Source: Diphasiastrum complanatum
Lineage: Eukaryota; Streptophyta; Lycopodiopsida; Lycopodiales; Lycopodiaceae
DNA length: 64,000 nt
NCBI GenBank assembly: GCA_029204225.1
Contig: CM055106.1
Coordinates: 48,127,337-48,191,336 of the forward strand
Direction of reading: 5' to 3'
Position numbers and translations under genes: made by a program. Below the pieces are notes generated by a model. That model saw nothing but the letters and a program-made list of their open reading frames with translations, searched no databases and was not told where the DNA came from. Below, one piece after another: positions 1 through 64,000 of the stretch; position 1 is the stretch's first letter; every line of letters begins with the position of its first letter.

Positions 1-1073
1 GAAGAATAGTAGGACCATCCTGTGGAATCTGCACCTCCCCAAGAAGTCTCCTGAGCCATATTGCCTCGCAGGTAGCTTTTGCCGCTGCCCTGTACTCAGC
101 CTCTGTCGATGATAAGGTAACTGTGGGCTGTTTCTTGCTACACCAAGAAATGGCCCCTGAACCAAGGTTAAACGTGTAACCTGTGGTCGACTTTCGATCA
201 TCCCTATCACCTGCCCAATCCGAATCAGTAAAGCCTCCAAGCTGAAGCTTTCCGTCATCTATGTACTCAATCCCATAGCAGGTTGTCCCTTTGACATACC
301 TCAAAACCCTCTTGGCTGCTTTCCAATGTGCTTCAGTTGGAGAACTCATGAACTGGCTTGCTACACCAACCGCATAGGAAATGTCTGGTCTCGTAGTGGT
401 GAGATAAATCAGGCTACCCACAAGCTGCCTATAAAGAGTCTCGTCCACAAAAGGAGTGCCATCATCTCTGGATGGCTTACTGCTGGTATCAATGGGCGTG
501 GAAACGGGTTTGCAATCCTGCATGTTGAACCTGTTCAAAACTTCACATGCATAGTTGGCTTGGGAAATAAACACACAGTTTTCCTTTTTCCAAACCTCCA
601 AACCAAGACAATAGTGGATTAAGCCCAAATCCTTCATCTCGAACTCATTTGATAAATGAGCCTTCACCTTTTCAATAAGCTGCCCATTGTTACCCGTGAT
701 GACCAAGTCATCCACATAGAGAACTATCAAAACAATGTTCCCATCTTCCTCCTTCACGAACAGGTTGCGATCCGACTGACTCTTTATGAATTGCTCCTTG
801 GCAAAATAGTCGTCAATACGACTATACCAGGCCCTAGGTGCCTGCTTCAAACCATATAAGGCCTTCTTAAGCCTGCATACCATACTTTCCTTGCCCTTAG
901 CCTCAAAACCTTGTGGCTGTTCCATGTAGACTTCTTCAGCCAACTGTCCATTAAGAAAAGCACTCTTCACGTCCATTTGATGGACCTCCCAACCAAAAAA
1001 TGCAGCCAATGCTAAAACCAACCTGATAGACGTCATCTTAGCTACCGGTGCAAACGTAACATCACATTTCTTT
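1..1073 (-). mobile_element. Ty1/copia reverse transcriptase-RNase H fragment
   Basis: Reading the minus strand leftwards gives one open frame of about 357 codons that runs off the window edge. It starts at the copia RT motif TFAPVAK (about 1060), then shows MDVKSAFLNG, ALYGLKQAPRAW, the catalytic YVDD (codons at 707-718) and LVGSLIYLTTTRPDISYAV. RNase H follows with DSDWAGD, KSTTGY and SSTEAEYRAA near the edge. These are the polymerase and RNase H domains that copy element RNA into DNA. No stop or frameshift was seen, unlike the gag to its right. The frame has no start codon of its own because protease, integrase and the RT N-terminus are deleted, with a short spacer at 1074-1297. The 3' LTR must lie left of the window. 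Confidence 0.93.
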
Positions 1074-1087
1074 TCTGAATTATACTA

Positions 1088-1244
1088 TCACCTACATGTA
1101 GACTCCACGTCTTCACACACCATTTGTGTGTGGTCTACGCAACTATACGTGGACTGTGATTAAACCGTCTTTCACTTACATGTAGACTCTACATCTTCAC
1201 ACACCATTGTGCGTGGTCTACGTAGCTATACATGAACTGTGAAT
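1088..1244. repeat. Two-copy ~73 bp tandem repeat at a deletion junction
   Basis: Copies at about 1088-1160 and 1172-1244 share roughly 85 percent identity. Each contains the palindrome TACATGTA and an inverted pair of ACACAC/GTGTGT-type arms around CATTT. They sit where copia protease and integrase should be, between the gag remnant and RT. They do not match any other part of the window that I could see. Confidence 0.75.
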
Positions 1245-1297
1245 TTTGATTTCTGAATTTAGTGATACCTACAAGAAGCTACATACATCATTAAATT

Positions 1298-2084
1298 CTA
1301 AAGAGCTACTTCTACTTCCTCTTCTTCAGCTAACATGGCAGCTTCTTGATTTTTTTTCTCATCATAGGCCTTCTTCCAACACTTCCTTGCAAAATGGCCA
1401 ATTTTTCCACAGTAGTTGCACTTGGCTCCTTTCTCCTTCTTGTGCTCTCCCTTGCTTTTGAATGTGTTTCTCTTGCTTGCCACATAAAGGGTAGTGTCAT
1501 GCCCATTGTGATAGCCTTCAGAGGATTGATCTTTGCACCTTAGTTCTTCTTGGAGCAGAGCTCCCTTGATGCTTGTAATGTCATGAGTATGACCAATGCT
1601 TCCAAAAATGGAGGCGATTGAGCATAGGACTCCGACAGGCTATGAAGCAGTGATACAAGAGCTTCATCCTCATTTATCTTTGATCCGATTGCAGCCATCT
1701 GGTCAATAATTGCTTGAAGCTTTAAGAAATGATCTGCCATAGATTCTCCTTCTGACATTTTTAGCAACATGAGCTTCTTTCGTAAATGAAGCTGATTTGT
1801 TACAGTCTTTACTTCAAAGATTGCTTGCATCCCCTTCCATGCTTATGTTGCAGTGTTAGCCTTGCTAACATGGAGTAGCTGGTTGTCACATAGGCTCAGA
1901 AGGATCAAGGCTCTGGCTTTGTTGTCTCTTCCAATCCAGTCTTTGTTTCTTGCAGGCTCTTTAGTTTTTGTTCATCACCATTTGTGATCTCCCACAAATC
2001 TCTTTCAAGGAGGATCATTTGCATCTTCAGTTTCCAGAGGTGAAAGTTCTCACCATTGAACTTCTCTATCACCCTGGAATCCAT
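1298..2084 (-). pseudogene. Broken copia gag of the element at the left edge
   Basis: Translation begins at an ATG at 2082-2084 (MDSRVIEKFNGENFHLWKLK), typical of copia gag. It continues through a UBN2-type gag domain (DNKARALILLSLCDN; EGESMADHFLKLQAIIDQM) and ends with a CCHC zinc knuckle, CNYCGKIGHFARKC, near 1410-1370 and a stop at about 1298. A frameshift near 1945, an in-frame TAA near 1843 and a second frameshift near 1620 break it. Gag packages the element RNA, so this copy cannot make a normal capsid. Protease and integrase do not follow; a short repeat-bearing spacer leads straight to RT. Confidence 0.85.
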
Positions 2085-2309
2085 GGTGATGTGAGGAGAT
2101 CAGAGAGGCGGCAGCCTGGAAGGAGAGGGCGCAAACTGCCTGAGCAGATGCGTAAAGAGAAAAAGAGAGAGAGAGAGCTTGAGCAGATTCGTAGAGGGAG
2201 GGAGAGAGAGCCAGGTAGCTAGCGTTGAGTCCCAAGAAACAATCCTCCTGGAAACCGGCAGTACAAGTCACTCCTTATTGATGACTGGCTGGTGTAGGTT
2301 ACTGCATGT

Positions 2310-2325
2310 GTGGGCCCATAACCTT
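2310..2325 (-). promoter_or_regulatory. Primer-binding site matching the anticodon region of initiator tRNA-Met
   Basis: The minus strand reads AAGGTTATGGGCCCAC directly after a CA-ending LTR boundary. The 14 bases GGTTATGGGCCCAC are complementary to the anticodon stem-loop of plant initiator tRNA-Met as I know it. The usual 3'-terminal site (TGGTATCAGAGC) is absent. The same sequence stands in the same position in the copia at 39.5-46.6 kb. It lies 225 bases upstream of the gag ATG, where a primer-binding site is expected. Confidence 0.75.
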
Positions 2326-2600
2326 TGTTAGCTTTAGCTACCAAAAGGATGACTGCTAGTTAAGCTACGTAAAGAAACTCAGAAACTCAGAAAAGAAACA
2401 AGAGAGCCTTGATGTAAACGACCATGCACAGCCAGCCTTCGTGGGCTGTTTATATATCCAAAAGAGAGAAGATTACATGCCAAGAACTAGATACTACGGA
2501 TTGACAGCCTTGAGAGTTGGATTGCTGATGTCAGCAAACACAAGAAACAAAAGTGTGTTTTGTTTGACACGAACAGCCCATAGCAGATTACAGCATAACA
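2326..2600 (-). mobile_element. Probable 5' LTR of the left-edge copia
   Basis: The LTR begins on the plus strand with TGTTAG next to the primer-binding site. A matching CATAACA at 2594-2600 would give TGTTA inverted ends and a 275 bp LTR. A TATA-like ATATATAAA on the minus strand near 2447-2455 fits an LTR promoter. The partner LTR is outside the window, so the outer boundary is a guess. Confidence 0.5.
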
Positions 2601-2752
2601 AAGTGCTTAAACCTAAATGCACACATCAGACCCACCAATTGACATCAACTTTGACACATATCAAACACACCCATTATGGTTTGTGTAGAAGAACAAATAT
2701 ACACCAAACATTTCAAAAAAATTAAGCACCAAACTGGATAATAAGCATGAAT

Positions 2753-2754
<2 letters not shown>

Positions 2755-2820
<66 letters not shown>
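2755..2820. repeat. (TC)33 microsatellite
   Basis: This is an uninterrupted TC tract immediately left of the first copy of the ~490 bp direct repeat. No TC-LINE body is attached on either side, unlike the other long TC tracts of the window. Confidence 0.98.
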
Positions 2821-2821
<1 letters not shown>

Positions 2822-2822
<1 letters not shown>

Positions 2823-3316
2823 GTGAGAAATATGGCAAAATATGGCTTGATTAGGTCCAATTTATGTACACAATGTCATTCCACACTTGTGGAGCCTGTT
2901 CCCACATGTCCCAAGTTAGCTTGTACATAATATCAAGAGCCATTAAGGCAAATAGACAAGTTTTTAGAGTTAGAATGCATTTTCTTAGATTCTAGCTTTT
3001 TTCAAGAGGTGCAATTTGATTCGATGGCCATAGATTTGTATGAGACCTTAGGAGGAGCCAAGGGACAAGTGGATGTATTGTCCCACACGCGTGAAACAGG
3101 TCAGGTCAGCCCAAGCTCAAGCTTTTTGTATATAGTCCAATTTGGAGCTCATTTGGTAACAACAATTTGAAGAGATCTTAAGGATTTTGCATCCAGCTAG
3201 TTTATCTCTCTATTTGCATGCATTTTGGTGGATCCAATGCTTTGATTAATGTTAATACTTTGCTCTCTGGCCTCTGTCCGTACATTAGGCTGAGTTTCAA
3301 ACGTGTGAAGCCTATT
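2822..3316 (+). mobile_element. Left ~495 bp terminal repeat of a TRIM-like element
   Basis: This segment and 9250-9737 are direct repeats with high identity (shared blocks include TGAGACCTTAGGAGGAGCCA). Both start TGTGAG. The pair brackets only about 385 bases of unique DNA once the inserted copia (3386-8928) is removed, so the structure resembles a terminal-repeat retrotransposon in miniature. A weak TGGTAT lies just inside the left repeat, and a purine-rich GAGAAG directly precedes the right one. It has no coding capacity. Orientation is inferred from these two weak signals. Confidence 0.6.
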
Positions 3317-3385
3317 TGAACGTTCTTGGTATGCCTAATCTTTGTGATCTTGGCAACATATGGATCTTTGTGATCGTTATGAGGC

Positions 3386-3861
3386 TGTTGGAATGTAAAT
3401 GGGATTGCTTACATTACCATAGGTTACTTTGACCCAAAAGGTCGAGAGTTGTATAACTATGGTCATATTATATTAGGCCTACTAAACTTAGAGTTAGCTA
3501 AGTTAGTATGAAATTAAATTGGTAGGGACTCATGGGTCCACTAGGCCTAATTGTGACATTAAGTACCCAACTTGACATATTGGAGGTACCTTATTCTTTC
3601 TATGTAACTTATAAAAAGTTGGATAGTCAATAGTCAAGTAGTTGGATAGCCAATAGTCATGAAGTTAGATAGTCATCTTGGACTATATATATGTGTGCAT
3701 CCCATTTGTATGAGACACTTTTGTAAGCAATACTGACTATTCTCCTTGCCTATCCACGAGTTTCTACAAGAGGGTTTCTAGCCATCTCTCTCTTTCTTTT
3801 GAGAATGCTTTGTGTGATTGAATAATTAAGATCCTGGATCCTTAGGCTTCTATTTCCTACA
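3386..3861 (+). mobile_element. 5' LTR of copia 3386-8928
   Basis: It begins TGTTGG and ends CCTACA, directly before the primer-binding site. It aligns along its length with 8521-8928. A TATA-like run, CTATATATATG, near 3683 could serve as promoter. It contains short internal direct repeats (GTTGGATAGTCAATAGTCAA type, near 3615-3660). Confidence 0.92.
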
Positions 3862-3874
3862 TGGTATCAGAGCC
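3862..3874 (+). promoter_or_regulatory. Primer-binding site, initiator tRNA-Met 3' end
   Basis: TGGTATCAGAGCC follows the LTR end with no gap. This is the standard plant copia site, complementary to the 3' end of initiator tRNA-Met. Confidence 0.93.
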
Positions 3875-4464
3875 TTTAGGTGATCATATTGCTTGCAGGA
3901 GGGCGCCCAATCGGAAGCTATCTTCTTCTCTTTTTGGTTGCAGAAAATCATCAAGATGCTGATTTTTGCAGGAGAAGAATTTGTTCATCTTTTTATAACT
4001 TTTTTGCAAGAAATTGAAGGGCACCTTCACCTATTTGAGAGCTAGCAGTAGGGCGCCCATGCTCAAACCAATTGCATGTGATCTTGACTCAATTACATGC
4101 TGAAAATTTCAGACTTACTTATTAAATGAAAATACATGTGTTTTACACACATTTCTTGCTGAAATTTCCCTGTTGGTGAGCTTGGAGTAAGGCGCTACCA
4201 TCAGCTCTATATGCACATAGTGTGCACTCTTTTTAGCCACAAATTTCTGGTTTTGGTTTAGGCTTCATTTGAAGTCTACCTATTTGTGAGCATTCTGTTT
4301 TTTGTGCAAAAATCAGCCACCTATTTCATTACCTGTTGAGCAAATTGCATGTGGAGTATTGCAATCTATTGTGCTCATAATTTCAGCTTTGAGGTTGCTG
4401 CCCTTTGAGTAGATTTTGTCTTGGAAAGTCTATTTCTTATTTATTACAAGCTGATTTTTCCGAT

Positions 4465-5370
4465 ATGGCTAAAGAATCGGAGTCTATTGGTTCTTTATTC
4501 AATGAAGATAGGCTGGATGGCACAAACTATTCCTTGTGGTGCTACATGATAAAGAACCTTCTAATTGCTAAAGGTTTGTGGGAAGTAGTTAATGGTGACG
4601 AAGAGAGGCCGCCTACCTTGCCACCTATTACACCATCTAGAACAACTACTTCTTCATCTACGGAGGTGTCTTCCGATGAGCAAAAGAAGTGGGATCGACG
4701 AGATGCACAAGCACATTCCGCCATTGCATTATCAGTGAAGAGATCTATCCTTCCTCATATTAGATCATGCAAGACTTCCAAAAGTGCTTGGGAGACTCTT
4801 GCCAAGATGTTTCAAGTAAAGAATGCGGCAAAAGTGGTATATCTTTGAAATCAACTTTCTATCTTGAAGATGCAAGAAGGTGATTTGCTTACAAACCACT
4901 TGACGAAGATCAAGGATCTTCGAGAGGAGCTTCTTAGTATTGATGAGGTGATTGAGAACTCACAATTTGTATCTATTTTTACTCTCAACTCTCTTCCTAA
5001 TTCTTACCTTCCATTTGTGTCATCATTGAGCATTTCTCTTAGGGGACAGCAAATCTCCTTCGACGAACTTGTTGGCTTACTTCTTCAAGAAGAGCAAACA
5101 AGGATCAACTTTGGTGAACAAGAAGATCAAGCTTTCTTTGCAAAAGGCAAAGGCAAAGGCAAGTGGAAAGGGAAGCCTTCTTTCAAAACTTTCAAAGATG
5201 ATCAAAAATCTAAGGAAGCTCAAGAACAAGGCTCCAAGAAAAAGGGTAAGTGCCACTATTGCAAGAAGTTTGGGCATCACATCAAAGAATGTAGGAAGAG
5301 GCTTGCAAAGGAAAAAGAGAAAGGTAACGATACAAGTACTGCAATCATTACTTTGGAACAACAATTTAAA
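4465..5370 (+). pseudogene. Copia gag with one nonsense codon
   Basis: The chosen ATG (4465) gives MAKESESIGSLF followed by LDGTNYSLWCYMIKNLL, the usual copia gag opening. Earlier in-frame ATGs add unrelated leader residues. TGA at 4846-4848 interrupts the UBN2-type domain where arginine (CGA) is likely in relatives. The frame continues through MQEGDLLTNHLTKIKDLREE and a lysine-rich stretch to the zinc knuckle CHYCKKFGHHIKEC near 5250-5293. A frameshift near 5370 joins gag to protease. The sequence is otherwise well preserved. Confidence 0.9.
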
Positions 5371-6657
5371 AGGAGAATAATCTTTTCAATAATGATTATG
5401 CTTTTGTCACTAATAATCTCATCTCTCCTCGAGACGAGATTTCTGCCACTTCAAATCTTGCTGGTTTTTCAGCAAAAAACAGCTCATCTTCAGCTTTACA
5501 AGTTGCTGTTTTTTTATCTATTGATTGGGTGATTGATAGCGGTGCCACACGCCATATGACTTATCACAAAGAAGTCTTCGCAAAGCTTGTAAAAGTGCAT
5601 GATGGAAGCAAAGTTCAAGGTGTTGATAACACCTCTTATCCTATCAAAGGTATTGGAGTGATCCCCATTATCTTACCCAATGGTGAGGAGAAGTACATTT
5701 GTAATGTACTTTATGTTCCAAAAATAAAAAAGAATCTCATTATGGTGTCTACAAATTATGAACCAAGGATTGGTTGTGGAATTCAAAGAAGACAAATGTC
5801 TTATCAAAGTAACCTATGGTGGCATCAGAGCCAAAGGCCCAAAGAGATCTCTTATGATCATTGCTTCGGAAACATTACGCGGTGGATTGTTCCTTATGGA
5901 TACCTATGAGCGAAGAGCTTCATCATCTTTTTGTCTTGTTGCATCAAGTTCACATTCTTTGGAGTTGGCTGAATTATGGCATGCTAGGTTTGGACATCTC
6001 AACTTTGCTAGTTTGAAGATGTTGAAGAGATTCAATATGGTTGAAGACATTCCTAATATTGAGCATCCCGAAGGACATGTATGCGAAGGATGCATACTTG
6101 GAAAATTTCAAAAGCAAGCTTTTCCAATTGATGGAACTACTCGAGTTGATGGCAAATTTGATTTGGTTCATAGTGATGTATGTGGTTCAATGAGAACCGA
6201 ATCCATTGGAAGGTGTAAATATTTTGTTACTTTTATTGATGACCTTTCAAGATTTACATGGATTTATCCTATGAAGGCAAAATCTGAAGTTTTTCAACGC
6301 TTTAAGGATTTTCTAGCAATGATAGAAAACCGGTTTGGGCACTCTTTGAAGATCTTACGTACTGACCGAGGAGGGGAATATATAAAGAATACGTTCGGTA
6401 CTTATCTTCAAAGCAAAGGTATCCATCATCAACGGACAACCCCTTACACACCTCAACAAAATGTTGCCGAAAGAAAGAATTGCACTATCATGCAGATGGC
6501 TCGATGCATGCTCAAGGCAAAGGGCCTACCTCACAAGTTTTGGGCTGAAACGGTTATAACGGCGGCTTACATTAGTAATCGGTGTCCTACTAAAGCCTTG
6601 AAGGTATTAACTCCTTATGAAGTTTGGTATAGTAAAAAGCCTATTGAAGATGGGTAG
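5371..6657 (+). pseudogene. Copia protease and integrase with a frameshift
   Basis: The protease active site is seen as WVIDSGATRHMT near 5524-5560. A frameshift after KKNLIMVST (about 5752) leads to the integrase frame. There the GAG_pre-integrase part (ELWHARFGHLNFASLKML) and zinc ligands (CEGCILGK) precede the catalytic core: D in FIDDLSRFTW, D in LRTDRGGEY and E in NVAERKNCTIM. A stop at 6655 follows KKPIEDG, and the chain resumes in another frame at about 6660. Two frame breaks mean the polyprotein cannot be made intact. Confidence 0.88.
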
Positions 6658-6659
6658 CT

Positions 6660-7530
6660 CACAAGAAATCACCTCACCTCGCATTCAGGTACGAAGTTCT
6701 ATAATGCTATTTGAAAAGGTAGTATCGCTCCATACTACCGTTCCCGATAAGCTAAGAACCAAGCTTGATGATAAAGGAATTAAATGCATATTTGTTGGCT
6801 ATAGTAGCGAAAGCAAGGGCTATAGGTTGTTTAATATGGATACTAATAAAATCATAGTGAGTCGTGATGTTCATTTTGATGAAAAGACCTCCTATGATGT
6901 TGCGCTCACTCATGTCATGAAAGGGGACTTCCCCCATGATGCATATCTTGAAATATTTTCACATTTGGTTTTGCCATCTAATCATGAAGATAAGGGACTG
7001 CCATCAGCTTCTAGTGGACAGCCCACTACTTCAATTTTGCAGCCCATAGTTCATCAAGAAGAACCTATTTATGGTGAAGAGCAGCCTATTGAAGACATTG
7101 GACAGCAAGGTCCAAGTTCGGAAAACATTGCACAGCAAGGTCCAAGTTCGGAACACTTTGGACAGCAAAGTGTTGACAAAGGTGGCTGTTGGACAGCCCA
7201 AACCAATCCCTAAATGGTTGTTGCAGACTTTGCAGGACAGCAAAGTGGATCATTTCTATGAAGGGAAGACTCGTGCCTCTACTAAATCAGTAGAATTTGC
7301 TGATTTTTCCGATTTTGCTCTTATTTCTATTGAGGATGGTGCAGTAGAGCCTGTTTTTTATGAGCAGGCCAGAGGAGCAAAATGTTGGGAGGATGCGATG
7401 CAAGAGGAGTACAACTCACTCATGAAGAACCACACTTGGGTTCTTGTTGATCTTCCACATGGGGCTGGAATCTTCATCTCTCAACAACAATACATTGAGC
7501 AGATGTTGAAGCAATCTTCTTTTTAAAGTC
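6660..7530 (+). pseudogene. Copia integrase C-terminus, repeat-bearing hinge and truncated RT
   Basis: The typical post-integrase block GIKCIFVGYSSESKGYRLF and VSRDVHFDE is present at 6775-6885. A hinge rich in Gln, Pro and Ser follows and carries a ~30 bp duplicated unit (QQGPSSENIA / QQGPSSEHFG) near 7100-7170. The RT opening (WEDAMQEEYNSLMKNHTW) at 7386-7440 jumps directly to a downstream RT piece (IFISQQQYIEQMLKQ), deleting the YVDD core. Reading frames change several times. Confidence 0.8.
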
Positions 7531-8520
7531 ACCGCAAGTTGATGCATATGATGGATGCCCTGGTGAAAAGTTTCATGCAAAACCTTTTCAATTTGATGTT
7601 TTAGCAAAGGCTAAAAAATTCAAGCACTCTTTGGAACCGTTTTGTACTAATCGAGGAGGGAGTCAACATGTGTCAATTAGTACTTTTGTTCAATGTTAAG
7701 AGCGAGCATTTGTTTGGAGAGAATTTTTCATTACTTGAAGAATCTTCTATGTCATCCCATGCCTCTTCAAGGGACAGCTTTGATGACGCCATCGTTAATG
7801 CATCTCTTGATAGCGTGCCAACTTTTTATGATGAAGACGTTGTACAACAGGTTCAGTCATCTTCTTTTGGTCATTTACAGCCCATTTTACACCATGCGCA
7901 GTCCATTATGCTTTGGGAACAGCCTGCGGAAGATTAAGGACAACATGGTCCATGTTGGGAACACTTTGGGCAGCAAAGTGTTGAACAGCCCATAACAGTT
8001 CCTTGTCGGCTATTGGAGACTTTGCAGGACAGCAAAGAAATGTCTTACTACGAAGGGAAGGCACATGCCTCTTTAAAATCAGTACCTCTTGCTGATTTTT
8101 TTGGTTCTACACTTACTCTTCATCATGATGTTGGTACATTGCCTATTCTATGTGAGCAAATCATTGATGGTAAAGTTTGGGAGGATGTGATGCCAAAAGA
8201 GTTTGGTATTCTTTTTTATTGTCCTTATGGTAAGAAGTTTTTTTCAATGATGTGGGAGCCTATGATGGATTACCAGTCCATGTTTCGACTTATTGCCGAG
8301 TTTATGTTGGTTCCCTACTTCGGATGGAGCATGCAAATCCTCACCCTTCGACTTGATGCTTCATTATTACACATTCTTTTCCTTTTATATGTTGGACATG
8401 ATTGGGGATGAGATTTCGACTACTTCGGTGCGAAGTTTATTTGGCGACATGAAGTTCGGACAGCAAGTTACATTTTTCTCTTTCGAGAAGTTACTTCATG
8501 TTATGTTATGCATTTCCATT
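7531..8520 (+). pseudogene. Rearranged duplicate of the copia hinge and RT start
   Basis: A second diverged copy of the hinge-to-RT-start region appears here: TLQDSKEMSYYEGKAHASLK at 8016-8075 and KVWEDVMPKEF near 8170-8200 mirror TLQDSKVDHFYEGKTRAS and CWEDAMQEEY upstream. In between are low-similarity segments with short open frames. RNase H was not found. I infer unequal recombination or an internal duplication before the RT deletion. Confidence 0.6.
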
Positions 8521-8928
8521 TAAGGAAATGTAAATGGAATTGCTTACATTACCATAGGTTACTTTGACCCAAAAGGTCGAGAGTTGTGTAACCATGGTCA
8601 TATTATATTAGGCCTACTAAACTTAGAGTTAGCTAAGTTAGTATGAAATTAGGTACCTTATTCTTTCTATGTAACTTATAGAAAGTTGGATAGTCAATAG
8701 TCAAGTAGTTGGATAGCCAATAGTCATGAAGTTAGATAGTCATCTTGGACTATATATATATGTGCATCCCATTTGTATGAGACACTTTTGTAAGCAATAC
8801 TGACTATTCTTCTTGGCTGTCCACGAGTTTCTACAAGAGGGTTTCTAGCCATCTCTCTCTTTCTTTTGAGAATGCTTTGTGTGATTAAATAGTTAAGATC
8901 CTGGATCCTTAGGCTTCTATTTCCTACA
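8521..8928 (+). mobile_element. 3' LTR of copia 3386-8928
   Basis: It aligns with the 5' LTR but lacks 68 bp (corresponding to about 3511-3578), which accounts exactly for 408 versus 476 bp. Its first bases are TAAGGA rather than TGTTGG, while its last bases CCTACA are intact and abut the GAGGC target duplication. Confidence 0.92.
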
Positions 8929-8933
8929 GAGGC

Positions 8934-9249
8934 AACGTGGCCTTCGGTTTGTCTCAAGGAAGAGCAGCTATTTTCAAGGAGGAAAGCTTTGGGATCAAGG
9001 ATCTTCTCCAAGTATGGAAGGAACCAAATGGCAAAGGTACAAGGATGGTGGAATGCTCTTCATGGCGTTTGGGAATGGATTTCCATCAAGGAGATCTTAT
9101 CATGGTTGTGGTGATCTTGCATTAAGTTCATTCTTTTAGTGGCTAATTTTCAAACTTTTGTACCTACAAACGATGTGTTTATGAAGCCATAATCAGCCCT
9201 TGAAGCCTTGTACAATTTGTCATAGTTAATCAAACTATTTTTTGAGAAG
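8934..9249 (+). other. Internal region of the TRIM-like element, right part
   Basis: Together with 3317-3385 this is the unique interior between the ~490 bp repeats. It has a 62-codon open frame with no recognisable motif. A T-rich run followed by GAGAAG (9236-9249) directly before the right repeat could be a polypurine tract. No function is assigned. Confidence 0.45.
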
Positions 9250-9737
9250 TGTGAGGAATATGGCAAAATATAGCTTGAGTAGGCCAAATATATGTACATA
9301 TTGTCATTCCACACGTGCGGAGCATGTTCTCACGTGTGAAGCATAGGCCTAGGTTAGCTTGTACATAATCTCAAGAGTGATTAAGGCAAATAAGCAAGTT
9401 TTTCAAGTTAGAATGCATTTTTCTAGAGGTGCAATTTGATTGGATGGCCATAGATTTGTATGAGACCTTAGGAGGAGCCAAAGGACAAGTGGATGTACAA
9501 CCCCACACGTGTGAAACAGGTCAAGTCAGTCCAAGCCTCAAGCTTTTTGTATATAGTCCAATTTGGAGCTCATTTGGTAACAACAATTTGAAGAGATCTT
9601 AAGGATTTTGCATCAAGTTAGTCTATCTCTCTATTTGCATGCATTTTAGTGGATCCAATGCTTTGATTTATGTTAGTACTTTGCTCTCTGGCTTCTGCCC
9701 ATACATTAGGCTGAGTTTCACAACTGTGAAGCCTATT
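9250..9737 (+). mobile_element. Right ~488 bp terminal repeat of the TRIM-like element
   Basis: This is a direct repeat of 2822-3316, starting TGTGAG. The match fades after GAAGCCTATT. A CTC-rich flank on the left and AT-rich DNA on the right prevented me from identifying a target duplication. Confidence 0.6.
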
Positions 9738-9939
9738 ATATTGTTTACACTTTGTTTTAAATTGCTCTTGCTTATAGATCTACATTGTGTCAATTCTAGG
9801 TGCTAGTTTTGATGGAGATGAATATGGTAATGCAACCAATCACTTTTGTGGATTGAATGAATCCATGTATGGTCCTAATTGTACTTTTCTTTAACATGGT
9901 ATCAATGTAAACCATGTCGTAATAAAAACATCTCCCTAA

Positions 9940-10366
9940 TCATGAGTGCAACAGTCATGCCACTCCGACATGCAGCTCCTGATTATGTCCTTCTCATATG
10001 GATGGACCTTGCCTTAGATGATAGTGATGATGACGGTGACACTTTGGGACACAGAGACCACAAACAACCTACTATTTAGACTCAGAGAGTTCTTAGAGCC
10101 ACAGTTCATGCGATCATATATCTCATAGACGACTATGACGACGTCATCAGCAGCACATTCCTCCTCCAGCAGTTGCAGCAGCTCCTATCACATCTTTCTT
10201 CATAGTTCAGTAGCAGCCATACTTGATTACTTGATGACATCATGTTTGCCTTTGCAGTCATTGTTTAGATGCATTCTAGTTTAGCAAATATACTTAGCGT
10301 ATTTTTTCTTTACTGCTTCGGAGATGTTTCATACGCTCCCCATTGTATCACACACTTGACATGTAC

Positions 10367-10370
<4 letters not shown>
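9940..10370 (+). mobile_element. TC-LINE 3' end, 5'-truncated copy
   Basis: It aligns with the C-terminal and 3' untranslated part of the TC-LINE copies at 10.4-13.5 kb and 48.0-48.8 kb: the acidic DDSDDDGD stretch near 10017-10040, and the block CTTGACATGTACT near 10352-10366. The terminal stem-loop is deleted, and the copy runs directly into a TC tract. The next TC-LINE copy begins on the other side of that tract in the same orientation. Confidence 0.65.

Positions 10371-10413
<43 letters not shown>
10371..10413. repeat. (CT)21 microsatellite between two TC-LINE copies
   Basis: This is a pure CT tract joining the 3' end of one LINE copy to the 5' end of the next. Confidence 0.98.
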
Positions 10414-10415
<2 letters not shown>

Positions 10416-11440
10416 GCAATGGTGATCCTCCCCTCCTAGTCCGCCCTCCTTCACTGCTCCTCCATCAGCACCCTCCTCCATGGCCCGTAAAACCAGGGGG
10501 AGCCCTTGCTCCCCCAACCCCCAACCCCCCCCCGCCCCCCTCCATCTCCTCCTACCTCATCCTGCGCTCCACCCGCTGCTGCCCTCCACCCTACCCCTGC
10601 CCCACCCGCTCCAACTGCTGCACCCGCTCCACCTGCTACCGCCCTCCCCCCTACTTTTGCCCCACCCATTCCACCTGTTGTCGCCCTCCAGCTCTCCCCC
10701 TCCACCCCACCTGCTGCCTCCGCCCCACCTGAGATCTCCCCTGCTGCCTCCGCCCCACCCATTGCCTCCGCACCTGCGGCCTCCACCCCACCTACGGTCC
10801 CCGCCCCACCTGCTACCTCCGCCCCACCGGTTGCCACCCTCCATTCTACCTCCTCCACCCCTGCTGTTGCCCTCTCTACTGTTCAAGAGCTTCCCCATAC
10901 TGCTGTGCAGCAGGCACCCCTTCCCTCGCCACACACTAACATCGCCCCCCCTCTCCTCGCTTCCCACTCCGGCCCCCCTCCTTCATCTCCTGTCCCTTCC
11001 ACTCCCATCCCTGCCAATGCTGCCCTGGACACCCCCTTTCTATCCCACGCAGATTACACGACCTCCAAATCCTTCGAAAAAATTTTAGCCTACCAATTGA
11101 AAGAGCTGAAAGCAGATGTACAAACCTTGAAACTGGAAATCATACATCTACACACAGAGAACCAACAACTTCGGACAGAAATGGATAACAAGTGTGCTTC
11201 CCAGCCGCAAGCAAAGACAATGACGAAGTTACAAGACCTGGAACAGCAGTTGAGCCAACACAAAGAATCCACCAGAACATGGGCTTCTACTCTCACCAAT
11301 GGTAAAGGTACCAACCCACCTTGGACAGCTGATGGCGGAAGTAAGTCTGCCCCTCTTTCATCGTTCATTTCCGCTACTCTTACGGAAGAAAAACTTCGAG
11401 ATTCCAAGGCTCTCAATATTAGGGTACGAGGCATTGTCGA
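10414..11440 (+). pseudogene. TC-LINE ORF1: proline/alanine-rich, coiled-coil protein
   Basis: The open frame from 10506 begins with about 180 residues of low-complexity Pro/Ala/Ser/Thr sequence. It then has a heptad-rich coiled coil (LKELKADVQTLKLEIIHLH, about residues 195-255) and the start of an RNA-binding-like segment (SKALNIRVRGI). This is the general layout of LINE ORF1 proteins, which bind element RNA. At about 11440 it is fused in frame to RT by loss of the ORF1 C-terminus, the whole endonuclease and the RT N-terminus. A homologous ORF1 piece at 22446-23010 keeps the C-terminal segment absent here. Confidence 0.7.
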
Positions 11441-12756
11441 TGGACTTCCCTTCCTCCTAGCTCGTCAGGCCATTATTGAGGAAGCTAGACACAGGAAAGA
11501 GCGGGTCTACTATTGTTTTGTTGACTTTAGGAAAGCCTTCGACTCTGTTCCACGTTCCCTCCTCATCCAACGGCTTCGTGATCTCGGCTTTTCTACTGAC
11601 ACGATCTTGGCAGTGATGGCACTATATGAGAGAGTCCTTGGTTGTTTTCGGAGTGACATCGGCATCTCAGATCATATCTGGAGCACTATTGGTGTTAAAC
11701 AGGGTTGTTCTCTAACTCCAACCCTGTTTGGGCTATATCGATGAGCTTGAGAGAGTCATTGAGGGATGTGGTGGCACAGGTTGCAGATTAGGGAGTATCT
11801 TGATTGCTATACTTTTATATGCAGATGACGTGGTTCTCCTATCTTCTACCAGAAAGGGATTACAGCGACAACTCGACAGCCTTCATGCTTTCTGCAGTAG
11901 ATGGGGACTAGGGGTTAACATATTGAAAACCAAAGTTATGGTTTTCAACACATCGAGAGCTTTTATGCAGCGCCAAGAACTCATCTTCAACAGGCAGCCC
12001 TTGGAGGTTGTATCTTCCTACACTTACCTTGGCGTACTCTTTACAGGCCCTATCTTTGGTATGCGACAGGCAGCTTCCGCCAGACTTGGGAAGGGCCACG
12101 CGTCACTTGTCCAGTTAGAGCGTTTCTGTTTCAGACGGTTTATTCGGGATGCCCCGAGTAACTGCCAGCTTTTTGACACTCTCGTTACACCCACAACCCT
12201 ATATGCAGCAGAAGTATGGTGTACGGGTCTTACATCATCGGATTGGGCCCATATTTCACGACTGCAGGTTCTCATGTTATCCCGGATGATACGGGCTAAG
12301 CCATCCGTCCCACACCAAATTATACTGACAGAGTTCGCGGTTCCACCCATACAGCTATCCGCCATCTTCCAGCTTATCCTATATATCCAGCGTGTCATGT
12401 TGTTATCCACAGACGAGCAGAGATACATACAGATGGCACTCGCTTCATCACGACACCTTTATGACCAGGGACATCGACTATCATGGTTCTCTCAGGCCTC
12501 CCAGCTATTGGACACACTTGGCATATCTATCACAGACCTTCCATCAGGCACCCATGAGTACATCAGACGCTTTCTTTATAGAGTATATCTGAGACGGACA
12601 TGGCAGGGGCAGCTCGGGGTCGAACCCGACTATTACAGGACACACTTTTTGGAGCTAGAAACAGCAGGACTTCCAGTTTTGCCACACTACCTCACCTCAG
12701 GACTGTCTCACGGGCTTCGGTTTCTGTTGGGCCAATTTCGAGTATCTTCACATTAG
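11441..12756 (+). pseudogene. TC-LINE reverse transcriptase
   Basis: Non-LTR RT motifs occur in order: IIEEARHRKERVYYCFVDF, RKAFDSVPR (11526-11560), VKQGCSLTPTLFGLY (11695-11735), the catalytic YADDVVLLS (about 11818-11845) and KTKVMVFN. A 2 bp deletion near 11735 shifts the frame. The C-terminal region ends at TAG 12754-12756, where other copies read CAG in SSHQLAIET. The RT N-terminus and endonuclease are deleted in this copy. The motif set fits L1-like LINEs. Confidence 0.9.
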
Positions 12757-13320
12757 TTGGCTATTGAGACTGGACGCTTCCAGTGCACCCCGCGAGAGGA
12801 GCGGATTTGCCAGTTGCGCTCATTAGCTATGGTCGAGTCAGAGGAGCACTTCCTTTTCACATGTCCAGTTTACTATGAGATGAGAGGGCAATATCATTGC
12901 CTTTTTCGTCAGACACATGTTACACTGCGGTCCCCTATCTCATACGAGGACCCCCGTTGTGTGGCACTTATGCTACGTGAGATGTCCCTCTTACGACAGG
13001 ACCTATGTCAGGCAGTTCAGCATACTTACCCAGTCACCCAATCCCAGATTACATCCTTCTTCTCACGCAGGAGATCACGTTCTGATGCGGACATGACTGA
13101 CAGCGATTGCGACGACATTCCCAGACCCAGGACGCAGAGACGACGTACCACGCAGCCTCAGGCGACCATGAGAGTTACACGTCCCACCAGGCCTCCTAGA
13201 CAGAGACGCACTACATATGCTCATACTCATCGACGACACCAGCATGTTCCAGCGCTTATTGATGTTACAGCTCGCATTACATCCTTCTACAGCATCAGCA
13301 CAGCCCTGACTTCTTGACAT
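12757..13320 (+). pseudogene. TC-LINE C-terminal zinc-finger and basic tail
   Basis: This continues the RT frame after the nonsense codon. The segment REERICQL..ESEEHFLFTC corresponds to a CX2C...HX4C finger, seen intact in the copy at 23.7 kb (ICQLCTL...EDHFIFRC). Here the second Cys is Arg. A serine/aspartate patch and an arginine-rich tail follow, ending at TGA 13315-13317. Confidence 0.8.
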
Positions 13321-13516
13321 GGATACATATGATTTTCATGCACAGGCTTTTTCATTTATGTATTTATCTTAGCCTGTACCAGATGTTTTTTTCTTTATTA
13401 CAGCATTGGAGATGCTTTAGACGCTCTCCTATTACTACTTTTGTCTTATATGCCTTTTGGCATGGAAAAGACATTAATAAAGCTTTCCTCTCTTTCCTCT
13501 CTCTCTCTCTCTTCTT
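13321..13516 (+). mobile_element. TC-LINE 3' untranslated region and TC tail
   Basis: It contains the perfect stem-loop ATGCCTTTTGGCAT (13450-13463), AATAAA (13476-13481) and a short imperfect (CT)n tail ending near 13516. The same three elements end other copies of the family. A degraded duplicate of the stem-loop block lies at about 13594-13612. Confidence 0.85.
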
Positions 13517-16199
13517 AGTTAGTTTGGTTTTAGTTATGTTGTTTTGACGGCATTGCTATGTCTTGGTGCCATCCATTTTGATGTACTTGTTCGTCTTATA
13601 TGCCTTTTGCATCTCTGCACATGAAAAAAATCATCATATATAATGTCGAGCCAAATGGCACCATAATAGAGTGCAATGATGTTTGATGAAAAGTATGAAA
13701 ACTAATATACAACTAAGGCTCAGGCTCGTCCTGATAATCCTCATCATCTGAGATTGGCTGACTTAATCAAATGAGTTTGACGGTGACATGCAACTCCTTG
13801 CCTTTGCCTTTGTCCCCACCACACCCCCCTTCTTCTGACTGCCTCCAACCGGTCGCCCTCTCACCTGTGATCCCATACCATGGGAAGGCCCTATAAACTT
13901 AAAGTCGACCTAGCTTACAACTACCTAGAATGCTCCACTCTTTTGAACAAACAATGAACCCACCCCTCGCCCTTCGCGGAACCTCTCGGTTGCCCTCTAG
14001 GCCTACGTGACTTGATGGCTAGCTCCTCCTATGTCTCTGCATAGGGGTCCGCCAGCAGGTCAGATAAGAAGTTCCCCTAACGCTCATCCCCCCTCTTGTC
14101 CTCCCTCACCCTCCACCCACTCCTCTAGTAATCAGCCCCCTCCTCTCCTATCTCTTTCATGCGCGCACGACCAAATGGGCACAATTATGGTTTTTCAACA
14201 AAGAAAAGAATTTGACAGAAAACAAATCGTGATTCTCATGTGCAGATCACGATTCTCAAGTGCAAATCGCAATTCACTGCAACAATGAGTTGGGATATAG
14301 TCCTACAAACACTAGCATAGTGCTTATCATAAAAACTTCACCTAACTCCTCTCTCATCACTAAAAGCTTATTGTGTTTCCACTAAAGTGAAAATGGTCAT
14401 TTAAGACTTCAGCCACTATTATGAAAGAAAGTAATATTCATTTCGTAGCATCAAGACAAAAATCCTTCGATTTGCACTCATTGTTGGTGGTGAAACATTA
14501 CAAGAGCACTCAACAAGACCGATGCAAATTAACATAAAACCTTTACTGGTATATAGTGATAGTAAAATCTCCTAGATAAAATCGATTTTGACATAAAGGA
14601 ACTACCCTGAAGTATAGTACAGCCAGTATGAGTGTTCACTCCACGTATGAGAGTAGAACAAGATATCGCATAAATAAACCAGGACAAAGTTTGACTACAA
14701 TAAGAGTTTCACTTTTAGCTTTGACTTGATGTTTTCACTAGCATTTCTCCAGTATACGCTCTACAATTCTAATAACTGAACCTTGTAAAACAAGTCCTTT
14801 GTTCAAACATAGCACATTACTAAGAAAAAATAAAATACAAAATCTAAAAGAACATTTGATCTTTTCAAATTATTCTCACTATGATGCACACTGGATTTTG
14901 ATACCTCATAGGTGGCCAAACTCTAGGGACACTAAACAAAAAACAAAATGGTACCCAATTTTATCTTGAAAACATCCTACTTGATGAATATGGCATGCAA
15001 TACATGGACTTTCAAGCTTTAAACTACTTGAATACAAGTAAAACAACGCTATTTTCAAAAATCAACTTTTCGAGTGATAGATTTTGAATTGTAGTATAGC
15101 ACAACAACATATTGCATCATGACGATTATAAGATGCAACTTTAAGGTGCTCAAATTTTTTCTCAAGATTATGCACAATTCTCCTTGGTTTGCTAGCCTAA
15201 AGGATTTTGGAAGATTTGAGAGTAATTTTGCCTTGAGACAAGCATCCTAAATGTCTAGGCTCATTTTTTCATTAAGACAGGCATTTTTTTAAATTTATGC
15301 CTATTCACCTGATGATCCCTGTTATATAAGTATGTACATGGAATAGATAACCCCTTGCTAGGGAAGTGATGCAAAGTTTATGTGGAGATGATTCCATTGA
15401 TACTTTGTCGGAATTCACAAATAGATATTCGAACAAGACTTTGACATCAACTCGATGCCTGACTTTCTCGCTTTTGCTTTGTTTTACTGGAATGTTATTC
15501 GGTTGCAGCACAAGCTCGACAATTTACCTTGTCAAAGCTCAACATGGAGATCATATGTACATTGTTGCTCTTGTTGTTTGAACCACATACTTTGGGGATT
15601 TACGTCCTCTTAGTTCATAAAGTAGCTTATTATTGAGTTCAGCATACTTAAAGTACTTTTTACAAGAGATTGGTGTGCAAGTCCTACAATGGAACATTGC
15701 TAAGCATCTCCTCTGAGAGAATATCAGCATTAATAAGTTGGCAAATGACCAGTAGAGAACCTATTTATACTACTCCAAAGGCTACAAACTACTAAATAAA
15801 TACATACGATGGAAAGGATCCCAAGAGGATCTGTGTCCAACAGCTTGGTCAGTAGGGTAGTAAGTCATAAAACTACTAAATAAATACATACGATGGAAAG
15901 GCTATTATAGAACGTTGAGGTCGCATAGCCAATGAATGAGCTACAAGTATCCTGTGCTATTCAAATTGGCTCATTAATTCGATTTAGTGCTATTCAATGA
16001 AACACTAGTCCAAAGCTTTATTAATGTCTTTTGATGCCACAAAAGCATATCAGATGAAGTACGTGTCAAGTGTGTATAACGAAAAACTGCAGGAGCATAA
16101 AAAGGTCTCCAAAACTAAAAATGCGTATAGAAAAACTAGACTAAGGAAAAAAAACCTGGAATAAAGACATACAGACACAAGTAGAAAAGCAATGCCACT
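13517..16199. other. Unrecognised intergenic DNA
   Basis: No supported gene is present. Short frames here have no recognisable motif. A 32 bp sequence is perfectly repeated at 15786-15817 and 15870-15901. The segment 13790-14170 is C-rich; the rest is AT-rich. Confidence 0.6.
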
Positions 16200-17005
16200 A
16201 AAAAATCATCATCTGATATGTTGAAGGTGCAGTCCCAACTTCCAAGAGGTATATCTGGAGTGGGTCACTATTGTTGTTGACATGGATGTCAAGTATGTGA
16301 TCTATGAGTATGTGACTGTAAACTGTGTCGAGTGCCTCTAACTGTCACATGATGATGCACTCAACATCTCTGATCTCTATGGTGGTCCCAAGTAGGAATA
16401 TCAACTTTATCATCAGACTCAAAATCATCACAAGATCTTCTCTAGCTTCTCCTAGAGAGGAAAGACACGATCATGAGCTGTGAAGTAGGACGCTGCGACT
16501 GCACATAGCATGCATACACTGCTCCGAAGTAGTAACATCTCGCAAATCATGAGAGCAACACGGCATGGATAGACAGAGAGTCTCTGAAGCGGCAAAAGAA
16601 TCCCCCCTCTAATCTCATAATAAGGGACATCAAGAAATAAAGTGATCCTCAATTTCAACCTCATCAAGAATACAAAACTAGCAAAGCCTCTCCGCCCGGG
16701 GGATGCCCTGGAAGCGACCCGTCTCAACCGCAAGTTGGTGTGAAGAAACTCTGAGCTGGCCCAAAAGTAATCTAAGACCATGTCAAAGACCAGACTCCAG
16801 ATAACGAGGTAGACGCAGCAAACCAACTGTATCCAACTCCAAGAAGTGAGTCCGATAAAAGTCAGGTTTGATCCCCAACTTGCCAAGAGAACAACCCTGT
16901 TTCACCCCTATACTAGTCAAAATCTGCTCAAAAATACCTAAGTCACCTCTGAAAGAACCCAAAACCCTCTCATATAATGCCATGACTGCAAGCACCATGT
17001 TTGTG
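16200..17005 (-). pseudogene. 5'-truncated TC-LINE, minus strand
   Basis: On the minus strand it starts at VLAVMALYERVLGSF, mid-RT, directly behind a (CT)n tract. It includes SIGVKQGCSL and jumps by deletion to the C-terminal region (KLGIKPDFYRTHFLELDT, then SSEFLHTNL and the zinc-finger region). It ends with the acidic tail homologous to 23.9 kb. Frame changes and stops are frequent. The 3' untranslated end is not clear. Confidence 0.8.
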
Positions 17006-17020
17006 GAGAGAGAGAGAGAG
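17006..17020. repeat. Short (GA)n tract between two minus-strand TC-LINE copies
   Basis: This is (CT)n on the minus strand. It is the tail of the copy at 17021-17180 and also the left neighbour of the truncated copy below it. Confidence 0.9.
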
Positions 17021-17180
17021 TTTTATTAGTGGCTTTTCCATGCCAAAAGGCATATAAGACATCTTGGATTTTCTGAGTACACATGATAGGAAAGAATGTT
17101 TCCCCACAAATTGAGAATGTCTCCCCACAATCGAAAGCCGCGATCGTAATTAGACTTTGTCTAGAACTTGGACCATTGCA
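17021..17180 (-). mobile_element. TC-LINE 3' end, minus strand
   Basis: The minus strand reads the family stem-loop ATGCCTTTTGGCAT (17040-17053), GGAAAAG, AATAAA and (CT)n in the conserved order. Only the last ~150 bases of the element can be recognised. Confidence 0.75.
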
Positions 17181-17895
17181 CATTCACAAGTGGAAGCAAG
17201 TGAGCACAAATTCAGCAAGTTCACAGAAGTGGCTATTCTCAAGCATGCAAGTTTGGATGCGTATGCAGCCATAAGTGACTACCAACTCCAAGCCATGCTG
17301 ATTCAAGCTCAAGGTTGGCTGCGTAACGTGCAGGCACACACCCACACACACAAACACAATGACCACCATCCTCTTGGACCAGATTCAAAAGTCAGCCTTT
17401 CTGAAACTTGCTTAAAATGACATACAGCTGCATCAAATTGGCCTTGGAGCTACGCGATCTCAGTGAAGTAGAGATCATCTCATCTCAGGACACGCCAAAC
17501 TGCTGAAATAACCAGTAAATGGCATCAACACTGCCCGAAGATTTTGGGGATGCTCCCGACCCCATCCGCTTTGGCAGGCTGAGGCCAATGCTCCAGAGAT
17601 CAAATTCAACATATGGTTAACCATGAAGCAGCCCAACAGTCATGAAATTGGCAACCAGACTGACAGGATTCAGACACTTGATGGAGATGTCCCAAACGGC
17701 CCAAGTACGTCAGTGCCCCATAATTGGGGGTGAACGGTATATTCACTGAAAGTCTACCATACACGATGGTAGTTAAACACCATATGAATCTTGTACTGAA
17801 TAGATGAAATCAATGCTACAGTGAAGAGAATCAAAGGCTTAGGAATGTCTTCCAAACAACTTTCATGAATTCCTGAGGTCACAAGCATCTAGTAC
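17181..17895. other. Unrecognised DNA downstream of the helicase-like gene
   Basis: This is where a last exon or 3' untranslated region of the minus-strand gene could lie. I searched the minus strand for the conserved C-terminal block of the family and did not find it. Confidence 0.5.
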
Positions 17896-18052
17896 CTGAA
17901 CCATGGTTTCCCCCACCACTGGTGACAGTACTGAATGCAGGACTTGAATGCCCAGTAAGACCTGCTCCGCTCACCCTTCCAAGCATTTGCGGTGATGATC
18001 CCACTGTCACAGGAGAGCTTAGTATTGCTGCAATTCTTCTTAGATATACTTC
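17896..18052 (-). CDS. Helicase-like gene, exon 5
   Basis: After TACAG the exon encodes EVYLRRIAAILSSPVTVG, then a Gly/Ser-rich stretch ending HGSG before a possible GTACTA donor. If that donor is not used, the frame closes at TGA five codons later (about 17878). The start phase fits exon 4 and the YLRRIA block fits motif VI of the family. The rest does not resemble the usual C-terminus, so a later exon may be missing. Confidence 0.7.
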
Positions 18053-21000
18053 CTGTATTTGTGATAAAGTGTTAGTCCAACCTACTCATTTGGCTAATAG
18101 GCACTTAACAACTAGCATCTAGCAGGTGCAAACAATGTCCAAAATTTAAACTGGAACTGGAAAAATTGGAACAGAGAACACCTGATTGTTAAAATATTGT
18201 TTACTTTGACTAAGGTATACATAGAATCAAAATCAAAACTCTTCTGAAGTTGGAAGTATGCATGAGTAGAAGTATCAAAAACCAGTGTTGTCTATCTTTT
18301 TTCTGCAAGTAATGGTAACAACAGTGGGCAAGTCAATTGTTGTTTCTGTCTGAGGGACCAGGGTAACCACTTTGGAACAAGACTTTTTTGAACATATAAA
18401 GTCTTAAAATTGACACTCTACCATGAAAAAGGTGCCTCTAAAAAATCAAACAACAAATTCAAACAATTTGAAATGGATAAAATTTGTTCCCAAAAATACA
18501 AAGCAATTTACTTTGACAATAGTACATTGGAGTAAACACACCCAAGAGATTAAACAAGAGGAAACCTGGGCAGTGGCCCAAGCCTCAAGTACAAGAAAGC
18601 TACTGAAGAAATGGCAGAAGAATCCAGCTTAAAAATCGTTTATGTAGAGCATTGATTGCCAAATAACTATTCCAGACAAAAATAAGAGAAGGAAAAAAGA
18701 ACTTTTCAACTGTAACACTGCAAGGCTCAGCTCAACAGAAAAAGCCAACTTTTAATGAATAAAAGGCAAAACTATCTTATAAGAAATCATGATATAGATG
18801 AGCTGAAATACTCGACAGCACTAAAGAAAGAGTACCAGAGCTGTTACAATGGAAACAAACATCTCAATGGTCAAATTCAATACATCTGACGATGCTACAG
18901 TAGCTACTAGCTATGTTGTTCTAAAGTTTAAAAATCTACCGTGTGTTGCACCAAGACAACCTCCAAAAAAAGCTCAATGACAAAATAACAATGTGCTCTT
19001 ACCTTCTTACTAGGCAGGTCATAGTTTATCAGCACTCGAGCAGAAAGACATTGCTCCCCAACAGCTTGGGAAGGCAAGCAAGCATCAGTAATAACAAGAA
19101 GATGAGACGGCTTCCTCGATTGCCCTTCATGAGCCGGCATCCTGCCATCTTCCAGAATTTCGTTCCATTCTGCAATGGCATGCCTAAACTCATCGCATGT
19201 TGTTGCACGAGCTTTCTCTCCAATATCACTATGCTACATCCAACAGGAGGTTACTATAAGCACCAAATGATAAGACTTTCTGCACAGTGACATAAAAAAA
19301 CCAGAAAATGATGCAAATCTGTGGAGCATGTCTAAAGGCAAATACTTGAGTTGAAACCTTTCCACACATCTTGGCTTACAACATGAAAGAACTTAAGTTT
19401 CAAACTACCAAAAGAACATGCTGTGCAGTATATGTAACCTGGACTGCAACATTTAAACGCAGAAATTTGATATGTAATTCAGCCATGTCTTGACATGAAA
19501 TAAGTGAAATGGAAGGTGGCCGAGAAGACAACGTTGCAAGTGATACAGTCCTTTGACTGATGCTGAAGGGATCGTGAAAGTGGGGCTGAAACTTTCGGAG
19601 GAACTGGAACTCATGACGGAATTGACGCAGCTGTACTCAGAAGAGGCATCCCAAATAGAGAATCCAAGGTGTTGGCCAAAGTTTTATGAGCTTCTTTCAA
19701 GCCATAAATGAATACTACCAAACCTGTTTAGGCAGAGTATAGTTTCAATAAATCGTGATTCGATGCTAATCAAATCGCGAATCCAATTTGGACGCTTCGA
19801 ATCTCTGAATCAAATTTTCCTAGAAAATTTTTTTTCTCACGGAACCCGATTACAGAGGCGTCCCGTTTTTCTCTTTTTTGTTTTATGTTCTTCGTTGTGA
19901 GAGCGCAATGGAGTGTGTGTGTGTGTGTGAGTGTGTGTGTGTGAGAGAGAGAGAGAGGGAGAGAGAGTAAAATTACAAGTTATTACATTTTTATGAATTC
20001 TGCAGAATTTAAATTAGAATCTATATTGTTGAATGTTGAATGTTGAATGTTGAATGTTTTGAGTTCATACATGTAAAATTTCATTGTTATTTGTTTCATG
20101 ATTCATCTATGATTTGACATCACTTTCAGGTTTACTATTTTAAAGTTCAAACCCTAAAAGTGTACATAATACAGGTGTCAGGGAACACGTATCAGGTAAA
20201 GTTTAAACAGTTAATCGTTACAATATGGAATTTGGAACCTTCTTCAACATGATACCATAATGGTTGTCGTTGAACAGACTCACAAAAATGGCTCATTTCA
20301 TACCTATTACCAACTCATAAAAAGATAGATGCACCTGGGGTAGCCCTTCTACTCATACAGCATGTATTCATACTTCATGGTTTACCATCATCCATAGTGT
20401 CTAATAGAGATACAAGCTTTACGGATCATTTTTGGACTACCGTAATGCATAAGCTTGAGGTGCAGTTGAGAATGAGCGGTACTGATCACCCTGAAAGGGA
20501 TGGTCAAACAGAGAGAGTTAACCAAACCATAGAGGACATGCTTAGGGCATACGTAAGTGTTAAGCAAACGCAATGGGAAAAATATTTGCCGTTCTTGATG
20601 TTTGCTTATAATGATAAAAAAGAATGCTCCTACTAAGATAAGTCCTTTCTAGTTGAACTATGGTTTTAAAATGTGAAACAAACGATGGATTGCGCAAAGA
20701 TACTTGCTAATCGTGATCATACACCAAGAGAGTTCGAGGAAGGAGACATGGTGTTTCTCCTGATTCCAAAGGACTCAACCTTCTCTTAAGACAAGGAAGT
20801 GTCATAAGTTATCTCCGCATTATTGTGGACCCTGGAAAATAGTTAAAAAGTTTGATGATATTGCTTATAAACTAGCATTACCTCAAGATTGTAAAGTTCA
20901 TCCTGTTTTTCATGTTTCACGCTTAAAGACGGTTTTACACAAGGGTGATAACTTGCTAACTGATGGACTTGTTTTATTTCAGGAGCATGGAGAGGTGATG

Positions 21001-23130
21001 CACGGACCTACACAAAGTATTGGACCGGAGAGAGAGTCACGGCTTAGAAATTGTCTGATCCGTGAGTACTTGGTTGCGTGGCACGGTAGACCTCTCACTG
21101 ATGGGGACACCGTGCACGCTTTGTATGCACAATACCCTTATTTTACCATCACGGGTGATGTTCCTTGAGGAGGGAAGGAATGTCATGTATTTATATTCAT
21201 GCCTCGTCGAACTTGTAAATTGTAAACTGTAAATATTGAAATGGCTCACACCGGCCTGTGGTGTTTTGTGAGAAAATGCAAATAGCAGATTTTTGGTAAC
21301 TTATTGTATTGGGTCTTGATTTAGAGGCTGTCGAACTAACCTCCTAAAAAGTAGGAGCATTGACCTATCAACATGACATGTCATATGCTCATTGGGACAC
21401 TTGGTCCAGTGCATAAGTAACATGGGTCGGACGGCCCTAATTGCTTGAAAAAGTATCAGGGTACTGCCAAGTGGCAAGTGTCACTTATGCATGGGGCTCG
21501 CCATGTGTCGACGTTAGGAAAGGGTCAGGGTTAAGTTAGTGCTTGAGGATTATTGATAAGTGAACCTCGAGAGAGGCATTCCTCATCATAGTCTATGCAG
21601 CAGGTGGCTGGGAGGAGACTTAGCAGTAGTGCTCTTATGTGTTTATGCTTGTAACTTGATATGTACTTTCTAAAGTGGATATTTGGTGCGCACTTTGGTG
21701 TGCTTTGGGTTTGATTCAGATAGCTTTGTGAGAGATACTTATTGCTCAAATTTCAATGATTTCATTCTTCATAATCCATATGTCTGATGATAATATCATG
21801 ATATGTAAACTAAAAAAAACACTGAATAGTAATATATATTATGATCAATGTCAAATGAATCCGAGCATCTCTCGGGATGCCACTGTATCTGCCAGTCTCA
21901 ATGGCTAGCTGGTGAGAGGAAACCCGAAACTGACCCATCACTATCCGCAGTCTGTGTGAGATAATATCCACTAGATATCCGGATGTCATAACTCATGGTT
22001 ACTTTCTAACCTCTCTTGGCTCTGAGCCTCCTCCAAACAAGTGTTGTCAAGTGTAGTCTCTCTCTCTCTCCATCATCCACCCTATCCATAAAACTATCCA
22101 TAAAAATGGTGACTCCATGATTCTTGGTAACTACCACACTAACATGATTAGGCATGTTCTCGCGAAGCTATATGGCACCATCCTTCAGTCTACAATGAGT
22201 TCAGAGGCGGAATCTCGGAGATTACGTGCTTTGGACAGGCAGATTTTCGATCCCATTATGCCACCGTTGACCGTATCTTCACACTTCGGGCTTTGATTGA
22301 GGAAGCCAAGTACAAGACAGAGAAGGTTTATTGTTGTTTGTGGACTTTAGTACATTTGGAGCACCATTGGGGTGAAGCAAGGTTGTTCTCTTTCACTAAT
22401 TCTTTTTGGGTTATACATCGATGAGCTAGAGAGAGTCATCTCACAGTGCGGAGGTTCGCACCTTCAAAAGCTGGATACTTCCATTGAAGAACTCAAGAAC
22501 AAAGTTGCAGTTATCAAAAGTGATACTGGAACAACACCATATGGCTGTCCAATCATGGGCAGATGGACTTAAAGGTTCGTCTACAGTTATCTCTCCACCT
22601 TCGCCTTCACCTTCACCTTCATTTATTTCAACCACGTTCACTGAGAGCCATCTGCAAGAGCACAAAGCTCTCAATGTTCGTGTTAGAGATATTCTGAACT
22701 CCCAAAATGTTGTTGCAGAAGCTGATAAGTTTTTGGATGAAAATCTTTAGCACCATAGCGCAGGTATGGACATTACCTGGCGACCTAAGAAGGACCCGGA
22801 TATCCGCTTCACATCAATGTCTCACCGGCGTGAAGTTTTGGGAAAGCGATCTAAATTGCGAGATACCAAAATCTATTTGGAGGAAGATCTTACTTTCATC
22901 CAAGTCCAAGAACGTAAGAAGGCAAGACAAAAAGCTTTGTCAACTGGCAAACGGCTTATCTATCGTGATGGTAATTATCATATTTGTAGATCGTAAGCCT
23001 ATAGTTAATGAGAGTCTTAACTCTATTATGTGAAAAATAAAAAAACGCCCAAAAAGCGTTTGTGAGACAAAGTCTGAGCTGGAGAAATGAAGAGATGTCC
23101 AATTGAGCATGTAAATGGTACACGTACCAT

Positions 23131-23224
<94 letters not shown>

Positions 23225-24337
23225 GATTCGAGCTAAGCCATCGATTCCACACCAAATCATCCTTGTTGAGTTTGCATTCAACTTGATGCCATCTTTCAGC
23301 TTATTATTTATATATACATAGTCATGGATTTTCCAGCCACAGATTCTAGATATTCCCAACTGGCACTTACATCCTCGCGACATCTCCACTTCTCAGGAGT
23401 ATCATCTATCATGGTATTCTTAGGCCTCTCGCTTACTTGACACATTTAGCATTTCCATTGCACATCTTCCAGCTAACTCCCATCAGTATATCCATCATTG
23501 CATCTATTGAGCATATATTCAACGTACCTAGCATGGTGAGTTGGGTCTCAAACCTGACTTCTACCTACTTTACCTCACTATCTAGATGTTGGTCTCTCAC
23601 ACCATCTCAGATTCTTATTGGGCCAGTTCCGAGTTTCTTCGCATCAGCTTGCAGTTGACAGGACGTTTTCAAGGTATCCCCCGTGGATTTGCCAGCTTTG
23701 TACTTTGGACGAGGTTGAGACCGAGGATCACTTTATCTTCAGATGCCCCATATATTATGAGATCAGAGGGAGATTCTTTTGCCTCTTCAGAGACTCTCCA
23801 AGCACATTACACTCTCTCATCACCTGTGTAGATCCACGTTGCGTCGCCCTCATGATTCACGAGATGCTACTTCTTCGGAGAAGTCTTTGCCATATACAAC
23901 AAAGACTTGCCTCATAGCTCCAGAATACCTCTTTCTTCTCCAGGAGAAGACCTCATGATGATTTCGAGTCTGATGATGAGATTGATATTCTCACTCGGGA
24001 CTAGCATAGAGACTACTGACGCCGAGTACTTAGAGCTATACGACACCTCGAGACCACATGTCTAGAGGTCACATATCCATCATCCTCACCAACGGCAGCA
24101 ACAGCGTCCAAATACCCACTCCAGCTATACCTTCTAGGACGGCTCACATTACATGTTTCTTCAGCAGGATCTAACGATCCCTCAGCATCGTTGTTTTTTA
24201 TTTACATCTATGTATCTTTAATCTAGTTATATGCATTTGTATTTTCGGAGACATTTCTATGCTCCCTCAGTTTTCATGACACACTTGACATTTACTTCGT
24301 TTCATATGCCATTTTGGCATTTAAAAGACATTAAATA

Positions 24338-24413
<76 letters not shown>

Positions 24414-26810
24414 AGCATTGTGCAGGAAGCGGGACCCGGCCAAAAAACCTAACAAGCCGGTTGAACTTGCCCCGAACGGTTCGAATGTTTCGAACCGCAA
24501 TTCCTGGTAACACTACCAAGCTAGTCGTCTAGACCAAGTGAATCCAGTGGTATATAGAGAACCCAAGTGACCCATAAGGCCCATGAATATAAATCACCAT
24601 CCGATCCACATGCATGGAAGAGATAACGGCAAGAATAGCACCACATGAAGCATCACAACAACCTGATCGTAATGAATCATTGTATTGACAAAATGTAGCA
24701 CATTGAAAAATTCTTGAAATCCATAGAGCATTGGCATGTATGTCAATAGATATTTCCATGAATCACAAGTCAAAATATTGAATCGAATCAGCCAAGTTCA
24801 AATTTCGAGCCGAATTCAGGTAAAAAAAACAAAAAAGCCCGATTTGGGTCATTGATTATCAATTTTGATATCTTATCATATTTTGAACTTTTAGTATTGT
24901 AATCATGAATTCCAACTCAAGCTGCTCACTTTAAGAGAAAATTACTATGAACCATGTTTGCAAAGCAAGGCTAATGAGCTTAATTAAATCAATAAATAAT
25001 ATGTTCAGGATTGAAACTACTCAATAATACTACAGATCACACCATCCCTCAAGTCGCCTTGGCTATGGTGCCTTGATATGGCTCAGCTCAAATTTTACAC
25101 GAGTTGTGTCGAACCACAGTTCGTTCAAAGAACCGCGTTCGAACCGCCAATTCAAATCGGCCTAGCATTGTAATATGTATGGTGTGACGTTAATGTTTTG
25201 AGTGACGAGTAACAATGATCAATCTTTCTAGTCATGTATGGAAGTTGGTAATTACTAGCTAATGTCACAGATGATATCAAATAGATCATAGCTAAAACTG
25301 CGGGTAACAGATGGATCAAGAACCCTAAATCACAGATGACAAGTATTGTTAGAGGATTCAAATTTAACTATCGATTAATCACAAATTATAATGTACATGT
25401 TACCCATTAACACTAAGAAAGCACTTGTTTTTGACATAATCAAAGGGTAGAAAGTAAGAGGGGTGGGGGACCCTAAAACCGATTCGCAGGTTGGAACCTG
25501 GAAAAGCCGATTCTTTCTCGATTCAAACACGGTTCGAAAAGGCGATTCAAAAGGTACCATAAAACATTGATTAGTATATCCGAAGTTGAGACCCTCATTA
25601 TCCACTATAATATTAGCCTTGATTTTTCCTTACAATCTCATTCGTTGTGATGTCAATGTTTGGAAAATATGGAGACATTGTAAATGGAATAAAAAATACA
25701 AAACCCTATTGAATGGGAAAGCTGAAAAAATTTCCAATTGCAACCATAATGTTCACTCCTTTGCATAGTATGGAAATTACAGCTTGTCCTCTCATCTTGC
25801 AGCTACTATGACTTGACAAGAGGACTTTGCCAATACTTCCGTAAAACAGCTTGGAGAGAACATTATCTAATTTTTTAAGAAAAAGAATGAAGCAAAAGAG
25901 GAATGCCTCCACTTTATTTTTATTTTTTTCCTTTTTTTGGGCGGAGGGAAAACGCATGCTCTAGATAGCTTAGAATTCTTTTAAGGAATTGATTTTACCC
26001 TGTATAAAAGCCTGTTGCAATGCAAAATGACGGTGCGAATGAGGTGTTTAAAGAGGGCCTCACCAAGAAATTGAGAGAAAATTGTTGACATGCAGATACA
26101 GTGGCATAGACGGCATCTAAGCTATCCCGTGTGCTGCAACAAATCACCAAAGGTAGTCCCGGTCTTCTTCCTAACACCTCCAGTAGGTCCACAAGAGTTT
26201 CCTGAAGCACAAGGAAAACCCTAAATTTCACAGAACAAGAAGCAAGGCACATAAACTGACTACGATTTATGAAGAAAATACAGCAGGACTTATCAAAATA
26301 TGGATGTAGAACAACAAGAATGTTCAGTGTCTTGGTCACAGATGCACTATTATCAACATGTCAGTTTAAAACTACATTTTCCTCCTGCAAGAAAACCTGC
26401 GAGACAGAGTCCAGGAGAGCAGAGACACCATCTTAAACTGCTGGCGATCGACAGCAATGTAATATTGATGTAGGCCATCTCCGTCTCGCTGCCTGTGAGG
26501 CCAAGTACCTTAGAATCTTCACACCTAAACAAATTCTTGCATTACAGATTTCTTGACATAATAAACCAGATTTTCGGTATTTTGACTAAGATAGGGTTGT
26601 GATAAATATTTGAATTTCCACAACACAAACTATTCCTATTACTGAAGATATGAATACGAGCGCAAATTTCAAAACCAGGTAGAAAAATGAACGCAGAAGT
26701 GAGGATTGCGAATGCGATGCAGAATAGAAAGAAGACCTGGAAGAAACAGGTGATGCCTCGCTCGCACCTGCATGCACTGATTCCGACGCCATCGCCATCG
26801 CCATTGCCAT
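17896..26810 (-). CDS. Small plant DEAD-box helicase C-terminal-like protein (five exons found)
   Basis: Five minus-strand exons with GT..AG borders and matching phases give a chain of at least 218 residues. Helicase RecA2-like motifs occur in order: LPLVICCSTRDSLDAV (motif IV-like), FLHSDIGEKAR with FRHAI (motif IVa), HLLVITDAC and SARVLINYDLP (motif V region), then VYLRRIA (position of the YxHRxGR motif VI, with the glycine lost). There is no Walker A or DEAD motif, so the protein is a RecA2 half only. I recognise a conserved plant family of this type by the VDRLQFKM/ETLVDLL and NYELPTKK blocks, recalled from general knowledge, but know no reliable gene symbol. Intron 3 is 6.8 kb and full of transposons. 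ATP-dependent unwinding is unlikely; the function is unknown. Confidence 0.88.
19003..19233 (-). CDS. Helicase-like gene, exon 4
   Basis: This 231 nt phase-0 exon lies between ATGTAG and GTAAGA. It encodes HSDIGEKARATTCDEFRH through SARVLINYDLPSKK. It joins exon 3 across the 6.8 kb intron without a frame change. Confidence 0.92.
19911..19968. repeat. (GT)n/(GA)n compound microsatellite
   Basis: GT repeats with GAGT interruptions pass into GA repeats. It lies inside intron 3 of the helicase-like gene. Confidence 0.95.
20029..20057. repeat. (TTGAATG)4 heptamer repeat
   Basis: Four tandem heptamers, TTGAATG, lie in the same intron. Confidence 0.9.
20245..21168 (+). pseudogene. Ty3/gypsy integrase C-terminal half and chromodomain-like tail
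   Basis: The sequence enters at the integrase core (VVV...LTKMAHFIPI), keeps SNRDTSFTDHFW (second catalytic Asp) and DGQTERVNQTIEDML (catalytic Glu region). It continues through GDMVFL and HPVFHVSRLK to YLVAWHGRPLTDGDTVHALY, the chromodomain-like end that tethers such elements to chromatin. Several stops and frameshifts occur (near 20310, 20634-20660, 20790-20880). It closely resembles the gypsy at 60.4-64 kb. The 5' two thirds are missing. It lies in intron 3, antisense to the host gene. Confidence 0.9.
21167..21780 (+). mobile_element. Polypurine tract and 3' LTR of the intronic gypsy
   Basis: GAGGAGGGAAGGAA (21167-21180) directly precedes TGTCATGTATTT, the likely LTR start at 21181. The LTR matches the minus strand of 60438-61096 over long blocks (for example GGCATTCCTCATCAT and CAAGTGGCAAGTGTC). 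Its right end is approximate. Confidence 0.8.
21845..22015 (-). pseudogene. TC-LINE C-terminal fragment, minus strand
   Basis: The minus strand encodes MGQFRVS...QLAIETGR-like residues that match 12.7 kb and 48.0 kb. It points opposite to the copies that follow. Confidence 0.6.
22140..23110 (+). pseudogene. Rearranged TC-LINE: RT piece followed by ORF1 piece
   Basis: RT residues come first (VDRIFTLRALIEEAKYKTEK, then IWSTIGVKQGCSLSLILFG and YIDELERVISQCGGS up to about 22455). The ORF1 coiled-coil and C-terminal domain follow (LKALNVRV-like; SKLRDTKIYLEEDLTF; KRLIYRDGNY) at 22456-23010. Normal order is ORF1 then RT, so this is a join of two copies. The RT core between FVDF and IWST is deleted. 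Confidence 0.8.
23135..23220. repeat. (TC)43 microsatellite at the 5' border of a TC-LINE
   Basis: This is a pure TC tract that changes at one base into LINE coding sequence (MIRAKPSIPHQIIL) in the same polarity as the LINE 3' tail. Confidence 0.98.
23221..24340 (+). pseudogene. 5'-truncated TC-LINE bracketed by TC tracts
   Basis: It begins at MIRAKPSIPHQIILVEFA, corresponding to about 12285 in the larger copy, with no filler after the TC tract. The chain keeps the zinc-finger region with all four ligands (ICQLCTLDEVETEDHFIFRC at 23689-23750) and the acidic tail. It then has the 3' stem-loop ATGCC-ATTTT-GGCAT (24306-24320), where an extra loop base leaves the stem intact, and AATAAA. Frameshifts near 23290, 23420 and 23620 break it. 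Confidence 0.88.
24341..24411. repeat. (CT)35 tail of a TC-LINE
   Basis: This is a pure CT tract directly after AATAAAG of the LINE 3' end. Confidence 0.98.
24412..26063. other. Remainder of intron 3 of the helicase-like gene
   Basis: No gene or clear transposon was recognised. It is AT-rich, with short motifs such as GTTCGAACCG-type inverted words near 24480, 25110 and 25530. Confidence 0.55.
26064..26201 (-). CDS. Helicase-like gene, exon 3
   Basis: This 138 nt phase-0 exon lies between TTCAG and GTGAGG. It encodes ETLVDLLEVLGRRPGLPLV and then ICCSTRDSLDAV, ending FSLNFL. Confidence 0.92.
26429..26492 (-). CDS. Helicase-like gene, exon 2
   Basis: This 64 nt exon lies between CACAG and GTGTCT. 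It encodes QRDGDGLHQYYIAVDRQQ followed by FKM; the YxAVDRxQFKM block is characteristic of the family. One leading base completes the Arg codon of exon 1. Confidence 0.85.
26737..26810 (-). CDS. Helicase-like gene, exon 1
   Basis: The first of several in-frame ATGs in an (ATGGCG)n-like run is at 26810, giving MAMAMAMASESVHAG and so on. The exon ends CCAG before GTCTTC. Length is 74 nt, leaving a 2 nt codon remainder that exon 2 completes. Confidence 0.75.
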
Positions 26811-27004
26811 ATCAACGATACTCTCATATACAGTCCGATATGGACGTATACATACGGTCGGAAACAGCCCGTATTCGACACCTGATTGAATACGACCCGT
26901 ATTTGTTACCCACAAGACAACTTATCTCCTTCTTCATCCTCGCACGTCCTCCAGATTCTTATACCTTCACCCGCTAGTGTCCAGGTTGTGGACGGCTCCT
27001 CTTA
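26811..27004 (-). promoter_or_regulatory. Upstream region of the helicase-like gene with CGTAT/ATACG cluster
   Basis: Between about 26844 and 26903 there are five copies of CGTAT or its complement ATACG in alternating orientation, ending ~35 bp upstream of the presumed start codon. This is the expected promoter or 5' untranslated position. The regulatory role is an inference. Confidence 0.35.
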
Positions 27005-27459
27005 TTTTTAGCACCCTCACGGGTGCTGGCACGCGTCAGGGTGGGCCAGGCAGGGAGTTTTTTTTTTTCTTTTGAACTGGTTGCCCTGGTGCCACGTGTT
27101 GGGCGCCAGGGTTTATCCCATAAGCAAATCTTTGAGATAAACCAGTACCTATATATAACTGAACCCACCTGCTTACTCACATGTGTGCAGGTGGGTGTGA
27201 AGCTGCCTAGTGCCACCTGCCCCGGTTCCCGACGCCACTTGGGCGCTGCCTGCTCGACGCCACCCACCTGGCGCTGGTGCCCTTGCTCGGCGCCACCTGG
27301 GCGTTGCTTGGCGCCACTTGGGCGCTGGTGGTGCCCCTGACCACCCACTTGGGCGTTGTCCGATGCCACCTGGGCGTTGCCTGCCCCCTGGCGCGCCAAC
27401 CTATGCCTTTTTGGCCAGCCCCTGACTGGCACACCCAGGCGCGTCAGGGTGCTAAAATT
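27005..27459. mobile_element. GC-rich MITE-like element with TTA target duplication
   Basis: Inverted ends are seen: left TTTTTAGCACCCTCACG, right (complement) TTTTAGCACCCTGACG, with further imperfect matching over ~45 bp. TTA flanks both sides (27002-27004 and 27460-27462). The interior is a degenerate GC-rich minisatellite of words like GGCGCCACTTGGGCG. The 3 bp TTA duplication and short length suggest a PIF/Harbinger-type non-autonomous element, but no second copy is present here to confirm it. Long open frames across it are a by-product of GC content. Confidence 0.6.
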
Positions 27460-27539
27460 ATGTGGAACTATTGTGGACGTTTATATATGCAGGGTGCGAG
27501 CCTTTCCAAGCATCAAAATGCTTGTACCGTCTTCCACCA

Positions 27540-29665
27540 ACGAGCTACCCTTTTAAAATCTACCCAAACCCTTGGGCTTGGCCTCGCAGTCTTGATATTT
27601 TGGGCTCCTTTTATTTTGGTTTCCCTCATTTACACCTTTATGCCCGCATTCTTATGGCCCTTCGCCTTGACGTTCAAAGAGCTCTTTGATTCCCTTTAAC
27701 CTTCTTAGCTACCAACCCTTCTGATATCGCTGCTTGGCATACTTTTTGCTCTTTTCCCTTTGGTGTTTGCCTCTTCCTCCTAGAGGTGGTGAAGCAGGTC
27801 ATCGGGAAACTCGTAACAGAATTCGACGTTTCATGTCAAGCAATTTTTGGCAAAATTTACAAGAGGAACTTTTTCTTCGTTGCAATGCACTTGTGACAAA
27901 ACGGGAGTTTATTTCAGTCTCAGACTCGGGATCCATTCTTATTCATAGTCATCTACATCGTTATGTTTTGCTTGGACAAGCTGGTGAATTTTCTTGAGCT
28001 GCACACGCTCTTGCTCCCTCAATTTCAACAACACCTTCTTCTACTACTATTCAGGCATTGGAACGGCTTCATCTCCATGTCAGTGATTCTCTTCATTTAC
28101 TTGTAAAAGACTTTTAGCTCGACTCTGATCTTCAACTTGCAAAAGTTCATTTTATGAAAGCTTTTCTGCATAGTCCTCGCCTCTCAGCTGGTGGGTCTTC
28201 AGAAATGGTTTTTGAACATCTATGTGTGTTTTTCTCCAGATGATTCTGCTAGTGGCTTTGATCTTCTCTTCAAGGTGTGCTCTTTCATTGCATCTGGGCA
28301 AATCTCTCCTTTAGTTGCTCATATTTTAGGTATCGCTTGTCTTTTAGCATTGGATAAAGCTTCTGGTGGTGTGCGTCCAATTGCAGTGGTCGAATGTTTA
28401 TACAGGTTGGTGACAAGGGCACTTTGTTTCCAGTTTTGAGAAGCATTTCAAGCTCATCTTTTTTCGTTTCAATGTAGGTGTGCTCTTGGTGGTTGTGAGA
28501 CGGTTGTTCATGCTTTACGTGCTATTTTGGATCTTCATCTTGACTGGGTAGTTTTACAAGTTGATGTTGCTAATGCTTTCAACTTTATTTCTCAAGCGGC
28601 TATCTTTCAAGAACATGACACACTTGTCGTGCTCATTCCTTTTGTGCGGTGCTTCTATTCTAAAAGTTCTCCTTTATACTTTAGTCATGCTTCTCGTAAT
28701 GGTGATGTTACCGTCATTTCTTCTGCTAAGGAAACTAGACAAGGGATCCTTTAGGTGGTCCTCTCTTTGCTTTGTCACATTATCATGCATTGTGTGCTAT
28801 AGCTACAACTTTTTTCTCTTGTTTGTTCCCATCTATTGCGAAATGATACACATATTGTGGGGCCTGCTAATGAAGTCGTCCTGCTTTTTTGCATTTCTCA
28901 GCTCAACTTTCTTCTATTGGGCTTATAGTGAACAGGTCTAAGTGCGTTGCTTGGTACCCAAAAGGCCTTCCAACAGATATCTTCTTACTTGAAGGTTTCA
29001 TTACTCCTCAACTTGGCATTAAGGCATTGGGTGTTCCCATTGGTTCTTCTGGTTATGTCACTTCATTTATGCGGAAAGCTCTGGAAGAATTTTCTTTTCA
29101 TTTTGATATGTTACCAAAGCTTGAAAATTCTAAGGTTGCATTTGGAATTCTCACTCAATGCTTTGCTCAACATCCTCGCTATCTTCTACATTGTGTTTCT
29201 CCTTCACTTGTCATGTTATCCTTACTTTAGGATTTTAATGATATTTTATTGGCCGTATTTGGTCGTCTTTTGGGGCCAGGAACCTTCGACACTTGTGAAG
29301 GTCAGTTTTCTAAGTGGCAAATATCTCTTCCTACCTCCTTAGGTGGTGTGGCCTAGTATCTACTGCTTGCATTGCACCAACTGTTTTTCTTGAAAGTTGA
29401 GCTCTTGTTGCCTCTGCACTAGTTTTCAGATTTCCAACCTCTTCTTCTTGATTCAGTGGCTCATGTGAAGATTGGCAATTTGGCTTTTCAACACGCTCTT
29501 CGCATTGCTCAAGGTTTACTTCCACCTCTTGTATGATCTTTTGTATATCCCTTTGAATTTTTGGTCACCAATCAGTGGCTGGTTTTTCAGAAGACTATCT
29601 TGGAGCATCTTTACTCTTATTGCTTCAGTCAACTTATCAATGATTCACTTTCTGATCCTTACATA
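27540..29665 (+). pseudogene. RLE-type LINE, reverse transcriptase part
   Basis: The decayed chain shows ALDKASGGVRPIAVVECLY, RALCFQF, LQVDVANAFNFISQAA (motif A) and VTVISSAKETRQG (motif B). A damaged IA-K-DTHIVGPANEV follows, where the ADD of motif C is expected (28834-28875). Then come NRSKCVAW and LGIKALGVPIGSS, and a thumb-like tail (GVGLVSTACIAPT-like). At least six frame breaks are present. The C-terminal part of the same element resumes at 33994 on the far side of the inserted copia. Confidence 0.82.
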
Positions 29666-29679
29666 CTGGCGCAAAGGTC

Positions 29680-30340
29680 TCCTCATAGTCGATCCCTTTA
29701 CTTTGTGCATACCCTTTCATTACCAATCTAGCTTTGTGCTTTGCTATACTTCCATCTGCATGGTACTTAGTTCTGTATACCCATTTACAACCAATGGATT
29801 TCTTGCCAACTGGTGGTTCCACTAAGTCCCATGTGCTACGCTTAGCAATTGACTCCATCTCCTCTCCCATGGCCTTGACCCAAATGTCATCATCCTTTGT
29901 TTTACCATAAGTCAAAGGTTCTTTGCTTTGAATAATACTAGATAAGAGAACATAATTTGCTTCATACCTTTCAGGTTGTGCCTTCTCTCTTGTTGATCTT
30001 TGTAGCACTCCCTGGCTAGATGATCTTGGAAAGTCATCCATGTTGCAGCTCTCCAACAATCTCTCAAACCACTTACGGAGCTTCCTGTCAGGTGATCAGC
30101 TTCCTAGTGAAAATGTATCCCACAGTACATCTTTCTCCTTGCGTTTGTCACCTACAACTTCAATCCTTCTTGCACCAAAAGGTTTATCTCTACCTCTCCA
30201 ACCTGTATCTTGAGGTTGAGTAGTAGTATCTTGAGATGTATCCTCGTGTCCATCACTAGGGAAGTCAATAAATGGATCATCATCAAGAGGTATCCTCACT
30301 ATACAATCTTTCCCACTGGATGTGTCTGTCTTCTCAGCAT
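29680..30340 (-). pseudogene. Copia RT N-terminus and hinge
   Basis: The acidic hinge (PLDDDPFIDFPSDGHED) lies at 30240-30290. The RT opening is KDDDIWVKAMGEEMESIA, followed by WDLVEPPVGKKSIGCKWVYR and KARLVMKGYAQSKGIDYEE, ending at TFAPV. Everything beyond is lost, including YVDD. Confidence 0.88.
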
Positions 30341-31955
30341 CCTCGTCTTATACATCTTAGATTCATCAAAGATGACATCACGACTGACATGTATTTTGTT
30401 CTCCACTGGATCAAAACATCTATAGCCCTTCACACGATCATCATATCCTAGGAATATACACTTGATAGCTTTCACATTAAGTTTATGTCTCTCTTCCTTG
30501 GAAATGTATACAAAGGCCTTACATCCAAATATCCGCAAGTGATTCATCTTTGGCTTCTTTTTCGTGAATGTCTCCTCAGGTCTTAGCTTTGGTATGGCAA
30601 TGGAAGGACTTCTATTTTGAAGATAGACTGTTGTTCTGCATGCTTCTGACCAAAAATCTTTTGGTAGTTTCATCTCAGCTAGCATAGATCTGGCACTTTT
30701 CACAATCGTACGATTCTTGCGCTCAGCTACACCATTGAGAGCAGGAGTATGATCTTGCGTAAATTGTCTTTTGATCCCACATTGATCACAAAGATCATTG
30801 AAGTCATTAGACTTGTACTCACCTCCACTATTTGATCTTAGAATTTTGATTTTCCTACCTGTCTGATTTTCGACCAATGCTTTGAAGCTCTTGAAATTGT
30901 CAAATGCATCTGATTTCTTCTTCAAGAAGTAAATCCATGTCTTACGTGACATATCATCAATAAAGGTCATAAAATAGAAGGCTTTACCTAAGGATAGTCC
31001 TCATAGGCCCGCATAAATACATGTGGATCAAATCCAGGATGTTCTTTGCTTTGCAACACCACCTTTATTGAACTTCTCTCGATGCTGCTTCCCATGCACA
31101 CATCATTTTCACATCAACTTCAAGTGGTCTTCTATCGTAGGCAATCCTCTCACCATTTCCAATTTCCTCATCAAACTGAGGCTTCCTTAGTTCAAGTGAC
31201 CTATACAATTTAGTGTTGTGCTCCCTTATACTATCCATGACTTTGAACTTTTGGTTCACATCCTTCACAAAGCAACGATCATGGGCAAATTCTACTTTCA
31301 ACTTTTGATCAATAATGATACCAACAGAAAGTAGATTTTTCTTCAAATCTGGTACATAAAGTACCTCCTTGATCATCTTGCTTTTGCCATCAGGTAGTTG
31401 GATTGAAACGGTGCCTATCCCCTTGATCTTGCACACATCACCATTTGCTTGTGAAACGGACGTTCCATTATCCAACACTTTCAAGCTACTGAACCAATCC
31501 TTGTTACCTGTCATGTGTCTTGTGGCTCCCAAGTCAATATACCGCGCTTGATCATCTTGATTAGATGACAATGTTGATATGAAGATACTAGAGTCTTCAA
31601 TCTCACCCTCATCGACAAGCTTACTTGCTTGTTTTGGTTTCCCCTTGTCTGATTCTGCCAGGAATTTCCGAAATTCACTCTTCCAATGGCCCTTTTTACC
31701 ACAATGGAAGCACTTGCCTTTCTTCTTGGTCTTGTTGGAAGATCTCTCATCCTCCTGAATCTTGGAGAATTGCTGCTTAGAATTCTTCTTGCCCTTGCCC
31801 TTGCCCGGTTTTTGGCATGCCGCAAGTGCCTGATCATCAGTGTTTTGACGTCTAGCTTTCACCATTTCTCGTCGTTGCTCTTCCTGCAGCAAGATTCCTA
31901 TGAGCTCGTCAAAGCTTGGCAATCTTTCTCTTGATGCTATTCCACTCACAAACAT
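30299..31955 (-). pseudogene. Copia zinc knuckle, protease and integrase
   Basis: From right to left: GILLQEEQRREMVKARR, a basic linker and the knuckle CFHCGKKGHWKSEF, whose last ligand is Phe instead of Cys. The protease is YIDLGATRHMTG, with the catalytic DSG changed to DLG. The integrase core is FIDDMSRKTW, LRSNSGGEY (catalytic Asp changed to Asn) and GVAERKNRTI, followed by FGCKAFVYI and CIFLGYDDRVKGYRCF. About 90 bases around 30975-31065 join the two frames with loss of the HHCC domain. The changed catalytic residues show it is inactive. Confidence 0.88.
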
Positions 31956-32444
31956 CTAATAGAATTCTATAATGCCGCACAATGCATTATGCACCATCTC
32001 CCCATCACGTATGTGCTCACCAATAGAATGTAGTTCATCCCTCATTGTCTTGATTCTGGTCATGTATGTCTGAATGTGCTCTCTTTATTCCATGTGGAGA
32101 CTATTCATTTTTTACTTCAGAAACATGATTCTTGATGGATTTGACATTTTGAACTGCTCCTTTAGCACATCCCATGCCTATCTGGGCGTAACAGCATCAC
32201 AAATGTGGGTAATGATGTGATCCTTCACTGACAAGTTAATGAAGGTCAAAGCGTTCCTCACCTTCTTATCAAATACTTTGATGTTTGCTTCATTTGGCAG
32301 TCTTCTCTCATCACCTACAACAACATCCCACACGTCCTTCTCCATCAGTATGTTTTTCATTTTGAATTTCCACACTGCATAGTTGAAAATCTCGTCCAAT
32401 TTGCTACTTTCACTCAAAATGGACTCTCCCATGTTTGTCATCAC
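31956..32444 (-). pseudogene. Copia gag N-terminal part
   Basis: The frame from 32444 reads MMTNMGESILSESSKLDEI, NYAVWKFKMKNILMEKDVW and NALTFINLSVKDHIITHI. After a stop at 32178 it continues as AWDVLKEQFKMSN and REHIQTYMTRIKTMRDELHS, both UBN2-like, with two further stops before 31960. Confidence 0.85.
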
Positions 32445-33744
32445 AAAACTACTTGAAACTTCAACCGTAGGCTAAAAGCAGCATGCCGAGCCAACTGTGA
32501 TGTTAGAAGTTGAAAATAATGACTTGCACTTTTTTCTTTACCAGGCCACCCACGGCTTTTCCGCCACATTAAAAGCCAAATCGGCATCGCCTTCCGAAGT
32601 GCACTTTGTCGCCAACTCCCAACTTCGTGCCCAACGGAATGGTGAAACCACTTTTGGCGCATTCCGAACACTTTCTCCACTGCAATCACTCTATTTTGTG
32701 GTACCGTACTTGTAGATACAGTCCGGGTGCCCTTCGTTTGGAGTCCTAAGCCCTTTGTTTGAGTGAAAACGAATAAAGGAGATAAAAATAATTGCTTTTT
32801 AAGTTTTTGAACTATTTCTTTAGAGTGAAGAAACTTCAAACTTCACTAGTGAAGGGACACAACTCCCATTTTAGAGTGAAAATTTTTAATGAAGTTGAAG
32901 GCCAATTTACCCTTCAACTCCCTTTAGCCCACTTCAAGGCTCTCTTCAAAGTTCATCTAATGGCTATCCTCTATCCAATGGCCCACAACAGTTCTTGGAG
33001 GCTCGATCTTTACCACAGATCTATGTGAGTTGAGATCTGACGGTTGTTCGTGATCTGGCGTGCCGAACCACTTTCCTCTAGTCGTGAGACCCCACATTAC
33101 ACCAAGTACATGGCCGAACTGGGCGCACACGACCCTCCTCGCGGGTCTGCCCCTCCTTCACGAGCTCTCTCAGGCTATGGTGACTAAGGGTTTTTGCACC
33201 CTCTGAAAATCTGATCCAGCACCTCAGGTACAGCACGACTATTCACGGCCACTGGAGATCTTATTCAATTGATCAAGGTGCCCTCATGCCTGCTTTTACA
33301 ACATCAAAATCCGTTGAATACAGAGAGAAATCCACGATTTATCATCTATAAGTCCTAAACCAGGGTTTCTACACCCTTCTTGGCAATTAGTAGCCTCTGT
33401 ACAACTCTTCAACAAGCAAATCTTTTTGCTTTAAGGTTGCCCTACAACAAGGAATCTGATACTTCATACTGTTTGTCAAACGGTGTCCATTCGGATGCAC
33501 ACTGATTGCAAACACCAAGCAGCTACTTTACAAAAATTTTAGAATTTCTGTTTCTCCAACTGATAGGCCTTGTCTATGAATCCTCACACAGTTTCACACC
33601 TAGCAAACCGCTGCATGCTAGAAATCATGCAATAGTGCTTCACTTTTCATCTCCAGCCCGTCGTAATCCCCAAACTCTCAGAAGACTTTTCTTCTCCTGA
33701 AGCTCTCTTCAACAGCGACACTGTACTGTGTACACTCCCTGTAT
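32445..33744 (-). other. Long untranslated leader of the 29.7-34.0 kb copia
   Basis: The 1.3 kb between primer-binding site and gag has no supported gene. The block at about 32805-32930 is clearly homologous to about 44110-44250 in the non-coding element at 40.2-45.9 kb (shared words TTTGAACTATTTCTT and GTGAAGGGAC). Confidence 0.75.
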
Positions 33745-33757
33745 GGCTTTGATACCA
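33745..33757 (-). promoter_or_regulatory. Primer-binding site, initiator tRNA-Met variant
   Basis: The minus strand reads TGGTATCAAAGCC, one base different from the standard TGGTATCAGAGCC. Confidence 0.85.
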
Positions 33758-33993
33758 ACTTAGAATTTGCTTCAAACAAGAACAAAGATCATGCTACAAA
33801 CAGTAATACAGACAGAAAAACACTCTCCACTCCAAGCTCACGTAGCAACTGTATTTCTCAAAATGAAATTACACTGTACATATAGTTCTTCACTCAGGCA
33901 ACCCATGCATGACCCAGGTTGTCGTTGACGGGACACGTGTCTCGTCGACTTGACTGATCCTTATCGACTGATAGGACCCACAATACAGTAACA
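33758..33993 (-). mobile_element. 5' LTR of the 29.7-34.0 kb copia
   Basis: The minus strand starts TGTTACTGTATTGTGGG at 33993. LINE coding sequence resumes just right of it. The 3' end before the primer-binding site lacks a clear CA and is approximate. Confidence 0.65.
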
Positions 33994-34865
33994 CAATGAT
34001 TATACTTTAATTCTAATTGTTCGACCTCGTCTTCTTTCATGTGTTGGTCCAGGTGCAGGGGCTTGGTTGGTTGCATGTCCAGTTCTTCCACTCTTGCGAC
34101 TCAACAATGACTTGTTTGTAACTGCCCTTCAAACTAGATTGGGACTTCCACATCCATTGTTAATTATTCTCTCTAAGTGTTCGTGTGGGCATGTGTTGGA
34201 TTCCTTGGGTACTCATCTTATGTGGAGCCCTATTATTTCAATAATTCCATTCATGATGCCCTTGCTGCTATTGCTCATGATAGTGGTTTTCATGTTGTTC
34301 GAGAACAGACACACATTTTATCAAGGTCTTCTTTGCAATATTCTCGACGTCAAGGTTGACCTTGTTCTCTCGCGTGAGGGAATTTGCACTCTAGGAGATG
34401 TTGTCATTGCTGATCTGTCTCGTCAGGACCTCCTTCGTCGTTTTTTCACCACGCAAGGGGCTGTTCACGCAACTCAAGAAAAGGAGCAAGATTATAATGA
34501 TCATGCACCTGGTGAAGATTTCATCCCCTTTGCCTTGAAAACATAGGGTTGTCTTCATAAAAAAATTAATGATTTTTTTGTCTCTATGTGCGGAGCTATG
34601 GTGAAACGCCATGGAAATAATATTACCTTACCATCTGTCATTGTTTCTTTCTATTGTCAACGTATTTCTATTGCATTACAACATTCACAAGCGCTTTCAA
34701 TTCTTCGACAAGTTCAATTTGCATGAGCGGCTCCTTGTTACAGATAGAAATCCTTCCCTCATCCAAGAGCAACCTATTGAATCTCCAAACATCGAATTTG
34801 CCTGACCACAGCTTTCGAACAAAGATTCTTCCTCGTCGTCTTAGTCATCTCAAACTAATGTAAAT
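33994..34865 (+). pseudogene. RLE-type LINE, zinc finger and restriction-like endonuclease end
   Basis: The chain reads GPGAGAWLVACPVLP, RLGLPHPLL, then CSCGHVLDSLGTHLM, a CX1C...H finger whose last Cys position is now Ser. It continues with HDALAAIAHDSGFHVVREQ, VDLVLSREGICTLGDVVIAD and DFIPFALKT. The spacing of a zinc finger followed by R/E...DLVL...DVVI resembles the PD-(D/E)XK endonuclease at the C-terminus of R2-like LINEs. This identification rests on motif spacing only. Frame breaks occur at about 34220, 34350 and 34545. Confidence 0.65.
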
Positions 34866-34905
34866 TCGAAACTTTCATTCTTGTCTGGTGATTACAATCA
34901 CCAAG

Positions 34906-34917
34906 GGTCTGATACCA
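34906..34917 (-). promoter_or_regulatory. Isolated copia primer-binding site
   Basis: The minus strand reads TGGTATCAGACC next to the LINE end. It suggests a copia remnant whose LTR would lie to the right (from about 34920), but no partner LTR or coding part was found. Confidence 0.4.
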
Positions 34918-35439
34918 CGTTGACAACACGATACAAATCGATCGATTCAACCACCATAGAACAACATCAAGTACTTCGAGACAAGATGAACGAAATTGCT
35001 CACCATCAACTGTATATTCACACTATATTCACAAGTACAAAGAAAAATTACCTAAGTGCTCAATATGGGCTCGTAAAAGAATCGGTTCAATAACTCTAGA
35101 ACTAAGCAAAACGTGTCATCGTCAAACTTAGAAAGTAGTCGTAAAGAATTTACACGTTGATTATTGTTAATTTAACTATTGGTGCATCATACAAGCCAAG
35201 AGCCTATGGATGCATGCAAGAAAAAGAGAGGGATGTGAATTGCTTGCTCTTTATGACTTCCATGTAAAGTGACGTTTAAAGTGTGGGCATGCATGCAAGA
35301 AAAAAGAGAGGAACATGAATTTTTTGTTTTTTTTTACTTGCATATATAGGTGCACCTAATGAGCAGAGTTCTTGCAATAAGGTCCTTAGCAATGTCACGA
35401 AGCTTTTTGTGCACACATACCTTTATAATTAAAGACATT

Positions 35440-35715
35440 GACTGTAATTGGACTTTGCATAAACTCCATTGACCAACTTGAACACATAGTATTGTCTTGT
35501 GCAAGGCAATGCCAACAAGTCACAAGGGTATTTCATCTTCAATGCATCTACTATGCAATCTTTCTTAGTAGATGGTTGTGTTCACCAATCTTTGAGAGGA
35601 TTGCTAGCATACAACCTCGTCAATTCACAAGCTTGTTCCATAAACAAATATCCATTTTTGTTGTCCATGTTCAAAGTTCCATCTTCATTAATCTCATATG
35701 GGCATGTGGTAGACT
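35440..35715 (-). pseudogene. Unidentified coding-like remnant
   Basis: The minus strand reads CPYEINEDGTLNMDNKNGYL, then FMEQACELTRLYASNPLKDW, a stop, PSTKKDCIVDALKMKYP and TRQYYVFKLVNGVYAKSN. The composition looks like real protein with one internal stop. I do not recognise the family; it could be a transposon or host-gene fragment. Confidence 0.35.
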
Positions 35716-37248
35716 AGGCATTTGTCAAGTAGTTAGCACATCAAGGTCACACATTGACTGTTTGTAAACATATTGGAGAGCATAACTTCTCATCAAATTT
35801 AGTGCCAAATAGAGATTATGATGCACAAGATGATAACTTATGCATCACAAGAACAAATCATTTCTATTCAAATGCTAACCTAAAAAACTACTAAGGTGCA
35901 CATCTCAAATTACCTTAGATAGTAATTTGCAATAGACAGATAAATCGGTACTTGCTTAAAACAATAAATTGCATGCCCTTCAAGATTCACAATAGGCTTT
36001 TGTGCTTCATTGACATTTGGTATTAGAGATGTAATTGTATATATGTGTAATATTATTTTATGTCAAACTATTTTTAGAGTAGTATGGTGTGTTGTGGATG
36101 ATTGCAAGTCCAATGAACACATTTGATATCTATAGTCTCCATTCCCATACATTGGTAATAGTAACTCGTTTTTTGCAAGTTTATGGCCTTTGTGAAGGCA
36201 TAAAAGATAGTTGGAAAATTGGTTCAGTCATTAGTGAGCCAATGGAGCAGTGTCACAATCTATGAAATTAGGAACACCTCAAGTGAGCTACTAGCGACAA
36301 CTTTCACTGGCTATTTTGGAGAAGTACATCTCATTTTAGGCTATCCATAATGTTTTTTTAACAAAGACTCATTTTTGGTATACCACTTTTCTGATTTGTT
36401 GTTACAACAATTTACACTGAAAATCGCTATGTTGAAAAACCACTTAGCTCAATTTTTTTATGCTATCAACACACGCATTGATATGTGATTGTCCAGTGTA
36501 GAATGGATTAGCATAAACAGCGATTCAATCATTCTCTTCTCGATACTTTTTCACCACATAATGCTTTCACAATTAGTCAATAGCTTGAGTGGATGCAAAA
36601 GACTTACAAAATGGGATGTATCGTTGTTTTGAAAAGGCATCAACATTCTACACTACCGAAATGTAACGCTACATACATTTAGTGTTGTTTATGATTGAAG
36701 CATACCTCGGCCACATGTACAACACCATTGTCATATACAACTATATACTACACAAAGGATTTGTGTTTTCTATCATACTACGATGATAGATAGTGTTGGT
36801 GTTGGCTCGTGATGTATATTGATTTTCAAATAATTTATTACAACTTTAATGAAATGTTCGTTTTAACTCTCCCACATATCCACACTCAATAAAGGTTATT
36901 GTTGTAATGCATGAAGAATCGATAGTTGCGAAGATATTACGACAATCTCACAGGATAACACATCTACCTCTATTCATGTACGAGCTTTAGCTAAGTTATT
37001 AAGAAGTATCTGCAAAATAAAGGTAAAAAAATAGCTTCATTACTTTGAGGAAGCATAAGCGTTATTAATCAGGAGCTTTATTTAAATCTCCCTCCTCGAT
37101 GACACTTTATTATTATAACCTTTTCAATGCATACACGAAATTTCAGAAATAATCTGCTTAAGTACTCCATATGTATAGTTGTGCGGTTTATTTTGGCCGG
37201 GGTACTCTTGGAACGCATGGATATGTGCAAGAGTCGTAATAGTCTCGT

Positions 37249-37279
37249 GGGTTAGAATGGCATGGAGATGCCCTAACAC
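37249..37279. repeat. GTTAG/CTAAC hairpin repeat, copy 1
   Basis: Arms GTTAG...CTAAC enclose a second stem GGCA...TGCC with a six-base loop. A GCATGG word lies 34 bp upstream. Confidence 0.75.
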
Positions 37280-37462
37280 AGCGGTCGGGACTATACTAGC
37301 CATTGATATTCTTCTTTATTGCAGCCCAAATAACTATATAGGTTTCATATGTGCCCTTTCAAGTTTATACTATGAACAAAATTAGGACTTGAGCTAGAGC
37401 ACCCTTGGAAAGCATGGATATACTCAGGGGTCTTGACACCATTACTTGTTATACAGGTCCAA

Positions 37463-37493
37463 GGGTTAGCATGGCATGGATTTGCCCTAACAC
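37463..37493. repeat. GTTAG/CTAAC hairpin repeat, copy 2
   Basis: It has the same nested stems as copy 1. Differences fall in the bulge and loop only. Confidence 0.75.
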
Positions 37494-39499
37494 CTTTGTA
37501 CGTGTGTCCTTGCTCATTCTATGTGTTACACATTTTCGTAAATATGGTTTACACTTTTTTAGCATACGTTTTTTTTTTTTTAAATAATTGATATGGACTA
37601 ACGCTGCATGTACTGATCAATATGGCCCTTTTTCCTGATATGGTAAAAAGTTGGCTTAGCCTATCGCTAAAACTCGCACTTGAATGAGAAGATCGGACTA
37701 CGAATTTCTATTTTAATTAAAGATGTTAAGTAGCAAAGCTTATTTTGTACATGGATAACAATTGACATTCAGCAAATTTGACACACGTCTTCCTCACATA
37801 TTCACTCGCGCGGTTTTGTTTTGTGGGATGGTGGCAGGTACCAGCTGGATGTCTTGAAATAAGTCTTGCTTTATGGTGCTTTACTGTACTTTCATCCAAC
37901 CGCTTGCCAACTTTGTCGCCCTAGCAAGTTGCAACACTCAGATCCTATTTGAAGCCAAATGGACAAACCAAATCTCATCTTGATATTTGAGCTCAAAGGC
38001 CAATATTTCTTGGGTCCATATTATTCACAATTGAAGTTCTGAAAGGCATAAATCCCACAAACTTTCTTAGAAAAACTTCAAAGTAGGGTCCAAGTTCAAG
38101 TCTAAGCTCATGAGATTTTTTGTGATTTTTCCAATTTGTGAGCCAAGAAGTAGAAGTGTAGTCTAACTTGGACAATATTGGCCCAAACTCGGCCAAATTT
38201 CACCAAAATAAAATTCTCAAGTTTAGGTAAACCTTACTCAGAACCCCACAACATAGAGTTAATGTGGATTAGAGGTAGCATTGCTTTTCCAAACAAATTT
38301 CATTGTTGCATAGCTCTCACCGATTTCAACGCACTAATATTGGATTCCAATGGAAAATGCCTATAATGACGGAGAAAAGTAAATATGAAAGTTGTGGCAA
38401 TTAGTGGTAGGTCATAATTCATCTTATTAGGCACTCTTCCTTGAAATTGTAAAAACTCAAGAACAAAACAATGTGCAGCCATGAGATGAGTAATGCCTCA
38501 AAAATCCAGCCAATTCATGCAAAATAGTTGAAATTTTCTAGAGCCAAATGACTTGTCAAGATCCAACAACATTTGTCCCAGCTCCATTGGTGATCCACTC
38601 ACCCACCCAGCGACTTGGGAATTTAGCTCGATTGATCGATCAGGTATATTGATGCTCCTAAAACCACCAATTTTTATTGAATTCGAGGTACATTGCCTTT
38701 CTTTAAACTGATCGATCTGCACAAGTGGAGAATAACCTCGATCGAGGTATAACGCCGCTCCTAAATTCGTCAGTTTGTGACTGCAACGACTAACCTCAAC
38801 GGAATTATATTACCACACCTGAATCCGTTGATTTTTACTTGCAAAATTTGCCTTGATTGAGTTATCTAATCCTAAATCTTATCTGTGTCAACCTGTGCCT
38901 TGTAGTGAATATCATAGTTTCATGCCCAAAACGTCAGAATTGTATCCGATGACATATCAATTCATAATGTAAGTGTACTGACTGATAAAAGTTGTTGATT
39001 AATGACTTCCACAGTTTGTTTACTGTTGGAAATAGATTGGCCTCATGATCTTGAAAGTTGCACACCTACACAATGAATTTTTTTTTCAAAAAGCATTAAG
39101 ACGTTTCTGAGATATGCTAGCGGCTGACATCAACACCTTATCAGTATTGTCATGAGAACTTAATTCAAGCTTAAACGACGACTTTGTCTCATCTGCTAGT
39201 GGTATGATGTAACTGTGTTAATCTGTTTGATATTCTCAAAAATGTCAACATACAGCTTCTGCTTACCCATTCATTTGTCGGTACCACTTCGTAAACGTGG
39301 AAGCAGCTAAAGGCCATCCTCATACCTGCATCATTGACTCCACGTCATACTGGTGTTAATAGGCTTCTGGATACCACTCTGAGAAAGTGTGTCAGAAAGG
39401 CTTTCGGTTTGCTCGGATGGAAAAGCTCGGAGAGCCATTCTTCTGGTTTTTAGAGTGAGAAGCTTGAATATCCCTAATGAGATAGGGGTACCAAGTTCT

Positions 39500-39863
39500 T
39501 GATGGTTATGATAAATGAATGCTCTCTGATGCAAATCGTGTACCTGCAACCTAGCAATTTGACAGGCAGCAGAACATAATCGTCAAGGCAATTAGCAACA
39601 ATAAAAGCCAGAAAGCAAATGATCAATACGCAGACAATCAGTACACAATGATGGCAAAAACTCGAGTGAGGCATCAACGCCAAAATTCACTTTCATATAT
39701 TAGCTTTACAGGTGTCCACCAAGAACAGGACCCGTACTTGCCAAGAAACAAAAACTCACATCTGTCATTCCCTGATTTACCACGTGCCTTATAGGCCAAG
39801 AACTACACGAAGCTACTTTCATACCATTATGACAATTAACTGGATTCTGAAATTGAACCAACA
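39500..39863 (-). mobile_element. 3' LTR of copia 39500-46594
   Basis: The 364 bp repeat is about 93 percent identical to 46226-46594 by eye. The RNase H reading frame ends 28 bases inside it, at 39836. Confidence 0.9.
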
Positions 39864-40173
39864 TCAAGCAGCCCCATCTGTTCCCTGAGGTAACAGAATC
39901 CTCCCTTCGGTAGGGCTTTGGTTAGCCCATCAGCAATCATCTCCTTAGTGCAACAGTACTCTATTTTGATCAGATCACCCTGCACCAAATCCCTTACATA
40001 ATGATACTGCAAATCAATATGCTTGCTTCGCTTATGAAATCCTCCATTCTTGCAGAGGAACATGCAACCTTGATTGTCTCCATAAAGAACCTTCGGCTGA
40101 CCTTTAACTCCCAGCTCTGACAGAAAGTTACCAATCCACAAATACTCTTTCGCTCCCTGACACATCCCCATGT
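39836..40173 (-). pseudogene. Copia RNase H C-terminus
   Basis: The minus strand reads YEYMGMCQGAKEYLWIGNFL, YGDNQGCMFLCKNGGFHKRS, KHIDLQYHYVRDLVQ and IADGLTKALPKGGF, the standard end of copia RNase H. The in-frame start MQFVNTL (40180-40201) is LTR sequence of the nested element, not copia, so the apparent 121-residue protein is a fusion artefact. Confidence 0.88.
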
Positions 40174-43100
40174 ATTCATATAGAGTATTCACAAACTGCA
40201 TGAAAAGGCAGGTGTCCTAAAATTGGCCTACCACCTGTCAAACTAAGGTCGGGCCCAATATGGCCAAATTCGACCGACAAACTTGGGACATGCCCCCAAG
40301 TATAGCAAGTACTGTAAATAACTATGTACAAGCTAATTCTTCCTATGTGTGGCTACCCGGCTAACCCAAGTAGTCGTCTACGGGATCAGTGCCCGATCAA
40401 TATATCCTAACGAGTCACGTCCCGATCACAACCATATATAGTAAACCAAATAAACTGTACACTAATTACATCATCACATTTAGAGCTTATACTAATGAAT
40501 CAGATCACAAGCTGACTTCTAACTCTCTCCCTTAAGCTCAAATGTGATAAGAGTGAAAAACAATATATTGCAGCAGTGTTTGGAGTGTCCAAAAGATGTT
40601 ATGCATATCACAGCTACTATGTACTTGACTCACACTCAAGCACACCAACAAACCACCAGGTTTAACTCACAAAGTATCATGTAAACACAATGCTCATATA
40701 GAGAGTCTACCACACTCTCGACCAAGTGACTCGTCCCCAATCCAACTTGACCACAAGTGGACCACATGAGCGACATGGCTCAAACTGAGGAAATCCCACT
40801 GCCACCATGAGACTTACATCCTCCATCTAGCTAGGCTGACATCCTATCAGACACTTACAAGCACAGACCTGTAAAGCTGACATACATGAGCGACTGAGGC
40901 TCAACCTGAGGAAATCTTACTGCCACCATAAGATTGCACCCTCACCAGATAAACAACTAGTAGACAATGACAACTCAATGAGCATAAAATGACTATTTTG
41001 TTCCTGACGTAGCAAATGCACAACCACATACAACTCTGACTCAGATCTAAACTCCAGTGACAAGGCAACATGCAAGCCCACACACACTCATGCAAACCAA
41101 CACGAATGATGAAGCGTCAACTACATGACCAAGGCCTGCCCATAAGTGGTATCATGTCGTACCAACACATGTGCCACCTGTAGATCCGCTGCTACACCAC
41201 TAGCCACCAAATCAGGTCCTCAACCATGGCCTACACCTGTACCAAGATGCTCTCATGTCCAAGCATATACATCTATCCAATAAGTCCTGAAAGTTGATCC
41301 CCATCCATTCCCCATGCTCCAAGCACAAGGGTCTACCAAGGACTCAATGAATGAATGTACACAAATCTCACCATAGGCTATACTTGAGTAGCTCGCCCAC
41401 CTCCCAGAGATACTGATGATGATCTACCTATCCTACATCCCATGTAGGTCCAACTTTCCATGCTTGACGTTGCCAACTCTGATTTGACCAGTACATAGGC
41501 CTCCCACCAAGGAGCCTATTTCACCAACACTGTATCCATCATAGCATCCAAACCAAAGCAAATGCAAACTAGATCCACTATCGTGATGAATAGCTCACCC
41601 ACAATCCATAGCATATCAGGTAGAATAGCTCTAGAACCCTGTACCCTGTACCATCTGATCACCAAGTATCCATTACCCGCTGATAGCTCCCCAAGAATCT
41701 GTCCACCTGTAGTGCAACTAGACTCCAATTGGATCTAACCAGAAACTGCATCTTGCTTACCAAATAATGATGGATAGAAACAACATGTGATGCCAACCTG
41801 GAGATCATTGTGCATATAACCATGCAGCTCACCTGATCACTCGCCAAAGTATCAGTTGTCACTCCCTGAGCAACCATCTCCATCCCTGCTGGCTCACAAC
41901 CATGGGCATGCTGGATCCACATCATCCCGTAATGCTCTCCATGCCCTCAGGATATGTACCACCACAAGTACACTCCATGTCACCTACTTCCAAGTAGGCT
42001 TGACCCGTCCCTAGGTCATCACATGATGCACCAGCTGAAGAACATCGTCCATACAATGAAATATCATACCGGATCAATTGTAGCATCTCCCTGAGTGCCA
42101 CCCCAATGGACTCGTCATCCACATACTATGCTCACCTGATGTCTCGAATCCTGGTCACCATCCTGCTAGACAAGCTGAACTCCAAAGCATCACCTGCTCC
42201 ACCTGGCTCCTAGCATTTGCTCACTCTCCCTGGCTATGTGCCACCCGACACCATGCCAACGCAAGCATATCCCTGAGTTGCCGCTCACAGGATCCCGAGA
42301 CTGCTGTCGTCCTGATTGTACTGAGGTATATGGCTCTGAGTGACTTCCTCTAGGCTTTTCCATGATCTCACCACCTGAGAATCTGCACCATGGAAATTCC
42401 AACACCTGTGCTAAGCCTAGACTCTTGCAAATACAACCAAATTCATGAAAGCTATAAGTAGCTTATCCACGACCGTGATGGTAGATGCCTCCCCATCGAT
42501 GCCAATGTCCAAAACTGGCCCCCTGCTGTAATGCCATCTTGTACTCCCAAATGAGCACACCACGAAGTCCTCACCATCAGTATCCCATGCAGTAGATCGC
42601 TAGCAGAACACTCAGCACAGTGTTTGCCCTCTGATCACACCCCGTGCGATCTCCATCAGCTCTCCAACCTAGAGCTTGCTCACAAAGCTTCACGCTTTGC
42701 CCGTTTGCGTTTGCAGCGTCCTGATTTCATCATGAATCGCCCCGTAAGTCCTGTCCATGCCAATGAATCAAGTCCAATATGAAATAGCTGTCCCCTAATG
42801 ATCATCCCATGTCATCTTGCAGTGCTATCCCTACCAAGTATCCCAATGCCATTCCTGATTACAAAGATCTAAGCATCTACCCTATAGTGCCCACCTGTAT
42901 TCCCCCAAACTAGCTTCAAGCTGCTTTTGTGAATGGTTCCAAACCACTCCATGAGAATACACTGAGATGTGAACTCCAAAGCCACCATCAAGTCCCTCAC
43001 ATGACTGTGCATGCCAATATCCCTCCAAGTGGACCTGTGAGATCTTCCATGGCCCAAACCAAATGATCCACACCTTGCCATCACTGGAATCTACAGTCCT

Positions 43101-45890
43101 GATATGGCAAATTGACTTGACTTATCTAAACTAGCAATTGAAGTGTATCTCCTCGATGACAAACTTGATACACTGCTCCACAGCTACAATGGCTTGATCA
43201 AAATTGACTTATTTCTTCTTTCTTTGTTCCTGGATTTCTTCCGTTAGTTTTTGTGAAGTCTCTCAAGCTTTCTGCAAAACCACAAAATCATCACACTCAC
43301 CACTCACCAAGAGCATCCAAAGTGTGATTACCGACCCGTTCTTCATCCTATGCGTGTCCCACACACAGCTCGTCCAATGCAAGTCCGCTATCTTGCCCAA
43401 TGGCTTCCAACTGGCACCACTTCGCACTTCCATCACCTGCGACCACCAATATGTGTGTACCTCCAAGCTAGCCCATATTTCCCTCCGAACGAGAAATTTC
43501 CAAGCTACAGATGCGTGTGTCAATGCAGCTATCACCTGACTCGACATTGCCACTGCCGATCATACCTGTGAGAGCGTTCCCCCAAAACGCCACTTGACGT
43601 TGGTTGGTTCGAACCCCAAAAGTTGAACCTGATCACAAGAATTTTTCACCTGTAACCGGCAGACCATGCCTACCTCTCACCTGTGATTGCTTGCCCTCTC
43701 AAAATTGTCGCCAATGATGAGTTGGCATCATGACTACTACAATTCCGCTACCATTCGCTCCCATACTGCATTTACCGCTTCTAAACACCTTGTTACCCTG
43801 TCAAAAGTAAGTAATAATGATTCCTAAGCGATAATGCCTCATCGTACCGCCCTGTAGCAAGTTTCACCAGCCAAAAATTTCCCCAAATTTGGCCCTACGG
43901 TACCCAAATAGCAAATGTAGCCCATCACTAGGTCACCCGCACTCCGCTCGATAGAATGGTGATAAAAACTCTTCAAAAACACGTTTCTACCTGCTCTGTG
44001 ACGTCGCTCTGTCCGCTGGCTATGAGCAGCCAGTTTCAGGGGTCATTTGGGCCCAAGGATGGCCAAAAAATGTGTCCTCTAGCCAAAGTTATCCCTTTCC
44101 AAAGGGTGACTTGCAAATTTGAACTATTTCTTCATGATGAAGCAACTTCACATTTCAGTTGTGAAGGGACCCAACTCAACTTTCAGTATGAAATTTTTTA
44201 ATGAAGTAGAAGTGCTTTCTGCACTTCAGACCCCCTCAATTGAAGTTCTTGGTGGTTTTGAGACAATCCAATGGTGCATTCACATCTAGGGGCCCATATC
44301 ACATGTGGCCTCCACCGTTGATCAGCAGATTCCTTGATCGCATGGCCACAATGAAACTTGAGCACCAAACAAAGCTCTAGGAGACACCACTCCCTTTCAT
44401 ACACTACAAGACCAACGTAGCTGGCTTTACACGCTGGCCCGCGAGCCTTCAAGGCTATCTCTCCTCCATTCTCCTTCAAGCCTTCTTCCAAGCTTTTCAG
44501 CTACGGCAGATGTTGGGGCATTTTTCACACTTACTCCTCTGGCCTGCGGCCATCCACGACCCTTTGCTAGATCCATATTTGCGCTAGGACTCCCATTTGT
44601 AGCTGTTGACAGCATCCAAAACGGTTCACATCAGAGGGAAAACGAAGGATTTTCAACTGTAAACCCTAGCCACCATTTTGGCTCTTTAAGAGAATTTGAT
44701 CCAGTGTCATAATCTGTCAACAGCTGTCCACGGCCATCTGCAGGCTATCTCGCCCTGCCAGTGTGCCCCTCTTCACAAATTTACACTGTTGCAAAAGACT
44801 TTACATAGAGAACGATCTAAGCTTTTTGCTCTGTAAACCCTAGCAGCTTGAAGAAGAGGATATCCAGGGCATTTTTCCACATTTTCTAGTGGTTCTTCTT
44901 GCAGCTCATCATCTAACTGAGGTCACCCTTCCTCTAGTGATCTGATCCAATTTACAGTTCTTCAATTGATGCGGTATTGACTGCAAACAAGCCGATTTTC
45001 CAAGAAATCCATCAACACCCCACAAAACTGGAAATTTTCGAAATTTCCTCTGTTTTCAACCAAATTTAATCCTGTAAATTGCCATGGCTCTCCATCACTG
45101 CTCTTTGCAAATCCCTTGCAAGCCCCGTTGCGCCAAACGGCTGTCCACACAGTGAATTATGAAGCCACCATCGATGATTTCCCTGAAACCACCGAAACTA
45201 CAAGTTTCTCCGTGAATTCTCCCTGGAATCCACCTACGACGATCGTTCTGATCTTCCCTGAAGCTCCGATCAAAGCAACTTTGCTGTCTCATGCCATCCA
45301 GACTGCCGATACCTCGTGTAGAGTCCTCTGTCCTGAGACGCTCCGAGTGCTATTTTTCCTGGTGAAAGACGCTATCCCATAGCTCCACCGGATCGTGCAT
45401 ACGTGCATCACCCTGACGCTCTGATACCAAGTTGAAATTCCGATAGAATCTAGTGCAGTATGCAGATCACATCACACAATCACCATAGCCACTCCTCACA
45501 AGCTCTCAAAGATGGCACAACAAAAGTTATTAGATTACAAAGAAACACTTTACATATAGAGTATTCACAAACTGCATGAAAAGGTAGGTGTCCTAAAATT
45601 GGCCTACCACCTGTCAAACTAAGGTCGAACTCAATATGGCCAAATTCGACCGACAAACTTGGGACATGCCCCCAAGTATAGCAAGTACTGTAAATAACTA
45701 TGTACAAGCTAATTCTTCCTATGTGTGGCTGCCCGACTAACCCAAGTAGCCATCTACGGGATCAGTGCCCGATCAATATATCCTAACGGGTCACGTCCCG
45801 ATCACAACCATATACAGTAAACCAAATAAACTGTACACTAATTACATCATCACATTTAGAGCTTATACTAATGAATCAGATCACAAGCTG
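40174..45890 (-). mobile_element. Non-coding LTR element (LARD-like) nested in copia
   Basis: A complete 5' LTR (45433 to about 45885) and a truncated 3' LTR (about 40174-40510) are near-identical over ~335 bp. A standard primer-binding site (TTGGTATCAGAGC, 45418-45430, minus strand) adjoins the 5' LTR. A purine run (AAGGGAGAGAG, minus strand near 40523-40535) stands close to the 3' LTR. The 4.9 kb interior holds no frame above 111 codons and no recognisable domain. Part of its leader matches that of the copia at 29.7-34.0 kb, so copia-type enzymes may have mobilised it. Confidence 0.75.
45418..45430 (-). promoter_or_regulatory. Primer-binding site of the LARD-like element
   Basis: The minus strand reads TTGGTATCAGAGC immediately after the LTR end. 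Confidence 0.88.
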
Positions 45891-46140
45891 ATTTTAGACT
45901 ATAAAGCCCCCTCTTTCTGTTCCCTATTGCTATAGAAAAACCATCAACCATCAAGCTACACTCTTTCTTGCTATACATGATTTTCCAATATCTGTTATGT
46001 TGCTAACTGATACAAGGTTCTTTGCAATGTTACCCACAATGACCTCCTTACCTCCTACAATAAACTCATAGGTGACAAAAAAGCCTCTATTATATGTCAT
46101 ATGGCTGGTGGTCGCAAAATCTGGATACCATGATGGATCC
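45891..46140 (-). pseudogene. Copia protease-region fragment
   Basis: The minus strand reads DPSWYPDFATTSHMTYNRGF, where DSGATSHMT is expected, so the catalytic DSG is lost. It continues YEFIVGGKEVIVGNIAKNLV and RKRGLYSLK-like residues in a second frame. Gag is missing between this and the primer-binding site only 65 bp away. Confidence 0.8.
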
Positions 46141-46209
46141 TAGCTAATCGATCTCTGATACATGTGCGATAGCGTAGGATACGACCGTGATGATTATGGT
46201 ACTAGTGGC

Positions 46210-46225
46210 GTGGGCCCATAACCTT
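46210..46225 (-). promoter_or_regulatory. Primer-binding site matching the anticodon region of initiator tRNA-Met
   Basis: The minus strand reads AAGGTTATGGGCCCAC directly after the LTR end CCATCA, identical to the site at 2310-2325. The following GCCAC also resembles the tRNA complement with a small offset. Confidence 0.78.
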
Positions 46226-46594
46226 TGATGGTTATGATGAATGAATGCTCACTGATGCAAATCGCGTACTTGCAACCTTAGCAATTTGACACGTAGCAGA
46301 TCATAATCATCAAAGCAATTAGCAACAATTAAAGCCAGAAAGCAAATGATCAATACGCAGACAATCAGTACACAATGATGGCAAAAACTTGAGTGAGGCA
46401 TCGACACCAAAATTCACTCTCATATATTAGCTTTACAAGTGTCCACCACCAAGAACAGGACCCGTACTTGCCAAGAAAAAAAAACTCACATCTGTCATTC
46501 CATAATTTACCATGTGCCTTATAGGCCAAGAACTACACAAAGCTACTTTCATACCCATTATGACAATTAACTGGATTTTGAAATTGAACCAACA
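46226..46594 (-). mobile_element. 5' LTR of copia 39500-46594
   Basis: The 369 bp repeat partners 39500-39863, starting (minus strand) TGTTGGTTCAATTTC. Confidence 0.9.
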
Positions 46595-49483
<2,889 letters not shown>

Positions 49484-49994
49484 TGTCCAGCGATGGACAA
49501 ATCTAATGGATTGTTGTGTAGGATAAACATGTGCATCTTGCCTGTCAACGATGGACATAATACACTTTACTACATCGCTTCAAATATGTTTGGTAGACTG
49601 CCTCCTCATATATATGAATGCCTCTTCACTCTTAAGGGACATCGATGGAGTAAGTCCTTAGTAGCTGTTTTTTGGCTTCAAAGTAAACACTTATGAATGC
49701 TTCTGTCCAACAATGGACAACTAGCATACTCTCTTCACTTTTGATGATGGTTTTGCAAGGTAGATGTGCTTTCTGTCCAGCGATGGACAACAAGCTCCAT
49801 CTTCTCCTTTTTGTGTGTACTTTAAATGCAAACACACACTACTGCCCAGCCATGGACAGTAGGATCACCTACACTTAATTCTCTGAAGGTTTATATGGTT
49901 CTTAGGCTTGCTGTCCAACGATGGACAGAAAACAAAAATCTTTGAATGATTGTTGTTTCTTACATTCATACCTTCTACTATCTAGCGATGGATA
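49484..49994. repeat. Array of TGTCCA-NNNN-TGGACA palindromes with ~53 bp dissimilar spacers
   Basis: The 16 bp motif TGTCCAGCGATGGACA or a close variant starts at 49484, 49543, 49704, 49774, 49843, 49912 and 49979, with a degenerate form near 49636. From 49704 the period is 70, 69, 69 and 67 bp, with spacers of 54, 53, 53 and 51 bp. Spacers look unrelated by eye. The last copy, TATCTAGCGATGGATA, keeps its stem by a paired change. No cas gene or leader exists, and this is a plant genome, so it is not called CRISPR. Function is unknown. Confidence 0.85.
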
Positions 49995-51830
49995 GGAGGA
50001 CTTTTGATGGCTCACCTCTAAGAAATGGCTTTACTCTCGGGTCTTACAATAAATTGATATTCTCAAATGCTGTGTTTACCGTTTCAAGTCTCACCCTACG
50101 ATACTAAACTGCTATTGGTGCGTGTGATAATGTAGCATCATTTTTTACTACGGCCTTTCATCTTCTACATTCTAGTTCATACTCGAACCGAGCATTATCG
50201 TACTCAAAGCAAAGCTGCATCTACCTATTGAAACTTCACAAAGCAGACAATTTAACACACTCCGTATACTGTATCTAGACGTTTCTTACTCTTTAACATA
50301 GCCATGACTAAAAAGACTATTTTCTTGTCGTTATGATATAAAGAGAAAACCTTTACGAAAAAACAACAATGGCAGCCTCTCAAGAAGCCTCGTCTACAAA
50401 CATTCAGGTGTGACTTCTCGTTATCGATTCGTATGCGATTCTACGATGCACGAACAAGAATGGGTTACGTAGTTCTTTATACCTTAACATCTATGTCTCT
50501 TTAAAAAAAACCCTTTCCTTTTTTTTAAAAAAAAATGACTTCAGAAAAAGATACTACTTCCCAAAAAGCAAAATTGACTAAATGATTCTTAAAGAAATCC
50601 TTGTCAAAAACCTAATAGTAGGGACTCCAATAAAACGGTCTTAGATAGCATGGAAATGCGTAAGATCATAGTTTTTACGAAAGGGTTAGAATGGCACGGA
50701 TCTGCCCTAATACCTAGTAAAAACATTGGAAACTTCCTACTAAAAACTAATCATGTCTATCCGAAGCAATTGTTATATGATTTAGTTTTCAAAGAGGGCA
50801 ATTTGACTTGGACAACAAAAACTAAGGTTCTGCATTAAGCGTGCTTGAGCATAATTTGAAATGCTAAGGTACAAGGAATGATAAAGGAAATTATAGAATC
50901 ATAAGAACGAGAGATCTCGTTGAAACAAAAGAATGCAAGGGCAAGGAAGTAGAAAGCAATATAGTCTCTTGGGCTTGTGGGAGTTGCAAGAAATAGAGGA
51001 TTTCATAGTTAGAGATTGTGAGTGATTTGATTTTGCATGTCAACTGGCTAGAATTTGATTGATTAACCATATCCATAATACTAACACACATTTTCACAAG
51101 ATTTGTGTTTGCTAGTGAGAATTGACTCAATCATTCAAGACTTCACATGTTTAGCAAAAATCAAATCATCTTGTAGCCTAAACCAATGTGAAACTAGACG
51201 ACAATAGAGGCTTTGGCATAAGACTGTTGGGTTATGTGCTCAATATGGTGGTGGGACTTTGTAGAAGGGCCTCCATGCATTGTATGCCAATATGATGAGA
51301 TGTGATGGGTCCACCAATGCATATGTATTTTAGTTGTCACTGGCTGAGTAGCAACTATAATTGTACCTAAGTTCGTAAATTGTTGTGCAATGCACTAGGA
51401 TCTTATTGGCTGATCTACGAGATCAAACAAACTTGAGCTAACAATTTTACCAGCATGTTGAGAAATTTTCACCTAACACCACTTTCAAAATAGTTATATT
51501 TATAAATAATACTCTCAAACAATATAACCACAAGGGTATATGTATTTATGTCATATCATTAAGACGCCATGTGAAATTGCTAAATCTAGATATGTGGCCA
51601 ACCTAATTGTCCATAACTGAATCTATATGCAAAAAGGAGCATCGATACATGCTCACAACTCATATGCTGGACACATTCATATCAACCTTTGGAATAAACA
51701 GACTTTAAGACCGTATAAACTTTGTTTATAATCTTTTATGTCTCATATCATCGAGACCCACTTCACATCTTGATTATCCAAAACACCATCTATACCTAGA
51801 ATAGGTTCAACCATCTTGTAACGGAGTACA
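49995..51830. other. Unrecognised AT-rich DNA
   Basis: No gene recognised. It contains the third copy of the GTTAG/CTAAC hairpin repeat (50683-50713). Confidence 0.5.
50683..50713. repeat. GTTAG/CTAAT hairpin repeat, copy 3
   Basis: It has the same nested stems as the copies at 37.2 and 37.5 kb. The outer arm changes C to T, leaving a G-T wobble. A GCATGG word lies 35 bp upstream. Confidence 0.72.
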
Positions 51831-52899
51831 CATAGTACATGTATCAATCGATAGACTTGCAACTTCCGAAAGATGAAGGCAATACACTTAATACCATTTC
51901 AGTTTACTTTTCGTTCGTTTACACCATAGTGAACAATTTGCTTGACAGATGGGCTCCACAATCAATCCCAGTGAAACTATGCTGGCATGAACTTTGTCAT
52001 AATGACATTCATGAAACTGTGCAGGAAAATGATTGCATCTAAGACTCAAGAGTAAAGTCCAAGTCAAACAACGAGCGTGCAAATTTGAGAGGGCAAATGA
52101 AATGATACATAACACATGTATTGAAATGAATGCCCATCTTGTCTCACTGACGCCTACAAGAGCAGCATATTTGAAATCTTGTTTTCCTGGTCTGCATATA
52201 CATCAATAAGTAACTTGTACCATTTGAAGTACTGTGATTGAGCAATAAATTATTCACCTTGACATTGCTTTCTATGAGCACCCAATGCACAATAACAATA
52301 AAAAAAGCATGACGTGCAATTCTACATGGGCTACCAAGTACATTATGACTGCTTACAAGTCCATAAAAACAGAAAATCTGGAGAAAGTATTAAGACAATA
52401 ACTAGAATAAATCTGGACACATTCTAGGCTGAGGCACAAATCTGGAACTTTTCGAAGGGAAAAATGAGGTTGAAGCAAAGAATCATCATCATGAATTTTG
52501 ATAATCTAATCAGACAATGTCCTTCGATCCAATTAACAAGTAATTCTTTTTATTCCAATCACTCAGCTAACAGATTAATATCACAACTGAACATCCATAG
52601 AACATATGCAAGACTCAATTGTTATGTTTTTCCTTGCCAAACTCACAACTATTAACAACAAAACTTTTGTTGCAAAAGAAAAGAAAGAATGATCAACTGA
52701 TATGTAAACATCATGACATGAACTGTTCAAACTGGATATATCAGCAAGATACATGAATCATCATGTAAACCCATGAGAATGTCAACAGTGTCAGTTTCAA
52801 TCAAAATACCCACACTTGTGAAACATGACCAGATTGAGTTGACATACTCGAGACAGAGGCCTTCATACAAGGCTGTTGAATACACCATTCAATATAGCT

Positions 52900-53270
52900 T
52901 ACACAAACGTGGCTTGTTGCAAAATTCACGACCTGTTGATCTAACAATAAACAAAACAGCAGCTGTCAAACTAGCACCTAATATGGTACACAAAATCTGA
53001 ATCGCATCTTGGCCTCCTGCTGAAACCAAAAAAGAGGAAGTCAGATCAGTTTCATGAGTATTTCTCAAAGTCAAAAGGGGTGCATGAATCCTCATTAAGC
53101 TCATTCTGCACAAGACTGGACACTGATATATTTCACTTTAAGAGTACATTGAGCCTGCAAGAAAATACCCATCACCTTATGTCCTAACACATACCTTGTC
53201 GCAGTGATACACTCGTAAAAGTCACTCCTGCTCCTGCCAGAATCAATGCCAATGGAAGGGACTGCAAAAA
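52900..53270 (-). CDS. Two possible exons of an unidentified membrane protein
   Basis: On the minus strand, after GTTTTTGCAG, an exon (about 53262-53197) reads SLPLALILAGAGVTFTSVSL and ends CGACAAG before GTATGT. After GGTTTCAG a second exon (from about 53020) reads GGQDAIQILCTILGASLTAA, then VLFIVRSTG. The phases agree and both pieces are hydrophobic, like transmembrane helices. The end of the second exon and all other exons are undetermined. I do not recognise the family. Surrounding DNA (51831-53779) has no other supported gene. Confidence 0.4.
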
Positions 53271-54293
53271 CACAGAGTGTGGATACACTTCATCAAAACT
53301 ACCACAAATTTTAATCTCACATCTACTTATCCAAGATAAGACATCACAACTAGATAAACTCCGACATCCTTAATAAACAAAAAAGCTTCATTGATGTTTT
53401 TCTTGGGTGCCAAGAAGCATGTAAGACTAATGAAGTATATGTCAAGTATGTTCCAAACTAGTGGAGAACGATATATACGTCTCCGTAACATGAATATGCA
53501 GATAAAAAAATAAATTGAATTATCTAAGCTGATACATAAAAGTCTGACTATCCAAATATGAGCAATTATGAGAAAACATGAAGCTCTCAATCAATAGATG
53601 CTGGCATGGTATCCTGCTAAAGTGATAGTAAGAGAAAGTCCTGATGAATTCTGGAGGAGGTGTAGCATGTGTGTATAACTATCATGATCTCTAGTGAGGA
53701 CATCATAGAGTAACCCTGGAGACGGCTGGTATAGTATGTTGACATTGTCTTTGAGTGTGATGTTTGAAAGGGATATCTATTTCAGCTTTTGACTCAACTA
53801 TGCCTGCGTTCTAGGTCGTCTCTTCTTACAAGAAAAAGAGCTATTATGTTCTTGTCTATGGTGAGCGGTGGTTTCTGTTGGGCTACAAAACTCTCTCCAC
53901 AACCTGAACATCTCTCATATCATCAGAGCAACACACTGCTGACCTCATATGTCATAATAAAACTGAGTGTGATTCGGTGATCTCGAAATAAGTATCAGTA
54001 TCGCCCTCAGATCCCATAATATATTGGTCACCTAGAGAGAAAATGCTCCTAGGACTACTACTCCACTAGAACACAATTGGCAAATTCACCTGTCTCGAGG
54101 GCTACCCTGGAAGCAGCCAACTTCTATCTGTAGCTAGTGTGAGGATACTCTGAATTTTCCTTGTTTATCAAAGAGCATGCGACAATCCAAGATGAAGGTA
54201 CCACAGTGGAACAATGTCTCCATGGGGATCAATATCAAGAATGTCATGGATAAAAAGTTGGCTTAACACCCAACATACCACTACAAGCTCTAT

Positions 54294-54722
54294 GAAGATA
54301 TGATATGTTGATCACCTGTCAGATATATGTGCATGAGTACCCTCTGGGAGATGAGATATAGAGATGACAAATGAAGATATGATATGTTGATCACCTGTCA
54401 GATATATGTGCATGAGTACCCTCTGGGAGATGAGATATAGAGATGTCAAATGAAGATATTATATGATATGTTGATCACCTGTCAGATATATGTGCATGAG
54501 TACCCTCTGGGAGATGAGATACATGTGCATGAGTACCCTCTGGGAGATGAGATACAGAGATTCCAAATGAAGATATGATATGTTGATCACCTGTCAGATA
54601 TATGTGCATGAGTACCCTCTGGGAGATGAGATATAGAGATGTCAAATGAAGATATGATATGTTGATCACCTGTCAGATATATGTGCATGAGTACCCTCTG
54701 GGAGATGAGATATAGAGATGTC
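54294..54722. repeat. 79 bp tandem repeat, about five copies, within TC-LINE sequence
   Basis: The unit begins TGAAGATATGATATGTTGAT. Copies begin near 54294, 54373, 54452 (5 bp longer), 54566 and 54645, with an extra ~35 bp partial unit near 54520. On the minus strand each unit codes for LPEGTHAHISDR-like residues, matching the LPSGTHEYIRRF part of the LINE, so LINE coding DNA was tandemly amplified. Confidence 0.88.
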
Positions 54723-55099
54723 ACATGTGTCTTGTAGGCGTGATGCCTACAAGCACCATGATGAGTGATCAACCTACTCATGAAGTCCTCCAGAGGATGT
54801 GACTGCTATCCAAGAGTATATCTGCAGACTTCATTGCCACGATCACTGCCTACTATCACCACCAGTCCCAAAAGCCATAACCCTATGTATTTAAATAATC
54901 ATCCAAAAGATAGCCTCTAGCTATAGGGGAGGCATCACAAACTTTGCTGAAATGATCTGGCGTGGGACAAAGGGCTTATTGCATGTCATCCTTGATGGCA
55001 TACCTACCAAGAGAGGTGCAAAGCTAGTCCAATTAAATCATGTGATCCCCAATCCCCATACCTTTGTTGCATACATGATTGTACTATAATATTGAAACG

Positions 55100-55516
55100 G
55101 TGGCCATTACTATTTGAATCCCAAAATGTGCTTCCTTAAGCATGACCTGACTAGAGGTAAGTGTTCCTTCCTTAGATGTTGTTTGTCTCGTGCTAAATCT
55201 AGGGCCTTCAACGACTGCACCCAAAATTCAAATATGTAATATTGAAGAAATTATCTCTAGTGGTTGGCCATCCAAAGTGAAGGTGTGTCTGATGTGGTTG
55301 TAGGAGTCGCTATGGTGTCAAAAAAATGGCACTAACTATTTGAATTCCGAATGTGCTTCCTAAAGCATGAGCTCTCCACAGTGACTACAGATAAGAGTTC
55401 ATTCCTTAGATGTTGCCTGTTCATGCTGAATCTAGGGCCCGTAATGAGTGCACCCAATTATGTATATGAAGGGACTATCTCTGGTGGCTGGCCATCCAAA
55501 GTGAGGTGTGTCTGTG
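55100..55516. repeat. Two-copy ~220 bp tandem duplication
   Basis: Segments at about 55100-55300 and 55328-55516 match over blocks such as TTCCTTAGATGTTG and GGCTGGCCATCCAAAGTGA. They lie within the decayed minus-strand LINE. Confidence 0.7.
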
Positions 55517-56395
55517 CATGAAGGAAGGGGATGTATTAAAAACCATCACTTTGGCCTTCTTTGTGTTGACCTCCAAACCCCCCGTTCTTTGTGAAAAGCA
55601 TGTAAAGCATCAATATGTCTCTGCCTCACTCAAGGGAGAGACAAACCCCACGTCATCATCATACAACAATGTAGAGATCGGAATCTCTCCCAAAATTGCA
55701 CCTCCCTAATCACCGCCTCCAACTCATCAACATATATGCCCAACAACGTAGGCAGGAGTGAACACCCCAGCTTGACCCCAATAGTACTAGTGATAAACTT
55801 CAATGTACCATCTATGCATCTTAAACGTTCCATCACTCATATAGTGCCATCAATGCCAAAACAGTCTTTGAGGGGAAATCGGGTCGCCATTTGCTGTAAC
55901 TGGAACCTCTCTGTCAGCTGAGACTCTCTGAATACCCAACTCTCAAGTATCTAGTGCATTATTCATAGAGGATTAGATTCCACCAAATGTATGTCTCTCT
56001 CTAGTCCTGTCTTCCTGGTATCAAAATCCCCTAATAGTAGGACTTGACCCCTCTCTGAGTAAGAGATGATGTCTTCTGAGATATCTGAGTATGGTGATAC
56101 CCCATCACTACAAGCATAAGAGGAGGTTTTCGTGCACAATAGTATACACCACAATGAATATATCCTGCTCCAACCCAATATTCCTGCCCATAGTCCTTAT
56201 CTACAAGTACCTAGACTTCTCGTCTCGCTGCACAATAGAGAATGAGGTGTAGAAATTCCCTGGACATGCTACTCCTCCTAACCCCCTGCCTCCTATTGAT
56301 CTTGCCTCCCCTCTGCATAGTGGTGACCAAGTGTAGCCATGAAAGGCAGGTAACTGAAGGAACTAAGCCATAGCGCGATACTCACATTACATCAG

Positions 56396-56449
56396 TGGTA
56401 TCAGAGACCTGAAAGCGCCAAAAACAGATTCATCAGTGGTATCAGAGCC
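56396..56449 (+). promoter_or_regulatory. Duplicated primer-binding site
   Basis: TGGTATCAGAGCC at 56437-56449 is preceded 41 bp upstream by a near copy, TGGTATCAGAGACC, with the shared lead-in CATCAG. Either could be the original site next to the LTR. Confidence 0.75.
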
Positions 56450-56474
56450 TGGTTACTTAGAACTGGAGAGCCTC

Positions 56475-56748
56475 ATGGCTTCAATAAGCAGCATCCAATC
56501 GAAGATTTGAGTTCTTGAGGCAGACGGGTCAAATTATTTGGCCTGGAAAGTGAAAACTTCCCTCATCTTGAGAGGAGAAGCTTTATGGCCCTGGGTAGAC
56601 GGGACTAAAGAAATGTCTGCCAGCACAGGCAAAGAACTTTGTGAATGGAAGGAGAAGAATGACAAAGCAGTAGCTATCATATCATCTTCAATAGAAGATA
56701 GCATCAATGTGGGATGCACTGCTAGCAAGGTTTCAAACCAAGTCACGT
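56475..56748 (+). pseudogene. Copia gag, first part
   Basis: The ATG at 56475 gives MASISSIQSKI, then a TGA. The frame continues VLEADGSNYLAWKVKTSLIL, WPWVDGTKEMS and KNDKAVAIISSSIEDSIN. It is cut at CACGT by the gypsy insertion and resumes at 58718. Confidence 0.85.
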
Positions 56749-57241
56749 TGTCACAAGCCAGTCTCTCCAAGCTCGTGAATCCTAGAAGCCGATGTGTAGA
56801 ATGAACCTCCCAACCATAGGCACCCCCTCCTTGAGTCATTCTACCTGCTATTCCCGTCAACTGGCACATGGCATCCACCTGTGGGTGATCAGTCCACTTG
56901 GCATGCATGGCCCCTGTGACCTGTGAATACTGAGTGACTCATAGGGTACCACCCCCGTGCCCCGCCAAAGACCTGTGACCCTCTTGGTCACCCCGACTAC
57001 TCGTCGGCTAGCATCTCGTCACTGACGGCTAGGGTCCCGATGGTCAAGACACACTGCATCTCTGTTAGCTTGTCAGGCGGCCACACCGGGTCACTGCTCG
57101 TGACGCATCGGTCCCTACTTGGGATAGATGTCCTCATCGGTCACCGACCCTTGCCAATACTAGGCCTCAGGCCCTTTGGTAACCGGCCGTGCCGAGATCA
57201 TGATAGAGCCATAACTGGGCTCTAACAATCCTTCCCTCCTC

Positions 57242-57370
57242 TAACAAGTCATCGGTCCTCAATGACAAACTCTGGGTAAGACTTCTGCAACGCCTGTCGC
57301 ATCTCCCAGGTAGCATCTGACAACGGATGCCCTTTCCAAGTTACTAGATACTCTTGAAGGAGACGATTCC
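57242..57370 (-). pseudogene. Gypsy polyprotein C-terminal end
   Basis: The minus strand reads RLRNRLLQEYLVTWKGHPLS and DATWEMRQALQKSYP, the chromodomain-like tail. It is joined directly to the RT segment by deletion. Confidence 0.82.
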
Positions 57371-57950
57371 GCAATCGTCACTCTCTTCGATCTAGGATTT
57401 TGTCTAGCCCATCCACATTGTTGTTTTTCCTTAACTGGTCCGTTAGAGGAGCAGCTACCCAGGAATAATTCCTAACAAACCGTCGGTAGAACTTACAAAA
57501 GCCTAAGAAAGATTGTAATTGGCGTATATCGGCAGGCCTCGACCACTTCTTAACCATAGCCACCTTGGCTGGGTCAACCGAAATACCCTCAGCAGTCACT
57601 ACGTGACCCAAATACTCGATACGAGTTTTACACAACTCTGTCTTCTGAGCATTGGCATACAAGACAGAAGCTTGTAACTTGCCAAACACGGTCTTGAGAT
57701 GAACCTCATGCTCCTCGACCGCTTTACTAAAAATCAATATATCGTCAATAAAATTGACGACAAACTTGCCCATATAGTCTCGCAAGACATCGTTCATGAG
57801 CATCATGAACGTGGCTAGGGCATTGGTTAACCCAAATGGCATAACCAAAAATTCATAATGACCGAAACGGGATGTCTTCATCTCGAATCCGTATTTGATG
57901 GTATCCACTTTTGAGATCTATCTTACTGAAAATGGTTGCACCTTGTGTCA
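57371..57950 (-). pseudogene. Gypsy reverse transcriptase fragment
   Basis: The minus strand reads [38 protein letters not shown] and the catalytic FIDDILIFS (about 57760-57735). HEVHLKTVFGKL, YLGHVVTAEGISVDPAKV and LQSFLGFCKFYRRFVRNYS follow. RNase H and integrase are absent after this point. Confidence 0.9.
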
Positions 57951-58029
57951 GACTCCAAATCTGAAAATTCACTTAAAACCTAGCTTATCCCGTGCGCAGC
58001 AATCAGCAATGTCGATCCCTGTCGATTTC

Positions 58030-58248
58030 CCTGCATGTACAAACATCAGAGCACACGAAACATGGTGGAGCTAGCTGCCTTGTCTCCTCCCAACGTTTGC
58101 TGCATAGATTATGGTGAGGAATGCCTCTCTCTAGGCTCACTTATGCACAATCCTCAAGCACCACTTAACCCTGACCTTTCCTAACGTCGACACGTGGCGA
58201 ATTCCATGCACAGTCGACAGTTGCCACTTGGCAGTACCCTGACACATA
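58030..58248 (-). mobile_element. Fragment of the 60-kb-type gypsy LTR
   Basis: It aligns with about 60500-60710 (shared GAGGAATGCCTCTCTCTAGG and GACACTTGCC-type blocks). It lies inside the other gypsy remnant. The flanking 58249-58628 is unrecognised. Confidence 0.75.
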
Positions 58249-58717
58249 GGACAGAGATAGCACAAAATCAAGCTAGAAATTTTGCACTTAGTAAAACACT
58301 CAGAAAAAGCAAATCTGACCAAACTTTCAACTGCAAGACAACGAAGACAAGAAAGGGAAAAAAAATGAGCTCTCCCTGAAATCCAAGCAAAGGGATCCCC
58401 TCAGGAATGCGCTGGCAAGGAACAAAAAGGTGTCGATTCTGCCTTCAAAATAGCCTCAAATAGCTTCAGAATAGCTTCAGAACAGCACTGGACAGCTGTC
58501 CCACAATTTTGGATGTTTGTAGATCTTGAAATCAGCGCTGGAACAGTCAAATGGGCACTAAATTGGTGCTAGAGCAGCACTCCAGTTCCCTACAAATTTT
58601 AGTATTGATATGTCCTCAGATCAGCGCTGGTCACCGACCCTTGCTAATACTAGGCCTCAGGCCCTTTGGTAACCGGCCGTGTCGAGGTCATGATAGAGCC
58701 ATAACTGGGCTCTAACA

Positions 58718-59235
58718 CACGTAATCAGATCATGCACTTGGAAGACCAGCTTACCTATCTACGATGGGATGGCAAGGAAGAATCTACTCCTCTCCCTACA
58801 CAATGCTGGAACAGAACATGCTGTTTCACAAGAGAAGCAGCTCACATACCTCCTGCGTGCTCTACCAAGATCGTTCCAGACCGCCCGGACTCTATTGGCC
58901 AAAGATCCTGACATGACTCTTGAGAAGGCTATAATTGAGATCAAAGAAGAAGTAGAGGCTCGTGAGCACTATGATGACAAGAACGAGTCAGATCAAGCTC
59001 TCTACAACAACAAAGAGCGACAGAAGAAGAAGTCTTAGCCTAATAGGGAGTCAGATCAGAGACAAGAACGGAGTCAGCAGAAAGAGGGAGATCAGGAAGG
59101 CAGATGGAAAGGAAGGAGCAAGCAAAAACAACAAGATGGTGAGAAGAAATCTTGTGTGAGATGCAGACGTTTGACACATACTAGCTAAATCCGAAAATAG
59201 AGTGCATTCATTGTCACAAGAAGGGTCATGCAACC
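58718..59235 (+). pseudogene. Copia gag, second part
   Basis: After the insertion gag resumes as NQIMHLEDQLTYLRWDGKEE in one frame and EKQLTYLLRALPRSFQTART, IIEIKEEVEAREHYDDKN in another, so a frameshift near 58790 is present. The knuckle CIHCHKKGHATVDC lies at about 59203-59245. Confidence 0.82.
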
Positions 59236-60437
59236 GTGGACTGCTATCGGAATCCAAGAAACAAGAAAGCACAAAGCAGAAGGGAGAACTCCAACAGCTC
59301 ATCCTACGTAGAGGAACCAAAATCCTCAAAGATGGCTGAAGAAAGAGCTAACAAGAATCCATTTGCTTATTTGTGTGCTAATGTGTGTGCCACATCACAA
59401 GATGATATACAAGAAGTAATTCTTGATTCAGGTGCTACGTCACATTTCGTGACAACAAAGCAAATGATTGCTGATTTTCAAGAAACTGATTCCTCCAGAT
59501 ATATAATTCTGGGAGATGGTTCCAGACATCAAGTCAGTGGAACAGGGGAACTGTTGCTGAACACAGAGATAGGATACTTGAAGATGTCCTATACGTGCCT
59601 ACACTTCAAAAAGATCTACTATTTGTGGCATGCAAGCATGTCTGTCATCTTCACAGGTGATTCATGTGAAGTGGTTGAAGCTAAAACCACTTGTCTTATT
59701 ACAGAAGGCAAGTGCAAAGGCAATCATACAGTAGCTCTGTACAACGCTAGCCAGAATGGAGTATTCACAGGCGTTAGCATCAAGCATGCAACATGTCTGA
59801 AGTCCTGTGATGCATGCAACAAAGGCAAGATGTCACGTACACCTTTTACCAGGGACTCATTCAAGACTAAAGCACTCCTGGAGTTAGTACACTCACACAT
59901 CTGTGGACCCTTCGATGTAGTCTCTTTGGCAGGTTCAAGATATTACATCACTTTTATAGATGACTTCAGCAAGGTTGCAGCTGTGTACTTCATTCATAAC
60001 AAGTCATAAGCACTGGACAAATTTACAGAGTTTGTAAATTGGGTTGAGAAGTGGACAGACAAGAAAGTTAAACAGCTAAGGACAGACAGAGGTGGAGAAT
60101 ATGTCTCCAAACGGTTTGCAGAATTTTGTACCAGCCGAGGCATCCTTCATTTGAAGACAGCAGCATATACACCACAACGTAATGGTGTTACATAGAGGAG
60201 AAATCGGACTCTCATGGAGGTTGCAAAATGCATGATGGCCTATTCCAAAATGGCGATCACAACCAATTACCTACGGAATTGGACAGGGAAATCTGGCATT
60301 CCCTATACAACTCCACATGAAGTGTGGTGGGGCAACAAGCCAAATCTGGCTCATGTTCGCATCTTTGGGTGTGTAGCATATGCACACATACCAGATCAGA
60401 AAAGAAAGAAGTTAGATGAAAAGTGGAGCAGTATTTC
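59236..60437 (+). pseudogene. Copia protease and integrase
   Basis: The protease motif is ILDSGATSHFV (59422-59455). Integrase shows CDACNKGKM, then the core FIDDFSK (first Asp), LRTDRGGEYV (second Asp) and a damaged NGVT-RRNRTLMEVAK, where the catalytic Glu codon is a TAG at 60194-60196. FGCVAYAHIPDQKRKKLD marks the end. A TAA at 60007-60009 also interrupts it. The gypsy LTR begins at 60438. Confidence 0.88.
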
Positions 60438-61096
60438 TGTCAGACTCCCTCTCTGATCTTCTCTTCAAACCTTGCTAATTTCCTGCACATACAAGCATCA
60501 AATTACTTCTAACACAAGATGGAGCTGGCTGCCTTGTCTCCTCCCAGCCTTTGCTGCATAGATTATGATGAGGAATGCCTCTCTCTAGGCTCACTTATCC
60601 AAAATCCTCAAGCACCCCTTAACCCTGACCCTTCCTAAATCTCGACACATGGCCAACTCCATGCACAGTCGACACTTGCCACTTGGCAATACCCTGACAC
60701 ATAGGCAAGTGAGTAGGCTGACATGTGTCACTCATCCATTGGACCAAATGTCCCAGTGGGCATGTGACACGTGTCATGTTTGACCGGTCAACCCTGACAT
60801 GTGTCACTCATTCACTGGACCAAGTGTCCCAGTGAGCATATGACATGTGTCGCGTTGACTAGTCAACTCTCCTACTTTTTAGGAGGTCAGTCCGGCCACT
60901 CCGAATTAATGACCCAGTACCCTATACCAAAAGCAACATGCGACTCTGAGGCTCAAAAACATCATTAACAACTTTATTTACATTTCTATTACAAAGGTCA
61001 CCACAGGCCAGTGACTTAGCCATTTCTGTATTTACAAGAAGTACATCTATAAGTAAAAACAGTAAACAACCGGGACAGGGACTAAAAGCTGTAACA
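60438..61096 (-). mobile_element. 3' LTR of the right-hand gypsy
   Basis: The minus strand starts TGTTACAGCTTTTAG after the purine run GAGGGGGGAAGGGA and ends CTGACA, giving 659 bp. A ~78 bp unit is tandemly duplicated inside (about 60718-60795 and 60796-60870). Each copy ends in a perfect palindrome containing opposed TTGAC words (60780-60791 and 60854-60867). Confidence 0.88.
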
Positions 61097-61108
61097 TCCC
61101 TTCCCCCC

Positions 61109-62404
61109 TCAGGTAACATCGTCCGCGATGGCAAATCTAGGGTACTGTGCACACAGGCTGTGCGCGGTCTCCCAGGTAGCATCAGAAAGAGGCCTGCCAT
61201 GCCAAGCGACCAAGTACTCACGGATCAGATGGTTGCGTAAACGCCTCTCCCGCCTATCCAATACCCTCGCTGGCCCATGGGTTACTTCTCCCTGCTCTTG
61301 GAATGCAAACAAACCATCAGACAACAAGTTATCACCGTTATGTAAAACCCGTTTCAATCTAGAAACATGAAATACAGGATGCACTTTACAAGTTTTAGGA
61401 AAATCTAACTTATAAGAAACATCACTGATTCTTTTAACAATTTTCCAGGGTCCACAATAACGCGGGGACAACTTGTAACATTTGCCCGTTTTAAGGGTCT
61501 TAGAGTCCTTGGGTACTTGGAGAAACACCATGTCTCCTACCACAAACTCTCTAGGCGTGCGATGCTAATCAGCATATGACTTTGCTCGATCCATCGCTTG
61601 CCTAATATTAACCTTCGCTAACTCAAGCATTTCATTCATTTGAGTTAGAAAATTAGCCGCACTAGGCACTCTCTGAGGAATTCCTACCATAACAGGGCTA
61701 GCTGGCCTAAATCCATAGTTAAGCTCGAAAGGACTCATCTTAGTACACACATTTTTCTTGTCATTGTAAGCAAACTCCAACAGTGGCAAGTACTTCTCCC
61801 ACTGAGTTTGCTTATCCCCAACAAATGCTCCAAGCATATCCTCTAAGGTCTGGTTGACTCTCTCAGTTTGGCCATCCGTTTCAAGATGCTCCGTACTGCT
61901 CATTCTCAATTGGACTTCAAGTTTGGCCATAACTGCAGTCCAAAAGTTTCCAGTGAATCGAGTATCCCTATCAGACACTATGGATAACGATAATCCATGA
62001 AGTCTGAACACATGCTCGATAAACAAATTAGCTACTCCAACCGCATCAATCTTTTTACGCGTTGGAATAAAATGAGCCATTTTCGTGAGTCTGTCAACTA
62101 CGACCAAGATAGAATCATGCTGCAACTGCGTGCGAGGCAAGTTGGTGACAAAATCCATGGAGATACTCTCCCATCTTCCTTCTGGCACAAGTAGTGGGTG
62201 TAAAACTCCACGAGGTTTAATCCTTTCAGCTTTAGTGACTTGGCACTTCAAACAGTGCGTCACGTAATGGTAAACATCTTTTTTAAGCTTAGGCCACCAG
62301 AAGTTACGTAAGATCAACTCATAGGTCTTATCCACACCAGGATGACCTGCACTAGGGCTATCATGACATAAATGGACAATCTTCCTACGCAGATTTTCCC
62401 ACAA
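61109..62404 (-). pseudogene. Gypsy integrase and chromodomain-like tail with one nonsense codon
   Basis: The chain shows the zinc-binding HHCC region (HDSPSAGHPGVDKTYE; HCLKCQ) and core Asp residues in SMDFVTNLP and SDRDTRFTGNFW, with the Glu in the HLETDGQTERVNQTLEDM region. A TAG at about 61565 separates YAD from HRTPREFVVGDMVFLQ in the same frame. The tail continues CGPWKIVKR, HPVFHVSRLKRVL and YLVAWHGRPLSDATWE to a stop at 61109. Apart from that codon the frame is open for about 430 codons, so the element is fairly young. Confidence 0.92.
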
Positions 62405-63173
62405 AGCTGAAACCCTCCTGAAGTAGGTGTCTCAAACTCCTTGGCCTTTTTTGCATCCTCATAGTATAGGGCCATCTGTACCGCCCTATGGAGGCTTGAG
62501 CCTGCTCCTTTCTCACGAAAGGCCTAAGGCTCTCACGCAAGCCCTCCACAAACTGGAATACTTGCAAAAACATTGGCACTTCTTCTGGTATCCGCATCAG
62601 TGCTTCTCTGCACTTGTCCGCATATTCCTGTACGGACGCATTGCCTTGTTTGAGGCTTGACCATGCTTGCATCGCCTGGTTTTTCTCATCTAATGGCACC
62701 CAATTCTCAGCAAACATCCGCTTGAACTGATCCCAAGTTATAGGCACCAAATTATCCTTCTCAATTTTACGCCACCAGCGTTGTGCCGTCTCTTGCAAGC
62801 GATATGTGGCTTCTGCAATCTTCTGTTCATCATCATCAATACCACACATCTGAAAAGCCTTTTCCCACTTCTGAATCCAATTCTTGACTGCATCGGTGTT
62901 GCGTACTGCAACTGCTCCTGTGTATTTTGGCAGTTTCAAATCTTTAATTGTGGGCAATTTTTGCATCTTTGATGGTTGTTCGGCTTCTTTCTCGAATGTC
63001 ATAGGCTCAACGACTACCATAGTCGTTCCACTAACCCTTTCAGATTCCTGTGGAGATTTAGCCGACTTTAGTTGGTCAAGAATTTGTTGTAAATTCACCT
63101 CCATGGCATCCACCTTGGCTGCCACTTCTTCGATTCTCAAGATTTCTGTGCTTGAACTTCCTAATGGATCCAT
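62385..63173 (-). pseudogene. Gypsy gag, C-terminally truncated
   Basis: The ATG at 63171-63173 gives MDPLGSSSTEILRIEEVAAK, a heptad-rich N-terminus, then the retrotransposon gag domain (NWIQKWEKAFQMCG, AQRWWRKIEKDN, WDQFKRMFAENWVP, YADKCREALMRIPEEVP). After about 235 residues it runs through a deletion junction into out-of-frame integrase sequence and stops at 62385. No zinc knuckle, protease or RT follows. Confidence 0.9.
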
Positions 63174-64000
63174 ATTTGCAATATTGGGGGCTGTCCACTT
63201 GTTTAGAAGTCGAAATTACTGGCAAAAATGAGTTTACAACTCTCAAACCCTTTTTTCCTTGTATTTTGGCCCAAAAATCAGACCAACTTTGGATTGCTAT
63301 AACTTTTCCGTGACTTGGACTTTTCCTGAGCGGTCAATTTGTAGTAGGTCGCCCTCCTTCTGGCTTTCCAATGAACCCTTAACAGTCCGGTTTAGGCTAG
63401 GATTGCCCAATCATCAAGCAATTTCTTCTCAGCTGGTTTTGCACCTATCTATGAGAACCAAATTTTGAAAAAACACCATAGGACTCCGTTTTCCTTGCTG
63501 TAAATTGCATACAACAGCCCTTGAGGTCTGCCTAGAAGACTTTCAAAATTTGAGGATGATCCAAGAACATCTTTTCTCGCACTTCATATGTCATTTTTTA
63601 GATGTTACCCCTTTCTCTTGACTTTCTTTCTAAAAGGTCTTCCTGTCTAGGATTGATTTTTCCTATAAAGAAAAAATTGCACACAACCATGTATCCCACC
63701 CATACAAGAGAAGAATCCTCTAAGCAAGTCTTGCCATCTTTCGTGCACACCCAATTGGAGATCGTTCTTAAGAGTATTCTCATATAGTTGGAGATTCTAC
63801 TTAAGTGAGGAGCTCATCCTTAGCAAGCCCATAAGTACACTCGTTCATTCATCCCATCCATCATTGTAAATGGCACACAAAATAGTTCCTTGTAGTAAAG
63901 TTGTTATTGCTTTCTTCTACTAGGGGTCTACCTCTATCCTTGCATGCTACTTGGGGTTACATTGTTCCAATGAGCTTTTTTCCTCTGTGTGGCGCCCTTG
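63174..64000 (-). other. Leader of the right-hand gypsy
   Basis: No frame with recognisable content occurs here, and there is no similarity to the 3' LTR at 60438-61096. The primer-binding site is probably beyond the edge, making the leader longer than 820 bp. Confidence 0.6.

Follow-up and report, generated by a model that had tools for sequence, protein, structure and literature searches.

A LINE copy that lies directly between two (TC)n tracts raised the question of whether its family inserts preferentially into TC microsatellites. The window examined here, the whole stretch of 64,000 nucleotides that was analysed, corresponds to C15:48127337-48191336 of a 1.74-Gb assembly consisting of 5,176 contigs. 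It contains a 5'-truncated copy on the plus strand (copy C; 23222..24340), comprising part of ORF2 and a 3' untranslated region (UTR) with a stem-loop. This copy is joined at its 5' junction to a (TC)43 tract (23135..23221, plus; 43.5 copies) and at its 3' junction to a (TC)35 tail or target tract (24341..24411, plus; 35.5 copies of CT), and both tracts are 100% pure and of one polarity. The same insertion was present on contig C1697, which is probably the other haplotype of the locus, with an element 100% identical to that of C15 and flanks of (TC)50 on the left and (TC)31 on the right. Tract measurements, repeated on this second contig, upheld the initial annotation, in which the copy was placed directly between (TC)43 and (CT)35 in the same polarity. 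As the insertion recurs on C1697, the join is not an assembly error of a single contig. The lengths of the tracts differed between the two contigs.

Four further copies in the window begin at a TC tract. Copy A (10414..13497, plus) extends from the start of ORF1 through the reverse transcriptase (RT) and the C-terminal part to the 3' stem-loop and a pyrimidine tail followed by (TC)7, with the internal stretch between ORF1 and RT missing, and it is separated by (TC)22 (10370..10413, plus) from a 3'-UTR remnant of another copy that has no stem-loop (E; 10317..10369, plus). Copy D (47993..48792, plus), which is 5' truncated and has a 3' stem-loop, has (TC)55 at its 5' junction (47883..47992, plus) and, on its right, a compound microsatellite of (TC)44 running into (CA)27 (48805..48946, plus). 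Copy B (16012..17005, minus) is also 5' truncated but has no TC tail; directly upstream of it is H (17006..17061, minus), the 3' end of a different copy. H terminates in (TC)7 and lacks TC at its 5' side. The 5'-truncated copy F and its (TC)7 occupy 22057..22455 on the plus strand (tract, 22057-22070). An old degenerate copy, G (53385..55930, limits approximate; minus), had no visible TC tail. The initial annotation had listed the copies at 10414, 17005 (minus) and 47993 as starting abruptly behind TC, and a tract was found before each. However, the first seems to start at the ORF1 ATG, 5 bases past its tract, and so does not appear to be truncated, and the tract before the second belongs to the 3' end of another copy. 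Two other arrangements were observed in the window: at 21858-22070, a single (TC)7 has plus-strand copy F on one side and a family fragment on the minus strand (21858-21959) on the other, and a 79-base tandem array lies within copy G (54213-54806).

The family is a non-LTR retrotransposon with an ORF1, judged by eye to be proline rich and then coiled-coil-like, and an ORF2 with an RVT_1 domain. A domain scan of the frame of a reference copy (L082) detected RVT_1 alone at E values of up to 0.1 and found no zf-RVT, which is a feature of ordinary plant L1 elements, in that frame. In two relatives with longer frames (P0019 and P0021), an APE-type domain, PF03372, precedes the RT. Genomic copies match the part of these relatives that bears PF03372, suggesting that the family has the APE-type endonuclease of the Tx1/L1 group, an assignment drawn from the relatives' domain and partial matches of the copies. 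The nearest solved RTs by sequence were those of R2 and human L1, a match that does not fix the clade. A protein of the clubmoss Diphasiastrum complanatum was 96% identical over 47% of a 341-residue query from copy A, which makes this species the probable host. Relatives in ferns and a gymnosperm, compared as proteins, were 39-43% (P0019-P0026 and Ceratopteris P0029) or 41% (Taxus P0073) identical, and Adiantum P0015 showed 51% identity across 22% of the query. No relatives were detected when viral contigs were scanned. At the 3' end, a short stem-loop is followed by AGACATTAATAAAGC, or by a variant of this sequence, and by a pyrimidine tail. The stems varied by subfamily with pairing kept (tatgcc/ggcatg, atgcca/tggcat, gtgcc/ggcac, gtacc/ggtac and gcacc/ggtgc), so that, by comparison of the stem sequences, the stem-loop is retained through paired changes as in LINEs with stringent 3'-end recognition.

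Genome-wide, the 3'-end pattern TTTTGGCATNNAAAAGACATTAATAAAGC with at most one mismatch occurred 5,870 times (2,872 forward and 2,998 reverse), and the reversed control pattern did not occur. The first 30 matches listed, all exact and consecutive on contig C1 (L031-L060), served as a sample. Twenty-seven of these 30 ends passed directly into (TC)4 or longer; at L032, 57 bases intervened before (TC)35, and no (TC)4 was present at L033 or L058. In place of the poly(A) tail of an ordinary plant L1, pyrimidine or TC tails were found in the 30 sampled. A Fisher test on the tails counted 28 TC tails, with L032 included. At copy D and at L030, L049 and L053, the TC tail passed into (AC)n and then into other DNA, which points to pre-existing compound microsatellites as the targets. 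Different tails were observed in a pair of near-identical duplicates (L006 and L007; C16:43.76 Mb and 44.21 Mb), one having (TC)52 and the other (TC)76, a CCCT-type stretch and (TC)64.

The 5' ends were scored in two sets of loci. Automatic calling from nucleotide coverage or from the starts of protein chains had proved too noisy, because a frameshift, an internal deletion or divergence among subfamilies can pass for a 5' end. Set one consisted of 19 boundaries from the protein-search table with a query start of 8 or later, with rows that looked like duplicates left out (C15:26462722, C2818:32227, C3452, C802 and C19:15014126). Comparison with the reference copy indicated that 10 of these continued upstream and that one (L078) appeared to mark the border of an LTR element, leaving eight real ends. 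Five of the eight abutted TC tracts of at least 11 units (L065, L066, L072, L077 and L081, the last separated from its tract by about 30 additional bases), and TC was absent at L068, L074 and L075. Set two was the 30 loci of the 3'-end sample, 10 of which had a 5' end within 1.5 kb; the other 20 were unscored, either because the element extended to the limit of the retrieved sequence or because the start was ambiguous (L033). TC tracts were abutted by 3 of these 10 ends (L049, L050 and L055, the last assigned by eye from ORF1-like sequence after (TC)35) and were absent from 7 (L031, L032, L039, L048, L053, L054 and L059, the limits of L054 and L059 being the points where protein similarity begins). 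Overall, 8 of 18 scorable ends abutted a TC tract and 10 did not. A tract of at least seven units ending within 40 bases upstream was found for 0.3% of window positions (both strands) and 0.7% of those in the loci, so that the observed proportion was about 60 times the background (binomial p, 2.4e-13). The reference copy itself, which was excluded from the count, begins at a (TC)7 that is preceded by unrelated sequence. The initial annotation had proposed that TC is left on either side of every insertion, which is overstated, as only 8 of the 18 scorable 5' ends have the tract. It had also taken a lack of (TC)n in most 5' flanks as grounds for refuting a TC preference; most of the scored flanks do lack it, yet those that have it far exceed the background.

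An ordinary plant L1 with zf-RVT and poly(A), two copies of which are 94% identical, was used as a control from the same genome. Copies that looked like duplicates (C1505, C1163, C783, C2872, C317 and C22:42780823) and fragments that fell short of the 3' end were left out. The control had A-rich tails at eight of nine 3' ends and (AT)n at the ninth; TC was found at none of these nine and at none of six 5' ends of truncated copies reaching the 3' end. One copy had AAAGCTCTT on both sides (L088 and L092). The comparison with truncation points of other LINEs that the initial annotation had suggested gave 0/6 against 8/18, a contrast of only p = 0.066 with so few control copies. These results support a strong association of the ends of a plant LINE with sense-strand (TC)n, at many truncation points, that is unlike the pattern of the control LINE. 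Repeated zf-RVT matches were also seen on contigs C895, C3077, C3692, C4778 and C429, about 19.7 kb apart in several of these, inside open frames of up to 7,233 amino acids in a tandem array.

Strand specificity was examined at a motif of the RT region, TATGCAGATGAYGTGGT. Tracts of (TC)8 within 30 bases upstream of this motif were found in 43 rows, representing nine sites, seven of which were independent, each with a different cut point; C27, C802 and C3452 looked identical and were merged for this count. The corresponding search for (GA)8 upstream of the motif found none (one-sided p, 0.008 versus (TC)8). The sequence to the left of the tract was the 3' end of another copy at four of the seven sites (L035, L097, L099 and L100) and was unrelated at the other three (L065, L098 and L101). 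Chance or a general richness in TC was ruled out as an explanation by the background rate, this strand test and the control L1.

In many cases the TC target is itself the tail of another family member, with the copies standing head to tail, a point that the initial annotation had missed. Downstream of the 30 sampled tails, family sequence within 1.5 kb was in the sense orientation in 14 cases and antisense in 1, once self-matches between a locus and its protein had been discarded. An earlier, smaller library had given 13 sense and 1 antisense (p, 0.002). Clustered loci are included in the chain count (L035-L037 and L057-L059), every junction of which is distinct. Seven of the 14 sense neighbours began 60 bases or less from the tail, five of them behind TC (L035, L041, L042, L056 and L057) and two with no (TC)4 between (L033 and L058); at L050, an ORF1-like start followed the tail at once. 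In five copies with a seemingly full-length start, the element began immediately after a TC tract and 3 to 5 bases ahead of the presumed ORF1 ATG, and every one of these starts was preceded by 3'-end or 3'-UTR sequence of another copy; one of the five, L050, was located through that upstream end. A stop codon fell within the first 60 codons in four of these five ORF1 frames. One speculative and rather doubtful possibility is that an element with almost no 5' UTR is transcribed from a promoter supplied by the TC tract or by the copy upstream, in which case TC targeting would combine site choice with promoter capture, comparable, though dispersed, to the telomeric arrays formed by LINEs such as HeT-A.

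We consider it likely that this abundant non-LTR retrotransposon directs its insertion to (TC)n microsatellites by TC-directed target-primed reverse transcription and that it also targets itself. The endonuclease would nick the GA strand within a TC/GA tract, and the freed 3' end of the GA repeat would anneal to the element's UC-rich RNA tail, the DNA counterpart of which is seen in the copies, and would prime cDNA synthesis, with the RT holding the RNA through the observed 3' stem-loop. Synthesis may halt anywhere, and the cDNA end would then be linked to the portion of the tract lying upstream, in keeping with the many truncation points seen behind TC. Pairing of the nicked strand with the RNA tail would produce TC of the same polarity on both sides, variable truncation points and chains. 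Because each new copy ends in TC, older copies become targets, and the head-to-tail chains that are observed could have been built up in this order. At the 5' ends without TC, about half of those scored, the upstream tract was presumably lost at joining; these 10 of 18 ends, together with 3 of 30 tails (L032, L033 and L058), lie off the pattern and count against TC-directed insertion, as do window copies B and G with their missing TC tails, the two adjacent head-to-tail pairs at L033 and L058 that have no (TC)4 between the copies, and the modest 5' contrast with the control L1.

The main rival for the chains is template jumping. LINE RTs can jump end to end between templates, and an RT that reached the end of one RNA and jumped to the UC tail of a second would leave TC between head-to-tail pairs without any TC target, and a stop inside the tail would leave a lone 5' TC. 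The head-to-tail order, the TC between copies and the position of TC to the right of tails and at four of the seven RT-motif sites would all follow from such jumps. Jumping explains less well the unrelated left flanks beside TC at the other three sites and at copies C and D, L016 and L049. In addition, the stem of the upstream 3' end at L022, L081 and L100 differs from that usual for the downstream subfamily, as if it came from another subfamily, and the passage of TC into (AC)n on the right is left unexplained. We therefore regard template jumping as an unlikely source of the pattern. Less probable still is unspecific insertion, in which the TC tails would come from the RNA alone and the 5' TC from general TC richness or from slippage of short target duplications. 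The tract lengths that differ between haplotypes imply that slippage is active, and this explanation accommodates the 5' ends without TC; set against it are the excess over a background of 0.3-0.7%, the presence of TC and not GA in the sense orientation at the RT motif and the absence of 5' TC from the control L1. Misjoining of contigs inside long (TC)n tracts, which are difficult to assemble, is hardly credible as the source of junctions that are identical on C15 and C1697 for copy C and on C27, C802 and C3452 for one RT-motif site.

TC-directed insertion has a counterpart in animals. Kibi, a fish LINE of the Tx1 clade attributed to Kojima and Fujiwara (2004), reportedly targets (TC)n. The present family resembles it in its (TC)n association, with TC at its ends far above background (27/30 tails and 8/18 5' ends, against 10/18 5' ends without TC), and differs in its plant host and in its head-to-tail chains on its own tails. 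In the portions of the literature consulted, an APE-type endonuclease is expected for the Tx1 clade (PMC4640811), and a KibiFr1 is named in Takifugu with no target given (PMC6515669). The same portion of the former source describes Togen, a NeSL-related LINE of fish with a (TG)n target, and some HERO families that target microsatellites (PMC4640811); these share with the present family a microsatellite-directed habit, but their clades have a restriction-like endonuclease, whereas PF03372 of the present family's relatives is APE type, and the repeat motif targeted is another one. The control L1 is likewise a non-LTR element with an RT and differs in its A-rich tails (8/9) and its lack of TC ends. 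A plant L1 lineage of maize and sorghum shares a 3' stem-loop kept through paired changes, and the part of that report consulted makes no mention of TC targeting for it (PMC3747384). The literature searched, in which subscription journals are thinly covered so that absence is weak evidence, listed no microsatellite-directed LINE in a plant and no LINE paper for D. complanatum. Microsatellite-specific LINEs are already known, and what appears to be new here is the plant host and the insertion into the element's own tails. Insertion into TC repeats and into its own tails by a family whose 3' ends number in the thousands would help to account for how such microsatellites and chains of LINEs have spread through a large lycophyte genome. 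It would also allow the way in which an APE-type LINE chooses its target to be tested in plants.

An element of another class was also seen beside a TC tract. In the window, (TC)33 (2755-2822) directly adjoins the start of an LTR-like repeat, with a second repeat from about 9250 and copia-type ORFs between the two, and this LTR element may have landed at a TC tract as well.
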